The notes under the pieces: model-generated | What the model was told of the DNA's origin: nothing | The model's database searches: none | Seen by the model: the letters and a program-made list of their open reading frames with translations, nothing else | Part shown: in pieces, positions 1 to 64,000 of the stretch | Numbering within the stretch: position 1 is the first letter of the stretch | Layout of the letters: each line of letters begins with the position of its first letter | Position numbers and translations under genes: made by a program | Source of the DNA: Halomonas sp. THAF5a | GTDB taxonomy: Bacteria > Pseudomonadota > Gammaproteobacteria > Pseudomonadales > Halomonadaceae | Assembly (NCBI RefSeq): GCF_009363755.1 | Contig: NZ_CP045417.1 | Location: 1,736,001 to 1,800,000, forward strand | Length of the DNA: 64,000 nucleotides | Reading direction: 5' to 3'

Positions 1-1
1 G

Positions 2-1213
2 CAGCGTCTGCTGGGCGGTGCCGAATTGGCCCGCCTGCGTCAACGCCTGGCGCGCAAGCTGCTGCGTGAGGGGGGCGGGCGCCTCGCGCTCGGTGACGTC
101 AGCGAGGCCGAGCGGTTTGCCGTGGAGCGTCTGCTCGGACGATCTCCCCGCCGAGGCAAATCGCTGAGCGTGGAGCTCGAGGCGCTGTCCGCGGCGTTGG
201 CCAGGGCCGGCGTGGCTGCCGATCTGCGCGCGGCGCTGGAGGCGCTCGATGGCCCCTTGGTCGATGAGCGTGCCGAGCGCGAGGCGCAGCGACGACGCTG
301 GGCCACGCTCATCGCCGGCTATCGTCCTCGGGCCGAGAGCCTCGGTCTGAGGGAGTGGCTCGAGGCGCTGCAGGCCGGCGGTCTGCTCAAGCGCCTGGCG
401 AGGCGCAGCGAACGCCGGGGGCACTCGCTCCTGGAGCAGGCGCTGGACGTGCTGGAGCGGTTGCCGGTCCAGGGCCTGAGCCTGAGTGCCCTGGCCGCCG
501 AATGCCTGGACGATGCCCACGGCCTGGATGCCGGCAGGCCGGTGGCTGCCCTGGTGCGTCGGGCACTGGCACGCCACTGGCATGGCGGTGTCGCGCTCGA
601 CGACCCCGATGAGCGCAGCATCTGGGCCCACGCCGGTGTCCTCTTGGGCGGTGATATCACCAGCGCGGTGCTGACCCTGCGCTTGCCCGTGGGGGCCGAG
701 CGGACGCTGGACAGGGCGCTCTCCTGTTACGGCCGCGCGGCCGAGCCCGCCTGGCTGACCCTGCGGCAACTACTGCGGCATCCGCCGGCATGGGACTGCG
801 CAGGCCGGGAGGTCTTCGTCTGCGAGAACCCCGCCGTGCTGGCCGAGGCCGCGGAGCGACTGGGTGGCGATTGCGCGCCGCTGATCGCCACCTGGGGTCG
901 GCCCGGCGCCGCCGTCCTCACCCTGCTCGAACAGCTGGAGGCTGCCGGCGCAGTGCTTAACTATCATGGCGATTTCGACTGGGCGGGCATCGGCATCGCC
1001 AATGCCTTGATGGCCCGCTTCGAGATGCGGCCGTGGCGGATGGGGGGCGATGATCTGCAGGAGTACGGGCACCTTGGTGGCAAGCCCTTGTCGGGGCGTC
1101 CGCTCGATGCGGTGTGGGATCCCGAGCTGCGGGCGATTCTGGACAGGCGAGGAAGAGCAGTTCATGAAGAACAACTGATCGATATCCTGCTGGAAGATCT
1201 TTTCGTCGGATAA
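2..1213 (+). CDS. jetD: JetD-like Wadjet subunit (TIGR02679/DUF2399), 5' partial
   Basis: The reading frame is open from base 2 to a TAA at 1211-1213. A TTG at 26 could start it, but the upstream residues (QRLLGGAEL) also look like the family N-terminus, so the true start probably lies before the window. The N-terminal half carries the helical segment typical of TIGR02679 (VERLLGR, RRGKSLSVELEAL). The C-terminal half has the DUF2399 TOPRIM-like core, including VFVCENPAVL and YHGDFDWAG around residues 265-325. In Wadjet systems the JetABC SMC-like complex extrudes plasmid DNA and JetD cleaves it; the DUF2397/DUF2398/TIGR02680 genes that usually precede this variety would be upstream. Family assignment is fairly secure. 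Operon completeness cannot be seen. Confidence 0.8.
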   Translation, partial: QRLLGGAELARLRQRLARKLLREGGGRLALGDVSEAERFAVERLLGRSPRRGKSLSVELEALSAALARAGVAADLRAALEALDGPLVDERAEREAQRRRWATLIAGYRPRAESLGLREWLEALQAGGLLKRLARRSERRGHSLLEQALDVLERLPVQGLSLSALAAECLDDAHGLDAGRPVAALVRRALARHWHGGVALDDPDERSIWAHAGVLLGGDITSAVLTLRLPVGAERTLDRALSCYGRAAEPAWLTLRQLLRHPPAWDCAGREVFVCENPAVLAEAAERLGGDCAPLIATWGRPGAAVLTLLEQLEAAGAVLNYHGDFDWAGIGIANALMARFEMRPWRMGGDDLQEYGHLGGKPLSGRPLDAVWDPELRAILDRRGRAVHEEQLIDILLEDLFVG

Positions 1214-1240
1214 CCCAGCCCCGTGCCTGAGACGGAGCGC

Positions 1241-2227
1241 TTATGGTGGCGGCAGTGGGATCTGGTGCGGCCAGTCGTCGGGAACCAGCATCAGGCGTCG
1301 CTCGCCGGTCTCGGGGTGGCCCAGCGCCAGCTGCAGCGGCGCCCCGCCGGCCTGGAAGTGCGCCGCGATCCTCGCGTGCAGGGTCGGCAGGGGCGCCAGC
1401 GCCTCGCGGCGGGGCAGGGCGAGCCAGTGCGGCTTGTGCAGCCAGGCCCCGCGGGTGCCAGGCGGCAGCCCGGCGCGCAGCCGGGGCCAGTCCCGGGCAT
1501 GGAGCCAGTGGCCGCGCAGGTGGTCGGGGGTGGCGTCGTGCGGGGCCGGCAGGGGCGCGTGCCAGGGGTAGAAGAGCACTCCCGGCATCGCGAGCCGCAC
1601 GGTCGTCGCCGGTGCGAGCTCTGGGGCGGGCGTCGCTGAGGCTCGCGCGGATGACAGCAGCGGCCCAAGCGCCTCGATGGCCTCCGGGGTACGGGTGAGG
1701 CACAGCTGGTGATGGAAGAGGTGGTCGCGCTTGGCGAGCAGGCTGTCGGCCCCGCCCGGGCCGATCCAGCGCGCCTGGCTGTCTGGTGCGCCCGGCCCCT
1801 CGTCGAGGCCCAGGTAGAACTTGATCGCTACCTCCAGATGCACCGGGCATGGGTCGTCGCGCCGGGCGTAGAGCAGATCCAGCTCGCCCAGGGTGCGTTT
1901 GCCCTGGTGGATGCGCAGGTTGTGGGCCAGCAGTCGCGTGCCGGGCGCCTCCTCGAGCAGGAACTGCCAGAGCCGCTCGTGATAGAGCCCCATCCGCCCG
2001 CGCAGGGTCGGGGCGAGGTGCGCCTCGAGGCGGTGCGGTGCGTCGTCGTGCGCCTGCAGCCAGGCCGCCAGCCGGTCGTCATCGGCGAGGCCGAGCTCGT
2101 CCCGGCTCGGGCGCGGGGCGCCCGGCAGCGCGACGAGGCAGGGCGTGAGCAGGATCCAGGCGAGGTCGCGGACCAGCGGGTGGCGGCAGTGGTCGAGGAG
2201 GCGTTGCGCCGAGGGCGTGATTGGCAT
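1241..2227 (-). CDS. DUF1853 family protein
   Basis: A 328-residue protein of the DUF1853 family, function unknown. The central block GRMGLYHERLWQFLL, then RTLGELDLLY, then HLEVAIKFYLG (about residues 76-140) is the conserved heart of the family. Its ELD...(H)LEVAIK spacing resembles a PD-(D/E)XK nuclease core; that likeness is inference, not established activity. It runs convergent to the JetD-like gene 27 bases away and divergent from the osmoprotectant operon. Its GC matches core genes, so I read it as resident chromosome bordering the Wadjet insertion. The ATG start at 2227 precedes a well-formed family N-terminus (SAQRLLDHCRHPLVRDLAWIL). Confidence 0.75.
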   Translation of the reverse strand: MPITPSAQRLLDHCRHPLVRDLAWILLTPCLVALPGAPRPSRDELGLADDDRLAAWLQAHDDAPHRLEAHLAPTLRGRMGLYHERLWQFLLEEAPGTRLLAHNLRIHQGKRTLGELDLLYARRDDPCPVHLEVAIKFYLGLDEGPGAPDSQARWIGPGGADSLLAKRDHLFHHQLCLTRTPEAIEALGPLLSSARASATPAPELAPATTVRLAMPGVLFYPWHAPLPAPHDATPDHLRGHWLHARDWPRLRAGLPPGTRGAWLHKPHWLALPRREALAPLPTLHARIAAHFQAGGAPLQLALGHPETGERRLMLVPDDWPHQIPLPPP

Positions 2228-2255
2228 GGCGAGAGTCCGACGTTGATGCCCGTGT

Positions 2256-2285
2256 CTGACATGGAAGCTGTACAGGCCTTATACT
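2256..2285 (+). promoter_or_regulatory. Candidate sigma-70 promoter of the osmoprotectant operon
   Basis: CTGACA at 2256-2261 and TATACT at 2280-2285 are separated by 18 bases and sit 25 bases upstream of the substrate-binding protein start. Both hexamers are one mismatch from consensus. The spacing and position fit, but no transcript evidence is visible. Confidence 0.45.
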
Positions 2286-2309
2286 CAGGATACATTCCTA
2301 AGGAACCGG

Positions 2310-3248
2310 GTGAACATGATGATCCGTACGCTGATTTCCCGCCCAGTGTCTCGCTGCGTCTCCCTGGCGGCCGCGTCGCTGATCGCCATCTCCACGGCCC
2401 AGGCCCAGGAGCCCGTGGTGGTTGCCTCCAAGATCGACACCGAGGGCTCGGTGCTCGGCCAGCTGATCCTGCAGCGACTGGCGCAGGGCGGCATCGAGGT
2501 CGAGGATCGCCTGCAGCTCGGCGGCACCAGCATCGTGCGCGAGGCGCTGCTGGCCGGCGAGATCGACCTCTACCCCGAGTACACCGGCAACGGGGCCTTC
2601 TTCTTCGACATGACCGACAGCCCGGTATGGAACGACGCCGCCGAGGCCTATGAAACCGTGCGCCAGCGCGACGCCGAGGCGAACGCTCTCGTCTGGCTGA
2701 CGCCGGCCGAGGCCAACAACACCTGGGCGATCAGCGTGCGCGGCGAGCTGGCCCGCGAGCACGGCCTCGAGAGCCTCGAGGACCTGGCGGGCTACCTCGC
2801 CGACGGCGGCGACGTCAAGCTGGCGGCGAGCGCCGAGTTCGTGGAGTCGCCCCAGGCGCTGCCGGCCTTCCAGGAGGCCTACGGCTTCACGCTCGGCGAG
2901 GAGGAGCTGCTGGTGCTCTCCGGGGGCAATACCGCGGCGACCATGCGCGCCGCCGCCCAGCAGACCAGCGGCGTCAACGCGGCCATGACCTACGGCACCG
3001 ACGGCGGCCTGCAGGCCCTGGACCTGGTGGTCATGGACGACACCCTGGGCGTGCAGCCGGTCTATCAGCCGGCGCCGGTGGTTCGCGAGGCGGTCCTCGA
3101 GGCGCACCCCGAGATCGCCGAGCTGCTCGACCCGGTCTTCCAGGCGCTGGACAAGGAGACCCTGCAGCGCCTGAACGGCGACGTGGCGGTGAACGGGCGC
3201 GCCCCGGACGCCGTGGCGGCGGAGTTCCTCGAGACCCTGGGCGACTGA
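2310..3248 (+). CDS. yehZ: Glycine betaine/choline-type ABC substrate-binding protein (YehZ/OsmF-like)
   Basis: Periplasmic binding protein of the OpuC/OsmF type, 312 residues, delivering a quaternary ammonium osmolyte to the permease encoded next. An N-terminal signal peptide (SRCVSLAAASLIAISTAQA) is followed by VVVASKIDTEGSVLGQLI. The family motif GEIDLYPEYTGNG (about residues 84-96) forms part of the ligand pocket. Translation starts at GTG 2310 behind AAGGAAC; ATG 2316 is an alternative. It is gene one of four in the order binding protein, permease, ATPase, permease, the same order as E. coli yehZYXW. The exact substrate (betaine, choline, proline betaine) cannot be decided from sequence. 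Confidence 0.82.
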   Translation: MNMMIRTLISRPVSRCVSLAAASLIAISTAQAQEPVVVASKIDTEGSVLGQLILQRLAQGGIEVEDRLQLGGTSIVREALLAGEIDLYPEYTGNGAFFFDMTDSPVWNDAAEAYETVRQRDAEANALVWLTPAEANNTWAISVRGELAREHGLESLEDLAGYLADGGDVKLAASAEFVESPQALPAFQEAYGFTLGEEELLVLSGGNTAATMRAAAQQTSGVNAAMTYGTDGGLQALDLVVMDDTLGVQPVYQPAPVVREAVLEAHPEIAELLDPVFQALDKETLQRLNGDVAVNGRAPDAVAAEFLETLGD

Positions 3249-3255
3249 GGCGGCC

Positions 3256-4422
3256 TTGTCCTCCGAGCGTCCCCGCCACAATGGCGTCCTGCTGACCCTG
3301 TCGCTGGCCGGCCTGCTGCTCTGGCTGGCCCTCGACACGGTGAGCGTCGCGCCCAATCGCATCGTGCCCGGCACCGCCCATGGCCTGGTGGCGTCCCTCG
3401 GCTGGGGCGGCGCCCTGGCCTCGGCGCTGCCGCTGCTGGCACTCGCCGGCCTGGCTCGCCGGCCGACCCCCGCGGCGCTGCGTCTCGCCCTGGGGCTCAC
3501 CGTGGTGCAGCTCGCCGCGCTGCCGCTATGGCTCTCCCTGGCCACGCAACGCCTGGTCGACCCCGGCATGGCCGGCGCGCGCCTCGGCGTCGGGGCCGGC
3601 GTCTGGCTGCTGCTCTTCCTGCTGCTGATGCTGCTGGTGGAGCTGCGCAGCCGCCTGGCGCTGTCTCGCCTAGCGGGCGTGGCGCTGCTGGCGCCGCCGG
3701 TGGCCGCGCTCTGGCTCTCCCTGGCGCAGTGGCTATCGCCCCTGGCGCTGTGGCAGGAGGCCCTGGGGCGGCGCGACCAGTTCCTGGACGCCGTCCTCGA
3801 GCACCTGGCGCTGGTCGGCGTGGCAGTCGGCGTGAGCCTCGTGCTCGGGGTGGCCGCGGCGCTGGCCATGCGCCGCTGGCAGGCCGCCGAGCGGATCGGC
3901 TTCGGCGTCCTCAACGTCCTGCAGACCATCCCCAGCATCGCGCTCTTCGGCCTGCTGCTGGCCCCGCTCGCCTGGCTCGCGGCCAGGGTCGACTGCCTGG
4001 CGGCGCTGGGGGTCAGCGGCATCGGCTGGGCCCCGGCGCTGCTGGCGCTGGTGGGCTACAGCCTGCTGCCCATGGTGCGCAACACCTTCGTGGCGCTGGC
4101 GGCGGTGGATCCCGGCGTCATCGATGCCGCCCGGGGCATGGGCATGAGCCGCGGCCAGGTGTTTCGCCAGGTGCGCCTGCCCCTGGCGCTGCCGGTGATC
4201 CTCGAGGGGGTGCGAATCACCACGGTGCAGGCCATCGGGTTGACCGCGGTGGCCGCGCTGATCGGCGCCGGCGGCCTCGGCACCTTCATCTTCCAGGGGC
4301 TCGGCCAGGCCGCCATGGACCTGGTGCTGCTGGGTGCCCTGCCGATCCTGGTCCTGGCGCTGGCCGCCGACGCCCTGCTCGGGGCCCTGACCGACACGCT
4401 GCGCCCGGGAGGGGCCGAATGA
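3256..4422 (+). CDS. yehY: Osmoprotectant ABC permease, long form (YehY-like)
   Basis: Inner-membrane permease of 388 residues. The first 180 residues hold extra hydrophobic helices (LLLWLALDTVSV, LLLFLLLMLLVEL), which is characteristic of YehY rather than short OpuCB-type permeases. The second half is a standard binding-protein-dependent transport domain, with the EAA-type loop VDPGVIDAARGMGMSRGQVFRQVRLPLALPV at about residues 275-310, split here only for description. TTG start at 3256, seven bases after the binding-protein stop. Its TGA overlaps the ATPase start (ATGA), so the two are translationally coupled. Confidence 0.82.
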   Translation: MSSERPRHNGVLLTLSLAGLLLWLALDTVSVAPNRIVPGTAHGLVASLGWGGALASALPLLALAGLARRPTPAALRLALGLTVVQLAALPLWLSLATQRLVDPGMAGARLGVGAGVWLLLFLLLMLLVELRSRLALSRLAGVALLAPPVAALWLSLAQWLSPLALWQEALGRRDQFLDAVLEHLALVGVAVGVSLVLGVAAALAMRRWQAAERIGFGVLNVLQTIPSIALFGLLLAPLAWLAARVDCLAALGVSGIGWAPALLALVGYSLLPMVRNTFVALAAVDPGVIDAARGMGMSRGQVFRQVRLPLALPVILEGVRITTVQAIGLTAVAALIGAGGLGTFIFQGLGQAAMDLVLLGALPILVLALAADALLGALTDTLRPGGAE

Positions 4423-5363
4423 TCGATCTGATCCACGTCACCAAGCGCTTCGGCGATGCCGTCGCGGTGGACGACATCTCGCTGAACGTCGCCCGGGGCG
4501 AGCTCTGCGTGCTGGTCGGCACCTCGGGCTGCGGCAAGTCCACCACGCTGCGCATGATCAACCGCCTGATCGAGCACAGCGAGGGCGAGATTCATATCGA
4601 CGGCCAGCAGATTCGCGATTTCCGCGAGGAGCAGCTGCGCCGGCGCATGGGCTACGCCATCCAGAGCACCGGGCTCTTCCCGCACTGGACGGTGGCCCGC
4701 AACATCGGCCTGGTGCCGCGCCTGCTCAAGTGGCCGGCCCCGCGCATCCGCGAACGGGTCGAGGAGCTGATGGGCCTGCTCGGGCTCTCCATGGCGGAGT
4801 TCGCCGACAAGTACCCCCATCAGCTCTCCGGCGGCCAGGCGCAGCGGGTGGGGGTGGCCCGAGCGCTGGCGGCCGATCCCGATATCCTGCTGATGGACGA
4901 GCCCTTCGGCGCCCTGGACCCGATCACCCGCGAGAGCCTGCAGGAGGAGCTGCGCGCGCTGCAGGGGCGGCTGGAGAAGACCATCGTCTTCGTCACCCAC
5001 GACATGGACGAGGCGCTGCGCCTGGCCGACCACCTGGTGGTGATGCACCAGGGACGGATCAAGCAGCAGGGGCGGCCGCTGGAGCTGCTGCGCGAGCCGG
5101 CCGACGCCTTCGTCGAGTCGCTGCTGGGCGGCGAGGATCGCGGCCTGAAGGAGGCGGCGCTGCTGCCGGTCAGCCAGCGCATGCTGCCGCTGGGGCCGCG
5201 CCTGCTGGCGCGCGAGCGGATCGGCCAGCGGGCCAGCCTGCGCGAGGCGCTGTCGCTGATGCTGTGGCGCCACGCCGAGCGGCTCACCGTGGTCGATGAT
5301 GACGACCTGCCGGTGGGCGAGCTCTCCCTGCGTCGCCTGGTGGGGGCACGCAGCGATGACTGA
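4419..5363 (+). CDS. yehX: Osmoprotectant ABC transporter ATPase (YehX/OpuCA-like)
   Basis: ATP-binding subunit of 314 residues. Walker A is GTSGCGKST, the signature is LSGGQ, Walker B is ILLMDEP, and the switch histidine lies in FVTHD. The start is ATG 4419, overlapping the preceding stop by four bases; the frame stays open upstream but that part overlaps the permease and has no ATPase features. The C-terminal tail beyond the nucleotide-binding domain (from about residue 245) contains a short CBS-like stretch ([17 protein letters not shown]). Ionic-strength sensing by CBS domains is known in OpuA, so a reduced version here could be regulatory, but that is inference. Confidence 0.85.
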
Positions 5364-6084
5364 GGCTCGCCGGCTGATCGCGCCGCTCGGCTGGCTGGCG
5401 CTGCTGCTGGCCGCCACCCTGGGCATGGGGCAGCTGGAGGGGCTCTTCCGCGTCATCGAGCCCGACAGCCGCCAGGTGATCTACGCCCGGGCCGACTTCC
5501 TGACCCTGCTGGGGCGCCATCTCACCGTGGTGGGCGTGGCGGCGGTGCTGGCCATCCTGGTCGGCGTCGGCGCCGCCGTCGCCGTGACCCGCCCGTGGGG
5601 CCGCGACTTCCTGCCGCTGGTCAGCCAGCTCGCCTCCATGGGGCAGACCTTCCCGCCGGTGGCGGTGCTGGCGCTGGCCGTGCCGGTGCTCGGCTTCGGC
5701 ACCCTGCCGATCATCGTGGCGCTGCTGCTCTACGGCCTGCTGCCCATCGTGCGCAACACCCTGGCGGGTATCCTCGGCATCGAGGCCTCGGTGCGCGAGG
5801 CGGCGCGGGGCATGGGCATGAGCAGCGGCCAGATCCTGCGCCAGGTGGAGCTGCCCCTGGCGGCCCCGGTGATCCTCGCCGGCATCCGTACCTCGGTGAC
5901 CATCAACATCGCCACCGCGGCCATCGGCGCCACCGTGGGGGCGAGCAACCTGGGCGACCCGATCATCTCGGGCATCGTCAATGGCAACACCGCCTACGTG
6001 ATCCAGGGGGCGCTGCTGATCGGGCTGCTGGCGATCAGCGTCGACAGCCTGCTCAGCCGGCTGCCGTCGCCGGGCGGGCGCTGA
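5356..6084 (+). CDS. yehW: Osmoprotectant ABC permease, short form (YehW-like)
   Basis: Second inner-membrane permease, 242 residues with about six transmembrane helices and the permease loop SVREAARGMGMSSGQILRQV. ATG 5356 overlaps the end of the ATPase gene by eight bases, consistent with one four-gene transcript. Together with YehY-like it should form a heterodimeric channel served by the ATPase. Final residues are SRLPSPGGR. Confidence 0.82.
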   Translation: MTEARRLIAPLGWLALLLAATLGMGQLEGLFRVIEPDSRQVIYARADFLTLLGRHLTVVGVAAVLAILVGVGAAVAVTRPWGRDFLPLVSQLASMGQTFPPVAVLALAVPVLGFGTLPIIVALLLYGLLPIVRNTLAGILGIEASVREAARGMGMSSGQILRQVELPLAAPVILAGIRTSVTINIATAAIGATVGASNLGDPIISGIVNGNTAYVIQGALLIGLLAISVDSLLSRLPSPGGR

Positions 6085-6158
6085 TCGCGCCTGGTCGCCG
6101 TCCGGCTCTCGCCGGGCGGGGCTCTCTCGTTCGATGGTGGGCTACCCAAGCAAAGCAG

Positions 6159-6174
6159 TTTACGTTAACGTCAA
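6159..6174. promoter_or_regulatory. Palindromic operator candidate upstream of the bkd operon
   Basis: TTTACGTTAACGTCAA contains the perfect 10-base palindrome ACGTTAACGT (6162-6171), in an otherwise GC-rich leader about 87 bases before the E1-alpha start. Branched-chain amino acid degradation genes in proteobacteria are often controlled by the MerR-family regulator LiuR through an ACGT-containing palindrome, so a LiuR-like site is plausible. No liuR gene is in the window. Confidence 0.45.
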
Positions 6175-6260
6175 TCCTGTTGCGTTGACCGGCCCCGGGG
6201 CGACCCCCTGGCGGTTCGGAACATTAAAGACAACACTGCCCCCAAAAGGGGCACAGGATC

Positions 6261-7478
6261 ATGACGATGACAACAACAGCGGACATCCACGAGCCGACCT
6301 TCCTGGCCGGTGACGAGTTCAGCATTCCCACCTTCCGGCTGCTCCAGCAGGACGGCACCCTGTTCGAGGGGGCGACGGCGCCCGAGCTCGACCAGGCGCA
6401 GGCGCTGGCCATCTACCGCGCCATGGTCGCCACCCGGGTGCTCGACGAGCGGATGCTCGCCGCCCAGCGCCAGGGCCGCCTCTCCTTCTACATGCAGTGC
6501 ACCGGCGAGGAGGCCTCGGTGGTCGGCGCCACGGCGGCGCTGGACGACGCCGACATGATCATGGCGCAGTATCGCGAGCAGGGCGCCCTGATCTATCGCG
6601 GCTTCACCTTCGACGAGTTCATGAACCAGCTGTTCGGCAACGAGCTCGACTACGGCAAGGGCCGCCAGATGCCGATCCACTACGGCTCGCGCAAGCTGCA
6701 CTACATGACCATCTCGTCGCCGCTGGCGACCCAGATCCCCCAGGCCACCGGCTACGCCTACGGCCAGAAGCTCGCCGGCGACGGCCAGTGCACCGCGGTC
6801 TTCTTCGGCGAGGGGGCGGCCTCCGAGGGCGACTTCCATGCCGCCCTGAACATGGCGGCGGTCCACGAGGTGCCGGTGATCTTCTTCTGCCGCAACAACG
6901 GCTACGCGATCTCCACCCCCTCCATTGAGCAGTTCGCCGCCGACGGCGTGGCGCCTCGGGCCTTCGGCTATCGCATGCACGTGATCCGCGTCGACGGCAA
7001 CGACATCCTGGCGGTCCATACGGCCACCCGCGAGGCGCGCCGGATCGCCGTGGAGCACAACCAGCCGGTGCTGATCGAGGCCATGAGCTATCGCCTCGCC
7101 GCCCACTCCTCCTCGGACGACCCCTCCGGCTACCGCTCCAAGAAGGAGGAGGAGGCCTGGCGGGAGAAGGATCCCATCCTGCGCATGCAGTGCTGGCTGA
7201 ACGAGCAGGGCTGGTGGAGCGAGGACGAGGAGAAGGCGCTCCAGGAGAGCCTGCGCCGGGAGGTGCTGGAGACCATGAAGCGGGCCGAGAAGCGTCCGCC
7301 GCCGCCGCTGGACAGCCTGGTGACCGACGTCTATGCCGACGTGACCCCGGAGCTGCAGCGTCAGCTGGATGCGCTCAAGCGCCATGTCCGCCGCTATCCG
7401 GAGGCCTATCCCAAGGGGGCGCGTGCCCTGGACCCGGACGTGCAAGCCGACGACACCGCGGCCAAGGGAGAGAAGTGA
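6261..7478 (+). CDS. bkdA1: Branched-chain 2-oxoacid dehydrogenase E1 alpha subunit
   Basis: Thiamine-diphosphate-dependent E1 alpha (405 residues) of the complex that decarboxylates the 2-oxo acids of valine, leucine and isoleucine. The TPP-binding motif runs from [17 protein letters not shown] to CRNNGYAIS (about residues 182-220). The [17 protein letters not shown] phosphorylation-loop region is characteristic of the branched-chain type rather than pyruvate dehydrogenase. The ATG at 6261 has a second ATG two codons on, and a weak AGGA lies upstream. It is the first gene of a three-gene operon with the beta subunit one base after its stop. No E3 gene follows, so lipoamide dehydrogenase must be shared or encoded elsewhere. 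Confidence 0.9.
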
Positions 7479-7479
7479 G

Positions 7480-8457
7480 ATGCCGACCATGAACATGCTG
7501 CAGGCCATCAACAACGCCCTGGACATCGCCATGGGCGAGGACGACAAGGTGCTCTGCTTCGGCGAGGACGTGGGCAGCTTCGGCGGCGTCTTCCGCGCCA
7601 CCAGCCACCTCCAGGAGAAGTACGGCCGCGCGCGCTGCTTCAACACGCCGCTGGTGGAGCAGGGCATCATCGGCTTCGCCAACGGGCTGGCCGCCCAGGG
7701 CTCGGTGCCGGTCGCCGAGATCCAGTTCGCCGACTACATCTTTCCGGCCTTCGACCAGATCGTCAACGAGACCGCCAAGTTCCGCTACCGCTCCGGCGAT
7801 CTGTTCAACGTCGGCGGCCTGACCATCCGCGCCCCCTACGGCGGCGGTATCTCCGGCGGGCTCTATCACTCCCAGTCGCCGGAGGCCTACTTCGCGCATA
7901 CCCCCGGGCTCAAGATCGTGGTGCCCCGCGACCCCTATCAGGCCAAGGGACTGCTCCTGGCCGCCATCCGCGATCCGGATCCGGTCCTCTTCTTCGAGCC
8001 CAAGCGGCTCTATCGCGCCGCCGTGGGCGAGGTGCCCGAGGAGGACTACCAGCTGCCCATCGGCGAGGCCGAGGTCATCCGGGAGGGTAGCGACGTGACC
8101 CTGGTGGGCTGGGGCGCCCAAATGGAGGTGATCGAGCGCGCCGTCGAGCTCGCCGAGAAGGACGGCATCTCCTGCGAGGTGATCGACCTGAGAAGCCTCT
8201 TGCCCTGGGATCAGGAGACCGTGGCCGAGTCGGTGTTGAAGACGGGCCGGCTGGTCATCACCCACGAGGCACCGCGCACCGGGGGCTTCGCCGGCGAGAT
8301 CGCCGCGGCCATCCAGGAGCGCTGCTTCCTGTACCTGGAATCGCCCATCGCCCGGGTGACCGGCCTGGATACCCCCTTCCCCCTGACCCTGGAGAAGGAG
8401 TACCTGCCGGACCACCTGAAGATCGTCGAGGCCATCCGCGACAGCGTGAATTTCTGA
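7480..8457 (+). CDS. bkdA2: Branched-chain 2-oxoacid dehydrogenase E1 beta subunit
   Basis: E1 beta, 325 residues from ATG 7480. The upstream in-frame extension overlaps bkdA1 and shows no homology-like sequence. Hallmarks are [31 protein letters not shown] and [15 protein letters not shown] in the pyrimidine-binding domain, and DLRSLLPWD plus [11 protein letters not shown] in the C-terminal transketolase domain. It forms the alpha2beta2 E1 tetramer with BkdA1. Confidence 0.92.
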
Positions 8458-8485
8458 CGACCGGTTCCAGGACAGGAGAGACAAG

Positions 8486-10174
8486 ATGACCGAGTTCAAG
8501 CTGCCCGATATCGGCGAAGGTATCGTGGAGTGCGAGGTGGTGGAGTGGCGCATCCAGGAGGGTGACGTCATCGAGGAGGACCAGCCGGTGGTCGAGGTGA
8601 TGACCGACAAGGCGCTGGTCGAGATCACCGCCCCCGAGGCGGGCCGGGTGACGCAGCTGCACGTGCCCAAGGGCGAGATCGCCAAGGTGCACGCCCCGCT
8701 GTTCGCCTACGAGGCCGAGGCCGAGGGCGGGGCCGACACCGCGCCCCCGGCGTCCGAGCCCCGGGCGAGCGAACCACAGGCCTCCGAGCCCCGTACCGAC
8801 GAGACCGCAACAACCAACCGCGGAGAGCGCGCTCGTCCGGCCGCGGCCGGCGCCGCCAAGGACTTCATCCTGCCCGATATCGGTGAGGGCATCGTCGAGT
8901 GCGAGGTGGTGGAGTGGCGCATCGCAGAGGGGGAGGCGATCGAGGAGGACCAGCCGGTGGTCGACGTCATGACCGACAAGGCCATGGTCGAGATCACCGC
9001 CCCGGAGGCGGGGCGCGTGACGACGCTGCACGTGGCCAAGGGCGAGATCGCCAGGGTGCACGCGCCGCTGTTCGCCTACGCGCCGGCCGATGCCGACACG
9101 GACGATGCCGAAGCGGCCGGAGAGCCCGCGACCGCCGAGCGCGGGGCCTCCGCGCCCGCCTCGACCTCGCCGGCTCCGCAGGCCACGACCGCGGCGTCGC
9201 CTGGCCCGGCGGCCCGCGAGGCGAGCGGGCAGGGGCCCCACGGGCGCATTCCCGCGAGCCCTGCCGTGCGTCGCCTGCTGCGCGAGCATGGGCTGCGCCT
9301 TGGGGAGGTGCCGGGGTCCGGCAAGCAGGGCCGGGTGCTGAAGGAGGACGTCCAGGCCTACCTCGCGCGCGGCGAGACGACCAGCGCGGAGGTACCGTCC
9401 GCCGCGGAAGGCGCCGCCGAGCCGGGCGTTTCCGAGACGGCTACCGCCGCGCCGGCGAGCGCTCCGGGCGAGGTGCGCGTGGAGCCGATGCGCGGCATTC
9501 GCGCCGCCATGGCCCGCAAGATGGTCGCCTCGGCCTCGACGATCCCGCACTTCCAGTACGGCGAGGAGCTCGACGTCACGGAGCTGCTGGCGCTGCGCGA
9601 GCGGCTGAAGCCCGAGGCCCAGGCCCGGGACGCGCGCCTGACGCTGATGCCCTTCTTCATGAAGGCGATGGCGCTGGCGATACGCGACTTCCCGATCCTC
9701 AACAGCCGGCTCAACGAGGCGGGCGACGAGATCCACTACCTGCCGTCGTGCAACATCGGCATGGCCGTGGATGGCAAGGCGGGCCTGATGGTGCCCAACG
9801 TCAAGGGCGTGGAGCGCCTGAGCCTCCTGGAGATCGCCGGCGAGATCCAGCGCCTGACGGCCGAGGCCCGCGAGGGCCGGGTGGCCTCCGCCGACCTGCA
9901 GGAGGGCACCATCAGCATCTCCAACATCGGCGCGCTGGGCGGGACCTACGCGGCGCCGATCATCAACGCCCCGGAGGTGGCGATCGTCGCCATCGGCAAG
10001 ACCCAGTGGCTGCCGCGCTTCGACGCCGACGACAACGTCGTCAAGCGTGCGATCATGACCGTCACCTGGGCCGGGGATCACCGGCTGATCGATGGCGGCA
10101 CCATCGCCCGCTTCTGCAACGCCTGGAAGAGCTACCTGGAGGCGCCGGAGACGATGCTCCTGCACCTTGGCTAA
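8486..10174 (+). CDS. bkdB: Branched-chain 2-oxoacid dehydrogenase E2 with two lipoyl domains
   Basis: Dihydrolipoyl acyltransferase of 562 residues, the core of the complex. Two near-identical lipoyl domains occur: residues 1-78 (lipoyl Lys42 in VMTDKALVEI) and about 125-200 (Lys165 in VMTDKAMVEI), each followed by an Ala/Pro/Glu-rich linker. A peripheral subunit-binding domain follows (IPASPAVRRLLREHGL through LKEDVQAYL, about 253-294). The catalytic domain ends with HRLIDGG (His532, Asp536). RBS CAGGAGAG precedes ATG 8486. The well-studied Pseudomonas BkdB has one lipoyl domain, so the duplicated form is longer than that reference. The near repeat of the two domains suggests duplication within the gene. 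Confidence 0.92.
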   Translation: MTEFKLPDIGEGIVECEVVEWRIQEGDVIEEDQPVVEVMTDKALVEITAPEAGRVTQLHVPKGEIAKVHAPLFAYEAEAEGGADTAPPASEPRASEPQASEPRTDETATTNRGERARPAAAGAAKDFILPDIGEGIVECEVVEWRIAEGEAIEEDQPVVDVMTDKAMVEITAPEAGRVTTLHVAKGEIARVHAPLFAYAPADADTDDAEAAGEPATAERGASAPASTSPAPQATTAASPGPAAREASGQGPHGRIPASPAVRRLLREHGLRLGEVPGSGKQGRVLKEDVQAYLARGETTSAEVPSAAEGAAEPGVSETATAAPASAPGEVRVEPMRGIRAAMARKMVASASTIPHFQYGEELDVTELLALRERLKPEAQARDARLTLMPFFMKAMALAIRDFPILNSRLNEAGDEIHYLPSCNIGMAVDGKAGLMVPNVKGVERLSLLEIAGEIQRLTAEAREGRVASADLQEGTISISNIGALGGTYAAPIINAPEVAIVAIGKTQWLPRFDADDNVVKRAIMTVTWAGDHRLIDGGTIARFCNAWKSYLEAPETMLLHLG

Positions 10175-10348
10175 GCCCGCCTGCCCCAGCTTCCCGCCAT
10201 GCCGGGTACCGGGGGCAAGCCGGAGCGAGGGTCCTTTGCCAAGGATGGCAACGGTAGCGCCCACGGATGGGTTCACAGCGCCCTCGCGAAGGCTTGCCGA
10301 CGGGAGGTCCAATGCTGATCCACTGGAGAGTGCAAGGAATCCCATGTC

Positions 10349-12187
10349 ATGACCCAGGCGTCCCTGCAGCAGTTCTACATCCCGGAAGAGCAGTCGATCT
10401 ACCTGCTCAGCCACGACGACGCCCGCAAGCTCAAGGCGTGGGTGTCGCTGTGCCGGGCCCAGCTCGAGCAGCTGGGCTACCGGGGCATCGAGCTGATCGG
10501 CAAGGGCGCCTACGGCTTCGTGTTCGCCGGCTTCACCGGGGTGGGCGAGGAGTATGTCTTCAAGTTCACCCGGGTCAACCTGCCCCAGCGCCTGCAGGAC
10601 CGCCTCGAGGAGGAGGCCTTCATGCTGGAGCAGGTCGACCATCCGCGGGTGCCCAAGCTGATCGTCTTCCAGCGGGTCCGCCGCCAGTCGATCCTGGTGA
10701 TGCAGCGGGCGCCGGGCTATAACCTCGAGGAGGTCTCGCTGCAGCGGGGGCGGCTCTCCCCGCGCCTGGTGGTGCGCATCGCCGACCAGCTGGCCGATAT
10801 CCTGCGCGCCCTGCGCCGGGAATCGGGGCCTGCCGGCAAGCCGGTGGTGCACGGCGACATCAAGCCCTCCAACCTGGTCTTCGACGAGGCCCGCGAGACC
10901 ATCGCGCTGATCGACTGGGGCTCCTCGGTGTTCGCCCAGCTCGATGCCAACCAGCAGTTCTTGGCGACCAACGTCATGGAGCTGATGTCGGACAACCTCC
11001 AGCAGACCAACGCCCGCCTGGGCGACGTCTACTTCATCGGCGAGGAGCAGCTGAACGGCGCGCTCTCCTCGCCGCGCTTCGACGAGCAGGGCGCCGCCGC
11101 CACCCTCTATGCGCTGGCCTCGGCGCAGTCCTGCCGCTTCGGCCACCGGGCCATCCCGGCCACCTCGCTGGGGCTGCCCCGGGAGTTCGCGCGCATGCTC
11201 GATGGCATGCTGGACCCCGACCCGCTGACCCGCCGGCGCGCCGGCGATCACTTCATCCGCGAGATGCCGCGCCTGGGGCGGCTGGTGATGCTCGACCTGC
11301 CGACGCCTGCGGAGGCGCCGCTGGTGCCGGTCTGGAGCCGGCCCGCCGGCCGCGAGATCGACACCGTGGTCTACAGCTCGCGGAAGTCCTTCCTGCGCGA
11401 GGAGGGCGGCCGCGAGACGCTCAACGACGTCAACGACGTCCAGCTCGACCGCTACTACAAGAACTTCATGCAGAACATGGGCGAGACCGAGAAGGCCTTC
11501 CTGGCCGCGGTCAGCCGGCTGGGCCGCTATCCGGTGGTCGGCGGGCTGGCGGTGCGCTGGGAGGCCGAGGGCGTCTACATCGACACCTCGCTCAACCTCC
11601 ACGACCCCGGCCTCAGGCCGGCCTTCATCGCCGCGGTCAACAACATGGTGACCCTGGCCCGGGCGATCCATCGCCGCGGGATCTTCAAGAGCTGCCTGTT
11701 CAACGCCCGCGATACCCTGCACCTGGAGCGCGAGGGCGTCGAGGCGCCCTTCGTGCTCAGCCCCGGCATGCGGCTGCACTACGAGGTCAGCGCGGTGCCG
11801 GAGCTCGAGGACCGCTCGCGGCTGCACAGCTACTTCGAGGACGGCCCGGACCCCGAGGAGTTCCTGGTGCTGCCCGAGGCGATCATCACCTCGCTGGAGG
11901 CGCTCAACGATATCCACCACACCGGCATGATCATCTTCGAGGCGCTGCCCGAGCACCTCAAGATCCATAGCCACTACCGCCTGCTCGATCCCTCCCGGGA
12001 GGCGGAGTTTCGCCGTCGGCTCGAGGATATCCTCGACGCCGTGGGGCTGATCGAGGGACTCGGGGTCTCGGGCTTCATGAAGATGCCCTACAAGGACACC
12101 CGCTTCTTCGCCCATATCGAGCGCCAGCCCGAGCGCTTTTACCCGCGGGATCCCCGCGCGGCCCTGGCCGAGGCGGCCCGTCGCTGA
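10349..12187 (+). CDS. Hanks-type protein kinase with a large unassigned C-terminal region
   Basis: A 612-residue protein. Residues 45-300 form a eukaryotic-like kinase domain: the glycine loop GKGAYGFVF (from Gly51), the ATP-binding Lys72 (YVFKF), the catalytic loop HGDIKPSN (His168, Asp170) and the Mg-binding DWG (Asp189) in place of DFG. The key acidic and lysine residues are present, so activity is plausible. The remaining 300 residues (from about 310) match nothing I recognise; they contain FYKNFMQNMGETEKAFL-like and SRLGRYPVVGG stretches and no transmembrane segment. RBS AAGGAA lies before ATG 10349. It sits 174 bases after bkdB on the same strand, a separate unit or a weakly linked one. 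A branched-chain dehydrogenase kinase role is tempting but unsupported, since those kinases are GHKL-type. Confidence 0.72.
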   Translation: MTQASLQQFYIPEEQSIYLLSHDDARKLKAWVSLCRAQLEQLGYRGIELIGKGAYGFVFAGFTGVGEEYVFKFTRVNLPQRLQDRLEEEAFMLEQVDHPRVPKLIVFQRVRRQSILVMQRAPGYNLEEVSLQRGRLSPRLVVRIADQLADILRALRRESGPAGKPVVHGDIKPSNLVFDEARETIALIDWGSSVFAQLDANQQFLATNVMELMSDNLQQTNARLGDVYFIGEEQLNGALSSPRFDEQGAAATLYALASAQSCRFGHRAIPATSLGLPREFARMLDGMLDPDPLTRRRAGDHFIREMPRLGRLVMLDLPTPAEAPLVPVWSRPAGREIDTVVYSSRKSFLREEGGRETLNDVNDVQLDRYYKNFMQNMGETEKAFLAAVSRLGRYPVVGGLAVRWEAEGVYIDTSLNLHDPGLRPAFIAAVNNMVTLARAIHRRGIFKSCLFNARDTLHLEREGVEAPFVLSPGMRLHYEVSAVPELEDRSRLHSYFEDGPDPEEFLVLPEAIITSLEALNDIHHTGMIIFEALPEHLKIHSHYRLLDPSREAEFRRRLEDILDAVGLIEGLGVSGFMKMPYKDTRFFAHIERQPERFYPRDPRAALAEAARR

Positions 12188-12209
12188 GCGGCCTCGGGGG
12201 CGAGGCCGC
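12188..12209. terminator. Hairpin between convergent kinase and MarR-like genes
   Basis: GCGGCCTCG (12188-12196) pairs perfectly with CGAGGCCGC (12201-12209) around a GGGG loop, immediately after the kinase stop and before the stop of the opposing gene. There is no U-tract on either strand, so it is a stable stem of likely terminator role rather than a canonical intrinsic terminator. Confidence 0.5.
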
Positions 12210-12236
12210 GACGGCCCGCGTCGTGTTCGGGCCCGC

Positions 12237-12755
12237 CTACAGCGAGGCCGCGCAGCGCGCGGCCTGGTCGTAGAGGCCGGACATGGCGCGCAGCAGGCCC
12301 GCCAGGCGGCTCATCTCCTCGCGTTCGATGCCCATGGAGGCCAGCGAGTCCACCAGGCAGGCCTCGCGGATCTCGGCGTAGCGGCTGCACGCCTCGCGGC
12401 CAAGCTCCGTGGTGCGAAACAGGCTCTCCTTGCCCTGCTTCTCGCCGGCCACCAGCCCCAGGCGGCCCAGCTTCTTCAGCGCATAGGTCACCGTGTGGGT
12501 ATCCTCGACGTTGAGCACCAGGCAGATGTCCGCCTGGCGCTTGGCGCGCTCCCGATGGTTGACGCTGTGCAGCACCAGCACGTCCAGGGCCCCGAGCTCC
12601 GGGTAGCCGCTCGCCGTCATGCAGCGCACCATCCAGCGGTCGAAGGCGTGGCCGGCGATGATCAGGCCGAACTCGAACTCCGAGGTCTCCTGGCTGCTGC
12701 GCGACAGGTGCTCCGAGGAGACGATCGGGCTGCGGGGTGTCCGTTGCTCTGTCAT
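12237..12755 (-). CDS. MarR-like winged-helix regulator
   Basis: A 172-residue predicted transcription factor. The wing-helix region is about residues 55-120 (ELGALDVLVLHSVNHRERAKRQADICLVLNVEDTHTVTYALKKLGRLGLV in pieces), with the recognition helix near DTHTVTYALKKL. RBS AAGGAGCG precedes ATG 12755. It is the last gene behind the TRAP transporter on the minus strand, 33 bases after dctM, so it is likely co-transcribed and may control the transporter and the divergent pxp genes. Ligand unknown. Confidence 0.72.
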   Translation of the reverse strand: MTEQRTPRSPIVSSEHLSRSSQETSEFEFGLIIAGHAFDRWMVRCMTASGYPELGALDVLVLHSVNHRERAKRQADICLVLNVEDTHTVTYALKKLGRLGLVAGEKQGKESLFRTTELGREACSRYAEIREACLVDSLASMGIEREEMSRLAGLLRAMSGLYDQAARCAASL

Positions 12756-12788
12756 GTGCCGCTCCTTGTCGAGGGATTCGGGGCGTGA

Positions 12789-14084
12789 TCAGTTGCCCAT
12801 GGCCTGGGGCAGCCAGGTCACGATGCCGGGGAAGACGCTGATCAGCACCACGCCGAGCATCATCAGGAAGAAGAAGGGCAGGGCGGCCCAGGCGATCGAC
12901 AGGATGTTGCGCCCCGTCATGCCCTGCAGCACGAAGAGGTTGAAGCCCACCGGCGGGGTGATCTGCGACATCTCCACCACGACCACCAGGTAGATGCCGA
13001 ACCAGATCAGGTCGATGCCGGCCGCCTCGACCATCGGCAGCATGATGGAGGTGGTCAGCACCACCACCGAGATGCCGTCGAGGAAGCATCCCAGCAGGAT
13101 GAAGAACACCGTCAGGGCCGCCAGCAGCATGACCGGCGAGAGGCCCAGGGTGCCGATCCAGGCGGCGAGCTCACGCGGCAGGCCGGTGAAGCCCATGGCC
13201 GCGGTGAGGAAGGCGGCACCGGCGAGGATGAAGGCGATCATCGTCGAGGTGCGCACCGCGCCGAGCAGGGCGTCGCGAAAGACCCCGCCGCTCATGTTGC
13301 CCTGGAGGCGGGCCAGCAGCAGCGAGAGCACGACCCCCACGGCCGCCGCCTCGGTGGGCGAGGCTAGGCCCGCGTAGATCGAGCCGATGACCCCGACGAT
13401 CAGGGCCAGCAGGGGAATCAGGCGGCGCGCCCGACGCAGCTTCTCGCCCAGCGGCAGGCCGCCCTCGGCGGGGGGGATCCTGTCGGGGAATCGCCAGGAC
13501 CAGAGCATCAGGTAGCCGGCGAACAGCGAGATCAGCAGCAGCCCCGGGAAGATGCCGGCCATGAACAGCCGCGCGATGGACTGGTCGGTGGCGACGCCGT
13601 AGACGATCAGGATGATCGACGGCGGAATCAGCAGGCCCAGGGTGGCCGAACCGGCCAGGGTGCCGATCACCAGGTGCTCGTCGTAGCCGCGGCGAGTGAG
13701 CTCGGGGATGGTCATCTTGCCCATGGTGGCGCAGGTCGCCGCCGAGGAGCCGGAGACGGCGGCGAACAGGCCGCAGCCGACCACGTTGGTGTGCAGCAGG
13801 CGGCCCGGGATGCGCTGCATCCAGGGCGAGAGGCCGGTGAACATGTCGTCGGCGAGTCGCGAGCGAAACAGGATCTCGCCCATCCAGATGAACATCGGCA
13901 GCGCCGTGAGCTCCCAGCTGTAGCTCTCGCCCCAGACGTTGGAGGCGAGCACGTCGCCGGTGGGCACCGCGGTGAACTGCGAGAGGCCGAGCCAGCCCAG
14001 CCCCAGCAGCGAGAAGGCCACCCAGACGCCACTGCCGAGCAGCAGCATCAAGGCGACGAAGAGGATCGTCATCATCACGAGCAT
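12789..14084 (-). CDS. dctM: TRAP transporter large membrane subunit (DctM family)
   Basis: Sodium-coupled TRAP permease of 431 residues with about a dozen hydrophobic helices. Family sequence includes GSGVWVAFSLLGLGWLGL at the N-terminus, SGSSAATCATMG and LIPPSIILIVYG in the first half, and TPPVGFNLFVLQGMTG near the C-terminus. It is the second membrane gene after dctQ on the minus strand, 16 bases apart. The substrate is probably 5-oxoproline because the transporter is divergent from pxpABC; this comes from context only. Confidence 0.88.
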   Translation of the reverse strand: MLVMMTILFVALMLLLGSGVWVAFSLLGLGWLGLSQFTAVPTGDVLASNVWGESYSWELTALPMFIWMGEILFRSRLADDMFTGLSPWMQRIPGRLLHTNVVGCGLFAAVSGSSAATCATMGKMTIPELTRRGYDEHLVIGTLAGSATLGLLIPPSIILIVYGVATDQSIARLFMAGIFPGLLLISLFAGYLMLWSWRFPDRIPPAEGGLPLGEKLRRARRLIPLLALIVGVIGSIYAGLASPTEAAAVGVVLSLLLARLQGNMSGGVFRDALLGAVRTSTMIAFILAGAAFLTAAMGFTGLPRELAAWIGTLGLSPVMLLAALTVFFILLGCFLDGISVVVLTTSIMLPMVEAAGIDLIWFGIYLVVVVEMSQITPPVGFNLFVLQGMTGRNILSIAWAALPFFFLMMLGVVLISVFPGIVTWLPQAMGN

Positions 14085-14100
14085 GGTGGGTCTCCCGGGC

Positions 14101-14652
14101 TCATTCCTGGCCGCTGTCGTCGATGGTGAAGGTGGAGGGTCGGGTCACGGCGGTCATCAGGGTCGCCCACCAGGCCTCGGCGAGCGCCAGGCAGAGCAGC
14201 ACCACGCCGGCGAGCATGGCGGACTGGGGAATCCACAGCGGGATGCTCAGCAGGCCGTAGGAGGTCTCGCTGAAGGCGATGCTGTCGGCCAGCAGCCAGT
14301 AGAGGTACCAGCCGAGGTAGAGGCCGAGGGTCAGCGCGATGCTCAGGCAGAAGACCTCAACGAAGGCGCGCGGGGCCGGCGAGAGCCGCCCGACCAGCAG
14401 CGTCACGCGGATATGGCCGCCGTGCACGAAGGTGTAGGCGAGCCCAAGGAAGCTGGCCCCGACCAGCAGGAAGCCGGAGATCTCCGCGAGGCCGGGAATC
14501 GCCAGGCCGATGCGGTCGCCGCCGAGCGCCGTGGCGATGCGGTCGATGAGGCGACCGAGGATCTGGGCGGTGATCAGCGCGCAGATCAGGCATAGGCACA
14601 GGGCGGCCAGATAGCCGCCCAGCTGGTAGAGGGGTCTGAGACGATAGGTCAT
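14101..14652 (-). CDS. dctQ: TRAP transporter small membrane subunit (DctQ family)
   Basis: A 183-residue four-helix protein: helices at about 12-32, 55-75, 92-115 and 135-160. It has the DctQ-typical central HGGHIRVTLLVGRLS motif after the second helix. Located between the binding-protein and DctM genes, it completes a standard DctPQM set. Confidence 0.85.
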   Translation of the reverse strand: MTYRLRPLYQLGGYLAALCLCLICALITAQILGRLIDRIATALGGDRIGLAIPGLAEISGFLLVGASFLGLAYTFVHGGHIRVTLLVGRLSPAPRAFVEVFCLSIALTLGLYLGWYLYWLLADSIAFSETSYGLLSIPLWIPQSAMLAGVVLLCLALAEAWWATLMTAVTRPSTFTIDDSGQE

Positions 14653-14703
14653 GGCAGGGTCCAGAGGCAGCTGCCGGGGCCAGGGCCCCGGCAGGGGAGC
14701 GGA

Positions 14704-15705
14704 TCAGTCGCGGGTGGCCTCGTAGGCCTCGAGGATGGCGGCGCCCTGGTCACCGGCGCGGCCGGCCCACTCCTCGGTCATGGTCGCCCCGACCTCCTCG
14801 AGCAGGGTGGCGAGCTCGGGCGCCGGCTCGCTGACCGCGATGCCGTTCTCCTCGAGCACCGCGAGGGCGTCGGCGGTCTCCTGGCGGCTCATCTCCCAGC
14901 CGCGGGTCTCGGCCGCCTCGGCCGCCTCGAGCACGGCCTGCTGGCTGGCCTCGTCGAGGCGCGAGAAGGCCTTCTCGCTGACGATCACCATGTTCTTCGG
15001 CAGCCACAGCTGGGCATGGTTGAAGTGGCTCAGGTAGTCCCAGGCCTTGGTGTCGGCGCCGGTGGCCGGCGAGGTGATCATGGCGCCGACGCGCCCGGTG
15101 CTGAAGGCGGTGGGGATGTCGGGCACCTCGACCTGGGTCGGCACCGCGCCGACCAGCTGGGCGAAGCGCTCGCTGGCGGTGTTGTACGCGCGCATGCTCA
15201 GGTTCTCGAGGTCGTCGGGCGCCTCCAGGGCCTGCTGGGTGTAGATGCCCTGGGGCGGCCACGGCACGGCGAACAGCAGGCGCAGCCGCTGCTCGGCGAG
15301 CTCCTCGGCGATGACCTCGCGGGAGGCCTCCCAGAGGGCCTCGGCATCCTCGTAGCTCGAGGCGAGGTAGGGCACGGAGTCGACCTCGAAGATCGGGTTC
15401 TCGTTGGCCAGCCGCGACATGATCAGCTCGCCGATGGGCACGATGCCGCGGCGCACCGAGTTCTTGATCTCGGCGTGGCCGATCAGCGAGCCGTTGGAGT
15501 GGACGGTGATGTCCAGCTCGCCATCGGTCGCCTCGCGCACGTCGTCGGCGAACTCGCGGATATTGACGGTGTGGAAGGTCGTGTCGCCGTAGGGCGTGGG
15601 CATGTTCCACTCGGTCGCCGCCTGGGCGGTGCCGCCCAGGGTGGCTAGGCTGAGACCGATGGCGGCGGCCGAGGTCAGGGAGAGCAGCGGGATGCGGGCG
15701 GTCAT
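14704..15705 (-). CDS. dctP: TRAP transporter substrate-binding protein (DctP family)
   Basis: Periplasmic DctP-type receptor, about 333 residues. I place the start at ATG 15705 rather than GTG 15723 because AGAGG sits at the right distance before the ATG and the signal peptide MTARIPLLSLTSAAAIGLSLA begins there, ending near TAQA. The mature protein has VNIREFADDVREATDGELDITVHSNGSL and the ligand-contact region LSMRAYNTASERFAQLVGAVPTQVEVPD, where the Arg typically binds a carboxylate. It is the first gene of the minus-strand operon dctP-dctQ-dctM-marR, divergent from pxpABC. Confidence 0.88.
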   Translation of the reverse strand: MTARIPLLSLTSAAAIGLSLATLGGTAQAATEWNMPTPYGDTTFHTVNIREFADDVREATDGELDITVHSNGSLIGHAEIKNSVRRGIVPIGELIMSRLANENPIFEVDSVPYLASSYEDAEALWEASREVIAEELAEQRLRLLFAVPWPPQGIYTQQALEAPDDLENLSMRAYNTASERFAQLVGAVPTQVEVPDIPTAFSTGRVGAMITSPATGADTKAWDYLSHFNHAQLWLPKNMVIVSEKAFSRLDEASQQAVLEAAEAAETRGWEMSRQETADALAVLEENGIAVSEPAPELATLLEEVGATMTEEWAGRAGDQGAAILEAYEATRD

Positions 15706-15863
15706 GGTCGGTACCTCTGTCACGAATGCATGGGGTCGGGACCGGGCGGCGACGCGGGGCGCGGCCGGCGGACCGTCTCGAACCAGTCTAGCGGGTGTTT
15801 GAGCGGCAGATTAGGGAGGTCGGGGAGGTCGAGTCAACGATATATAGACTAAAGAACGATGTC

Positions 15864-15895
15864 TTATCGATAAAACGTTGATAAATTCTTATCAA
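15864..15895. promoter_or_regulatory. Two adjacent inverted repeats in the dctP/pxpA divergent promoter
   Basis: In a short AT-rich stretch between the divergent genes, TTATCGATAA (15864-15873) is a perfect palindrome, and TTGATAA-attc-TTATCAA (15878-15895) is a perfect inverted repeat with a four-base spacer. They share the TTATC half-site and lie 25-57 bases before pxpA. They are good operator candidates for the neighbouring GntR- or MarR-like regulator; which one is not decided by sequence. Confidence 0.6.
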
Positions 15896-15920
15896 ATGCT
15901 CGTTATGGAGGAGATGGACC

Positions 15921-16676
15921 ATGAAGCGCCTGCTGCTCAACGCCGACATGGGCGAGAGTTACGGTCCCTGGGTCATGGGGCTGGACCACGAGGTCATGCC
16001 TCACGTCGACCTGGCCAACGTCGCCTGTGGCTTCCACGCCTCCGATCCCGATGTCATCCGCATGACCGTGCGTCTCGCCCGCCGCCACGGCGTCACCGTC
16101 GGGGCCCATCCCGCCTATCCGGACATGGTCGGTTTCGGCCGGCGCTCGATGGCGTGCTCCGCCGAGGAGGTCGAGAATCTGGTGCTCTACCAGGTCGGCG
16201 CCCTGGCCGGGGTGTGCCGCGCCGAGGGCCTGGAGGTCGGTTACGTCAAGCCCCACGGCGCCCTCTACAACGACATGATGCGCGACCCGGAGACGCTCGA
16301 GGCGGTGATGCGCGCCCTGGTGGCCTACGATGCCCGCCTGCCGCTGATGGTGATGGCCACGCGGGATCCGTCCGCGACCCGCGAGCTGGCCGCGCGCCAC
16401 GGCGTGACCCTCTGGTTCGAGGCCTTCGCCGATCGCGCCTACGATGCCGAGGGGCGGCTGGTTTCCCGGCGCGAGCCGGGGGCGGTGCACCACGATGCCG
16501 GGGTGATCGTCGACCAGGCCCGGCGCATCGCCGCCGGCGAGCCGCTGACGGCGAGCGACGGCAGCCGCCTGGTGCTCGCCGCCGATACCCTCTGCGTGCA
16601 CGGCGACAACGCCGAGTCGATCGCCGCCATCAAGGCGATCCGCGACGCCCTCGACGCCTCGGCGAGCGGCTCATGA
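15921..16676 (+). CDS. pxpA: 5-oxoprolinase subunit A (LamB/YcsF family)
   Basis: A 251-residue subunit of the ATP-dependent bacterial 5-oxoprolinase that opens pyroglutamate to glutamate. Family motifs are [52 protein letters not shown] and [10 protein letters not shown]; the His and Asp residues in these cluster in the active site. RBS GGAGGAGA precedes ATG 15921. The stop overlaps the pxpB start, indicating translational coupling. Confidence 0.93.
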
Positions 16677-17401
16677 ACCCGCGTGCCCCCCACGGCCTGC
16701 CGCGCCTCGAGCCCGCCGGACTCGATGGCTGGATGGTGCGCCTGTTCGGGACCATCGATGAGGCCAACATGCCCTGGCTCACCGCCCTGGTGAGGGAGTG
16801 CGAGGCGGCGTTCGGCGAGACGCTGGTCGATCTGGTGCCCTCCTACACGACCCTGCTGGTGATCTTCGATCCGTTGCGTCTCTCGCCGGCCGAGGCCCGG
16901 CAGCAGCTGATGGCGCTGCTGGCGCGCCTCTCCCCGGACGAGGAGACGGCAGAGGCCGCGGTGAAGGAGCTGCCGGTGTGGTACGACGCCTCGGTGGGGC
17001 CGGAGCTCGACCGGCTGGCCGAGCTTGCGGGGATGAGCCGCGACGCGGTGATCGCCTGTCACAGCGAGCGGACCTACCGGGTCTTCGCCCTGGGCTTCGC
17101 CCCCGGCTTCGCCTTCATGGGCAGCGTCGATCCGCGCCTCGAGGCGCCGCGCCTGGACACCCCGCGGCGCCGGGTACCGGCAGGCAGCGTGGCCGTGGCC
17201 GGCCGCCAGACCGCGGCCTATCCCGCGGTCACGCCCGGTGGCTGGAACCTGATCGGCCGCACCCCGGCGGTGCTCTTCGATCGCGACCGCGACGGGTTCA
17301 GCCTGCTGCAGGTGGGCGACCGGGTCCGCTTCGTGCCCATCGAGCGGGCCGAATTCGAACGACGGGGTGGCGATGCCCGCCCGATGGAGGAGGCGCGATG
17401 A
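16673..17401 (+). CDS. pxpB: 5-oxoprolinase subunit B (KipI family)
   Basis: A 242-residue subunit. The start is ATG 16673, overlapping the pxpA stop by four bases; the longer upstream frame is only overlap with pxpA. Conserved stretch [19 protein letters not shown] followed by [21 protein letters not shown] and [10 protein letters not shown]. Homologous to Bacillus KipI, the inhibitor of kinase KinA, but the pxpABC order points to the metabolic role. Confidence 0.93.
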
Positions 17402-18342
17402 GCGATGCCGTCGACGGCCTGCGCGTGAGCCGCGCGGGTCCCCTGGCGCTGCTGCAGGATGCCGGGCGCATGGGCGTACGCCGGCTGGGGGTGACCCAGG
17501 GCGGGCCGGCGGACCAGCACGGCTGGGCCTGGGCGAACTATCTCGCGGGCAACGCCTGGGGCATGCCGGCCCTGGAGGTGACCTTCGGCGGCCTGGAACT
17601 GGTCGCCGAGCGGGACCTGACCGTGGCCGTGGCCGGCGCGGATCTCGGCGCGACCCTCGATGGCGCGCCGCTCGAGGGCTGGCGCTCGTTCGCGATGCGG
17701 GCCGGCCAGCGCCTCGCCTTCGCCACGCCGGTCAATGGCCTGAGGGCCTACCTGGCGGTGGCCGGGGGCTTTCTGGCGACGCCGGTGCTGGGCAGCGTCG
17801 CCTGCGTGGTGCGCGAGGGGCTCGGCGGTCAGGATGGCCGGGGCCACCGGCTGGCCGAGGGCGACCGCCTGCGGGTCGGGGCGGGGTGCGCCGGTCGCGT
17901 AAGCGAGGCGGTGCGCGAGGCGCCGCCCGAGGCGCGGATCGACTACCGCCGGCCCGCCGAGCTGTCGCTGCTGCCGGGGGCCCAGGTGGGGGAGTTCAGC
18001 GGGGAGAGTCTCTATCGGGCCTTCAACGCGTCCTGGCGGGTGGACGATCGTGCCGACCGCATGGGCGTCCGGCTCGCCGGGCCGCCGCTTCACTGCCGGG
18101 TGACCAGCATGATCTCCGAGGGGATCGGCCTGGGCGCCGTCCAGGTGCCGCCCGACGGTCAGCCCATCGCCCTGCTCAACGATCGCCAGACCATCGGTGG
18201 CTATCCCAGGCTCGGTGCCCTCACGCCGCTGGCCTGTTCCCGGCTGGCCCAGTGCCTGCCGGGGCAGGAGGTGCGGCTGAAGGCGGTCGCCAGCGAGCCG
18301 GCACTCGAGGAGTATCGGCGCTTCCGCGCCGCCTTCGCCTGA
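17398..18342 (+). CDS. pxpC: 5-oxoprolinase subunit C (KipA/AHS2 family)
   Basis: A 314-residue subunit starting at ATG 17398, four-base overlap with pxpB. The AHS2 fold begins with LALLQDAGRMGVRRLGVTQGGPADQHGWAWAN in pieces, followed by YLAVAGGF, SMISEGIGLGAVQVPPDGQPI and NDRQTIGGYPRLG. With PxpA and PxpB it completes the enzyme. The gene ends against a convergent small gene. Confidence 0.93.
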   Translation: MSDAVDGLRVSRAGPLALLQDAGRMGVRRLGVTQGGPADQHGWAWANYLAGNAWGMPALEVTFGGLELVAERDLTVAVAGADLGATLDGAPLEGWRSFAMRAGQRLAFATPVNGLRAYLAVAGGFLATPVLGSVACVVREGLGGQDGRGHRLAEGDRLRVGAGCAGRVSEAVREAPPEARIDYRRPAELSLLPGAQVGEFSGESLYRAFNASWRVDDRADRMGVRLAGPPLHCRVTSMISEGIGLGAVQVPPDGQPIALLNDRQTIGGYPRLGALTPLACSRLAQCLPGQEVRLKAVASEPALEEYRRFRAAFA

Positions 18343-18353
18343 GAGGCGCCCCG

Positions 18354-18375
18354 GCGGGCACCTCGCCATGCCCGC
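18354..18375. terminator. Weak hairpin after pxpC
   Basis: GCGGGCA (18354-18360) and TGCCCGC (18369-18375) form a perfect seven-base stem with an eight-base loop between the pxpC stop and the end of the convergent small gene. There is no U-run, so it is offered as a possible shared transcription end only. Confidence 0.3.
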
Positions 18376-18377
18376 GC

Positions 18378-18587
18378 CTAGGCGCCCAGGCCGCTCTCGC
18401 GCAGCAGCTGGTCGATGCTGCGCTCGGCGCGGGGGGCGCCGCCCTCGAGCAGCAGCTGGGTCTCCAGGTCGCTCAGGCCATCCTGCACCAGGCGCTCGAT
18501 CAGCTCGGCCTTGGTGATGCCGGTGTGCTGGCAGGCCTGTTCGAGGCGGGTCTCGATGTCGCGGGAAAAACGCAGCAGATGGGGCAT
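18378..18587 (-). CDS. Small ribbon-helix-helix-like protein
   Basis: A 69-residue hypothetical protein. The segment LLRFSRDIETRLEQACQHTGITKAELIERLVQDGL resembles a CopG/Arc-type ribbon-helix-helix: a short strand, then two helices joined at the TGITKAEL turn. AAGGAA is well placed before ATG 18587. No toxin-like partner is adjacent. It could be a DNA-binding regulator; function otherwise unknown. Confidence 0.55.
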   Translation of the reverse strand: MPHLLRFSRDIETRLEQACQHTGITKAELIERLVQDGLSDLETQLLLEGGAPRAERSIDQLLRESGLGA

Positions 18588-18693
18588 GGGGATGTTCCTT
18601 GCAGTGAGTCCGAGTCGAGTGTCGCGACGGGTGATGACAACATCATGACGTGTCGAGCGAGCGAGGGGAATACCGGCGGGCCTTGCGGCGGCC

Positions 18694-19380
18694 TCAGGCC
18701 AGGCCCTGGCGCTGCATGGCCTCGGTGATGATCGGCACCGGCGTCATCAGGTGCTCGCGCATCATCCGGGCGGCACGCGGGACGTCGCGGGAGAGGATGG
18801 CCTCGACCAGCGCCTCATGCTCGTCGCGCTTGCGCGCCAGCGCCTCGCCCGAGAAGACTGTCTCGCGCAGCCAGAGATGGCGGTAGCGCTCCACCTGGTC
18901 GAAGAGGCTCTCGCGCACCTTGAGCAGGTGGGGCGAGTCGCAGCCGGCGACGATGGCGGTATGGAAGGCCTTGTGGCGGGCGTCCCACACCTCGAGCTGT
19001 TCCTCGGGGCTGTTGACCTCGGTCACCTTGGCCAGGGTGTGGGCCTTGGCCAGGATCTCGGCCTCCCAGTCGTCGCCGCCGCGCTGGATGGCCAGCTCCA
19101 GCATCAGCCCCTCGAGCTGGGCCCGGGCGTCGTAGAGGTCTTCGAGCTCCGACAGTGACATCGGCGCGACCCGATAGCCGCGCTGGCTGATCGCCACCAC
19201 CAGGTGCTCGGCCACCAGCTGCGAGAGGGCCTCGCGCAGCGGGCCGATGCCGAGGCCATAGCGCTCCTTGAGCCCGCTCATCCGCAGTTTCTCGCCGGGC
19301 GTGAAGACGCCGCGGATGATGTCGCGTTTCAGCCAGTGGTAGGCGCTGACGCCGAGGTTCTGTTTCGAGAGGGTGTCCAT
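18694..19380 (-). CDS. GntR-family regulator, GlaR/CsiR-like
   Basis: A 228-residue FadR-subfamily regulator: N-terminal winged helix about 10-75 (LKRDIIRGVFTPGEKLRM, GIGPLREALSQLVAEHLV, QRGYRVAPMS) and a C-terminal FCD effector domain about 85-215 with metal-ligand-type His/Asp positions (DARHKAFHTAIV, RDEHEALVEAIL). The N-terminal half strongly resembles E. coli GlaR (CsiR), which represses glutarate catabolism. No csiD or lhgO-type gene is present. Its neighbours suggest it could instead answer to 5-oxoproline or glutamate metabolites; that is inference. Confidence 0.78.
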   Translation of the reverse strand: MDTLSKQNLGVSAYHWLKRDIIRGVFTPGEKLRMSGLKERYGLGIGPLREALSQLVAEHLVVAISQRGYRVAPMSLSELEDLYDARAQLEGLMLELAIQRGGDDWEAEILAKAHTLAKVTEVNSPEEQLEVWDARHKAFHTAIVAGCDSPHLLKVRESLFDQVERYRHLWLRETVFSGEALARKRDEHEALVEAILSRDVPRAARMMREHLMTPVPIITEAMQRQGLA

Positions 19381-19419
19381 GGCCCGCCGTCGTCCTGAGT
19401 GTCCCGATCATCATACCCA

Positions 19420-19443
19420 ATGATCGCCACTGTGGTGAATCAT
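19420..19443. promoter_or_regulatory. Inverted repeat upstream of the GntR gene
   Basis: ATGATCGCCAC followed by tg and TGGTGAATCAT forms an imperfect dyad (outer ATGAT/ATCAT and inner CCAC/GTGG, one-base slip), 40-63 bases before the GntR start. It is a possible autoregulatory operator, unlike the TTATC sites before pxpA. Confidence 0.35.
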
Positions 19444-19497
19444 CCTCCTCCTGCTCAAAACATTGACGCTTGTCGTGATGGTGGACATTTTTCCGGG

Positions 19498-21261
19498 TCA
19501 GTCGCCGGTTTCCCGCAGCGCCTGCCAGGCCGCGTAGGTGCTGAGGAAGACCCGGCCGGTCAGGTCGTCCAGGAAGTCGCTGTGCTTGAGGCGATCCATC
19601 ACCGGCCCCTTCACCTCGGCGAGGTGCAGAGTCACCGAGGAGTCCTGGAGCCGGGCGTTGATCGCCTCGAGGCTCTCCAGGGCCGAGGCGTCGATCAGGT
19701 TCACCGCCGAGCAGATCAGCACCACGTGGTCGAGCTCGGGCCGACTCGCCACCAGGGTGTAGAGGGTGTCCTCGAGGTAGCGGGCGTTGGCGAAGTAGAG
19801 GCTCTCGTCGACGCGCAGCATGGCCAGGTGGCTGACGGTCTCGGTCTGGTGGCGGTGCACGCTGCGAAAGTGCTCGGTGCCCTCGATGCGCCCTACCAGC
19901 GCGCTGTGCGGGCGGCTGGTGCGGTAGAGGAAGAGGCCGATGGAGAGCGCCACCCCCGAGATGATGCCGGCCTCCACCCCTTCCACCAGGGTCAGCGCGA
20001 TGGTCACCGCCATGGCCGAGAAGTCGCTGCGCGAGTAGCGCCAGGTCTGGCGCATCAGGGGGATGTCCACCAGGGTCAGGATGGAGACGGTGATGGTGGC
20101 GGCGAGCGTGGCGATGGGCAGGTGGTACAGCAGCGGGGTCAGCGCCAGGGTGGCCGCCGCGATGCAAAGCGCCGCGAAGAGCCCCGCCAGGGGAGTGCGC
20201 GCCCCGGACTCGAAGTTGATCACGGTGCGCGAGAGTCCGCCGGTGACGGGCATGCCGCCGGTGAAGGCGGCCGCGACGTTGGCGCCGCCGAGGCCCACCA
20301 GCTCCTGGTTGGGGGAGATCCGCTCGCGGCGCTTGGCGGCGAGCATCTGGGCCATGGAGATCGACTCGACGAAGCCGACCACGCTGATCAGCAGCGCCGG
20401 GACCAGCAGCCGCTGCCACAGCGGCAGGTCCAGCGGCGGCAGGGTCAGCGGCGGCAGCCCGCCTGGCACGGCGCCGACCACCGCCACCCCCCGCTCGGCG
20501 AGCCCCAGCTGCCAGCTGAGCAGGGTGGTCACGATCACCGCGATCACCGGGCCCGTGCGGGTCAGCAGCGCGGCCAACCCGGCCGGCAGCCCCACCGCCT
20601 CGAAGGCACGCCGGCCGTACTGCCGGATGCCCACCAGGAAGGCCAGGCAGCCCACCCCCATCAGCAGGGTCGGGCCGTGGGTCTGGTCGAGCGCGCCGGC
20701 GAGGCCTGCCACCAGGTCCAGGGCGGTGAAGCCGCTGGCCTCGATGCCGAGCAGGTGGGCCGCCTGGCTGGCGGCGATCAGCACCGCCGAGGCGGAGAGG
20801 AAGCCGGCGATCACCGGATGGCTCAGGAAGTTGGCGAAGAAACCCAGGCGCAGCAGTCCCATGGCGGTGAGCATCAGCCCCGAGAGCAGCGACAGCACCA
20901 GGGCGGCCTGGAGGTACTCCGGGGTGCCCGGCGCGGCCACGCCCGAGAGGGCCGCGCCGGTCATCAGGGCGATGATCGCCACCGGCCCCACGGCCAGGGT
21001 GCGGCTGGTGCCGAGCAGGGTGTAGGCCAGCAGGGGCAGGATGCTGGCATACAGGCCCACCACCGCCGGCAGGCCGGCGAGCAGCGCGTAGGCCAGCGAC
21101 TGGGGAATCACCATGATGCCGACGATCACGCCGGCCAGCAGGTCGGCGCCGGCCAGGCGGCGGGTGTAGTGGGGTAACCAGGTGAGGATCGGGAGGTAGC
21201 GCTTGAGCATCCGTTCGCGTCGTGTCGATGGCTTGGGCGGCGGGCGGTGGCCCGCGGACAT
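19498..21261 (-). CDS. SulP family anion permease with STAS domain
   Basis: A 587-residue SulP/SLC26-type transporter. Residues 25-430 hold about 12-14 helices, with the family signatures DLLAGVIVGIMVIPQSLAYALLAGLP and QELVGLGGANVAAAFTGGMPVTGGLSRT. A C-terminal STAS domain (about 450-570) contains LICSAVNLIDASALESLEAIN. SulP proteins carry sulfate, bicarbonate or dicarboxylates. Nearby metY slightly favours sulfate, but the genes are divergent and the substrate stays open. ATG 21261 is used; Met18 is an alternative, and neither has a strong RBS. Confidence 0.85.
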   Translation of the reverse strand: MSAGHRPPPKPSTRRERMLKRYLPILTWLPHYTRRLAGADLLAGVIVGIMVIPQSLAYALLAGLPAVVGLYASILPLLAYTLLGTSRTLAVGPVAIIALMTGAALSGVAAPGTPEYLQAALVLSLLSGLMLTAMGLLRLGFFANFLSHPVIAGFLSASAVLIAASQAAHLLGIEASGFTALDLVAGLAGALDQTHGPTLLMGVGCLAFLVGIRQYGRRAFEAVGLPAGLAALLTRTGPVIAVIVTTLLSWQLGLAERGVAVVGAVPGGLPPLTLPPLDLPLWQRLLVPALLISVVGFVESISMAQMLAAKRRERISPNQELVGLGGANVAAAFTGGMPVTGGLSRTVINFESGARTPLAGLFAALCIAAATLALTPLLYHLPIATLAATITVSILTLVDIPLMRQTWRYSRSDFSAMAVTIALTLVEGVEAGIISGVALSIGLFLYRTSRPHSALVGRIEGTEHFRSVHRHQTETVSHLAMLRVDESLYFANARYLEDTLYTLVASRPELDHVVLICSAVNLIDASALESLEAINARLQDSSVTLHLAEVKGPVMDRLKHSDFLDDLTGRVFLSTYAAWQALRETGD

Positions 21262-21350
21262 GCCGACCAGACTAAACGATATTGGTCTCGAGGTTCAGGC
21301 TTGGTTAGCATCGGGTGAATCAGCGATATGCAGTAAGCCCCCATCGATGA

Positions 21351-21380
21351 CAACCAATCACAACCAATCACAACCAATGA
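21351..21380. repeat. Three tandem 10-base repeats in the metY leader
   Basis: CAACCAATCA occurs three times head to tail (the third copy ends GA instead of CA), finishing 20 bases before the metY start codon. The exact 10-base period places equivalent faces on one side of the helix, as in reiterated regulator-binding sites. It may alternatively be an unstructured translational enhancer. Confidence 0.7.
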
Positions 21381-21399
21381 CAACGCCAAAGGACACGCC

Positions 21400-22674
21400 A
21401 TGAAGCTCGAGACCCTCGCCCTGCACCACGGCTATGCCCCCGACGACCAGCACGCCGTGGCCGTGCCGATCCACCAGACCACCTCGTTCTCCTTCGACAG
21501 CGCGCAGCACGCCGCGGACCTGTTCGACCTCAAGGTCGAGGGCAACATCTACTCGCGGATCATGAACCCCACCTGCGCGGTGCTCGAGCAGCGCCTGGCG
21601 GCCCTGGAGGGCGGGATCGCGGGCCTGGCCGTGGCCTCGGGCATGGCCGCCATCACCTACGCCATCCAGACTATCGCCGAGGCCGGCGACAACATCGTCT
21701 CGATCAGCGAGCTCTACGGCGGCACCTACAACCTCTTCGCCCATACCCTGCCGCGCCAGGGGATCGAGGTGCGCTTCGCCGACAAGGACGACATCGAGGG
21801 CCTGGAGGCGCTGATCGACGCGCGCACCAAGGCCGTCTTCTGCGAGAGCGTGGGCAACCCCTCGGGCAGCGTGGTGGACATGGTCGCGCTGGCCGAGGCG
21901 GCCCATCGCCACGGGGTGCCGGTGATCGTCGACAACACCGTGCCCACGCCCTTCCTGTGGCGCCCCATCGAGCACGGTGCCGATATCGTCATCCACTCCG
22001 CCACCAAGTACATCGGGGGCCACGGCACCACCGTGGGCGGGGTGATCATCGATTCCGGCAAGTTCCCCTGGGCCGAGCATGCCGACCGCTTCCCGCTGCT
22101 CAACGAGCCGGACGTCTCCTACCATGGGGTCTGCTACACCCGGGACCTGGGCGAGGCGGCCTTCATCGGCCGGGCGCGGGTGGTGCCGCTTCGCAACATG
22201 GGCGCGGCGCTCTCCGCCCAGGCCGCCTGGCAGCTGCTGCAGGGCCTCGAGACGCTGTCGCTGCGCATCGAGCGCATCTGCGACAACGCCCGCCGGGTGG
22301 CGGAGTACCTCGAGGGGCATCCGGCGGTGACCTGGGTGCAGTACGCGGGCCTCGCGAGCCACAAGGATCACGGCCTGGCACGCAAGTACATGGACGGGCA
22401 CGCGTCGGGCATCTTGAGCTTCGGCATCAGCGGCGGCCTCGAGGCCGGCGCGCGCTTCTACGATGCCCTCGGCATGATCCTGCGCCTGGTCAATATCGGC
22501 GACGCCAAGACCTGCTCGTCGATCCCCGCGGCGACCACCCATCGCCAGCTCAACGAGCGGGAGCTCGAGGCGGCCGGCGTGACGCCGGACATGGTGCGCC
22601 TCTCCATCGGCATCGAGCACGTCGACGACATCATCGCCGACCTGGATCAGGCGCTGGCCGCCAGCCAGGCCTAG
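21400..22674 (+). CDS. metY: O-acetylhomoserine sulfhydrylase-type PLP enzyme
   Basis: A 424-residue Cys/Met-metabolism PLP enzyme. The PLP lysine is in SATKYIGGHGTTVGG (about residue 205), with YSRIMNPT and ASGMAAITYAI upstream. The length and the insert around NEPDVSYHGVCYTRDLG are typical of O-acetylhomoserine sulfhydrylases (direct sulfide incorporation to homocysteine) rather than 380-400-residue cystathionine enzymes. AAAGGA lies before ATG 21400. Methionine gamma-lyase is a less likely alternative. Confidence 0.85.
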   Translation: MKLETLALHHGYAPDDQHAVAVPIHQTTSFSFDSAQHAADLFDLKVEGNIYSRIMNPTCAVLEQRLAALEGGIAGLAVASGMAAITYAIQTIAEAGDNIVSISELYGGTYNLFAHTLPRQGIEVRFADKDDIEGLEALIDARTKAVFCESVGNPSGSVVDMVALAEAAHRHGVPVIVDNTVPTPFLWRPIEHGADIVIHSATKYIGGHGTTVGGVIIDSGKFPWAEHADRFPLLNEPDVSYHGVCYTRDLGEAAFIGRARVVPLRNMGAALSAQAAWQLLQGLETLSLRIERICDNARRVAEYLEGHPAVTWVQYAGLASHKDHGLARKYMDGHASGILSFGISGGLEAGARFYDALGMILRLVNIGDAKTCSSIPAATTHRQLNERELEAAGVTPDMVRLSIGIEHVDDIIADLDQALAASQA

Positions 22675-22694
22675 GCGCTCGGGCGCCAGGCGCG

Positions 22695-23837
22695 TCAGTC
22701 CTGATCGAGCAGGCCGCGGTCGAGCCGACGCTTCCAGGCCAGCGCCAGGCGGCCGGCCCACCAGCGCTGGCCGCGGATGGCGAGCCCCTGGTCGCCCAGG
22801 TCGAGGAGGGTGGTGGCGACCCGACGCGGCACGTAGGCGGTCAGCGGTGCGCCGGCGAGGCGGGCGCCGAGGTTGTCGGCCAGCACGGCGGCCTGGTGTC
22901 GGCCGTGGAGGATCAGCTTCGGCAGCACCCGGCTCACCAGGGCCGCGCAGTCCCCGGCGGCAAAGACGTCGGGGAAGCCCGGGCTCTGCAGGGTCTCCTC
23001 GACGGCCAGGCCGCGTCCCGGAATCACCGGCAGGCCCAGTCGCTCCAGCCCCTCGGGCGGGGCGAGGCCGGTGGCGTGCACGGCGTGGTCGGCGGCCAGC
23101 CACTGCAGGCTGTCCTCTCCCCAGCCGTGATCGGCGGCGGTGAAGGTCACGCCCCCCGGGGCGTGGCCCGTCACCTCCACGCCGACGAGCACGCTGATCT
23201 CCTGGCGCGCCAGATGGCGCATCAGCCAGCGCACGGCGCCTGCTGGCGCTCCCTCCAGCAGCCGTTCCTCCCGCGTGACCAGCAGGATCTCGGCGCGCCC
23301 GCCACAGCGCCTGGCCAGCTGGCGAAGCTGACAGGCGATCTCCACGCCGCTGGCGCCGCCCCCGACGACCAGGACCCGCGGGGCGTGGCCGCGGGCAAGC
23401 TCCCGCTCCAGGCGGTGGCGCAGCGCCAGCAGGCGCGCCACCGGCTTGATCGTCCAGACACGGGGACCCGGCGACGAGGGGGGCGGGCAGCGGCTGGCGG
23501 AGCCCAGGTTCAGGGAGAGCAGGGAGAAGGGCAGCGTCCGGCCATCCTCTAGCCGTGCCCGTTTCGCCTCGGGATCGAGGCTCGCCAGGCGGCCGCGGAT
23601 CGGCGTCACGCCATGGCGCCTCGCCAGCCGTGCCGGATCCAGGCGACCCTCGTGGGCGGCATGCCGACCGCTCAGCAGACCGGCGGCGGTGCCCGCATGC
23701 CAGAAACCGCCGGGGTCGACCAGCGTCACCTCGGCGTCCGCGAGGCGGCGTCGATGGCGCAGCAGCTGAAGGTGGACATGGCCGGCGCCCACCAGCAGCA
23801 GGCGAGGGCGCTCGGCGCGAGGAGCAGCGATCGTCAT
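22695..23837 (-). CDS. FAD-dependent pyridine nucleotide-disulfide oxidoreductase (NDH-2-like)
   Basis: About 380 residues. Two dinucleotide folds are seen: LLLVGAGHVHLQLLR at the N-terminus (FAD) and VLVVGGGASGVEIACQL near residue 155 (NAD(P)H). The late FAD motif is FPDVFAAGDCAAL. The GHVH variant of the first motif resembles the TIGR03169 group, often fused or linked to selenophosphate synthase, but no selD is here. I start at ATG 23837 because the fold begins just after it; an ATG six codons upstream is possible. Confidence 0.75.
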   Translation of the reverse strand: MTIAAPRAERPRLLLVGAGHVHLQLLRHRRRLADAEVTLVDPGGFWHAGTAAGLLSGRHAAHEGRLDPARLARRHGVTPIRGRLASLDPEAKRARLEDGRTLPFSLLSLNLGSASRCPPPSSPGPRVWTIKPVARLLALRHRLERELARGHAPRVLVVGGGASGVEIACQLRQLARRCGGRAEILLVTREERLLEGAPAGAVRWLMRHLARQEISVLVGVEVTGHAPGGVTFTAADHGWGEDSLQWLAADHAVHATGLAPPEGLERLGLPVIPGRGLAVEETLQSPGFPDVFAAGDCAALVSRVLPKLILHGRHQAAVLADNLGARLAGAPLTAYVPRRVATTLLDLGDQGLAIRGQRWWAGRLALAWKRRLDRGLLDQD

Positions 23838-23872
23838 GGCGCGATGGTAGCCCAACGGGACGCGGCGAGCGA

Positions 23873-24808
23873 TCAGCGCGTGGCCATCCGGGGTGCGTCG
23901 CGACGACTGTGGGTCTGCCAGGCCGACCAGGAGTAGAGGGCCAGGCCGATCCAGATCAGCACGAAGGTCGCCAGCTGCGTGGGCGTCAGCGGCTCATGAA
24001 AGACCCACAGGGCGATGGCGAACTGGATGGTCGGGTTCAGGTACATCAGAAACCCCAGGGTGGCGAGGCGAAGGCGCCGCGCGGCGCCGGCGAAGGCCAG
24101 CAGGGGCAGGGCGGTGATCACGCCGCTGGCGACCAGCAGCAGGGTGGTGCGGCCCTCGATGAGGAAGTGGGAGAGCCCGGCCTGGGCAAGCCCGCCCAGC
24201 ATCATCAGCGCCAGGGGCAGCAGCAGCAGGGTCTCGACGAAGAGCCCCGAGAGGCCGTCGAGCCGCACCTGCTTGCGCAGGAGCCCATAGGTCCCGAAGG
24301 AAAAGGCCAGCGCCAGGCTGATCCAGGGCAGCTCGCCGAGCACCACCAGCTGGATCGCGATGGCCGCGACGGCCAGCCCCACCGCCACGCCCTGCAGGCG
24401 TGCCATGCGCTCGCGCAGCACCAGCATGCCGAGCGCCACGTTGACCAGCGGCGTCATGAAGTACCCCAGGCTCGCCTGCAGCACATGGCGGGTCTCCACC
24501 GAGTAGATGTAGAGCCCCCAGTTCAGCGCGATCAGCAGCGCGCAGCCCAGCACCCGGCCAAGTCCTCGCGGCCGAGCGAGCGCCTCGTGCACCGGCGACC
24601 AGCGGCCGAGCAGGGTGATCAGCCCGGCCAGGAAGGCGCAGGACCAGATCACCCGGTGGGTCAGCACCTCGAAGGCGGGCACGCCCTCAAAGAGGGCGAA
24701 GAAGAGCGGAAAGCAGCCCCACATCGCGTAGGCGGCCAGGCCGAAGGCCACGCCCTGGCCGGAGTCCCGGGCGTTGGCGGCGGTGACGGAAGCGGAGGAG
24801 CGGGTCAT
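23873..24808 (-). CDS. rarD: EamA-family transporter RarD
   Basis: Ten-helix DMT-superfamily protein of about 311 residues. The RarD signatures are AMWGCFPLFFALFEGVPAFEVLTHRVIWS in pieces, LNWGLYIYSVETRHVLQASLGYFMTPL and LYSWSAW at the C-terminus. Substrate unknown (E. coli RarD was linked to chloramphenicol sensitivity). ATG 24808 is preferred to an upstream GTG because the extra residues are not family-like. Confidence 0.85.
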   Translation of the reverse strand: MTRSSASVTAANARDSGQGVAFGLAAYAMWGCFPLFFALFEGVPAFEVLTHRVIWSCAFLAGLITLLGRWSPVHEALARPRGLGRVLGCALLIALNWGLYIYSVETRHVLQASLGYFMTPLVNVALGMLVLRERMARLQGVAVGLAVAAIAIQLVVLGELPWISLALAFSFGTYGLLRKQVRLDGLSGLFVETLLLLPLALMMLGGLAQAGLSHFLIEGRTTLLLVASGVITALPLLAFAGAARRLRLATLGFLMYLNPTIQFAIALWVFHEPLTPTQLATFVLIWIGLALYSWSAWQTHSRRDAPRMATR

Positions 24809-24939
24809 GGGGTTCTCGATCGCAAAGACCACCGAGGTTAGCAGGCTATCGGCGTCGCCGCCATGCGCGCCTGGCTGACGCGCCGCTGGCGCTGCGGTAG
24901 GCTGGGGGCCAGAGATATTCCCCCGGACGGAGTGCCCCG

Positions 24940-25755
24940 ATGAGCGAGTTGCGAACCACCCTGGTGCAGTGCGACCTGCGCTGGGAAGATCCCGAGGCCA
25001 ACTGCCGGATGCTCGAGGAGACGCTGGGCGAGCTGGGTGCCGACGACACGGACCTGATCGTGCTGCCGGAGATGTTCGCCACCGGTTTCACCATGAACTC
25101 CCGCGAGATGGCCGAGCCCATGGCCGAGAGCCGCACCGTGGCCTGGCTCCGGGAGCAGGCGGCCCGCCGCGGCTGCGTGGTCACCGGCAGCGTGGCGGTC
25201 GTCGAGGAGGGCGAGTACTTCAACCGCCTGATCTGGGCGCGTCCGGACGGCAGCCTGGTCCACTACGACAAGCGCCACCTGTTTCGCATGGCCGGCGAGC
25301 ATGAGCGCTACGCCATGGGCCATGAGCGGGTGATCGTCGAGCTCAAGGGCTTTCGCCTCCTGCTCAGCGTCTGCTACGACCTGCGCTTTCCGGTCTGGCT
25401 GCGCCAGCGCCCGGGGCCCGACGAGCATTTCGAGTACGACGCCCTGCTCTGCGTCGCCAACTGGCCGGCCCCGCGCCGCCACCCCTGGCGGGTGCTGCTG
25501 CAGGCGCGCGCCGTCGAGAACCTGTGCCCGGTGATCGGCGTCAACCGGGTCGGCGAGGACGCCAAGGGCTTGGCCTACGCCGGCGACTCCATGCTGATCG
25601 ACGCCAAGGGCGAGGCGCTGATCGACGAGCCCCGGGGCCTGCCCTTCCTGAAGACCGGCACCCTCTCGCTCGACGCGCTTCGGGCGTTTCGCGACAAGTT
25701 CCCGGCCTGGCGTGATGCCGATCATTTCGCCCTCGCCGACGGGGTGGGCAACTGA
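24940..25755 (+). CDS. yafV: Omega-amidase-type carbon-nitrogen hydrolase (YafV-like)
   Basis: A 271-residue nitrilase-superfamily enzyme. The Glu-Lys-Cys triad is visible as VLPEMFATGF, YDKRHLFRM and LLLSVCYDLRFPVW. YafV/Nit2 hydrolyses alpha-ketoglutaramate and related omega-amides, a metabolite-repair reaction for glutamine transamination products. Its stop overlaps the rsuA start (TGATG). Confidence 0.85.
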   Translation: MSELRTTLVQCDLRWEDPEANCRMLEETLGELGADDTDLIVLPEMFATGFTMNSREMAEPMAESRTVAWLREQAARRGCVVTGSVAVVEEGEYFNRLIWARPDGSLVHYDKRHLFRMAGEHERYAMGHERVIVELKGFRLLLSVCYDLRFPVWLRQRPGPDEHFEYDALLCVANWPAPRRHPWRVLLQARAVENLCPVIGVNRVGEDAKGLAYAGDSMLIDAKGEALIDEPRGLPFLKTGTLSLDALRAFRDKFPAWRDADHFALADGVGN

Positions 25756-26453
25756 TGCGGCTGGACCGATTCCTGAGCGAGACCACCGACCTGACCCGCA
25801 GCCTGGCCAAGAAGGCGCTGCACCGCGAGGAGGTGCGCGTGGACGGCGAGGTGGTCAAGAACCCGGCCACCCAGGTCGATGGAAGCCGACGGGTCACCTG
25901 GAACGGCGAGCCGCTGGCGCTGGTCGGCCTGCGCTACGTGATGCTCCACAAGCCCGCGGGGGTCGAATGCAGCGCCCGACGGGGCCTCTATCCGCTGGTG
26001 CGCGAGCTGGTCGACCTGCCCCAGGTGGAGCGACTGCAGACGGTGGGGCGCCTCGACGTCGATACCACCGGCCTGGTGCTGCTCACCGACGACGGTCAGT
26101 GGTCCCATCGGGTGACCTCGCCGAAGCGGCGCTGCGGCAAGGTCTATCGCGTCACCCTCGCCGATCCGCTGGAGGGGGAGGCGCTGGAAGCCGCCGTGAC
26201 GCAGTTCGCCGAGGGGCTCTGGCTCGATGGCGAGGAGAAGCCGACGCGTCCCGCAGAGCTCGCGATGCGCGAGCCACGGGTCGCCGAGCTGACCCTCTTC
26301 GAGGGCAAGTACCACCAGGTCAAGCGCATGTTCGCGGCCATCGGCCACCATGTGGCGGCCCTGCACCGCGAGGCGATCGGCCCGCTCTCGCTGGGCGACC
26401 TCGCCCCCGGCGAGTGGCGGGAGCTCAGCGAGGGCGAGCGCGCCCAGTTCTGA
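25755..26453 (+). CDS. rsuA: 16S rRNA pseudouridine(516) synthase
   Basis: A 232-residue RsuA-type synthase. An S4 RNA-binding domain (MRLDRFLSETTDLTRSLAKKAL, about 1-60) precedes the catalytic core with GRLDVDTTGLVLLTDDG, where the Asp is the nucleophile. KYHQVKRMFAAIGHHV closes the fold. It is coupled to the upstream amidase gene. Confidence 0.9.
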   Translation: MRLDRFLSETTDLTRSLAKKALHREEVRVDGEVVKNPATQVDGSRRVTWNGEPLALVGLRYVMLHKPAGVECSARRGLYPLVRELVDLPQVERLQTVGRLDVDTTGLVLLTDDGQWSHRVTSPKRRCGKVYRVTLADPLEGEALEAAVTQFAEGLWLDGEEKPTRPAELAMREPRVAELTLFEGKYHQVKRMFAAIGHHVAALHREAIGPLSLGDLAPGEWRELSEGERAQF

Positions 26454-26490
26454 TCGCCCCCGCGTCACATCGCCCCCAGGCAGAGAGCGC

Positions 26491-28227
26491 TCAGGCGTAG
26501 GTCACGATGCGGGAGCGCCCGCGATGCTTGGCCGAGTAGAGCGCCTTGTCGGCGAGCCCGATCAGCGTCAGTGGCTCGCCGGCATGCTCGGGGTAGGAGG
26601 CGATGCCGCAGGAGATCGAGGGCGTGTCGAGCACCCGGTCGCGATAGCGGAAGCGGGTGCGCGCCAGGATCTCCATCAGCTCGGCCAGGCGCGCCTCGAC
26701 CATGGCCGCGGTCGCGCCGGGCATGACGACGACGAACTCCTCGCCGCCCAGGCGGCAGACCTCGTCGCTGTCGCGAAAGTGATGGGTGAGCAGCCGACCC
26801 AGGCCGATCAGCACCGTATCCCCCGCCTCGTGCCCCTCGCGATCGTTGAACTGCTTGAAGTGGTCGATATCGATCATCGTGATCGTCAGCGGGGTGCCGT
26901 TACGGCGCGCCATGGCGGCCTCGTGCTCGACCAGCTCATCGAAGTAGCGTCGGTTGTGCACGCCGGTCAGGGCGTCCTGGTAGGAGAACGCCTGCAGCTT
27001 CATGACCATTTCCTGCAGGGTCTGGGTGCGCTCGGCGACCTGGCGTTCCAGGGAGCGGTTGAGGCGCTCGAGCTCCTGCTGGGTCTCGCGGTAGTGCCAC
27101 AGCGAGATCCCCACGATGGCCAGTGCGAATCCCAGCGCGCCGCCGTTCACGGGGACTGGCCACCAGCCCAGCAGGCTGTGGGCCACGGCCATGTCGACCA
27201 GCAGGATCAGGGCGAAGAGCCCGTAGCTCAAGACGATCAGCCGCTGCTCGCCGTTCAGCGCTCCCAGGCGCACGGCGATGGTGGTGAACATCACGATCAG
27301 GCTCACCACCAGCAGCGCATCGAAGATCGGGAAGGTGATCGAGAGGTCGACGACCCCGGCCAGGGCGAGCCCCAGGGCCCCCACCACGTACCCGAGGTGC
27401 AGCTGCCAGATGCGACGCAGCAGCCAGGGGCGCTGATCGGCGAACCAGTGCTCCAGCATCAGGCCCATGGCCAGCGGCAGGGTGTAGTAGCCGGCGGCGG
27501 CGAGATAGTCCCACAGCAGCGGCATGTCGAGCAGCAGCTGGCTGGCCGGGGTCTCGGCCAGCAGCATCAGGCTCGCGGCGAGCGCGAAGAGCCCGATGCC
27601 GACGAAGCTCAGGCGGTGGGCCTGGATGAGCGCGAAGACGAAGGCGAGCAGGGCCAGCAGCATCAAAAAGGCGCTGACCGCGAGGTCGCCGGCCGAGCCG
27701 GTGAGGATATCGGCCAGCATGGCCGGGCGCTCCATCAGCTTGACCTCGCCCCACAGGCCGATGGCGGTGTAGTCGGAGAAGACCCGGAAGTAGAGCGTCT
27801 TGCCGGCGAAGTCCTCGGGCAGCACGATCATGTGCCACGGCCAGCCCGCGAAGCCTCCCGCCCCGTGGGCGTCGAAGTGGCCGTGCTGATAGATCCGCTC
27901 GCCGTCGAGCCAGGCCTGGGTGATCAGGTCGACGCTGTCGATGTAGAGCACCGGGTCGCGCCATTCGCCCTCCGGCAGGGTGACGCGGAACCAGGCGTTG
28001 CGGCGGCCATCACGCTCGGGCGGGTTGGCCGGGAAGGCGATGGGCTGCCAGGCATCGTCGCCCTGGGATTCGGCGATCCACGCCGGGGTGCCGTCGGCCA
28101 GCAGGGGAGAGTCGCCCCAGCGGTATTCCCAGCCGCGGTCGAGCGCCATGGCCTCGGCGCCATCGCTCGCGATGAGCGCCACGGCCAGCATCAGAGGGGC
28201 GAGCAGCGTAAGGAGCAGGCGTCGCAT
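26491..28227 (-). CDS. Diguanylate cyclase with periplasmic 7TMR-DISM-like sensor
   Basis: A 578-residue membrane protein. After a signal peptide comes a periplasmic beta-rich domain of about 150 residues (GWEYRWGDSPLLADG, WFRVTLPEGEWRDPVLYIDSVD). Seven predicted helices follow (about 190-370), then a coiled coil (QELERLNRSLERQVAERTQTL) and a GGDEF domain with an active-site LGGEEFVVVMPG. The GGEEF variant is catalytically competent in known enzymes. The upstream ALTGVHNRRYFDEL is standard. It should make c-di-GMP in response to an extracytoplasmic cue. No I-site RxxD is obvious where expected. Confidence 0.85.
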   Translation of the reverse strand: MRRLLLTLLAPLMLAVALIASDGAEAMALDRGWEYRWGDSPLLADGTPAWIAESQGDDAWQPIAFPANPPERDGRRNAWFRVTLPEGEWRDPVLYIDSVDLITQAWLDGERIYQHGHFDAHGAGGFAGWPWHMIVLPEDFAGKTLYFRVFSDYTAIGLWGEVKLMERPAMLADILTGSAGDLAVSAFLMLLALLAFVFALIQAHRLSFVGIGLFALAASLMLLAETPASQLLLDMPLLWDYLAAAGYYTLPLAMGLMLEHWFADQRPWLLRRIWQLHLGYVVGALGLALAGVVDLSITFPIFDALLVVSLIVMFTTIAVRLGALNGEQRLIVLSYGLFALILLVDMAVAHSLLGWWPVPVNGGALGFALAIVGISLWHYRETQQELERLNRSLERQVAERTQTLQEMVMKLQAFSYQDALTGVHNRRYFDELVEHEAAMARRNGTPLTITMIDIDHFKQFNDREGHEAGDTVLIGLGRLLTHHFRDSDEVCRLGGEEFVVVMPGATAAMVEARLAELMEILARTRFRYRDRVLDTPSISCGIASYPEHAGEPLTLIGLADKALYSAKHRGRSRIVTYA

Positions 28228-28515
28228 GGCGTCTCATCGGTGGGGTGGACGAGACACAGTGTAACCCATCGTAACCGATATATCCCCGTCGCTTCTCAAC
28301 GTCCCCTTGAGGCGGCCTGTCGACCCCCCCGGGGTGCCGTCCTGGCCGCGATGGCCAGGGGGCTGGCGTGCCATGATCGCCACGGTCATGGCCCTTGTGT
28401 CATCCATGGTCCTTGTCCCTCGCGCATTTTTATACCGTTATCTAATGCGCTCGAAGATGAGGATGCTTCGATCTGGGCTCGACGCGGCTCAGTGTACAGG
28501 CCGCGGCCACGCGAT

Positions 28516-30099
28516 TCAGTCGACCGCGAGGCCGGCGGCCGCCACCAGGGCTCGAGTGTAGTCGCTGGCGGGCCGCTCGAGCACCTGGCGGCACTCGCCC
28601 TGCTCCATCACCTCGCCGTCCTTGAGCACCAGGAGGCGGTGCGCCATGGCGCGCACCACGGCGAGGTCGTGGCTGATGAACAGGTAGCTGAGCCGGCGCC
28701 GGGCCTGAAGGTCACGCAGGAGCTCGACGAGCTGCTTCTGCACGCTGCGATCCAGCGCCGAGGTGGGTTCGTCGAGCACCACCAGGCGCGGTTCGAGGAT
28801 GATGGCCCGGGCCACGGCGATGCGCTGGCGCTGGCCGCCGGAGAACTCATGGGGATAGCGGGAGGCGCACTCCTCGGGCAGGCCCACCTCGCGCAGGGTG
28901 TCGCGGACCCGGCGTTCCACCTCGGCTCGGGCAAGCTCGGGCTGGTGGAAGCGGAGCCCCTCGCTGACGATGTCGAAGACCGGCAGGCGCGGGGAGAGTG
29001 AGCCGTAGGGGTCCTGGAATACCACCTGCAGGCTGCGTCGCTGGCGTCGTAGGTCGTTGCCGCTCAGGCGGTCGAGCCGGGTGCCGTCGAAGTCGATCTC
29101 GCCGCGCCCCTGACCCAGGCGCAAGAGCGCCAGGGCTAGGGTGGTCTTGCCCGAGCCCGACTCGCCGACGATGCCCAGGGTCTCGCCGGGGGCCACCGAG
29201 AGATCCAGCGGCTTGACCGCCTCGAAGGGGGGTGGGCGGCGAGAGAACAGCCGCTTCGGGCGCGGGAAGCTGACCCCCAGGCCGCGCGCCGCAAGCAGCG
29301 GCGCCCGGCTCGTGACCGGCGCCGGCCGGCCGGTGGGTTCGGCCTCCAGCAGCAGGCGGGTGTGGGGGCTCTGGGGCCGGGCGAAGACCGCGTCCACCGC
29401 GCCGCTCTCCTGGGCCTGGCCGCGGTGCATCACGCAGACCCGGTCGGCGTGGCGGCGCACCAGGTTGAGGTCATGGGTGATGAAGAGCATGCCCATGCCG
29501 TGGCGGTCGCGCAGCTCGGCCAGCAGGGCGAGGATCTCCTGCTGCACGGTGACGTCGAGCGCCGTGGTCGGCTCGTCGGCGATCAGCAGGTCCGGCTCGT
29601 TGGCGATGGCCATGGCGATCATCACCCGCTGGCGCTGGCCGCCGGAGAGCTGGTGGGGCCAGGCGTCCAGCAGCTCCTCGGCCCGGGGCAGCCTGACCTG
29701 TTCGAGCAGTGCCCGGGTGCGCCGACGCGCCGCCTTGCCGGTCAGCCCCTGGTGCAGGCGCAGCGCCTCGCCGATCTGCTTGCCGATGGAGTGCAGCGGA
29801 TTCAGCGAGGTCATCGGCTCCTGGAAGACGAAGCCGACCCGGCTGCCGAGAAGGCCCCGCCAGCCGCGCGGCGAGAGGCGGGCGAGGTCGGTCTCGCCGA
29901 GCCGACGGCCGCCCTCGATGCGCGCGTTGGCGGGCAGCAGGCCCATGGCGCCGAGCGCCGAGACCGACTTGCCGGAGCCGGATTCGCCGACCAGGGCCAG
30001 GGTCTCGCCGCGTGCCACGGTGAGCGATAGCCGGTCGACCACGGTGGCGTCGTCGAAGGCGATGGTCAGGTCGTCGAGTCGCAGCAGGGGCTCAGGCAT
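28516..30099 (-). CDS. yejF: Microcin C/oligopeptide ABC transporter ATPase with two NBDs
   Basis: A 527-residue protein with two full nucleotide-binding domains. Each has GESGSGKS (Walker A) and a signature, LSGGQRQR in the first and FSGGQRQR in the second; Walker B motifs are LLIADEP and LVVLDEP. ATG 30099 overlaps the yejE stop and begins the first domain directly (MPEPLLRLDDLTIAFDD). It is the last gene of yejABEF; E. coli Yej imports the Trojan-horse peptide-nucleotide microcin C and other peptides. Confidence 0.88.
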   Translation of the reverse strand: MPEPLLRLDDLTIAFDDATVVDRLSLTVARGETLALVGESGSGKSVSALGAMGLLPANARIEGGRRLGETDLARLSPRGWRGLLGSRVGFVFQEPMTSLNPLHSIGKQIGEALRLHQGLTGKAARRRTRALLEQVRLPRAEELLDAWPHQLSGGQRQRVMIAMAIANEPDLLIADEPTTALDVTVQQEILALLAELRDRHGMGMLFITHDLNLVRRHADRVCVMHRGQAQESGAVDAVFARPQSPHTRLLLEAEPTGRPAPVTSRAPLLAARGLGVSFPRPKRLFSRRPPPFEAVKPLDLSVAPGETLGIVGESGSGKTTLALALLRLGQGRGEIDFDGTRLDRLSGNDLRRQRRSLQVVFQDPYGSLSPRLPVFDIVSEGLRFHQPELARAEVERRVRDTLREVGLPEECASRYPHEFSGGQRQRIAVARAIILEPRLVVLDEPTSALDRSVQKQLVELLRDLQARRRLSYLFISHDLAVVRAMAHRLLVLKDGEVMEQGECRQVLERPASDYTRALVAAAGLAVD

Positions 30100-31192
30100 C
30101 GCGGGGCGTCCTCGGGGTGGCGGCGTGCTGGATGTGGCGCGGGTCGAAGGCATCGCGCAGCCCCTCGCCGATGAACACCAGCAGCGAGAGCATCACCGAG
30201 AGGGTGATGAAGGCGGTGATGCCGAGCCAGGGCGCCTGCAGGTTGTTCTTGCCCTGGGCGACCAGCTCGCCCAGGGACGGCGAGCCCGGCGGCAGGCCGA
30301 AGCCCAGGAAGTCCAGGGCGGTGAGGGTGGTGATTGCCCCGGTGAACAGGAAGGGGATGAAGGTCAGGGTCGCGACCATGGCGTTGGGCAGCACATGGCG
30401 CCACATGATCAGGTGCGACGGCAGGCCCATGGCGCGGGCGGCGCGCACGTACTCGAGGTTGCGCGCGCGCAGGAACTCGGCGCGCACCACGTCGACCAGG
30501 CCCAGCCAGGAGAAGAGCAGCATGATGCCGAGCAGCCACCAGAGGTTGGGCTCCACCAGGCTCGCCAGGATGATCAGCAGGAAGAGCATCGGCAGCCCCG
30601 ACCAGATCTCGGTGACGCGCTGGCCGATCAGGTCGACCTTGCCGCCGAAGTAGCCCTGGATGCCGCCGGCCAGCACCCCGAGCACCAGCGAGCCCGCGGT
30701 CAGCACCAGCGCGAAGATCACCGAGAGCCGGAAGCCGTAGATCACCCTGGCCAGCACGTCGCGGCCCTGGTCGTCGGTGCCGAGCCAGTGGCGGGCGGTG
30801 GGCGGCGAGGGGGCGGGGTGGTCGAGCTCCCGGTCCAGGGTCTCGTAGGAGAAGGGGATCGGCGGCCAGAGCATCCAGCCGTTGGCGGCGATCTCCTCCC
30901 GGGTGAAGGGGTCGCGGTAGTCGGCGGGGCTCGGCAGGAAGCCGCCGAACTCCGTGTCGGGGTAGTCGGCGATCACCGGTGCGTACCACTGCCCCTGGTA
31001 CTGCATGACGATGGGCCGGTCGTTGGCGATCAGCTCGGCGGCCAGGCTCAAGACGAACAGCGCCGCGAAGAGCCACAGCGACAGCCGGGCGCGGCGATTG
31101 GCGCGAAATACCGCCAGGCGCCGGCGGGTGATCGGCGAGAGGCGGGAGGAGCGGCGCGGGGCGAGGTCGGGGTCGGTGCTGGGGGCGTTCAT
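30092..31192 (-). CDS. yejE: Microcin C/oligopeptide ABC permease YejE
   Basis: A 366-residue DppC-type permease with an N-terminal helix near residue 35 and a long periplasmic stretch containing YQGQWYAPVIADYPDTEFGGFLPSPADYRDPF in pieces, which is characteristic of YejE. Five C-terminal helices carry the EAA loop YVRAARAMGLPSHLIMWRHVLPNA. Three bases separate it from yejB. Confidence 0.88.
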   Translation of the reverse strand: MNAPSTDPDLAPRRSSRLSPITRRRLAVFRANRRARLSLWLFAALFVLSLAAELIANDRPIVMQYQGQWYAPVIADYPDTEFGGFLPSPADYRDPFTREEIAANGWMLWPPIPFSYETLDRELDHPAPSPPTARHWLGTDDQGRDVLARVIYGFRLSVIFALVLTAGSLVLGVLAGGIQGYFGGKVDLIGQRVTEIWSGLPMLFLLIILASLVEPNLWWLLGIMLLFSWLGLVDVVRAEFLRARNLEYVRAARAMGLPSHLIMWRHVLPNAMVATLTFIPFLFTGAITTLTALDFLGFGLPPGSPSLGELVAQGKNNLQAPWLGITAFITLSVMLSLLVFIGEGLRDAFDPRHIQHAATPRTPRDA

Positions 31193-31195
31193 GAC

Positions 31196-32269
31196 TCAGG
31201 ACTCCCGTGTCTCGAAGTCGATGCGCGGGTCGACCCACACATAGGTCAGGTCGGAGATCAGCTTCAGGATCAGGCCGATCAGGGTGTAGAGGTAGAGGGT
31301 GCCGAAGATCACCGGGTAGTCGCGCTGCATCACCGCCTCGAAGCCCAAGAGGCCCAGCCCGTTGAGGGAGAAGATCACCTCGATCAGCAGCGAGCCGGTG
31401 AAGAAGATGCCGACCAGGGCGGCGGGCAGCCCCGCGATGATGATCAGCATGGCGTTGCGGAAGACATGCCCGTAGAGCACGCGCCGGTCGCTGGCGCCCT
31501 TGGCTCGGGCGGTCAGCACGTACTGCTTGTGCACCTCGTCGAGGAAGCTGTTCTTGGTCAGCATGGTCAGGGTGGCGAAGCTGCCGATCGCCGAGGCGAT
31601 GACCGGCAGGGTGATGTGCCAGAGGTAGTCCTTCACCTGGCCCCAGGCGGAGAGCTCGTCGAAGTCCGCCGAAGTGAGGCCGCGCAGCGGGAAGAGGTCC
31701 CAGTAGCTGCCGCCGGCGAACAGCACGATCAGCAGGATCGCGAACAGGAAGCCGGGGATGGCGTAGCCGACGATCACCAGCCCCGAGCTCCAGACGTCGA
31801 AGCTCGAGCCGTGGCGCAGCGCCTTGCGGATGCCCAGCGGGATGGAGACCAGGTAGACGACCAGGGTGGTCCAGAGCCCCAGCGAGATCGACACCGGCAG
31901 GCGCTCGAGCATCAGGGTGGTGACCGCCTCGTCGCGGAAGAAGCTCTCGCCGAAATCGAAGGTGGCGTAGTCGACGATCATGCCGAGGAAGCGCTCGTGG
32001 GCCGGCTCGTCGAAGCCGAACTGCGCCTCGAGCTTCTCGATGAAGGCCGGGGGGATGCCCCGGGCGCCGCGGGACTCGCCGCCCGCGGCGACGTCGCCCC
32101 CGCCGCCTGCCATGCGGGTGCTGGCCTCGCTGGAGAGCCCCTGGAAGCGGGCCAGTACCTGGTCGATGGGCCCGCCCGGGGCGGCCTGGACGATGATGAA
32201 GTTGAGCAGCATGATCCCCAGCAGGGTGGGGATCATCAGCAGCAGGCGGCGCAGTACGTAGGCGGCCAC
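31196..32269 (-). CDS. yejB: Microcin C/oligopeptide ABC permease YejB
   Basis: A 357-residue DppB-type permease. GTG start at 32269 behind AAGGA. The N-terminus [20 protein letters not shown] is typical, and the long loop [15 protein letters not shown]...[19 protein letters not shown] is YejB-like. The permease loop [26 protein letters not shown] is intact. Confidence 0.88.
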
Positions 32270-32323
32270 GGCGTGTCCTTACTAGATGATCGGGGTCTTC
32301 AAGCCGGGTGACAGTCGGTGCCC

Positions 32324-34153
32324 TCAGCGATTGCGCTGCCGGGCCTCGATCTCGGGGGCGCGCTCGGGGTCCACCCACCAGGCGTGAAGGTCGAGCCCGT
32401 ACTCGGGGAAGGGCTCCTGCCAGCCGAACTTGTCCCACAGGGCGAACCGCGTATGGCCCAGGTGCCACTGGGGAATCACGTAGAAGCCCCAGCGCAGCAC
32501 CCGGTCCAGGGCCCGGGCGGCGGTGTCCAGCGCCTCGCGGCTGTCGGCGGCGATCAGGGTGTCGACCAGGTCGTCGATCACCGGGTCGCGAAGCCCGATC
32601 AGGTTGCGGCTCTGGGGCACGTCGGCGAATTCGCTGGTCCAGAAGTCGCGCTGCTCGTTGCCGGGGTTCGCCGACTGGGGGAAGCTGCCGACGATGAGGT
32701 CGAAGTCGAAGCTGCGCAGCCGGTTGAGGTACTGGTTGACGTCGACGATGCGGATATCGCCCTGGATGCCGAGGCGCTCGAGGTTCTGCAGCAGCGGCTG
32801 CACCACCCGCTCGAACTGGGTGTCGAAGAGCAGCACCTCCAGGCGCAGGGGCGTACCGCTGTCGAGATCGGTCATCACGCCGTCGCGCACCGCATAGCCC
32901 GCCTCCTCGAGCAGCGCCAGCGCCCGGGCCAGCCGAGGGCGCAGCCCCTCGGGATGGTCGATCGGCAGCGGCGCCTCGAAGACCGCGTCGGGCAGTTCAT
33001 CGCGGTGGGGCGCGAGCAGCGCGAGCTCGGCCTCGCTCGGCAGTCCCTGGGCGGCCATCTCGGAGTTGGCGAAGTAGCTCTCGGTGCGCTCGTAGGCGCC
33101 GTAGAAGAGGTTGCGGTTGAGCCACTCGAAGTCGAAGGCCAGGTTCAGCGCCTCTCGGACGCGCACGTCCTGGAAGGTCTCCCGGCGCAGGTTCATCACG
33201 TAGGCCTGCATGCCGGCGGGCTGGCCGTCCGGCACCTCGAGGCGCTCCACGAAGCCCGCCTCGAGGGCCGGGAAGTCGTAGGCGGTGGCCCAGTTGCGGG
33301 CGCTGGTCTCGAGGCGCAGGTCGAGGTTGCCGGCCTTGAAGGCCTCCAGGGCCACGGTCTGGTCGCGGTAGTAGTCGAAGACCAGCCGCTCGATGTTGTG
33401 ACGGCCGCGGTTCACGGGCAGCTCCTTGCCCCAGTAGTCCGCCACTCGCTCGTAGACGATCCGCCGGCCCGGCTCCACCTCGGCGATGCGATAGGGGCCG
33501 GAGCCGAGCAGGGCATCCCGGGTGGTCGCCTCGAAGTCGCGGCCCTCCCAGTAGTGGGCGGGCAGGATCGGCAGCTGGCCCAGGATCAGCGGCAGCTCCC
33601 GGGATTCGCTGTCGGCCAGGTCGATGTGCACGGTGTCGTCATCGACGGCGCGGATGTCGACGACATCGGCGTAGTAGGCGGCGTAGAACGGCTGGCCCTG
33701 CTCGGTCAGCGTCTCGAAGCTGAAGATCACGTCGGAGGCTTCGACCGGGTGGCCGTCGTGGAAGCGCGCCTCGGGGTGGAGGTCGAACTCGATCCACTGG
33801 CGGTCGGGGTCCAGGCGCACGCCCTCGGCGAGCAGGCCGTACATCGAGAAGGGCTCGCCGGGGTTCTGGGCGAGCAGGGTGTCGTAGATCTCGGTCAGCC
33901 CGGTGGCCGGGGTGCCGCGGATGATGAAGGGGTTGGTCGAGTCGAAGCTGCCGATGGCCGAGCGCACCAGGCTGCCCCCGATCGGCGCGTCGGGATCGGC
34001 ATGGGGCAGGTGGGGGAAGTTGGCGGGCAGGGCCGGGTCGCCGTAGAGCGCCAGGCCGTGCACGGTCGGCACCTCGGCGGGATCAGCCGCGAGGGCGGGG
34101 CCGCCGAGCAGGGCACCCAGCAGCAGGCCCAGTCCAGGGGCAGCGTGTCGCAT
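32324..34153 (-). CDS. yejA: Microcin C/oligopeptide ABC binding protein YejA
   Basis: A 609-residue SBP_bac_5 periplasmic protein. The signal peptide ends near GPALAAD. TVHGLALYGDPALPANFPHLPHADPDAP and GGSLVRSAIGSFDSTNPF are YejA signatures, and a later WFYVIPQWHLGHTRFALWDKF-like stretch carries pocket aromatics (the sequence reads GFYVIPQWHLGHTRF). First gene of the operon yejA-yejB-yejE-yejF, with a divergent-free promoter region of 42 bases before mltD's stop. Confidence 0.88.
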   Translation of the reverse strand: MRHAAPGLGLLLGALLGGPALAADPAEVPTVHGLALYGDPALPANFPHLPHADPDAPIGGSLVRSAIGSFDSTNPFIIRGTPATGLTEIYDTLLAQNPGEPFSMYGLLAEGVRLDPDRQWIEFDLHPEARFHDGHPVEASDVIFSFETLTEQGQPFYAAYYADVVDIRAVDDDTVHIDLADSESRELPLILGQLPILPAHYWEGRDFEATTRDALLGSGPYRIAEVEPGRRIVYERVADYWGKELPVNRGRHNIERLVFDYYRDQTVALEAFKAGNLDLRLETSARNWATAYDFPALEAGFVERLEVPDGQPAGMQAYVMNLRRETFQDVRVREALNLAFDFEWLNRNLFYGAYERTESYFANSEMAAQGLPSEAELALLAPHRDELPDAVFEAPLPIDHPEGLRPRLARALALLEEAGYAVRDGVMTDLDSGTPLRLEVLLFDTQFERVVQPLLQNLERLGIQGDIRIVDVNQYLNRLRSFDFDLIVGSFPQSANPGNEQRDFWTSEFADVPQSRNLIGLRDPVIDDLVDTLIAADSREALDTAARALDRVLRWGFYVIPQWHLGHTRFALWDKFGWQEPFPEYGLDLHAWWVDPERAPEIEARQRNR

Positions 34154-34195
34154 CGATCGGCATCCTTGTAGCAGGGCGGGGCGGAGCCCCGATCA

Positions 34196-35377
34196 TCAAC
34201 TACCGGAAAGTGTCAGCTGTTGCCCCGGTTGTAAAGTATCGAGCCGCTCGATGCCGTTCCAGCGCGCCAGGTCGGCCAGGGCCACGGAGTGACGCGAGGC
34301 GATCGCCGAGAGGCTGTCGCCCCGGCGCACCACGTAGGTCTCGTCGCTCGGCCGGCTCGCGCGGTCGGGGGTGTCGCTGCGCAGGCGGGCGACCATCCGG
34401 GTGGCGCTCTCGGCGGGCACCAGCAGGCGCGTCACGCGGCGCGGGTCGGCGCGGTCGCCGAGCAGGCCGGGATTGAGCGCCTCGAGCTCGGCGCGGGAGA
34501 CGCCGGCGAGGCGGGCGGCCTCGCCGAGGGCCAGGGCGCGGGTCACCGGCACCTCGGCCACGGCCGGGTCGGCCTCGATCTCGGGCAGGGTGACGCCGTA
34601 GCGCCCGGGGTCGGCGATGATCGTCGAGATGGCGATCAGCTTGGGGACGTAGTTCATGGTCTCCCGCGGCAGGTCGAGATCCCAGTAGTCGCCGGCCTTG
34701 CCCCGGGCGAGGGCGGCGCTGCGGGCACGGTTCACGTTGCCGGCGCCGGCGTTGTAGGCGGCCAGGGAGAGCTCGATGTCGCCCTCGTACCACTGCTCGG
34801 CCTGCATCTCGATGTAGTCCAGGGCGGCGTGGGTGGAGCGTGCCACGTCGAGGCGGCCGTCATAGCCGCCGCCGCGATGCAGGCCCAGGGCGTTGCCGGT
34901 GCCGGGCATGAACTGCCAGAGCCCGGTGGCGCCGCGATGGCTGCGGGCGGTGGGGTCGAACGAGCTCTCGATGAACGGGATCAGGGCGATCTCGCCGGGG
35001 AGCTGGCGCTCCTCGACCCGCTCGGTGATCCAGGCGAGCCAGGGCCTGGCGCGCTCGGTGATCTCGACGATGTTGTGCGGGCTCTGGCGGTAGTGTTCGA
35101 TCCAGTGCTGGACGCGCGGATGATCGGCGTCCGCCTGCCACTGGAAGGCCTCGCTCAAGCGCGACCAGGCGTCCTGGGGCTCCAGTGCCAGGGCATCCCA
35201 GAAATGCAGGCTGGTGGGCAGGGTGGCGGCGTGGGCCCTCTGGCTGGCCGAATCATCCGTGAAGGCGCTCCCGGGGCTGGTGGACGCCTGGCTGTAGCCG
35301 GCGACCGTCAGCGAGCCCATGAGAGCGAGACAGCTGGTGAAGCCCAGGATCCGTCGACGTGAGGTGTAGTAGGTCAT
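34196..35377 (-). CDS. mltD: Membrane-bound lytic murein transglycosylase D-like
   Basis: A 393-residue peptidoglycan lytic transglycosylase. Signal sequence to about residue 32. The SLT domain (about 120-250) has the catalytic Glu in LIPFIESSFDP, then GATGLWQFMPGTG, AAYNAGAGNVNRA and ETMNYVPKLIAI. A single LysM domain sits at the extreme C-terminus (YVVRRGDSLSAIASRH). The E. coli enzyme has two LysM repeats, so this one is shorter; no lipobox cysteine is evident at the signal end. RBS CTGGAG precedes ATG 35377. Confidence 0.85.
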   Translation of the reverse strand: MTYYTSRRRILGFTSCLALMGSLTVAGYSQASTSPGSAFTDDSASQRAHAATLPTSLHFWDALALEPQDAWSRLSEAFQWQADADHPRVQHWIEHYRQSPHNIVEITERARPWLAWITERVEERQLPGEIALIPFIESSFDPTARSHRGATGLWQFMPGTGNALGLHRGGGYDGRLDVARSTHAALDYIEMQAEQWYEGDIELSLAAYNAGAGNVNRARSAALARGKAGDYWDLDLPRETMNYVPKLIAISTIIADPGRYGVTLPEIEADPAVAEVPVTRALALGEAARLAGVSRAELEALNPGLLGDRADPRRVTRLLVPAESATRMVARLRSDTPDRASRPSDETYVVRRGDSLSAIASRHSVALADLARWNGIERLDTLQPGQQLTLSGS

Positions 35378-35450
35378 CGAGAGGTGATCTCCAGGTCATG
35401 CGAGGGCCTGCCCCGGGAGGCAGGCCCGAAATCGACTGCCGTCAGAGCGT

Positions 35451-36218
35451 TCAGAAGGCGTCTTTCCAGGCGCGCAGCGTGGTGAAGGTCGCCAGGTCGG
35501 TGTCGGTGTCGCCGTGGGCGGCAGCGGCCTTCCGCACGCCGGCCGAAGCGCAGCGCAGGAAGGGGTTGATCCGGCGTTCCCGGCCGAGGGTGCTCGGCAG
35601 CGTGGGACGGTCGAGCTCGCGGGCGCGCCGGCACTCCTCCTGGGCGGCCTCGACGTCGGCGTTGTCCGGGTCGGCGGCGCGGGCGAAGGCCAGGTTGGCC
35701 TGGGTGTATTCGTGGGCGGCGAAGACCAGGGTCTCCTCCGGCAGGGTTGCCAGGCGCGACAGCGACGCGTGCATCTGCTCGGGCGTGCCTTCGAAGAGCC
35801 GCCCGCAGCCGCCGCTGAAGAGCACGTCGCCGGCGAACAGCAGCGGCGGGATGCCCGCCGTGAAGAAGCCGATATGATCCAGGGTATGGCCGGGCAGGGC
35901 GAACACCTCGAACAGCCGGCCCATCACCCGCACCTCGTCGCCATCGCCGACGGTCTCGTCGATGCCCTCGATGTCGGGGTTGGCCGGCCCGATCACCCGC
36001 GGAGAGTAGCGCGAGATCAGCTCGCGCAGGCCGCCGGTATGATCCGGGTGGTGGTGGGTGATCAGCACCGCACCCAGCTCGAGCCCTTCGCGCTCCAGCC
36101 ACTCGATCACCGGCGTTGCATCGCCCGGGTCCACCACGCAGACTGCCTGGCTCGTATCCTGGCGAAGCAGCCAGATATAGTTGTCGCTAAAGGCGGGGAT
36201 CGGTGTCACGCTCAACAT
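35451..36218 (-). CDS. gloB: Hydroxyacylglutathione hydrolase (glyoxalase II)
   Basis: A 255-residue metallo-beta-lactamase-fold enzyme that completes methylglyoxal detoxification. The metal motif THHHPDH (about 55-61) is intact, followed by LPGHTLDHIGFF, LFAGDVLFSGGCGRLFEGTPEQM and FAAHEYTQANLAFA. The position next to the yafS-like and dnaQ genes is the standard gammaproteobacterial arrangement. Confidence 0.92.
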   Translation of the reverse strand: MLSVTPIPAFSDNYIWLLRQDTSQAVCVVDPGDATPVIEWLEREGLELGAVLITHHHPDHTGGLRELISRYSPRVIGPANPDIEGIDETVGDGDEVRVMGRLFEVFALPGHTLDHIGFFTAGIPPLLFAGDVLFSGGCGRLFEGTPEQMHASLSRLATLPEETLVFAAHEYTQANLAFARAADPDNADVEAAQEECRRARELDRPTLPSTLGRERRINPFLRCASAGVRKAAAAHGDTDTDLATFTTLRAWKDAF

Positions 36219-36313
36219 GGCTCAGGATCCTAGGCGGAGGCGTTCCCAGACGCTGCCGAGATACGTTGCGATATGGCTTGCAAAACCCGACACTTTGGAG
36301 GGATAAGGGCGTT

Positions 36314-37084
36314 ATGTCAAATCCACGGGATCTCCATGGACTGGCTCAGCTGGTCAGGGAAGGCCGCCGCTACTGGGCCTCGCCGGCGGGTCGCGCCCTG
36401 TGGCGGGCGGAGCGTGCCTGCCTGGGGCCGGTCTGCGAACGCCTCGGCGGTCGCCACAGCCTGGAGCTCGGCATGGCGCCCGTGCTGAGCGACATCTGTC
36501 CGATCCGCCATGCCCTGAGCTGGTCGCCGACACGAGAGATGGCGGCCCACGAGGCGACCCTGGTCTGCCCCCCCGACGGCCTGCCGCTGCCCGACGACAG
36601 CGTGAGCCTGGTGGTGGTCCACCACCTGCTGGAGGTGGTGCCCGATCCTCATCATATGCTGCAGGAGGCGGCCCGGGTGACCGCCGACGACGGTCGGCTG
36701 ATCATCTTCGGCTGGTATCCGCTGAGCGCCGGCGGGTTGTCGCGGGCCTGGCCGGCGCGTCGCGAGCGCATGCCCTGGCGGGGACGCTGGCGAACCCCTG
36801 GCCGCCTGGGCGACTGGCTGGCGTTTGTCGACTTCGAGATCGACCGGGTAGACTACTGCGGTTTTCATCTGCCCGGCGGCCTGCCCCACAACGCCATGCT
36901 CGAGACCCTCGGGCGGCGGCATAACCTGCCGCTGGGCGACAGCTACATGATTCACGCCCGGCGCCGGGCCCAGCTGGTCGCGCCATCGCGTCCGACGCTC
37001 GACCTGGCCAGCCCCCTGGTGGGGCCGCGCCTCGGCAGCGCCACCCGGATCGGCGCGACCCGCGAGACGCCCCCGCCGCGCTGA
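36314..37084 (+). CDS. yafS: Class I SAM-dependent methyltransferase, YafS-like
   Basis: A 256-residue protein with a Rossmann methyltransferase fold. The usual glycine motif is degenerate (LELGMAPVLSDI), and the post-core strand DGLPLPDDSVSLVVVHHLLEVVPDPHHMLQEAARV is typical of methyltransf_11 proteins. Start ATG 36314, with GGAGG and AAGGG upstream; the longer upstream frame covers the gloB promoter. It lies divergent from gloB. Substrate unknown. Confidence 0.75.
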   Translation: MSNPRDLHGLAQLVREGRRYWASPAGRALWRAERACLGPVCERLGGRHSLELGMAPVLSDICPIRHALSWSPTREMAAHEATLVCPPDGLPLPDDSVSLVVVHHLLEVVPDPHHMLQEAARVTADDGRLIIFGWYPLSAGGLSRAWPARRERMPWRGRWRTPGRLGDWLAFVDFEIDRVDYCGFHLPGGLPHNAMLETLGRRHNLPLGDSYMIHARRRAQLVAPSRPTLDLASPLVGPRLGSATRIGATRETPPPR

Positions 37085-37166
37085 GGCGAGGCGTCCGCCG
37101 CCCCGGGGCGCTTCCCCTGCTGCCCGGCCGCCCACCCCGCATACCCGCGAGTCGACGAGAGACCCC

Positions 37167-37928
37167 ATGCGTCAGATCATCCTGGATACCGAGACCACCG
37201 GCATCGACCCCCGTGACGGCCACCGCCTGATCGAGATCGGGGCGGTGGAGATGGTCAACCGCCGGCTCACCGGCAACTCCTACCATCAGTTCATCAATCC
37301 CGAGCGCGACATCGAGGCCGAGGCCATCGGGGTCCACGGCATCACCAACGAGCGGGTGGCCGACGAACCGGTGTTCGCCGAGATCGCCGACGCCTTCTGG
37401 GCCTTCATCGAGGGGGCGGAGCTGGTCATCCATAACGCCCCCTTCGACGTGGGCTTCATCGATCACGAGCTCGGCATGCTCAATGCGCGGCGCGGCGAGC
37501 CGCGCCTCGGCCCGGTGGCCGATCACTGCCGGATCCTCGACACGCTGCAGATGGCGCGCGACCTCCACCCCGGCCAGCGCAACAACCTCGACGCGCTGTG
37601 CAAGCGCTACGACATCGAGAACGGCCACCGCGTGCTGCACGGCGCCCTGCTCGACGCCGAGATCCTGGCCGACGTCTACCTGGCGATGACCGGCGGTCAG
37701 ACCGCGCTCTCGCTGGATGCCTCGGCGGCCGCGGAGGGGGGCGCCAGCGAGGAGCACGGCCTCGCCATCCGTCGGCTATCGCTCGCGCCGGGTCAGCTCA
37801 CCGTGGTGCGTCCCGACGCGGCGGAGCTCGCCGCCCACGAGGCCAAGCTCGGTCGCATTCGCGAGGCCGCCGGCGAGTGCCGCTGGGACGCCCATGCCGG
37901 GCTCGTCGGCGGGGAGGCGCGCCGCTGA
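37167..37928 (+). CDS. dnaQ: DNA polymerase III epsilon subunit (3'-5' exonuclease)
   Basis: A 253-residue proofreading subunit. The DEDDh motifs are ILDTETTGIDP (Exo I), HNAPFDVGFIDHEL (Exo II) and HGALLDAEILADVYL with the preceding HRVL (Exo III). The C-terminal tail is the polymerase-tethering region. In many relatives rnhA lies beside it; here the 82 bases between the yafS-like gene and dnaQ contain no rnhA. The nudC start overlaps its stop. Confidence 0.9.
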   Translation: MRQIILDTETTGIDPRDGHRLIEIGAVEMVNRRLTGNSYHQFINPERDIEAEAIGVHGITNERVADEPVFAEIADAFWAFIEGAELVIHNAPFDVGFIDHELGMLNARRGEPRLGPVADHCRILDTLQMARDLHPGQRNNLDALCKRYDIENGHRVLHGALLDAEILADVYLAMTGGQTALSLDASAAAEGGASEEHGLAIRRLSLAPGQLTVVRPDAAELAAHEAKLGRIREAAGECRWDAHAGLVGGEARR

Positions 37929-38701
37929 TGCTGCATCGGGAGCTGCCTCGCGAGGCGACGGCCGGGCGGGTGATTCGCCTGGCCCGCGGACGCATCGCCC
38001 CGGGGGGCGACGACGGTCCCCTGCAGCCCTTCCAGCCCTGGCATGCCCGGCTGCAGCCGCTCTGCTGGTGGCGCGAGGAGCCGGTGGCGCTCTCGCTGGA
38101 GGAGGAGCCGGGCGAGGGCTGGCCGGAGGCCCGCGAGTGGCTGGGCCGGCTGCCGGAGTCCTGGTACGCGCTGGTCGCCACGGCACTGCAGGTGGCGGCC
38201 TGGCTCGAGAACCATCGCTTCTGCGGGCGCTGCGGGACCCCGACGGCGCGGCTGGACGCCGAGTTCGCCATGCACTGCGAGGCGTGCGGCCATCGCACCT
38301 ATCCGCGCTACTCGCCCTGCATCATCACCCTGGTGACCCACGGCGAGTCGCTGCTGCTGGCGCGCGGGCCGCGTCACCCGCCGGGGCGCTACTCGACCCT
38401 GGCCGGCTTCATCGAGCCCGGCGAGGCCGCCGAGGAGGCGGTGCGCCGCGAGGTCTTCGAGGAGGTGGGACTCAGCGTGGGGCGGGTCAGCTACTACAAG
38501 AGCCAGCCCTGGCCCTTTCCCCACTCGCTGATGCTGGGGTTCTTCGCCGAGGCGGCCAGCCGTCGCATCCGGATCGACGGGGTCGAGATCGCCGACGCCG
38601 CCTGGTTCAGCCCGCGACAGCTGCCGAAGCTGCCCCCGCTCTACTCCATCTCGCGGGCGCTGATCGAGACCCACCTCAAGGAGGTGGGCGGCCGGGGCTA
38701 G
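37928..38701 (+). CDS. nudC: NAD(+)/NADH diphosphatase (RNA deNADding enzyme)
   Basis: A 257-residue Nudix enzyme. Zinc ribbon FCGRCGTPT and CEACGHRTYPR (about 97-125), Nudix box GFIEPGEAAEEAVRREVFEEVG, and the NudC-specific SQPWPFPHSLM motif just after it. ATG 37928 overlaps the dnaQ stop by one base. It cleaves NAD(H) and removes NAD caps from RNA 5' ends. Confidence 0.92.
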   Translation: MLHRELPREATAGRVIRLARGRIAPGGDDGPLQPFQPWHARLQPLCWWREEPVALSLEEEPGEGWPEAREWLGRLPESWYALVATALQVAAWLENHRFCGRCGTPTARLDAEFAMHCEACGHRTYPRYSPCIITLVTHGESLLLARGPRHPPGRYSTLAGFIEPGEAAEEAVRREVFEEVGLSVGRVSYYKSQPWPFPHSLMLGFFAEAASRRIRIDGVEIADAAWFSPRQLPKLPPLYSISRALIETHLKEVGGRG

Positions 38702-38708
38702 GGGCGTG

Positions 38709-39020
38709 TCAACGGCTCGGGAAGAGGCTCGAGAGCTTGGTGGCCAGCATGACGTTGCCGGTCGCCTTGAGCTTGCCGGTCATGAAGGCGTTCATGCCGT
38801 TGATCTCGCCGTTCATCACGCCCTTGAGGGTGTCGCTGCTCATGCTCAGGCTGACCGAGGGGTCATCGTGCTCGCCCTCGTGTACCTCCAGCTGACCGTC
38901 GTTGACCACCAGGTAGTGGTCGCCGACGTCGCTGAAGTGGAACTGGAAGATTTCGTGCATGCCGCTGGCGGCGTCGGCATCGAAACGGCGCTTGAGCTTG
39001 TCGAGGGTCGCGTCGGACAT
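38709..39020 (-). CDS. SCP2 sterol-binding-domain protein
   Basis: A 103-residue single-domain SCP2-fold protein (FQFHFSDVGDHYLVVNDGQLEV, DPSVSLSMSSDTLKGVMNGEINGMNAFMTGKLKATGN in pieces). Bacterial members bind hydrophobic ligands such as lipids; the physiological ligand is not known. I start at ATG 39020 with AAGGA correctly spaced; the very long open frame beyond it is antisense to sohB. Confidence 0.8.
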   Translation of the reverse strand: MSDATLDKLKRRFDADAASGMHEIFQFHFSDVGDHYLVVNDGQLEVHEGEHDDPSVSLSMSSDTLKGVMNGEINGMNAFMTGKLKATGNVMLATKLSSLFPSR

Positions 39021-39155
39021 CGGGGATCCTTGTGGGGAGTGGAGGGTATCGTGGCCGGTAAGAACCGTGCCAGCGTATTTGAAACACCTGTTTGAATCAA
39101 GCGCTCCGAGCCGCCGGCTAGGCCGACGACGGGGCGCGTCGACGCGGAGAGGACG

Positions 39156-40196
39156 ATGAACGAGTGGCTGACGGATTTCGGCATGTTCGTGGCGCAGCTG
39201 TTGGCCCTGGCGGCGGTGGTGGGCCTCGGCGTGGCGCTCTACCTGAAGGCGCGGGGCGAGACGGGAGAGCGCACGCGGCTGCGCCTCGAGGAGCTCAACC
39301 AGACCCGGCGTCAGCGTCGGCGGCGCATGCAGCTGGCGGCCAGCCAGCCGGGCGCCCGCAAGGGGCTGCTCAAGGCCTTCCGCCGCGACGACAAGGCCCA
39401 GGCCCGGGGCGGTGCCAAGGGCGCGGGCGAGGCGCGCCCCACGGTCTGGGTGATCGACTTCCACGGTGACATCAAGGCCAGCGCCGCCGGCCGGCTGGCC
39501 GAGGAGGTCTCGGCGGTGCTCGAGGTGGCCGGCCCGGGTGACGAGGCGGTGGTGCGCCTGGAGTCGGCCGGGGGGCTGGTGCACAGCTACGGCCTCGCCG
39601 CCGCCGAGCTCGACCGGCTGCGCCAGGCGGGGCTCTCCACCACGGTTTGCGTGGACAAGGTCGCGGCCAGCGGCGGCTACCTGATGGCGTGTGGCGCCGA
39701 TCGCCTGCGGGCCGCGCCCTTCGCGGTGATCGGCTCCATCGGCGTGGTCGCCCAGCTGCCCAACCTGCATCGCCTGCTCAAGCGTCACGACATCGACGTC
39801 GAGCTGCTGACGGCGGGGCGCTACAAGCGCACCCTCACCGTGTTCGGCGAGAACACCGACGAGGGGCGCGACAAGTTCGTCGAGGACCTCGAGACCACCC
39901 ACCGGCTGTTCAAGCGCCACGTGGCCGAGCGCCGCCCGGACCTGAACATCGAGGCGGTGGCGACCGGCGAGATCTGGTACGGCAGCGATGCCCTGGTCAG
40001 GGGCCTGGTGGATGAGCTGGGCACCAGCGAGGCCTATCTGGTCGAGCGCATGGGAGAGGCCAGGGTGATCAGCGTGAAGCTGGAGCAGAAGCCGACGCTC
40101 TCCGGTCGGCTGGGCATGGGGGTCTCGCGTGGCGTGGAGCGCGGCATCGAGCGAGGACTGGAGATGCTCGACGCCGGACGCTGGCAGAAGCGCTGA
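39156..40196 (+). CDS. sohB: SohB-like S49 peptidase
   Basis: A 346-residue inner-membrane serine protease. One helix at about 7-28 is followed by a charged segment, then the S49 domain. VRLESAGGLVHSYG, AASGGYLMACGADRL (Ser nucleophile in SGGY) and the Lys of AGRYKRTLTVFGENTDEG form the Ser-Lys dyad region. RBS GGAGAGGA precedes ATG 39156. Confidence 0.88.
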   Translation: MNEWLTDFGMFVAQLLALAAVVGLGVALYLKARGETGERTRLRLEELNQTRRQRRRRMQLAASQPGARKGLLKAFRRDDKAQARGGAKGAGEARPTVWVIDFHGDIKASAAGRLAEEVSAVLEVAGPGDEAVVRLESAGGLVHSYGLAAAELDRLRQAGLSTTVCVDKVAASGGYLMACGADRLRAAPFAVIGSIGVVAQLPNLHRLLKRHDIDVELLTAGRYKRTLTVFGENTDEGRDKFVEDLETTHRLFKRHVAERRPDLNIEAVATGEIWYGSDALVRGLVDELGTSEAYLVERMGEARVISVKLEQKPTLSGRLGMGVSRGVERGIERGLEMLDAGRWQKR

Positions 40197-40202
40197 GGGC
40201 GG

Positions 40203-40535
40203 TCAGGGCCTGCCGTCTAGGGACAGGCCGCCGAGCGCCTCGATGAGCGTCCTGGCACGCTCGCCCTGCAGCGAGTAGTAGATGGTCTGCGACTCGCGGC
40301 GGGTCGTCACGAGGTTCTCGCGACGCAGGATCGCCAGGTGCTGCGACAGCGCCGACTGGCTGAGTACCAGGCGCTGGTTCAGCTCAGTGACCGACAGCTC
40401 GGTGCCGTCCAGCAGGCAGAGAATCCGCAACCGATTGTCGTTGGCCATCGCCTTGAGCAGGGCGCTGGCTTCGTTGATGACCGGCTCGCCGCCTTCGAGG
40501 AGGCGGGCCGACGCGGCTCTGGTGGTAGTGCCCAT
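40203..40535 (-). CDS. ArsR-family winged-helix repressor
   Basis: A 110-residue regulator with the ArsR fold: LLKAMANDNRLRILCLLDGTELSVTELN, recognition helix SQSALSQHLAILRRENLV, and wing TTRRESQTIYYSL. Neither ELCVCDL metal cysteines nor the paired cysteines of sulfide-sensing members are present, so the inducer is unknown. It is divergent from prpE. Confidence 0.82.
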   Translation of the reverse strand: MGTTTRAASARLLEGGEPVINEASALLKAMANDNRLRILCLLDGTELSVTELNQRLVLSQSALSQHLAILRRENLVTTRRESQTIYYSLQGERARTLIEALGGLSLDGRP

Positions 40536-40862
40536 GATCTGTGCCCTGCGTTGCAGGCGCCGCCCATGGTCGGTCGCCCGCGCGGTGAGAAGGATCCCCT
40601 GAGTCCACGCCTGGGGGGAATGTCAGGGCGCTTGATGGCCCTCTGATTCAGCTTATTCGCAATAATAGCGCACTCAAGCGCCCAACGCCGTATCAACGAT
40701 GGCGTCGCGTGGCGCTGCACGGCGGCAGGTATGGGCTTGTTGTTGACAATGCAGGAGGGGGTTATCGTCCTTTTGTCGAAGATTAGCCGATGGTATGAGG
40801 TTTGGCGGCAGCGCCTGGGCTAGAGTGTCAACAATCACGCCCTTCCCTCGATTGCTGACAGG
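40536..40862. other. 327-base divergent intergenic region of arsR and prpE
   Basis: There is no gene here. It holds two regulatory-looking dyads: TTATT-CGC-AATAA at 40653-40665 (listed separately), and a nine-base pair of inverted half-sites, TTGTTGACA at 40740-40748 and TGTCAACAA at 40826-40834, bracketing the prpE-proximal promoter zone 85 bases apart. Confidence 0.5.
40653..40665. promoter_or_regulatory. ArsR-type operator candidate
   Basis: TTATT and AATAA flank a CGC centre in a perfect dyad, 118 bases from the arsR start. Short AT-rich inverted repeats of this kind are typical ArsR/SmtB-family sites. The sequence stands out from its GC-rich surroundings. Confidence 0.45.
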
Positions 40863-42782
40863 ATGCTGACGCGCATGTACCACGACGAGTTCCGCCGCTC
40901 CATCGATCACCCGGAAGCCTTCTGGGCCGAGCAGGCCAGGCGCATTCCCTGGTTCACCCCGCCCACCACGATCCTCGAGTACGACGAGGCGAATCATGCC
41001 CGCTGGTTCGTGGACGGTGAGCTCAACATCTGCCATGCCGCGCTGGACCATCATGTCGAACAGGGGCGGGGGGATCAGCCGGCCGTCCACTGGGATTCGC
41101 CCGTCACCGACAGCAAGCGCACCCTCACCTATGCCGAGATGCGCGACCAGGTGGCGTGCTTCGCCGGGGCGCTGCGTGATCTGGGGGTAGAGAAGGGCGA
41201 TCGGGTCGTGATCTACATGCCCATGGTGCCCGAGGCCCTGGTTGCCATGTACGCCTGCGCTCGCCTGGGCGCCGTTCACTCGGTGGTTTTCGGCGGCTTC
41301 GCGCCCCATGAGCTGGCGGTGCGCATCGAGGACGCCGAGCCCAAGGTGGTGATCGCCGCGTCCTGCGGCGTCGAGGGCGACCGGGTGCTGCCCTACAAGC
41401 CGATCATCGATGCCGCCATCGAGCAGAGCGCCTACCAGCCCGAGGCCTGCGTGATCCTGCAGCGCGCCCAGCACGTCGCCGAGCTGGGCAGGGCCATCGA
41501 CCATGACTGGTCGGCCCTGGTCGAGCGGGCCACCCCGGCGGCCTGCGTGCCGGTCAAGGGCAGCGACCCGCTCTACATCCTCTATACCTCCGGTACCACC
41601 GGCAAGCCCAAGGGCGTGGTGCGCGATACCGGCGGCTACGCGGTGGCGCTGGCCTACTCCATGGAGACCATCTACGACGTGGCGCCGGGCGAGGTCTTCT
41701 TCTCGGCCTCCGACGTGGGCTGGGTGGTCGGCCACTCCTACATCGTCTATGCGCCGCTGCTGCGCGGCGCCACCACCCTGGTCTACGAAGGCAAGCCGGT
41801 GAAGACCCCGGATGCCGGGGCCTTCTGGCGGCTGATCAGCGAGTACCGGGTCACGAGCTTCTTCACCGCGCCCACGGCGTTTCGCGCCATCAAGAAGGAG
41901 GACCCGGACGCCAAGCTGATGGCCCAGTACGACATCGGCTGCCTCAAGGCGCTGTTCCTGGCCGGCGAGCGCCTGGATCCGCCGACCTTCCACTGGCTCG
42001 ACGATCTGCTGACGGTGCCGGTGATCGACCACTGGTGGCAGACCGAGACCGGCTGGCCCATCGCCGCCAACCTGCACGGCCTCGAACCGATGCCCACCAA
42101 GGCCGGCAGCGCCACGGTGCCGGTGCCCGGCTTCGACGTGCAGATCCTCGACCGGGAGGGCCAGCCCTCCGATGCCATGGAGCAGGGCAGCGTGGTGATC
42201 AAGCAGCCGCTGCCGCCGGGCTGCCTGGCGGGCATCTGGCGCGACCCGAAGCGTTTCCACAGCGCCTACATGGCGGCCTTCCCCGGCTACTACCTCACCG
42301 GCGACGGGGGCTACTTCGACGAGGACGGCTACCTGTTCATCATGGGGCGCACCGACGATGTCATCAATATCGCCGGCCACCGCCTCTCCACCGGCGAGAT
42401 GGAGGAGGTCGTGGGCGCCCACCCGGCAGTGGCCGAGTGCGCGGTGATCGGCATCCACGACGCCCTGAAGGGGCAGCTGCCGGTGGGGCTGGTGATCCCC
42501 AAGGACGGCTTCGAGGGCGATGAGGTGACGCTCGAGAACGAGCTGATCGGCCTGGTGCGCGAGAAGATCGGGCCGATCGCCTGCTTCAAGCAGGTGCTGG
42601 TGGTCGACCGCCTGCCCAAGACCCGCTCCGGCAAGATCCTGCGCAAGCTGCTGCGCAACATCGCCGACGGGCAGGAGTTCGGCGTGCCCTCGACCATCGA
42701 TGATCCGGCGAGCCTGCAGGACGTCCACGAGGCGATGAAGGAGCGCTCAGTGGGGGCCGCCGAGCAGGCGCGCCAGGTCTGA
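40863..42782 (+). CDS. prpE: Propionate--CoA ligase (PrpE-like acyl-CoA synthetase)
   Basis: A 639-residue ANL-superfamily ligase. AMP-binding P-loop YILYTSGTTGKPKGVVRDTGG, DVGWVVGHSYIVYAPLL, WWQTETGWPI and the C-terminal catalytic lysine in RSGKILRKLLRNIADG. The VVRDTGGY and TETGWPI variants favour propionate-type PrpE over acetyl-CoA synthetase. No prpBCD genes accompany it. ATG 40875, four codons in, is an alternative start. Confidence 0.85.
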   Translation: MLTRMYHDEFRRSIDHPEAFWAEQARRIPWFTPPTTILEYDEANHARWFVDGELNICHAALDHHVEQGRGDQPAVHWDSPVTDSKRTLTYAEMRDQVACFAGALRDLGVEKGDRVVIYMPMVPEALVAMYACARLGAVHSVVFGGFAPHELAVRIEDAEPKVVIAASCGVEGDRVLPYKPIIDAAIEQSAYQPEACVILQRAQHVAELGRAIDHDWSALVERATPAACVPVKGSDPLYILYTSGTTGKPKGVVRDTGGYAVALAYSMETIYDVAPGEVFFSASDVGWVVGHSYIVYAPLLRGATTLVYEGKPVKTPDAGAFWRLISEYRVTSFFTAPTAFRAIKKEDPDAKLMAQYDIGCLKALFLAGERLDPPTFHWLDDLLTVPVIDHWWQTETGWPIAANLHGLEPMPTKAGSATVPVPGFDVQILDREGQPSDAMEQGSVVIKQPLPPGCLAGIWRDPKRFHSAYMAAFPGYYLTGDGGYFDEDGYLFIMGRTDDVINIAGHRLSTGEMEEVVGAHPAVAECAVIGIHDALKGQLPVGLVIPKDGFEGDEVTLENELIGLVREKIGPIACFKQVLVVDRLPKTRSGKILRKLLRNIADGQEFGVPSTIDDPASLQDVHEAMKERSVGAAEQARQV

Positions 42783-42813
42783 GCCCGTCGCGCGACTGAC
42801 GTGCCCGCCGGCC

Positions 42814-42842
42814 ACGACGCCGCCCCACGAGGGCGGCGTCGT
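42814..42842 (+). terminator. Strong hairpin after prpE
   Basis: ACGACGCCGCCC (42814-42825) and GGGCGGCGTCGT (42831-42842) pair perfectly over 12 bases around CACGA, 32 bases past the prpE stop. No U-run follows, so termination may be Rho-assisted or attenuating. Confidence 0.6.
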
Positions 42843-42967
42843 CGTCTGCGCGGGGCCCTACATGGCCAGGGGCGCGGCCAGGCCGTATAATGCCCGGCCC
42901 GTGCCCGCCCCGGCGGGCGCCGTTCCATCAGGGTTCCCTCACCCCTCGCCATAAAAAGGATGCCGCG

Positions 42968-43651
42968 ATGTTCGTGCTCACCGAGGCCCAGACCCGGCGC
43001 TGCCTGGCGCTGCTGGTCACCTTTCATATCCTGGTGATTGCCGCCAGCAACTACCTGGTGCAGCTCCCCTTCACCCTGTGGGGCTTCCATACCACCTGGG
43101 GCGCGTTCAGCTTCCCCTTCATCTTCCTGGCCACCGACCTCACCGTGCGCCTGTTCGGCAAGGAGCCGGCTCGCGCGATCATCCTGCGCGTGATGCTGCC
43201 GGCGCTGATCATCTCCTACGTCGTCTCGGTGGTCTTCCCCCGCGGCGGCTTCGCCGGCCTCGAGGCGCTGGGCGAGGCGAACCTGTTCGTCGCCCGCATC
43301 GCCCTGGCGAGCTTCATGGCCTACGTGCTGGGGCAGCTGCTGGACGTGCAGGTCTTCGACCGGCTGCGCCGCCTCAAGGCCTGGTGGGTGGCGCCGGCCG
43401 TCTCGACGGTGCTCGGCAACCTCGCCGACACCTTCGCGTTCTTCTCCATCGCCTTTCACCGCAGCCCCGACCCTTTCATGGCCGCCAACTGGCCGGAGAT
43501 CGCCTGGGTCGACTACGCGATCAAGCTCGCCATCAGCCTGGCGTTCTTCCTGCCGCTCTACGGCGTGCTGCTGGCCTGGCTGAGCCGTCGGCTGGTGGCG
43601 GTGACGGGCGGCGACGACCTGATGCCGGACGAGGCGCACGCCTCGACCTGA
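42968..43651 (+). CDS. yhhQ: Queuosine precursor transporter YhhQ
   Basis: A 227-residue membrane protein with six or seven helices (vitamin-uptake-like ECF superfamily). The signatures AASNYLVQLPFTLWG, TWGAFSFPFIFLATDLTVRLFGKE and STVLGNLADTFAFFSIAF are those of YhhQ, which imports preQ0/preQ1 for tRNA queuosine modification. ATG 42968 is used because the upstream frame is low in family-like sequence. Confidence 0.88.
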   Translation: MFVLTEAQTRRCLALLVTFHILVIAASNYLVQLPFTLWGFHTTWGAFSFPFIFLATDLTVRLFGKEPARAIILRVMLPALIISYVVSVVFPRGGFAGLEALGEANLFVARIALASFMAYVLGQLLDVQVFDRLRRLKAWWVAPAVSTVLGNLADTFAFFSIAFHRSPDPFMAANWPEIAWVDYAIKLAISLAFFLPLYGVLLAWLSRRLVAVTGGDDLMPDEAHAST

Positions 43652-43689
43652 GCCTCGACATCCGATACCCCGTAGCCAAGGAGGCTTGC

Positions 43690-44469
43690 ATGCCCACCGA
43701 TCTTCACTTCCTCGACAGCGGCGGCGACGAGACCCCGCTGGTGGTCATCCACGGCCTGCTGGGCAGCGCCGATAACTGGCGCTCCCACGCCAAGCAGTGG
43801 CAGCGGCGTCGGCGGGTCATCACCCTGGACTTGCGTAACCACGGTCGCTCGCCCCATGTGGCGGGGATGGGCTATGACGCCATGGCCGAGGACGTGCTGG
43901 CGCTGCTCGATCGCCTCGAGGTCGAGCGCGCCCACCTGCTGGGGCACTCCATGGGCGGCAAGGTGGTGATCAGCCTGGCGCGGCTCGCGCCCGAGCGGGT
44001 GGCATCGCTGATCGTCGCCGATATCGCCCCGGTGGCCTACGGGCACGACCACGACAGCGTCTTCGCCGCCCTGCGTCGCGTCGAGGCGGGCGCGGCGACC
44101 AACCGCCGCGAGGCCGATGCGCTGCTCGCCGAGCACGTCGACGAGCCCGCGGTGCGTCTCTTCCTCGCGACCAACCTCGAGCGTGATGCCGCGGGCGTCC
44201 TGCGGCCGCGCATCGGCCTGGACGAGATCCAGGGCGACTACGAGACGATCATGGGGGCGCCGGCGGGCGAGGGCGCCTATGAGGGGCCGACCCTGGTGCT
44301 GCGCGGCGCTCAATCGCGCTACGTCACCGACGAGATGCTCCCGGCCCTGCGCGAGGTGCTGCCCCGTGCCGAGATCCAGACCCTGGAGGCCGGCCACTGG
44401 CTGCATGCCGAGCAGCCGACGGCCTTCCAGGCGGCGGTCAACGGCTTCCTGGACCCGCTCGAGGCCTGA
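43690..44469 (+). CDS. Alpha/beta hydrolase, YbfF-like esterase
   Basis: A 259-residue hydrolase. HGLLGSADNW carries the oxyanion HG motif, the nucleophile elbow is GHSMGGKV, and the terminal His is in EAGHWLHAEQP. The NHGRSPH motif after the third strand is typical of YbfF-type acyl-CoA/short ester hydrolases. GGAGG is close to ATG 43690. It probably shares a transcript with yhhQ (38-base gap), without a clear functional link. Confidence 0.8.
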   Translation: MPTDLHFLDSGGDETPLVVIHGLLGSADNWRSHAKQWQRRRRVITLDLRNHGRSPHVAGMGYDAMAEDVLALLDRLEVERAHLLGHSMGGKVVISLARLAPERVASLIVADIAPVAYGHDHDSVFAALRRVEAGAATNRREADALLAEHVDEPAVRLFLATNLERDAAGVLRPRIGLDEIQGDYETIMGAPAGEGAYEGPTLVLRGAQSRYVTDEMLPALREVLPRAEIQTLEAGHWLHAEQPTAFQAAVNGFLDPLEA

Positions 44470-44496
44470 CACGGCGCTGGCCGCCCGGCGGGCCCG

Positions 44497-45759
44497 TTAA
44501 GGGGCGGGCGCGCCGGGGTCGACGGCCAGGCGGGCGACCGGGTGGCGCTCCTCCAGGATGCCGGCGTCGTGGAGGTACTCCTCGAAGCGGCGGTAGCGGC
44601 CGTGGTCCAGGGCCGCGGGGCTCAGGCTCAGGCGCGGACGGACCTGCGGCCAGGCCTCGCGGCCGACCGGGGTGTCGAGGCCCGGCTCGGCGCTGGCGAT
44701 CAGCGTCCACGCCTCATCGGGATGGTTGGCGATCCAGGCCGCGGCTTCCTCCAGCGCCTCGACCAGCCGACGGATGGCCTCGCGCTGCGCCCCCAGGTGG
44801 TCGCGGTTGGCCAGCAGCACCAGGCCGTCATGCAGCGGGATGCCCAGGGCCTCGCTCGTCAGCACGCGGGTCGCGAGACCCTCGTCGGCCAGCTGGCGCG
44901 GCAGCAGGTGGCGCATGGCGCCGATCACGCCCTCCACGCGCCCCTCGCGCAGGGCATCGCCGAGGCGGAAGTGCAGCTCCTCGGTCTTGACCTCGTCGTC
45001 GCGAACGCTGGCCTCGCGCAGCAGGGCCCTGAGCAGCACGTCCCGGCTATCGGCATCGACATGGCCGATGCGCGCGCCGGCCAGGTCGACCGCCGCGGTG
45101 ATCTCGCTGTCCTCGCGCACGACCAGGGCGCTAAGCGGCATGGCGACGAGGGTGGCGACGCGCACCAGCGGCTGGCCACGGTCGACCTCGAGATGCAGCA
45201 GCGGCTGGCGCGCCAGGGCCAGATCGATCCGCGAGGCGGCCAGCAGCTTGGTGGGCACATCCGGGTCGGCGGGGGTCGAGAGGGTCACCGCGAGCCCGCG
45301 GCTGGCGAACAGGCCGCGCTCCCGGGCGACGATCAGCGCGGCATGCCGCGGACTGGGGGTCCAGTCCAGCATGATCCTGAGGCGGGTGACCGGTGGCGGC
45401 TCGATGGGTTCCGCCGGGCGCAGGGCGATGGCCGGCACGCTGGGGCGCGAGGGGGTGTCGACCGCGGGGCCTCGCGGGGCCTCCCGGTAGCGCTGGCGGA
45501 TCGCCTCGCGTTCGGCGAGCTCGCGCTCGGCTTCCTCGGCCAGCGCCTCGAGGTCCAGCACCATCACCTCGGTACCCAGCGGCGGATAGCCCGCTGCTGG
45601 TGCGGCCGCGTCCGCCGCGGCATCGGCCGCCGCGGCATCGGCCGCCGCGGCATCGGCCACGAATGGTCCGGTGGACAGCAGCCAGGCGACCGCCAGCAGG
45701 GCGGTCGTTCGGCGTAGCCGACGAGTGGCGAAGGGGGACGTGGAAAGGGCTCCAGGCAT
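44497..45759 (-). CDS. Orphan NMT1/THI5-like substrate-binding protein
   Basis: About 420 residues. A hydrophobic signal segment (TTALLAVAWLLSTGPFVADA) is followed by an Ala/Asp-rich repeat and a linker with a helical stretch (ALAEEAERELAEREAIRQRY). The binding domain begins at LRIMLDWTPSPRHAALIVARERGLF, a signature of NMT1/SsuA-like proteins that bind thiamine precursors or sulfonates. No ABC permease or ATPase lies beside it. ATG 45759 is preferred because the signal peptide follows it; the upstream open frame is antisense to nhaP2's leader. Confidence 0.72.
   Translation of the reverse strand: MPGALSTSPFATRRLRRTTALLAVAWLLSTGPFVADAAAADAAAADAAADAAAPAAGYPPLGTEVMVLDLEALAEEAERELAEREAIRQRYREAPRGPAVDTPSRPSVPAIALRPAEPIEPPPVTRLRIMLDWTPSPRHAALIVARERGLFASRGLAVTLSTPADPDVPTKLLAASRIDLALARQPLLHLEVDRGQPLVRVATLVAMPLSALVVREDSEITAAVDLAGARIGHVDADSRDVLLRALLREASVRDDEVKTEELHFRLGDALREGRVEGVIGAMRHLLPRQLADEGLATRVLTSEALGIPLHDGLVLLANRDHLGAQREAIRRLVEALEEAAAWIANHPDEAWTLIASAEPGLDTPVGREAWPQVRPRLSLSPAALDHGRYRRFEEYLHDAGILEERHPVARLAVDPGAPAP
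45620..45659. repeat. 15-base tandem repeats inside the NMT1-like gene
   Basis: GCATCGGCCGCCGCG is present twice in tandem (45620-45634, 45635-45649) followed by a partial third copy. In the minus-strand protein it encodes an Ala/Asp run right after the signal peptide. Copy-number change would add or remove five residues without shifting frame. Confidence 0.75.
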
Positions 45760-45896
45760 GCACGGTATCCGGTCGAGGATGCCGCGCAAGCTTAACCGCT
45801 GGCGGTCGGGAAGGGCCAGCCATCGCCGCCAACGACCATCGCCGCGCCCGTCGTGGCATGCGATACTTTGCGTTCTCACCCTCAAGACAGGCCATC

Positions 45897-47603
<1,707 letters not shown>

Positions 47604-47630
47604 CCGGCGGGGCGACGAGGCGGGTGCCGC

Positions 47631-48185
47631 TCAGGCCTTCCGGGTCGCCGCCTTGAGCACCTCGAGGGGCGCCTCGATGGCCCGCTCGCCGTCGGCGAGC
47701 CATACCGTGCCATCCTGCAGGGTGGCGCTCAGCGTCATGCTCTTCGCCGTCATGGCGGCGAGCGCCTGTACCGTCTCCGGCGTGATGGCGACCACGGTCA
47801 GGTTGTCGAGGGTCGCCAGCTTGCCGGCAAGCGACTCCCACCAGAGCGCCGCGCCATGGCCGCTGTAGGTATAGACGACGACCTCGCCGGCACGGCCGCA
47901 GGCGCGCCGGAGGCTCTTCTCGTCGGGCTGGCCGAGCTGGATCCACTGCTCGATCCTGCCGGTGAGGTCCCGGCGCCACAGGTCCGGCTCGTCCTCGGTG
48001 CTCACGCCGCGCCCGAAGGCCAGGGCCTCGTCGGCGTTCAGCGCGAAGGCGAGCAGTCGGACCATCATCCGCTCATCGGTTTCCGAGGGGTGCTGCGCCA
48101 CGGTCAGGGCATGATCGGCGTAGTAGTGCCGGTCCATGTCGGCGACCTGCAGCTGGACCCGATGAATCGTTGCCTTCAGTGCCAT
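47631..48185 (-). CDS. yaeQ: YaeQ family protein
   Basis: A 184-residue protein of the YaeQ family (PD-(D/E)XK-like fold in known structures). Motifs VQLQVADMDRHYYADHALTVAQHPSETDERMMVRLLAFAL in pieces, then DEPDLWRRDLTGRIEQWIQLGQPDE and VVVYTYSG. Function remains unknown. ATG 48185 starts the conserved N-terminus. Confidence 0.88.
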   Translation of the reverse strand: MALKATIHRVQLQVADMDRHYYADHALTVAQHPSETDERMMVRLLAFALNADEALAFGRGVSTEDEPDLWRRDLTGRIEQWIQLGQPDEKSLRRACGRAGEVVVYTYSGHGAALWWESLAGKLATLDNLTVVAITPETVQALAAMTAKSMTLSATLQDGTVWLADGERAIEAPLEVLKAATRKA

Positions 48186-48449
48186 GGCGTGAGGGGCCTT
48201 ATCGGTTGGTGGCCTTGTGGGGCAAGGCTGGGACGCAAAGTGGGGGCAGATGGTAGCCCGCGGCGGTTGCCGATACCAGAGACCGGAACCTGTTTCCTTC
48301 GGGTATCGTGGGTTAAAGACATCTGCACCGTGTCGTGTCTCGCCTCCGAGGGCGCCGGAACCCTTGCCTTGGACACAGGTTTTGCGTCTAGATAAGCTCG
48401 ACCACGCAAGAAATGGATGCCGTCGCCGACGCAGGGGAGAGGAGCAGGC

Positions 48450-51014
48450 ATGGAGAGCAGCTACCAAGAACTGGAAGCCCAGCAGGGCGTCCAGGAGATG
48501 ATCGCCATGGGCCGTCCCCTGGAAGAGACGCTCCGGGCGATCTGCCTGATGGTCGAGGGCCTGGTCGAGGGTAGCAAGTGTTACGTGATGCTGGTCGATG
48601 ACCGCGGCAAGACCCTATCCCTCGCGGCGAGCGGCTCCTTGCCCCGCGACTGTGGCCTGCGACTGAAGAACATTCCCGTCAGCCCGAAAGCCGGCAGCTG
48701 CGACACCGCGGCTTTTTTCTCCGAGGCATGCGCCAGCGCCGATCGTCGCCGCTCCGACCAATGGGCGGACCTGTGCGACGCGGCGATACGCCATGGACTG
48801 CTGTCAGGCTGGTCCCATCCCATCCGCTCGAAGAGCGGCGTCCTGCTGGGCACTGTTGCTACCTGCTCGAGGAGCCCTGGCCAGCCGGATGATCGGCATG
48901 CGGCCCTCATGAGACGCGCCGCAGGATTGGCATCGCTGGCCATCGGCCGGGACAGTGACCATAAGGTGCTGGAACGCAACCGGAATCGATACGAAGCCTT
49001 GTTCTCGCACAACCCTGATGCCGTCTTTACGCTTGACGTGGAGGGCTGTTTCGAGAGCCTCAATGCCGCCACCACGTCGCTTCTTGATGCAGAAGAGGGT
49101 GATATCCTCGCCACCGCCTTCGTGGCTCGAGTCCCGGAAGCGCATAAAGCGATGGCCGAGCAGTATCTCGGCACTGCCCTGTCAGGCGCCACCTCGAGGT
49201 TCGAGTGCGAGCTGGCATCGTTCCGACATCGTGAGTCGGTTGCCCTGCTCACCTTCGTCCCGATCACTGCCAGGGGAGAGGTGATCGGTGTGCACGGCAT
49301 CGCCAAGGACATCACGGCCAGAAGGGCAGATGAGCACGCGCTACGCATATTTCGCAGGAGTGTTGAGGCCACGCCCAACAGTGTCGTGATCGTTGATGCC
49401 AACGCCAAGGGTCAGCCGATCATTCACGCCAACCCGGCTTTCTACAGGATGACCGGGTATGGCAAGGAGGAAACGATCGGGAAGAATTGCCGATTCCTTC
49501 AAGGGAAAGACACCTCGGCACGGTCCATTGATCGCATCCGCCTCGCGCTATCGAAAGGCGCATCATTTCGCGAGACCATCCTGAACTACAGAAAGGATGG
49601 GACCGTGTTCTGGAATGACCTGCATGTGGCCCCTGTTCGAGATGAATATGGCGCGATATCACATTTCATCGGAATTCAGAACAATATCAGTGAAAAGCAG
49701 CATTACCAGGACCAGCTGGCCTATTTCACGACGCACAACCCCTTGACGCACCTGCCTAATAAAAGCAATTTCCTGAGTAAGCTGGAGTATGCCAGGCGCG
49801 TGTCTCGCCAGCATGGGGCCAGGGTGGCGCTTCTCTATATCGACCTGGACGACTTCAAGAAAGTGAATGAGTCTCTGGGGCATTCGCCGGGAGACGCCAT
49901 TATCGTAGAGGCATCGCGCAGAATCACGAGATGCCTAGGAAAAAACGACGTCCTGGCTCACTTTGTCGCCGACGAATTTGTCGTCCTGCTCCACGATGTG
50001 CGTGCCGAGAGTGAGGCGGTCACCTTGTCTCAGGCTATCCTCGACGAACTGCGCCTTCCGTATATCGTTGCCGATCATGAAGTCGACATGCCGGCCAGTA
50101 TTGGTATCTCCATCGATAATGACGACACTGAAGGCGACATCGTGCGTCACGCCAACATGGCAATGCTGAGAGCAAAGGAGAGCGGGAAGAACACCTATCA
50201 CTGGCATACCCATGCGATGAGCCAGAGTGTCGAGGAAAGACTGACGCTCGGGAGGGAGCTGAAGCATGCACTGAAGCATGATGAGCTTGAGCTTCACTAC
50301 CAGCCGATAATCCCCTGTCGAGCAGAGGGGAAAACCTATCTGGAAGCCCTCGTTCGCTGGAACAGCCCGGCAAGAGGCTACATCAGCCCCGGGAGGTTCA
50401 TCCCTCTGGCGGAGGAGATCGGGCTCATCCCCTCCATCGGTAACTGGGTGTTGGAAAGAGCTTGCAAGGATATGGCCTTTATCGCCGCCCACCACGCGAT
50501 GACGGTCAGCGTGGCGGTCAACGTGTCACCCCTGCAGTTCGACCGAGACGATTTCCTGCCTTATATCGAACGTTGCCTGAACGACAATGGCCTCGCCCCG
50601 GGCAGCCTGGAAATCGAGATAACCGAAGGCCTTATCATGCAAGGCGAGGGGGACTCGGTCGAGAAATTGAGAGCGCTGAAGCGTATCGGGGTAAACGCCT
50701 CCATCGATGATTTCGGTACAGGGTATTCAAGCTTGAGCTACCTCAAGAACTTGCCGGTCAGCAAGGTGAAGATAGACAAGGCCTTCATCGATGGGGTCAG
50801 TGTCAAGAAAGAGGATTCAACTATCGTGAGGGCGACGATTGCCATGGCTCAGAAGCTGGGTTTTCAGGTGGTGGCGGAGGGCGTCGAGTATCGCAGCCAG
50901 AGAGATTTCCTGCTGGAGGAGCACTGTGACTTCATCCAGGGATTCTTGCATTCAAGGCCGCTGCCCCTGAATGAGACCGTGGAATACCTGAGCAGGATGC
51001 ACGCGTCGGCGTAA
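48450..51014 (+). CDS. GAF-PAS-LOV-GGDEF-EAL c-di-GMP protein
   Basis: An 854-residue cytoplasmic sensor. Order: GAF (about 10-165), PAS (about 180-300), a second PAS with the LOV signature GKNCRFLQG whose photoactive cysteine is Cys347 (about 305-430), GGDEF (about 435-590) and EAL (about 605-850). The GGDEF site reads FVADEF (505-510), so cyclase activity is probably lost. The EAL domain keeps LEALVRW (Glu632), the conserved DFGTGYSSLSYL, and VKIDKAFI. It is therefore predicted to be a blue-light-regulated c-di-GMP phosphodiesterase. RBS GAGAGGAG precedes ATG 48450. Base composition falls below that of the neighbours along the gene, hinting at transfer. Confidence 0.87.
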   Translation: MESSYQELEAQQGVQEMIAMGRPLEETLRAICLMVEGLVEGSKCYVMLVDDRGKTLSLAASGSLPRDCGLRLKNIPVSPKAGSCDTAAFFSEACASADRRRSDQWADLCDAAIRHGLLSGWSHPIRSKSGVLLGTVATCSRSPGQPDDRHAALMRRAAGLASLAIGRDSDHKVLERNRNRYEALFSHNPDAVFTLDVEGCFESLNAATTSLLDAEEGDILATAFVARVPEAHKAMAEQYLGTALSGATSRFECELASFRHRESVALLTFVPITARGEVIGVHGIAKDITARRADEHALRIFRRSVEATPNSVVIVDANAKGQPIIHANPAFYRMTGYGKEETIGKNCRFLQGKDTSARSIDRIRLALSKGASFRETILNYRKDGTVFWNDLHVAPVRDEYGAISHFIGIQNNISEKQHYQDQLAYFTTHNPLTHLPNKSNFLSKLEYARRVSRQHGARVALLYIDLDDFKKVNESLGHSPGDAIIVEASRRITRCLGKNDVLAHFVADEFVVLLHDVRAESEAVTLSQAILDELRLPYIVADHEVDMPASIGISIDNDDTEGDIVRHANMAMLRAKESGKNTYHWHTHAMSQSVEERLTLGRELKHALKHDELELHYQPIIPCRAEGKTYLEALVRWNSPARGYISPGRFIPLAEEIGLIPSIGNWVLERACKDMAFIAAHHAMTVSVAVNVSPLQFDRDDFLPYIERCLNDNGLAPGSLEIEITEGLIMQGEGDSVEKLRALKRIGVNASIDDFGTGYSSLSYLKNLPVSKVKIDKAFIDGVSVKKEDSTIVRATIAMAQKLGFQVVAEGVEYRSQRDFLLEEHCDFIQGFLHSRPLPLNETVEYLSRMHASA

Positions 51015-51176
51015 GCGATGGGCTCTAGGCCCGAGCTGCCGTGACCGCCGCCGCACGGTGCTCTCACGCGTCACTTCTCCGTGTGGCGCGCCTGCCGCTG
51101 ACCTTTCCCCCAGAAACCGGTCCACCGGCAATGTGAGATGTCCGCTACGTTTACCCTGATAGCCGGAGATCTCGCG

Positions 51177-51443
51177 ATGAAGCGTAATCGACATACCGAA
51201 GAGCAGGTCATCACCATCCTCAAGGCCCATGAGCGCGGCGTCTCGGTGGCCGAGCTGGCTCGGCAGAATGGTGTCACCGAGCAGACCATCTATCGCTGGA
51301 AGGCCAAGTACGGTGGTATGGAGGTATCAGAGGCCAAGCGTCTGCGGGAGCTGGAGGCAGAGAATGCCCGCCTGAAGAAGCTGCTGGCGGAAAGCGCTCT
51401 CGATAATGCCGCCCTCAAGGAGATCGTCTCGGGAAAGTGGTGA
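51177..51443 (+). CDS. IS3-family transposase OrfA
   Basis: An 88-residue helix-turn-helix protein (RHTEEQVITILKAHERGVS, NGVTEQTIYRWKAKYGGM) with the leucine-zipper-like C-terminal helix RELEAENARLKKLLAESALDNAALKEIV in pieces, typical of the IS407 group. ATG 51177 behind CCGGAGA. Its TGA overlaps orfB. Confidence 0.88.
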   Translation: MKRNRHTEEQVITILKAHERGVSVAELARQNGVTEQTIYRWKAKYGGMEVSEAKRLRELEAENARLKKLLAESALDNAALKEIVSGKW

Positions 51444-52255
51444 CGCCCGAAGCGAAGCGGCGGGCGGTAACGCACCTGGTGACAGGCGGCTGGCTCAGCC
51501 AGCGACATGCCTCTCGATTGCTGGGCCTGCCACGATCGGTGGCCCGCTACCAAGCGATGCCGCGTGACGATGAGCCGCTTCGGGCGCGACTGAACGCCTT
51601 GGCGACCTGCTACCCCCGCTACGGCTACCTGTTGCTGCACGCTCTGTTGCGTCAGGAGGGCTTGGTGGTGAATCGCAAGCGAACTTACCGACTGTACCGT
51701 GAGGCTGGGCTTCAGGTCCGCACCCGGCGGCGCAAGCGACTGGTGCGGCCAAGAGCGCCGATGCCGTGTCCGGACAGGCCCAACCAGCGTTGGTCGATGG
51801 ACTTCGTCTCGGATCAGCTGGCCTCAGGGCTCCGATTCCGCGTGCTGAACATCGTGGACGACTTCAGCAGAGAGTGTGTTGGTCAGCTGGTGGACACGTC
51901 CATTTCCGGGCGTCGCTTGGCCAGGTTCCTGGATGACATTGCGCAGCAGCGTGCGCTGCCCGCGTCGGTTGTCTGCGATAACGGCCCCGAACTGACCAGC
52001 AAGGCGATGTTCTTCTGGGCGCGTGAGCGGAAGGTCACGCTGGCCTTCATACAGCCGGGCAAGCCGACACAGAATGCCTTCATCGAGAGCTTCAACGGCA
52101 AGTTCCGGGATGGCTGTCTCAATCAGCACTGGTTTCTGAGCCTGAACGATGCAAGACATGAAATCGACCAATGGAGGACCCACTACAACCATGTCAGACC
52201 GCACAGCTCGCTGGGCTATTTGCCACCCGTCGCCTATGCCCAGCGGTGTGCATGA
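51437..52255 (+). CDS. IS3-family transposase OrfB (DDE integrase)
   Basis: A 272-residue DDE transposase in the -1 frame relative to orfA, overlapping by seven bases. HTH_21 region in the first 60 residues, then catalytic Asp in RWSMDFVSD, Asp in VVCDNGPE and Glu in NAFIESFNGKFRD. All three are present and the frame is intact, so it may be active. The GTG at 51437 could start independent translation; some relatives also make OrfAB by frameshifting. Confidence 0.88.
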   Translation: MVTPEAKRRAVTHLVTGGWLSQRHASRLLGLPRSVARYQAMPRDDEPLRARLNALATCYPRYGYLLLHALLRQEGLVVNRKRTYRLYREAGLQVRTRRRKRLVRPRAPMPCPDRPNQRWSMDFVSDQLASGLRFRVLNIVDDFSRECVGQLVDTSISGRRLARFLDDIAQQRALPASVVCDNGPELTSKAMFFWARERKVTLAFIQPGKPTQNAFIESFNGKFRDGCLNQHWFLSLNDARHEIDQWRTHYNHVRPHSSLGYLPPVAYAQRCA

Positions 52256-52303
52256 AGGAGCGGTTCTCACATTGTGGTTGGACCGAAACCAGGGGGAAGG
52301 TCA

Positions 52304-52785
52304 AAGTGAGTAACCTGAAACGGTCACCTGCGCGATCGACACGAAACTTGGGCGATTCAGCCAAAAAATGTGCTGATGATCAATGAACGACCAGTTGATA
52401 GAGGAAGCTGAGCAGATCAACCCGAGATAGAGAAGGCACGGATGATGCTCAAGCAGGCAGGGACGGATACCATTTAGCGTGATAGGTAGCGGCTAGCTGG
52501 TACCAAAGCAGGAGGCTCCAGGGATAGAAGGACGGACTGGAGCATTGCAGGGTAGAAAGGAGATGCTCAGAATAGGGGTTGAGGGCAGGGAGAATTCCCA
52601 CGGAGATAAGAAGCGACGTCAATCACTATATGGCAATGACTTTAGTGGGAGCTCGAGACAAAAGGAAAGCATTCATCACCCTTTTAGGTGTTTTTGTTTT
52701 TTTGGCTGGTTTTAACAGTGCGCCATGATTTCTCGGGAGTGAAGTGTTGTGGCGTTTTTTGTGGTGATATTCCAAGGTGGGAAAA
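52304..52785. other. 482-base gap between the IS and the DUF262 gene
   Basis: No convincing gene is seen on either strand. GC drops rightward, reaching AT-rich sequence with long T runs near 52690-52705. GCTCCAG (52515-52521) and CTGGAGC (52537-52543) form a seven-base dyad, and CACC-CTTTTA-GGTG (52677-52690) runs directly into a T-tract, a weak intrinsic-terminator shape. The promoter of the DUF262 operon should lie at its right end. Confidence 0.5.
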
Positions 52786-53988
52786 ATGAAGCTAGTTGCA
52801 TCAGATCCAGATATCCAGACAATTGTTGGAAGAATTCGGGATGGTGATATTGATCTTCAGCCCGACTTTCAAAGAGGAAGCGTATGGAATACGAAGAAAA
52901 AGCAGCTGCTTATTGACACCATTTTGAGGAATTGGCACATACCTCCAGTTCATATTGTGAGCCAAGATGATTCTTTGTGTGATGAGGTGTTAGATGGTCA
53001 GCAAAGGCTGGCTGCAATATACGATTTTTGCTGTAATAAGTTTTCTATCGATGGCTCGGTTGAGCCGCATGATGATTTGATAAGATCCTTGCATGGATGC
53101 AGGTTTTCGGATTTGTCACCGAGTGTGGCTAAGAAAATAAACAAGTTTTCTATAAGGGTGCTTTCGGTAACTGATTTTAACCCGGAAGAGCCCGGTGAGC
53201 TTTTTTATCGCTTAAATCATCAAGTGACCCTGACGCCAGCTGAAACGAGAAATGCATATTTTGGTGAAGTTAGGGACCAAGTTAGAGAGGTCGCTAAAAA
53301 CTTTGAGAGGTGGGGGTTAACAAAACAGACAATTGGGTTTAGTAATGCGAGAATGGCACATGATGATGTCGTTGCAAGGATAATGTGCGTGCTAGATTGG
53401 GGGCATATATCCGAAAAGGTTACCGCTAACAAGCTTGCGGATAGGTATCGGTCAGGACCAGCTTTCCCACAGCATATTGTAGATATTACATCAGCGGCAT
53501 TTGAAAGCCTAGGTGGTGCAATTAATAGCGATAATTACCAAATACGGTTGAATAAGGCAACTTTATGGTCATGGGTGCTATTTATCGCCGTTTTTCATCG
53601 ACTAGGTGGTGATAGAGATAATGAAGTGCTAGGTAAGCACATGGCTTGGTTTGAAGAGCTCAGGCTTTCAATGAAAGGGCTGGGGTTAGAGAACTCGCCA
53701 GAAGAGGTTTCTGTTGCAGCTGTGTTTAACGATAGAGCAGCATCCAGGGTGGCTGATGTAAGTTCCGTCGTTATACGAGATATTATTCTATGGGCATCTG
53801 TTAAAATGTCTCCCATGGCTAGTATTTTAGATTCGGCCCCATTAAAACTTGTTGAGCATGTCGAAAAAGCTGATCGCAATGTCAAGTGGTTTTCCCACAA
53901 CAGCTTTGATTTTGGGTTATCCAATTCAGGCCCAGAATCAGAGATGGTTGATGTCGCTCTTAAGGAATCATGGGGTGAAATTTCATGA
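52786..53988 (+). CDS. DUF262 protein, first gene of a candidate defence pair
   Basis: A 400-residue protein. The DUF262 (ParB/sulfiredoxin-like) domain fills the N-terminus: PDFQRGSVWNTKKKQLLIDTIL (Gln29-Arg30, shown across 26-47 in pieces) and DGQQRL (70-75), the signature NTP-binding/nuclease motif shared with GmrSD and SspE-type proteins. The C-terminal half (about 180-400) is helical and lacks the HNH motif of DUF1524 that often follows DUF262. AAGGTGG lies before ATG 52786; a GTG nine bases earlier is less well placed. GC is far below the chromosomal norm. The next gene starts within its stop codon (ATGA), so the two are translationally coupled. Confidence 0.8.
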   Translation: MKLVASDPDIQTIVGRIRDGDIDLQPDFQRGSVWNTKKKQLLIDTILRNWHIPPVHIVSQDDSLCDEVLDGQQRLAAIYDFCCNKFSIDGSVEPHDDLIRSLHGCRFSDLSPSVAKKINKFSIRVLSVTDFNPEEPGELFYRLNHQVTLTPAETRNAYFGEVRDQVREVAKNFERWGLTKQTIGFSNARMAHDDVVARIMCVLDWGHISEKVTANKLADRYRSGPAFPQHIVDITSAAFESLGGAINSDNYQIRLNKATLWSWVLFIAVFHRLGGDRDNEVLGKHMAWFEELRLSMKGLGLENSPEEVSVAAVFNDRAASRVADVSSVVIRDIILWASVKMSPMASILDSAPLKLVEHVEKADRNVKWFSHNSFDFGLSNSGPESEMVDVALKESWGEIS

Positions 53989-55463
53989 AGCAGGCAAGGA
54001 TAGCCGATTATTGGAAGGCGACATATAGAAACGAGCCTGGAACTGAACTGGTTTCAGTGACTTTTAATAGTGTGCCAACGCTGGGGAGTTTTTCTATTGA
54101 CCTTGGCAGGGGGATCTCGGCTATCACCGGTCTGAATGGCGCAGGGAAAAGTACTGTTCTTCACTCTATCTGGCTTTGCCTATGTGACGAAGCATCTTTG
54201 TCTGCTATGGCTCTTGACTCCCGTTTAACCGAAGGTAGTGTTGAGCTGTTGCTAAAGGTTGGTCATGCAAGTGTTAAGTTTGTATATGATTTTTCCGAGA
54301 CGGCCAGGAGTGTTGAATGTGATGATCCAGGTATTAACCCTTATGAGGTTCAAGCGTTTTTAGTAGATGTTGCAGAAGTAGCTCCTGCTTTACAAAGATA
54401 TTTTAGAAAAGACCCGAATTATCAAGATCTGCTTGATCAGCAGGGCAGTGCATCACTTAATGAAACAGAATTAGATGTTGCTAAGTTTGTTGCTGGAAGA
54501 GATTATGACTCGATCAAAGTTTTTGAGCTTGAAATTGATATAGGGTTAGATAACAACTGGGAGGTTTTGCCATACTTTCATGTGACACAAGATGGTGTGC
54601 AGTATGGCATAGAGCATTTAGGTTTAGGGGAGCTGTCTGGGCTTCTTATATATTGGGCGGCGAAAAGAATGCCAAGTGGGTCAATTCTATTAATTGACGA
54701 GCCTGAGTGCTTTCTTGCCTCGCACTCACAAGCTGCGATTTCAGACATAGTTGCTTACTTTTCTGCAGAGCGAGGTGTGTCATGCGTAATGACATCTCAT
54801 TCGGATACTGTTGTGGAAAAAATACCGCCTAAGCGTAGAATAGTTACTATAATGAATAGTCAGGGTGTTGCATGTACGACGGCTGAAAATGTCCCGAATC
54901 ATTTAACTAAAATCGGGGTTGGTAAAGGAACAAAGTTAGTTGCAGTCACCGAAGATCACGCAGCTACGATTTTTTTGAAGGAGATGATAACAATCGGGGC
55001 ACCTGCGTTAAGGGGGTCTGTTGAGATATGCTGGGCAGGCAGTTCGGGAGAAGTGGTTACAGCTTTGAATGGTCTTGTAGAAGGTTTTGATAATCTCTCG
55101 TTAAAATTTGTGGGGGTTTTGGATGGTGATCAGAAGAGTGAGAAGCATAGATGTAAGTGGCCGCTAAGATACTTGCCGACGGATGAGGATCCCGAGCAAG
55201 TCGCAAAACTGTCTGCGTATAATAATGTGGGTTTGCTGTCGCAGTCATTTGGCGTAAACGAAGCTGAGATACATGCCGCACTGGCAGCAGCAAATGGCGC
55301 CGACTATCATGACTGGCCATTTATAGTGGCGAGGCAGCTAGGTCGTAGGCATACTGATGTTTTAGAGGTGTGCCTGAGAGGATATGTGGCGAATGATATG
55401 CCTAGTGATGAGCTACATCAATTTATAAAGTGCCTGACGAGCAGGGAGGTTTTGCCAGCGTAG
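53985..55463 (+). CDS. OLD-like ABC ATPase with C-terminal TOPRIM-like region
   Basis: A 492-residue protein. Walker A GLNGAGKST (49-57), signature-like region LGLGELSGLLIYW (about 213-225), Walker B ILLIDEPECF (Asp238, Glu239) and switch His272 in MTSHSDT form an ABC/SMC-type head with no long coiled coil. Beyond residue 315 comes a TOPRIM-like order: TEDH (Glu323) and VLDGDQK (Asp380, Asp382). This is the OLD-family layout, as in GajA and retron-associated OLD nucleases. The gene is AT-rich and coupled to the DUF262 gene; nothing else shares the transcript downstream. Nuclease activity is inferred. Confidence 0.8.
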   Translation: MKQARIADYWKATYRNEPGTELVSVTFNSVPTLGSFSIDLGRGISAITGLNGAGKSTVLHSIWLCLCDEASLSAMALDSRLTEGSVELLLKVGHASVKFVYDFSETARSVECDDPGINPYEVQAFLVDVAEVAPALQRYFRKDPNYQDLLDQQGSASLNETELDVAKFVAGRDYDSIKVFELEIDIGLDNNWEVLPYFHVTQDGVQYGIEHLGLGELSGLLIYWAAKRMPSGSILLIDEPECFLASHSQAAISDIVAYFSAERGVSCVMTSHSDTVVEKIPPKRRIVTIMNSQGVACTTAENVPNHLTKIGVGKGTKLVAVTEDHAATIFLKEMITIGAPALRGSVEICWAGSSGEVVTALNGLVEGFDNLSLKFVGVLDGDQKSEKHRCKWPLRYLPTDEDPEQVAKLSAYNNVGLLSQSFGVNEAEIHAALAAANGADYHDWPFIVARQLGRRHTDVLEVCLRGYVANDMPSDELHQFIKCLTSREVLPA

Positions 55464-55585
55464 GTTTTATAATATTAAGGGGATGTATTTTTTAAATGCC
55501 TTGGCCCCCTGCCTTCCAGGCGTAGTCTAGAGGGTCTGTATTATGTCTCACTTTAATCATTTTGCGATATTGAGTTGCAGCAACG

Positions 55586-56644
55586 ATGACGCTCACGCGT
55601 GTAATCACGGCACTTGCTTTCACAGCATGCATGATGCAGGTTGCTCAGGCCGATATCACCATCGCCAGCTGGAACCTCAAGCACTTGGGATGGAACAACG
55701 ACAAGAGCCTCGAGGACGTGGCGACGATCGCCCAGGGGGCGGATCTGTGGGCGTTGCAGGAGGTCATGGACGAGGCGGCGGTCGCCCAGCTCGAGCGTGA
55801 GATTGAGCAGCAGACGGGCGAGCCCTGGAGCTCGATGACCTCGCACGAGGTGGGCCGCAGCTCCTACTAGGAGAGCTACTCCTACCTTTGGCGTGACGCC
55901 GTCGTCGAGTACACCCAGGGCGCGGTGGTCTACCGTGATCCAGGAGATAAGTTCGCCCGGGAGCCATTCCTTGCGGAATTCCGAGATATCGAGAGCGTCC
56001 AGGAGGTCGCGCTGGCGACTGTGCACATCGTGTACGGTGACAGCCGGGATGACCGCACGCCCGAGATCCGGCAGCTCGAGGAGATCTGGGACTGGATGCG
56101 GGAGGTTTACCCCGACACGCCACGGATCATCGCCGGCGACTACAACCTAGCGCCGGATCATCCCGCCTGGCAGCCGCTGCGCGAGAAGGGCGCGGAGCCG
56201 GCGATCACCGCTGGCGCCACGACGCTCAGCCAGACCGACGGTGAATACGCCAACCTCTACGACAATCTCTGGTTCGATGAAGAAGTGCTCGACGTGACAG
56301 GGGCCAGCATCGTCCGATTTCCGGACCTGCTGGGCATGAGCCATGAGGAAGCCCGAGACATCGTCTCCGATCACGCCTCGGTCTACATCACCCTCGGTGA
56401 CGCCGAGCCCGAGTTCGTCTCAGTGGCTCCATCACAGGACAGCACCGCCAATACTCGAGACTGCATCGACCTGAACAGCTCAAGTGCTTCGCGGCTCGAT
56501 GAGCTGCCGAACATCGGGCCGGCACGGGCTCATGACATCATCGATGGCCGCGATTGGGGAGCAGTCGATGAGTTGGTCGAGATAGATGGCATTGGCCCGG
56601 CTAGGATGCAGGAGATCCGTGATAGCGGGCAGCTCTGCCAATGA
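55586..56644 (+). pseudogene. Secreted endonuclease/exonuclease/phosphatase with HhH domain, interrupted by one amber codon
   Basis: Two frames in the same phase (55586-55870 and onward to 56644) are separated only by TAG at 55868-55870; the sequence after it (ESYSYLWRDAVVEYTQGAVVYRDPGDKF, partly quoted) continues the fold. The signal peptide ends near MQVAQA; ITIASWNLKHLGW and LWALQEVMDEAAV supply the catalytic Asn and Glu, and RIIAGDYNLAPDHPAW and SDHASVYI the Asp/His. A ComEA-like helix-hairpin-helix (IDLNSSSASRLDELPNIGPARA) ends the protein. Core-like GC distinguishes it from the AT-rich pair before it. Suppression or sequencing error are alternatives to loss. Confidence 0.8.
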
Positions 56645-56750
56645 GTCACCAATAACCCTGGGGGCTAGGCTTCCTTCGACCTCAGATATGGTCATCCTCC
56701 TACAACGGTCGAGAGCTAGGCGGACTACGGTCCCCCCTAGACTCTCACTC
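56645..56750. other. Short gap after the interrupted nuclease
   Basis: No gene is visible. It contains an AG-rich stretch that may include the outer end of the IS5-type remnant that follows. Confidence 0.3.
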
Positions 56751-57130
56751 CTAGGTTATGTGTGGAATGTCTGCGCGTGAGCAACGGCCTATGTTGGACA
56801 GGTATACCATTGCCCATAAGCTTCTGACGAGCGTGTTGTATCGCGTACAGATGTGGTGCAGCTCCTTGATCTAGCAGATGCGTCGCTCTATGACGTTCCT
56901 TCCCGATAGCGCGTTTTTCGAAACTTATGTGCTCCGCAGGCCGTGGCTTTCGGCGCATCTTGCGTCTTACGGCGATCGGCTTCATTCAATGGCAGTCGCA
57001 GCACTGGAAGAGCGGCATGCAATCGTTGCTGTTATCTGCCACGATACAGAATCAACGCTTTCGTGGCTGTCCCGCTGACTCAGCCAGCTGGATGTGCTCT
57101 TTGGGATTGAAGTGACAGAAATTAGGAGAT
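56751..57130 (-). pseudogene. IS5-family transposase remnant
   Basis: On the minus strand, in one frame from 56900 downward, RNVIERRIC, a TAG at 56873-56871, then IKELHHICTRYNTLVRSLWAMVYL matches the C-terminal YREN-type region of IS5-family transposases (pattern RN-IER...K..R.I.TRY). It reaches a stop at 56751. Upstream pieces in shifted frames (MRRKPRPAEH, HIQLAESAGQ) look like the preceding part of the same protein. Several frame breaks and a stop make it non-functional. The extent on the upstream side is approximate. Confidence 0.55.
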
Positions 57131-57208
57131 CTTCCTCTAAAAGCAAAGGTGGCCGACCTACTCAGCTCTCTGAGCAGGACCGGTCGTCTATAGCTTGGAG
57201 CGTAGCGA

Positions 57209-57634
57209 TTAACAATCACCGCAGGAACCAGCGATGCATGCAATCGTGCCAGCCGAAGCTCCACCGGCTAAAGCAGCAAGAAGGGGCTGCGAAATCGTAA
57301 CTCCTGCCACTGCACTACCTATAATAAGTGTACCTCCGCTAGCAACCCAAGCTGCAAGGATTGCAGCACCAACAGCCATCCATGCAAGGATGCATAAATC
57401 CCTAGGTACGTTAGTTGGGTTCATTCCAGGCTCTGGTTTGTCAACTAGGCTCTTTATCTCAGCAACAAGGTCATCACTCGTAATGTTGTTGCTCAAAAAC
57501 TCTGGCTCCAGCCTGTCAAGCTTCGACTTTATCGCTTGCATGGTTTCCCAGCTTGTTTTTGGTGCATTTTCTTCAGAAAGGAAGCCTTCATAGAGGGAGT
57601 TTCGATAGGCTGTGATGAATAACTTGTTGTCCAT
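57209..57634 (-). CDS. Small peptide precursor-like protein with Gly/Ala/Cys-rich C-terminus
   Basis: A 141-residue protein I do not recognise. Residues 1-78 are polar and helical, rich in Glu/Lys/Ser. Residues 80-135 are strongly hydrophobic and small-residue rich (LAWMAVGAAILAAWVASGGTLIIGSAVAG, then AALAGGASAGTIACIAG). Cysteines occur at 81, 133, 138 and the last position, 141. A leader-plus-hydrophobic-core layout recalls circular or sactipeptide-type bacteriocin precursors or a pore-forming toxin, but no modification, export or immunity gene is adjacent. CTGGAGC is well spaced before ATG 57634, supporting a real gene. GC is low. Confidence 0.5.
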   Translation of the reverse strand: MDNKLFITAYRNSLYEGFLSEENAPKTSWETMQAIKSKLDRLEPEFLSNNITSDDLVAEIKSLVDKPEPGMNPTNVPRDLCILAWMAVGAAILAAWVASGGTLIIGSAVAGVTISQPLLAALAGGASAGTIACIAGSCGDC

Positions 57635-57956
57635 ATTCTTGCTCCAGGTGGATTAAGGTTATTTATAGGGTTTTTTCTACATTCCAATCAATAAGCATGA
57701 AGACTAAGATTGGTAAAAGATCAGAGCAGCTTGCCAAGGATGGTCATGCTGGCAGGATATATCGGTTACCAAGATTTTCCGATTCCGTAGATACATCTTT
57801 GGGAAGCTCCTCACGCACTACCGTCCATGCCTGACACGTTAAGATCGCTCCTGCCATCTATATAGTAGCCTCTGAATAATCGTTGCGCTTCTGTGATCGC
57901 CTTTAGCATTGAGCGGGACTAGGGACGGTCTCCACTCCGAGGTCTATCCTCACAGC
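57635..57956. other. 322-base gap before the SRAP gene
   Basis: No gene, repeat or LexA-type site is recognised. It is mixed composition, AT-rich near the small peptide gene and becoming GC-rich towards the SRAP gene. It contains the divergent promoters of both. Confidence 0.4.
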
Positions 57957-58616
57957 ATGTGTGGACGATTCGCGCTGTTCAGCCCCTACCCAAAGCTCTC
58001 AGCGGCTCTTCGATTGCCGCTAGAGCGTAGCGAGATTCGGCCACGCTACAACGTCGCGCCAGGTACTTGGATTGCCGCTATACGGCACCCAGAGGAGGGC
58101 GCGCCACTGGTGTTGGACGAAGTGTGGTGGGGCTACCGGCCTCACTGGGCCAATGAGGGCGCGCCGGAGCCGATCAACGCGAAGAGTGAGCGTGTCGCCG
58201 TCTCCAACTACTTCCGCGGGGCGTTCGCGCATCATCGCTGTTTGGTGCCGGCAGACGGCTGGTATGAATGGCATTGGCATCCTGGCGGAAAACAGCCCTA
58301 TTTCATCACCCGCGCTGACCGTGAGCCAATCTGGCTCGCTGCCATATGGGCCGAGCGGCCGGATGGCGCTCCGGGCTGCGCCATCCTCACCGAACCGGCC
58401 CGTGGCGTGGCCAAGGAGATCCATCCGCGCATGCCGCTGGCCCTGGACAACGAGAGCCTGGAGCCCTGGCTCGATCCTCACCTGATTGACCGAGAGACGA
58501 TCCGACAGGTGGTTCACCACCTACCCGCCGACATGCTTACCCACTGGCCGGTGAGCACGCGGGTCAACACGCCCACTCACGATGATGCCGATCTGATCGA
58601 GCCCATCGCGTCCTGA
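57957..58616 (+). CDS. yedK: SRAP-domain abasic-site-processing protein (YedK/HMCES-like)
   Basis: A 219-residue protein. The start must be ATG 57957 so that Cys2 (MCGRFALF) becomes the N-terminal residue, the group that forms the thiazolidine crosslink with an abasic site. Other motifs: RPRYNVAPG, INAKSERV (Asn and Glu), CLVPADGWYEW and EIHPRMPL with the active-site His. It shields abasic sites in single-stranded DNA, and bacterial relatives are SOS-linked. The umuDC genes lie just downstream on the other strand. Confidence 0.9.
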   Translation: MCGRFALFSPYPKLSAALRLPLERSEIRPRYNVAPGTWIAAIRHPEEGAPLVLDEVWWGYRPHWANEGAPEPINAKSERVAVSNYFRGAFAHHRCLVPADGWYEWHWHPGGKQPYFITRADREPIWLAAIWAERPDGAPGCAILTEPARGVAKEIHPRMPLALDNESLEPWLDPHLIDRETIRQVVHHLPADMLTHWPVSTRVNTPTHDDADLIEPIAS

Positions 58617-58801
58617 TTCCAGTGGTGCTCTGTGATGTGTCCGCACGCCTGGCAGGTGATGCGGTAGCGCCTTCCATCGACCTTCTCCAGGTCGAACGCC
58701 GCCCAGTGTGGACCGTCCTGCGCACGGATCTCGGTGGCACCGCATGGGCACATCAGAACCCACCGCCCTTGGGGCACTGGCATCAGTGTGATCTCCGGCA
58801 T
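58577..58801 (-). CDS. Small zinc-ribbon protein
   Basis: A 74-residue hypothetical. LMCPCGATEI and ITCQACGHITEHHW give a CxC...CxxC arrangement suitable for one zinc. GGAGGAG lies eight bases before ATG 58801. Its last 40 bases overlap the SRAP gene on the opposite strand. Function unknown. Confidence 0.6.
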   Translation of the reverse strand: MPEITLMPVPQGRWVLMCPCGATEIRAQDGPHWAAFDLEKVDGRRYRITCQACGHITEHHWNQDAMGSIRSASS

Positions 58802-58899
58802 GGCGACTCCTCCCTGTTGTACTCCACCGTAGTTGGCAGGGAAGGGCCGGGATGTAGGAGATCCTCGACAGGGGGCGTGCTGAAACGCTGAGGGTGGTG

Positions 58900-60177
58900 T
58901 CAGGTTCTCGCCTTGGGTAGCTCATTCCAACGCGTGGTCCAGCATGGTGTGCGGTGAGTGCAGCGCAGATGCCAGGCGGCGTTCTTGCTGGGCATGCCGA
59001 GTCGCACGGTGCCGCTGCCCATCCGCTGGTTGAGCTCGTCCAGGGCCGTCATCAGCTTGTGGTCGCGATCGCGCTGGTCGGCGCGCTCGGGCGTGTCGAG
59101 TAGCGAGAGCTTCTGACGGTTGGCGTCCACCAGGTCGAGCAGCATCACCCCTCCTTTCATGAACCGGTACCCGCGGCGATAGACCGTCTCGAGCCCTTGG
59201 CGGGCGGCGGTCAGGATCAGCCGGCTGTCGTCAGTGGGCTCGGGCAGCTCGACAACGGCGCTGGGCGAGTATTGGGCCAGATCCAGTCGGTGGCGGTTGG
59301 TCTTGAGGAAGATGAGCACGGCGCGGGCGTGGCTATCCTGCTGGCGCAGTTTCTCGGCGCCGCGCTGGGCGTGCTGGCGGATGGCTTCCTGCAGCTCGCC
59401 CTGGTCGCTGGTGAGGCGGCCAAAGGAGCGGGAGGTCATTATGCGGTCTCTGGGCCGGTCGGCGTCGTTGAGTTCAATGCAGGGCGTCCCTTGGAGCTCG
59501 CGCACGGTCCGCTCGAGAGTGACGGAGAAGCGGCGGCGTATGGCCTTAGGGTCCGCCTGGGCGAGATCCCAGGCGGTGCGGATCCCCATGATGGCAAGCC
59601 GCTCGACCAGCCTCCGGCCGACGCCCCAGACGTCGCCGAGCTGGGTGCCCTCCAACAGGTGGCGGGTAGCGTCATCGTCGGGTGTTAGCACGCAGACGCC
59701 GCGGAACATCGGCACTTTCTTTGCCGCTCGGTTGGCCAGTTTCGCAAGGGTGCGGCTGGGGGCAACTCCCACGCTGACAGGGATGCCGGTGTACTGTCGC
59801 ACCTTACGGTGGATCTCGCGGGCGTGGGTCAGAAGCTGCTCGGGCTTGAACCCGTCAGCGCGGATGAACATCTCATCGATAGAGTAGGGCTCGACGCCGG
59901 CGGAGAACTCCTCGAGGACCTCGCGCACCCGGGCAGACATGTCGCCGTAGAGCTCGTAGTTGGAGGAGAGCAGCCGGATGCGGCCCTGGTTGACAAGATT
60001 CTGCAGCTCGAAGGCTGGGGTGCCCATCTCAACCCCCATCTGCTTCAGCTCGTTGGATCGGGCGATCACGCAGCCATCGTTGTTGGACATCACCCCCACG
60101 GGGACGCCCTCGAGCCGTGGCTGAAAGACCCGCTCGCAGCTCACATAGAAGTTGTTGCAGTCCACCAGGCCGATCAT
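58900..60177 (-). CDS. umuC: DNA polymerase V catalytic subunit
   Basis: A 425-residue Y-family translesion polymerase. MIGLVDCNNFYVSCERVF (metal Asp), GVMSNNDGCVIARSNE and YSIDEMFI (catalytic Asp-Glu) open the protein; GIPVSVGVAPSRTLAKLAN and LGDVWGVGRRLVERL follow, then the little-finger region and a C-terminal DUF4113-type tail (LLDLVDANRQKLSL). ATG 60177 overlaps the umuD stop. Confidence 0.93.
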   Translation of the reverse strand: MIGLVDCNNFYVSCERVFQPRLEGVPVGVMSNNDGCVIARSNELKQMGVEMGTPAFELQNLVNQGRIRLLSSNYELYGDMSARVREVLEEFSAGVEPYSIDEMFIRADGFKPEQLLTHAREIHRKVRQYTGIPVSVGVAPSRTLAKLANRAAKKVPMFRGVCVLTPDDDATRHLLEGTQLGDVWGVGRRLVERLAIMGIRTAWDLAQADPKAIRRRFSVTLERTVRELQGTPCIELNDADRPRDRIMTSRSFGRLTSDQGELQEAIRQHAQRGAEKLRQQDSHARAVLIFLKTNRHRLDLAQYSPSAVVELPEPTDDSRLILTAARQGLETVYRRGYRFMKGGVMLLDLVDANRQKLSLLDTPERADQRDRDHKLMTALDELNQRMGSGTVRLGMPSKNAAWHLRCTHRTPCWTTRWNELPKART

Positions 60178-60614
60178 ACGGGGTACTCGTGAATGACCGA
60201 GCGCACCACGCCCCACAGCTGGCAGTCCAGGTCCGAGATAGGGATCGGGGCATAGCGGTCGTTGCCGGAGCAGAGATAGGGTCGCCGGCCGAGGAGTTCG
60301 TAGCGTTTTACGATGATCTCGCCATCTACCAGAGCGACGACGATATGGCCGGGGCGGGCATCCACGGAGCGATCGACCACCAGGGTGTCGCCATCCTGGA
60401 TGCCGAAGCCCTCCATGCTGTCGCCGGTGACGGTCATGAAGAAGGTAGCCGAAGGCCGCTTCACCAGCCGCTCGTTGAGGTCGAGCGTGCGGCCGACATA
60501 GTCCTCCGCCGGCGAGGGAAAGCCAGAGATCCCCGCCCGGATGGTGGCCAGTGGATGGGGCAGGGCGTGGTAAGTGGGGGCAGGATGGGGGTGGAATATC
60601 TCAGAAGGGCGCAT
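60174..60614 (-). CDS. umuD: DNA polymerase V subunit UmuD
   Basis: A 146-residue S24-family protein. RecA-stimulated self-cleavage should occur at Ala27-Gly28 (TIRAGISGFPSPAEDY), using Ser66 (TGDSMEG) and Lys103 (IIVKRY). ATG 60614 is chosen because the next upstream in-frame start would place the LexA box inside the coding region; the length then equals typical UmuD. Operon umuD-umuC on the minus strand. Confidence 0.93.
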   Translation of the reverse strand: MRPSEIFHPHPAPTYHALPHPLATIRAGISGFPSPAEDYVGRTLDLNERLVKRPSATFFMTVTGDSMEGFGIQDGDTLVVDRSVDARPGHIVVALVDGEIIVKRYELLGRRPYLCSGNDRYAPIPISDLDCQLWGVVRSVIHEYPV

Positions 60615-60631
60615 AGCGGGTCTCTCACCAA

Positions 60632-60651
60632 TACTGTTCGTATATACAGTA
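60632..60651 (-). promoter_or_regulatory. LexA box of umuDC
   Basis: TACTGT, eight intervening bases TCGTATAT, then ACAGTA: a near-perfect gammaproteobacterial SOS box, 18 bases before the umuD start. It implies LexA repression and damage induction. Confidence 0.93.
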
Positions 60652-60820
60652 TTTGTCACTTGGGCGTGAGCAGGCAAACGCTAATGCAATCACGAGACAA
60701 ATGGTCCAGCGGGTGGGCAGACCGCCCGACACTGAGGCGAACCCTCCATAGAGAAGGAAAGGGGTGGGGATCAGGCAGGAGGTTAGACTTTCGTCTATTA
60801 TTTGCTGGTCTAGGCAGGGC
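60652..60820. other. Region upstream of umuD without a gene
   Basis: No coding potential is recognised. It is the left part of a roughly 300-base non-coding interval between umuD and tRNA-Ser; the right part holds the repeat cluster and terminator listed separately. Confidence 0.4.
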
Positions 60821-60851
60821 GGTGCAACGGCTATCGTTGCACCCGTTGCAC
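60821..60851. repeat. Cluster of three CGTTGCAC half-sites
   Basis: GGTGCAACG-GCTAT-CGTTGCACC (60821-60843) is a perfect nine-base dyad, and a further direct CGTTGCAC follows at 60844-60851, so three copies of one octamer lie within 31 bases. A T6 run occurs at 60861-60866. It may be a protein-binding site; no regulator is assigned. Confidence 0.6.
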
Positions 60852-60883
60852 TATCGGCTATTTTTTAACCAGCGCAAACGAGA

Positions 60884-60913
60884 AAGGGGATCAGCTAAGT
60901 AGCTGATCCCCTT
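60884..60913 (-). terminator. Intrinsic terminator of tRNA-Ser
   Basis: AAGGGGATCAGCT (60884-60896) pairs perfectly with AGCTGATCCCCTT (60901-60913) around a four-base loop. Read on the minus strand it follows the tRNA 3' end by nine bases and is followed by TTCTCGTTTG. Confidence 0.8.
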
Positions 60914-60922
60914 GGAAAAAGG

Positions 60923-61012
60923 TGGCGGAGGGACAGGGATTCGAACCCTGGGAAGGCGTTAACCTTCGCCGGTTTTCAAGACCGGTGCATTCAACCGCTC
61001 TGCCATCCCTCC
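60923..61012 (-). tRNA. serT: tRNA-Ser(UGA)
   Basis: Reading the minus strand, the acceptor GGAGGGA pairs with TCCCTCC, followed by G and an encoded CCA. The anticodon stem CCGGT/ACCGG holds loop CTTGAAA with anticodon TGA. A long variable arm (GCGAAGG...CCTTC) confirms the class II serine type, and GGTTCGAATCC is the T-loop. Length 90 bases with CCA. Confidence 0.95.
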
Positions 61013-61134
61013 GGCTTACGGATGCGTACTCTACCAGCTTTCATCCTGAGGTCAAGAGTTCATTTGGATCAGCGTGTTAGCCCCCGGTTCGGGGGTGGGG
61101 CACAATGGGGGGACCTTCATTGAGGAGAGCCTTC

Positions 61135-61587
61135 ATGCCCCAGTGCTCGGCGGGAACCCCGGTAAGGCCCGTGCCCGCGGTATCGGCGGCGGTGGTCAGG
61201 GACGATCGTATCCTGATGGTCCGGCGGCGCAATCCCCCCAATGCCGGCAAGCTGGCCCTGCCCGGCGGCAAGGTCGAGGCGGGGGAGCGCCTCGAGCAGG
61301 CCGCGGCGCGCGAGCTTCTGGAAGAGACCGGCGTGGTGGCCGAGCCGCGGCGCATCCTGACCGCCCTCGACCTCTTCGACCACGACACCCGGGGCGCGCT
61401 ACGCATGCACTTCGTCATCGTGGTGGTCCAGCTGGCCTGGCGGGGCGGCAGCGAGGCGGCCGCGGACGATGCCACGGCGCTCTGCTGGATGGACCTGGCG
61501 GCGCTCGACCGCGCGGGGCCTGAGGTCTGCGACACCGCGGCGCGCGTGGCGAGGCGGGTCCTCGAGGAAGCGGCCGCCGCGAAATAG
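61135..61587 (+). CDS. Nudix hydrolase
   Basis: A 150-residue protein with the Nudix box GGKVEAGERLEQAAARELLEETGV (23-residue pattern GX5EX7REUXEEXGU, spanning about 43-65) and the preceding strand ILMVRRRNPPNAGKLALPG. Start ATG 61135 behind TGAGGAG. It resembles ADP-ribose or NTP-cleaning Nudix enzymes; the substrate is not determinable here. Confidence 0.8.
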   Translation: MPQCSAGTPVRPVPAVSAAVVRDDRILMVRRRNPPNAGKLALPGGKVEAGERLEQAAARELLEETGVVAEPRRILTALDLFDHDTRGALRMHFVIVVVQLAWRGGSEAAADDATALCWMDLAALDRAGPEVCDTAARVARRVLEEAAAAK

Positions 61588-61684
61588 GCGTTGAACCCCG
61601 ACTCGCCGGGCGCTTGCGTCGGGAACCATCTGGCTGCATCCTAAGTCTAGTGCTAGTCCAACCATATCAGGGAGCTTCGGAACC

Positions 61685-62359
61685 ATGGCTTATCAAGAGA
61701 CGCAGACGACACGTCACCAGACGCAGACGACGTCTGTCGGTGCCAGCAAGGTCCTGCGCAATACCTATGGCCTGTTGGCGATGACCCTGCTGTTCTCTGC
61801 CATCACGGCGGGCGTCGCCATGAGCATGGGCGTCGAGCGGATGAACATCTTCGTGTTCTTCATCGGCGCCTACGGGCTCATGTTCCTGGTGCACAAGACC
61901 GCCAATTCCGCGATGGGGCTGCTCGCCACCTTCGCCTTCACCGGTTTCATGGGCTTCACGCTGGGGCCGGTACTGAGTGCCTACCTCACCCTGCCCAACG
62001 GCGCGCAGCTGATCATGACCGCGCTGGGCATGACCGGCCTGACCTTCGTGGGGCTCTCGGCGGTGGCGCTGATCACCCGCAAGGACTTCAGCTTCCTGGC
62101 CAACTTCCTGATGGCGGGTGCCATCGTGCTGATCCTGGCCATGCTGGCGGGCATCTTCCTGCAGATCCCGGCCCTGTCGCTGATGGTCTCCGCCGGCTTC
62201 GTGCTGTTCTCCTCGGCGGCCATTCTCTTCCAGACCAGCGAGATCGTGCATCGTAGCGGCGAGACCAACTACATTCTCGCCACCATCACCCTCTACGTGT
62301 CGATCTACAACCTGTTCATCAGCCTGCTGTCGATCCTGGGCATCATGAGCCAGGACTGA
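61685..62359 (+). CDS. yccA: Bax inhibitor-1/YccA family membrane protein
   Basis: A 224-residue seven-helix protein with the BI-1 features VLRNTYGLLAMTLLFSA, FTGFMGFTLGPVLSAYL and the C-terminal TLYVSIYNLFISLLSILG. E. coli YccA modulates FtsH proteolysis. A strong terminator follows, separating it from tusDCB. Confidence 0.88.
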   Translation: MAYQETQTTRHQTQTTSVGASKVLRNTYGLLAMTLLFSAITAGVAMSMGVERMNIFVFFIGAYGLMFLVHKTANSAMGLLATFAFTGFMGFTLGPVLSAYLTLPNGAQLIMTALGMTGLTFVGLSAVALITRKDFSFLANFLMAGAIVLILAMLAGIFLQIPALSLMVSAGFVLFSSAAILFQTSEIVHRSGETNYILATITLYVSIYNLFISLLSILGIMSQD

Positions 62360-62380
62360 CGCCAGCGCGGTATCAGGTTC

Positions 62381-62410
62381 ACCTGGCCCCGCCAATCGGC
62401 GGGGCCAGGT
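62381..62410 (+). terminator. Intrinsic terminator after yccA
   Basis: ACCTGGCCCCGCC (62381-62393) and GGCGGGGCCAGGT (62398-62410) form a perfect 13-base stem with loop AATC, then CGTTTC. It lies 19 bases before the tusD start, so tusD needs its own promoter or readthrough. Confidence 0.75.
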
Positions 62411-62428
62411 CGTTTCAGGAGGAGCTAC

Positions 62429-62821
62429 ATGCGCTATGCCATCCTGTTGATGGGCGCCCCCTACAGTCATCAGGCCAGCCATTCGGCCCTGCGTTTCGCC
62501 CGCGCCCTGCTGGCGCGTGGCCATCGCCTCGAGGCGGTATTCTTCTATCACGACGGGGTGCACAATGCCGCCCGCCTGGCCGCCCCGCCCCAGGATGAAC
62601 CGCACCTGGTGGATGGCTGGGCGGCCCTCTCCCGCGAGCACGAGGTCTCGCTCCAGGTGTGCATCGCCGCGGCGCTGCGTCGTGGCCTGCTCGATGAGCG
62701 CGAGGCCGCCCGCCATGGCAAGGAGGGGAGCAGCGTCGCCGCGCCCTTCGAGCTGACCGGGCTCGGGCAGCTGATCGACCTGGGCACCCGCTGTGACCGG
62801 CTGGTGACCTTCGGCCCCTGA
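62429..62821 (+). CDS. tusD: Sulfurtransferase complex subunit TusD
   Basis: A 130-residue DsrE-family protein. The active cysteine region differs from the E. coli pattern: the conserved position lies in EVSLQVCIAAALRRGL, with the Cys expected to receive persulfide from TusA. It starts YAILLMGAPYSHQASHSALRFARALL. RBS AGGAGGAG. First gene of tusDCB, which relays sulfur for 2-thiouridine in tRNA. Confidence 0.9.
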   Translation: MRYAILLMGAPYSHQASHSALRFARALLARGHRLEAVFFYHDGVHNAARLAAPPQDEPHLVDGWAALSREHEVSLQVCIAAALRRGLLDEREAARHGKEGSSVAAPFELTGLGQLIDLGTRCDRLVTFGP

Positions 62822-62843
62822 CCCTCTGGCTTGCGATGGAACG

Positions 62844-63224
62844 ATGATGCACGAACACGACGAGACCCTCCGCGATCTGCTGGTCATCCTGCGCCATGCG
62901 CCCCACGGCAGCAGCTGGCTGAAGGAAGGGCTGGACGCCGCCCTGGTCGCCGCCGCCTTCGGACAGAGCGTCTCCCTGTTGTTCATGGGGGAGGGTGTCA
63001 CGGCGCTGGTGCCGGGGCAGGGCGCCGGTCCTCTCGAGCAGAAGGGGACGGCCGCGACGCTTGCGATGCTGGAGATGTATGATATCGAGACCCTGCTGGT
63101 GGATGCGCAGGCGCTCTCATCGCTTGGCCTCGCCGACGACGAATTGATGCTCGACGTCACGCCGCTGTCGGCCGAGGCCATCGCCGAGACCCTGTCCGCC
63201 CACCGCCTGGTGTTGACCTTCTAG
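62844..63224 (+). CDS. tusC: Sulfurtransferase complex subunit TusC
   Basis: A 126-residue DsrF-like protein (LLVILRHAPHGSSWLKEGLDAALVAAAFGQSVSLLFMGEGV in pieces; DIETLLVDAQALSSLGL). Forms the TusBCD hexamer with its neighbours. Confidence 0.88.
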   Translation: MMHEHDETLRDLLVILRHAPHGSSWLKEGLDAALVAAAFGQSVSLLFMGEGVTALVPGQGAGPLEQKGTAATLAMLEMYDIETLLVDAQALSSLGLADDELMLDVTPLSAEAIAETLSAHRLVLTF

Positions 63225-63242
63225 TCCCCAAGGAGAACCGGG

Positions 63243-63533
63243 ATGCTGTTGCATGTGGTGAACCGTTCCCCGGCGAACAGTCGGGTCCATGAGCAGGCCC
63301 TGACCGGCATGGGGCCGGAGGATGTCCTGCTGTTGATCGAGGATGGCGTCCAGGGGGCGCTGCCCCAGCTGGTGCGCTATTTCGCGCCGATCGAGGGGCG
63401 CCTCTTCGCCCTGAAGGAGGATCTGGAGGCGCGTGGGCTGCTGGGCCGCTGTGCGGAAAGCGTGCAGGTGGTCGATGTGGATGGCTTCGTGACCCTGACC
63501 GAGGAAGCCGAACGAACGGTGAGCTGGTACTGA
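63243..63533 (+). CDS. tusB: Sulfurtransferase complex subunit TusB
   Basis: A 96-residue DsrH-like protein (MLLHVVNRSP, EDVLLLIEDGVQGAL, LFALKEDLEARGLL). Its stop overlaps the tusE start. Confidence 0.88.
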   Translation: MLLHVVNRSPANSRVHEQALTGMGPEDVLLLIEDGVQGALPQLVRYFAPIEGRLFALKEDLEARGLLGRCAESVQVVDVDGFVTLTEEAERTVSWY

Positions 63534-63886
63534 TGGCGTCGACAGAAATATACCGTTATCTATCCATCAATGACAAACAATTCGGGCTCGACCCGGAAGA
63601 CTATCTGGTCGACATGGCCCAGTGGTCGCCCGAGGTCGCCGAAGCCCTGGCGCAAGAGGAGGGGATCGAGCTGACCGAGGAGCACTGGGAGGTGCTCCAT
63701 GTACTGCGCGACTTCTATGCGCGCTATGAGATGGCCCCCGCCATGCGCCCCCTGGTCAAGGCGGTGGGCAAGGTGCTGGGGCCCGAGAAGGGGCGTTCCA
63801 TTCACCTGATGCGGCTCTTCCCCGGCAGCCCCGCCAAGGTGGCGGCGCGGCTGGCCGGACTGCCCAAGCCCACCCACTGCCTGTGA
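63533..63886 (+). CDS. tusE: TusE/DsrC family sulfur carrier
   Basis: A 117-residue DsrC-fold protein: DPEDYLVDMAQWSPEVAEALA, EHWEVLHVLRDFYARYEMAPAMRPL and the C-terminal LPKPTHCL with the penultimate catalytic Cys. It passes sulfur from TusD to MnmA. The ATG overlaps the tusB stop. Confidence 0.9.
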   Translation: MASTEIYRYLSINDKQFGLDPEDYLVDMAQWSPEVAEALAQEEGIELTEEHWEVLHVLRDFYARYEMAPAMRPLVKAVGKVLGPEKGRSIHLMRLFPGSPAKVAARLAGLPKPTHCL

Positions 63887-63896
63887 AGGCGCTCCC

Positions 63897-64000
63897 TTGA
63901 ACTTCCTCGCCCATGGCTGGCTCGCCCGCGGCGGCGGTGACGATTTCCTGTACGGCAATCTGATCGCCGACGGGGTGAAGGGCACCGATCTCTCGGCGTG
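63897..64000 (+). CDS. acpH: ACP phosphodiesterase (AcpH/DUF479), 3' partial
   Basis: The frame opens at TTG 63897, 10 bases after tusE, and runs off the window. The 34 visible residues (NFLAHGWLARGGGDDFLYGNLIADGVKG in part) match the AcpH N-terminus, whose NFLAH and GN.(I/L)(G/A)D residues are metal-binding. The enzyme removes the phosphopantetheine arm of acyl carrier protein. Confidence 0.75.
   Translation, partial: MNFLAHGWLARGGGDDFLYGNLIADGVKGTDLSA

Follow-up and report, generated by a model that had tools for sequence, protein, structure and literature searches.

The window, a stretch of 64,000 nucleotides of Halomonas sp. THAF5a DNA, carries two genes, A and B, that share 4 nt (ATGA), the start of B overlapping the stop of A (Table 1); the coordinates, strand and overlap given in a preliminary description of this DNA were all exact. 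That description had also called the pair far more AT-rich than the chromosome and had placed it beside transposase remains and near SOS genes, and each of these observations held. The GC content of the A-B pair is 0.438, as against 0.703 in window positions 1-48000. The transposase ORFs lie upstream of it and presumably merit the label IS3, and downstream there follow a broken endonuclease-like gene, a SRAP gene identified by Pfam, umuC- and umuD-like ORFs and a tRNA-Ser. A promoter and terminator scan yielded 9 and 3 hits, respectively, compared with 6.0 and 2.5 in shuffles, and was not clearly above these.

Table 1. Coordinates of the genes and motifs discussed, numbered from the first letter of the window; fractions give conservation among aligned A-B pairs.
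Feature	Position	Strand	Remarks
Transposase ORFs	51138-52255		Upstream of the A-B pair
Gene A	52786..53988	+	400 aa, DUF262 (GmrSD_N)
QR motif, gene A residues 29-30	52870..52875	+	Conserved in 65/65
DGQQRL NTP-pocket motif, gene A residues 70-75	52993..53010	+	
Gene B	53985..55463	+	492 aa, OLD-type ABC ATPase-TOPRIM protein
Walker A GLNGAGKST, gene B residues 49-57	54129..54155	+	
Walker B D238-E239, gene B	54696..54701	+	
H-loop His272, gene B	54798..54800	+	69/69
Glu323-Asp324, end of first TOPRIM strand, gene B	54951..54956	+	68/69 each
TOPRIM Asp380-x-Asp382, gene B	55122..55130	+	68/68 each
His442-Asp443 motif, gene B	55308..55313	+	67/67 each
Putative umuC + umuD	58900-60677		Identity by reading of ORFs

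We compared this setting with that of related genomes. A homologue of the umuC-like gene was found in 38/41 genomes of the same genus, and among five own-genus surroundings the umuC-like gene was kept in 5/5 and the SRAP stretch in 4/5, while DNA similarity to the A-B pair was found in 0/5; in one of the genus relatives (L213) the transposase and the endonuclease-like gene both survive in part. Since the flanks are kept and no similarity to the pair is seen in these surroundings, the window pair sits in a variable stretch. We do not put the umuC slot forward as a defence hotspot, as the AT-rich cargo next to umuC in three genus relatives (5 proteins) gave no PADLOC match at E ≤ 1e-3.

Gene A had been described as a DUF262 core without an HNH/DUF1524 partner domain, and Pfam agreed on both counts: GmrSD_N/DUF262 (PF03235) matched residues 11-159 at E = 4.9e-20, while neither HNH/DUF1524 nor any further family matched at E ≤ 1. 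The QR and DGQQRL motifs are in place and conserved; across 69 aligned A-B pairs, with gaps excluded from the counts and two weak members (L157 and L189) left out, D70, G71, Q73, R74 and L75 are each present in 68/68 and Q72 in 67/68. The predicted architecture is a ParB/Srx-fold N-domain (about residues 1-158) followed by a helical C-domain. The best PADLOC match of A was NsnA (6.4e-33), a partial match covering residues 6-205. Foldseek with A gave no match at E 0.001 (best 9.3e-3); its structural neighbours are BrxU, SspE and DndI. With these proteins and GmrSD it shares the DUF262 ParB-type NTPase fold with DGQQR, but they carry DUF1524/HNH (PMC10952713, PMC11662687), whereas A consists of PF03235 alone and in this respect departs from GmrSD/BrxU/SspE type IV restriction.

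Gene B encodes a full ABC head, as the preliminary description had proposed, with matches to PF13304 (AAA_21) and PF13476 (AAA_23), both over the Pfam cut-offs. The Walker A, Walker B and H-loop expected of an OLD-family protein lie at the positions given there and are nearly invariant (G49, N51, G52, G54 and K55 each in 67/67, E239 in 68/68), bar position 238, which is mostly Glu (58) and is Asp in 10. VIA-align rows for B cover the ATPase head only, mainly residues 16-313. Its best PADLOC match was ATPase-Toprim_I-B, a retron OLD model (2.9e-17), followed by NsnB (5.3e-15).

No Pfam TOPRIM model matched gene B at E ≤ 1. The TOPRIM fold suggested for its C-terminus was seen in an AlphaFold2 model (pLDDT 92.6, pTM 0.75), in which a strand (318-322) ending at E323, a helix, a strand (346-350), a second helix and a strand (374-379) lead to D380-x-D382; Glu323, Asp380 and Asp382 are the very residues that had been singled out as TOPRIM-like, and all three are nearly invariant. 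The top Foldseek match was TsOLD (E 1.5e-12 over 559 columns, with a TM-score of only 0.36), ranks 2-5 were GajA chains, and Eco8 chains also matched. Alignment to GajA with hhalign supported E323 and D380 and set D382 opposite a GajA Lys. The model, Foldseek and hhalign together point to a C-terminal TOPRIM with Glu and DxD, as in the OLD family. The second OLD catalytic Glu, four residues past the first, is absent, position 327 being Ala in 54, Gly in 10, Ser in 4 and Leu in 1 of the 69 sequences; for this reason we name B OLD-type and not a proven OLD nuclease, and this position together with D382 makes its TOPRIM site not a textbook OLD site. In retron-Eco8 the catalytic pair is E398/E402 (PMC12887533). 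H442-D443 or E404 is a possible substitute for the second Glu, and H442-D443 is perhaps catalytic or structural. The predicted site could be weak, or RNA-cutting.

The pairing of A and B is real, and extends well beyond the window. The first relative with both genes (G137, same class) has them overlapping likewise, with 25% identity in B and 38% in A, and when viral contigs were searched with an alignment of diverse DUF262s, the four loci closest to A among the 74 obtained all had B directly downstream, two of them being identical to genome loci. A six-row alignment run against a collection of one genome per species (84,980 species) returned 139 relatives of A, a count that is a lower bound because the scan relies on two peptide patterns. 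Among the best 80 of these 139, A and B were adjacent on one strand in 63, and 59/63 were near full length in both genes. Nine others were broken or cut close relatives: B was present and A interrupted in L138, B was truncated in L157, A was present and B not detected in L170, L176 and L184, the locus stopped at a contig end in L172, L182 and L185, and L181 was an in-frame A-B deletion remnant. The remaining eight were distant DUF262s (L186, L188, L189 and L191-L195), one of which, L189, had a weak ATPase match (51 bits). At a threshold of at least 100 bits, B of the pair family was found in 0/68 other DUF262 loci, the eight distant ones included and 6/68 having <1 kb visible downstream. Judged by their record titles, the 63 pairs come from six phyla (Pseudomonadota 30, Bacillota 19, Actinomycetota 10, Verrucomicrobiota 2, Bacteroidota 1 and Hydrogenedentota 1), which bears out the conservation of the pairing in other genomes; among the best 80 of 139, the pair most similar to that of the window belongs to the verrucomicrobium Pelagicoccus (A 62%, B 50%). 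A and B overlap by ≤25 nt in 53/68 loci, and by exactly 4 nt in 26. As L043 and L171, L044 and L156, and L178 and L179 are identical in both proteins, the 69 pairs represent 66 distinct ones.

Narrower searches returned few pairs. Within the class, gene B was found in 2/274 genomes at E ≤ 1e-8, own genome counted, and a two-row A profile matched 4/369 genomes at E ≤ 1e-30, namely our own, G137, L040 and L041, the latter two encoding a DUF262 with an HNH-like end (by eye) and no B. A two-row B profile matched 2/398 genomes of the phylum at E ≤ 1e-15, ours and a second one, in which an OLD-like gene adjoins a DNA methyltransferase-like ORF. Viral contigs queried with one single-protein and two two-row queries contained no A-B pair, and three OLD-like matches there had no BLAST match to A within their loci. 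By tblastn, B had one weak match in plasmid records (25% over 31% of B), with no DUF262 annotated alongside, and no match in phage records; A matched 124 plasmid records, none spanning 80% of A, and in the five of these that we examined the partners of the DUF262 were a kinase, a hypothetical protein, a DEAD-box helicase, none, and a HEPN protein.

The two genes also share their history. Patristic distances of A and B correlated with r 0.80 over 65 pairs, three identical duplicates kept, as against a maximum of 0.15 in 1000 shuffles (the mirror tree used 65/69 pairs, with L155, L158, L166 and L180 left out as short), and 31/39 well-supported splits of the A tree were found in the B tree. The pair was AT-richer than its flanks in 64/65 loci, by a mean of 11 percentage points, which is a signature of horizontal transfer, and the A-B pair travels as one mobile unit across phyla. 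The occurrence of the pair in viral contigs, and its AT-rich, insert-like character, would also fit a module that serves mobile elements as a toxin-antitoxin or stability system and has no part in defence. We consider this very improbable, given that both genes are long and enzyme-like, that known defence genes adjoin some relatives, and that we know of no stability function of OLD nucleases.

We compared the pair with known systems that contain one or the other domain. Gabija GajA has the ABC ATPase-TOPRIM architecture of B, but its partner is a UvrD helicase, whereas B adjoins or overlaps a DUF262 gene in 69 pairs (selected for DUF262) in place of GajB, and B, at 492 aa, is shorter than the 604-aa GajA found beside the pair of L044. 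Retron type I-B/Eco8, in which a reverse transcriptase and an ncRNA accompany the OLD gene, resembles B in the top PADLOC match and among the Foldseek matches, and again differs in that the partner of B is a DUF262 protein. PARIS (AriA/AriB), for which we know of no DUF262 partner, likewise combines an OLD-type ATPase with a TOPRIM nuclease. These two are separate genes as a rule (PMC10568477), whereas they are fused in B. The same paper classes OLD proteins by partner, with none in class 1, a UvrD-like helicase in class 2, a reverse transcriptase in class 3 and the separate genes of PARIS in class 4, and in its excerpted text a DUF262 partner is not listed for classes 1-4.

Menshen, of which we take Nsn to be the gene prefix, has the same order as the A-B pair, an ABC-type ATPase gene lying downstream of a DUF262 gene. 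The layout of ptuXYZ is of the same kind as that of Menshen (PMC11980606), and a review associates one Menshen component with OLD-family TOPRIM (PMC10952713). The pair might then be a Menshen subtype that follows the same principle, with a TOPRIM fused to the ATPase replacing NsnC, and perhaps already counted as Menshen. This is possible but on the whole doubtful: the gene order, the sentence in the review, and NsnA and NsnB as first and second PADLOC matches of A and B, respectively, argue for it, but several lines of evidence argue against. The NsnA match of A is not specific, since the same model also scores an NsnA-like DUF262 neighbouring the pair of L045 at 3.7e-84 (the small partner of this DUF262 had no PADLOC match), and B scores the retron OLD model better than NsnB. 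NsnC was found in 18/398 genomes of the phylum, the three loci examined reading DUF262-ATPase-NsnC, and six NsnBs beside NsnC stop 71-73 residues past the H-loop, compared with 220 residues in B. Each of the 4 NsnBs scanned has the Pfam domain DUF3696 at its end, and no TOPRIM match was returned for these NsnBs or for 4 NsnCs. An NsnC profile that matched 4/4 Menshen-like control loci matched 0/68 family loci and nothing in the window; the PADLOC NsnC model gave no match at E ≤ 1e-3 in the own genome, and the control genomes gave none either. In a FastTree phylogeny, 67 family DUF262s were monophyletic (support 0.988) with respect to 66 others, comprising 6 Menshen-like NsnAs and 60 various sequences.

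The Menshen-like loci found in this work thus have an ATPase without TOPRIM and NsnC as third gene, whereas the A-B family has TOPRIM fused to the ATPase and lacks NsnC, and because these two tested features differ, the family is not simply the Menshen-like layout. It probably works like Menshen. The word "undescribed" is the weak point of the preliminary description: the family differs from Menshen-like loci in two features, but PADLOC places NsnA first for A and NsnB second for B. An article by Li et al. (NAR 2025) reportedly deals with Menshen domain polymorphism, and the A-B layout may already be in print as Menshen. In the literature searched, as far as the excerpts go, no pair of DUF262 and OLD ATPase-TOPRIM without NsnC was described, bar the Menshen sentences of PMC10952713, whose mention of TOPRIM may stand against defining Menshen by a TOPRIM-less NsnB. 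Earlier work catalogued TOPRIM-linked OLD ATPases together with their neighbourhoods (PMC12839542).

The genes that adjoin the pair in relatives were surveyed by a motif scan of 274 ORFs from 66 loci, by group scans of 100 of these 274, and by single PADLOC scans of ten neighbours picked as interesting-looking; as the neighbours were hand-picked, we claim no enrichment of defence genes. PADLOC identified GajA beside L044 and L156 (identical pairs, taken as one count) and GajB beside L044, a retron-type RT upstream of the pair in L153, DndD beside L164 and L174, and DndC beside L164 and L177. DndD models matched 3/100 neighbours among the matches listed in the group scan, and P-loop and SGGKDS (DndC-like) proteins adjoin the pair in L164, L174 and L177. 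This context supports a candidate role of the A-B pair in defence. It also bears on a type IV-like restriction, in which A would read modified or phosphorothioated DNA and B would cut it selectively, so that the host survives. The three Dnd-linked loci are consistent with such a scheme, as is the modification dependence of BrxU, SspE and DndI, the structural neighbours of A (PMC10952713, PMC11662687). Yet the SGGKDS neighbour occurs in only 3/66 loci, the own genome gave only a weak DndC match (24 bits), and A is without the HNH domain of those three proteins; we regard selective restriction as unlikely for the family, and phosphorothioate sensing as plausible in the few Dnd-linked loci.

The reading that we consider probable is that of a horizontally moving two-gene anti-phage module, with A as sensor or gate and B as OLD-type nuclease effector. 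It is supported by the domains, the conserved active-site residues, the near-constant pairing, the co-evolution, the mobility signature and a few defence neighbours. In SspE, DndI and BrxU, NTP binding and hydrolysis by DUF262 license a fused nuclease (PMC10952713, PMC11662687), and in Gabija and retron-Eco8, OLD ATPase-nucleases act with partners and are triggered by infection (PMC10568477, PMC12887533). By analogy, a gate or sensor A joined to an effector B would be the simplest combination of known DUF262 and OLD roles. Protein A, a ParB/Srx-fold NTPase, and protein B, an OLD-type ABC ATPase bearing a TOPRIM nuclease, would most likely form a complex that keeps the nuclease inactive in uninfected cells. 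A cue arising in infection, be it a protein of the phage or a structure or modification of its DNA, might alter the NTP state of A, whereupon the ATPase head of B would rearrange and the TOPRIM site would cut nucleic acid, preferably DNA and possibly tRNA. The phage would be stopped, probably at the expense of the cell, by abortive rather than selective action. The roles could also be swapped, with B as the sensor and, under its control, A as a ParB/Srx enzyme that depletes NTPs or nicks: nicking of DNA is an activity of which ParB/Srx proteins are capable, and they may also degrade nucleotides (PMC12839542, PMC10853773), and the DUF262 protein PtuX has a putative nuclease function (PMC11980606). 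We find this distinctly improbable, as the acidic residues in the TOPRIM of B hardly vary, which is to be expected if B is catalytic.

Returning to A as gate and B as effector, it is quite possible, though we put it forward tentatively, that the family is an anti-phage system in its own right, widespread and as yet unnamed. It would found a fifth genomic class of OLD nucleases, one in which a ParB-fold NTPase acts as the gate and in which Glu-Asp, DxD and an invariant His-Asp make up a rebuilt TOPRIM site in place of the second OLD glutamate; in some lineages it may be coupled to phosphorothioation. If true, control by a ParB-fold NTPase would add another principle to those known to act on an OLD effector, and one could ask whether DUF262 serves generally as a gate, wired to HNH in SspE and BrxU, to NsnC in Menshen and to TOPRIM in the A-B family. 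Because it is compact, occurs in six phyla in our survey and offers clear candidate active-site residues, the family is easy to test.

The pair formed by the DUF262 gene (A) and the overlapping OLD-type ATPase-TOPRIM gene (B) adjoins Dnd-type genes in three loci from Alteromonas and Photorhabdus (L164, L174 and L177), and B is longer there, at 512–557 aa. In an Afipia locus (L181, 6001–7236), the N-terminal ~141 residues of A run directly into B's C-terminal portion through an in-frame deletion, and this fusion is a natural remnant.

In the Menshen-like comparison loci (L032–L037), the ATPases adjoining NsnC, PADLOC's name for the third gene, ended C-terminally in DUF3696 in all four cases scanned, and a Pfam scan of four NsnCs gave no family above the cut-off. 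The OLD TOPRIM that a passage of a review (PMC10952713) ascribes to Menshen was not borne out in these loci.

A separate pair, in which a DUF262 protein of ~360 aa is directly followed by a protein of ~261 aa, recurred in seven loci (L009, L045, L048, L052, L053, L055 and L056); the smaller partner carries a HEPN annotation in a Klebsiella plasmid record, and the pair looks like another DUF262-based module. A more distant pair in Candidatus Palauibacter (L189, 5722–8138), consisting of a DUF262 gene that overlaps a gene for a 450-aa ATPase, gave weak profile scores and perhaps represents another branch.

Downstream of A-B, an in-frame stop interrupts a gene that we read as endonuclease-like and that looks to be decaying. 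We likewise read the ORFs beside SRAP as umuC and umuD. The umuC-like gene was kept in all five genus relatives whose surroundings were fetched; the AT-rich cargo adjoining it differs among three of them (L211, L212 and L214), gave no PADLOC match at 1e-3, and is a candidate for unnamed cargo.

Coordinates of features in the window and in the genus relatives
Feature	Location	Observation
D/E/N-x-H-D-W motif, C-terminal to TOPRIM	B residues 440–444, window 55302–55316	His-Asp in 67/67
Endonuclease-like gene	window 55586–56644	split into ORFs of 94 and 239 aa; C-terminal helix-hairpin-helix (Pfam)
SRAP, umuC-like and umuD-like ORFs	window 57909–60677	adjoining tRNA-Ser
HipA-like kinase and partner	L211 11790–13483	AT-rich, adjoining umuC/SRAP
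ORC-CDC6-like ATPase, 511 aa	L212 10350–11885	AT-rich, adjoining umuC/SRAP; both Pfam hits below cut-off
Two genes	L214 11625–12934	AT-rich, adjoining umuC/SRAP; without Pfam match
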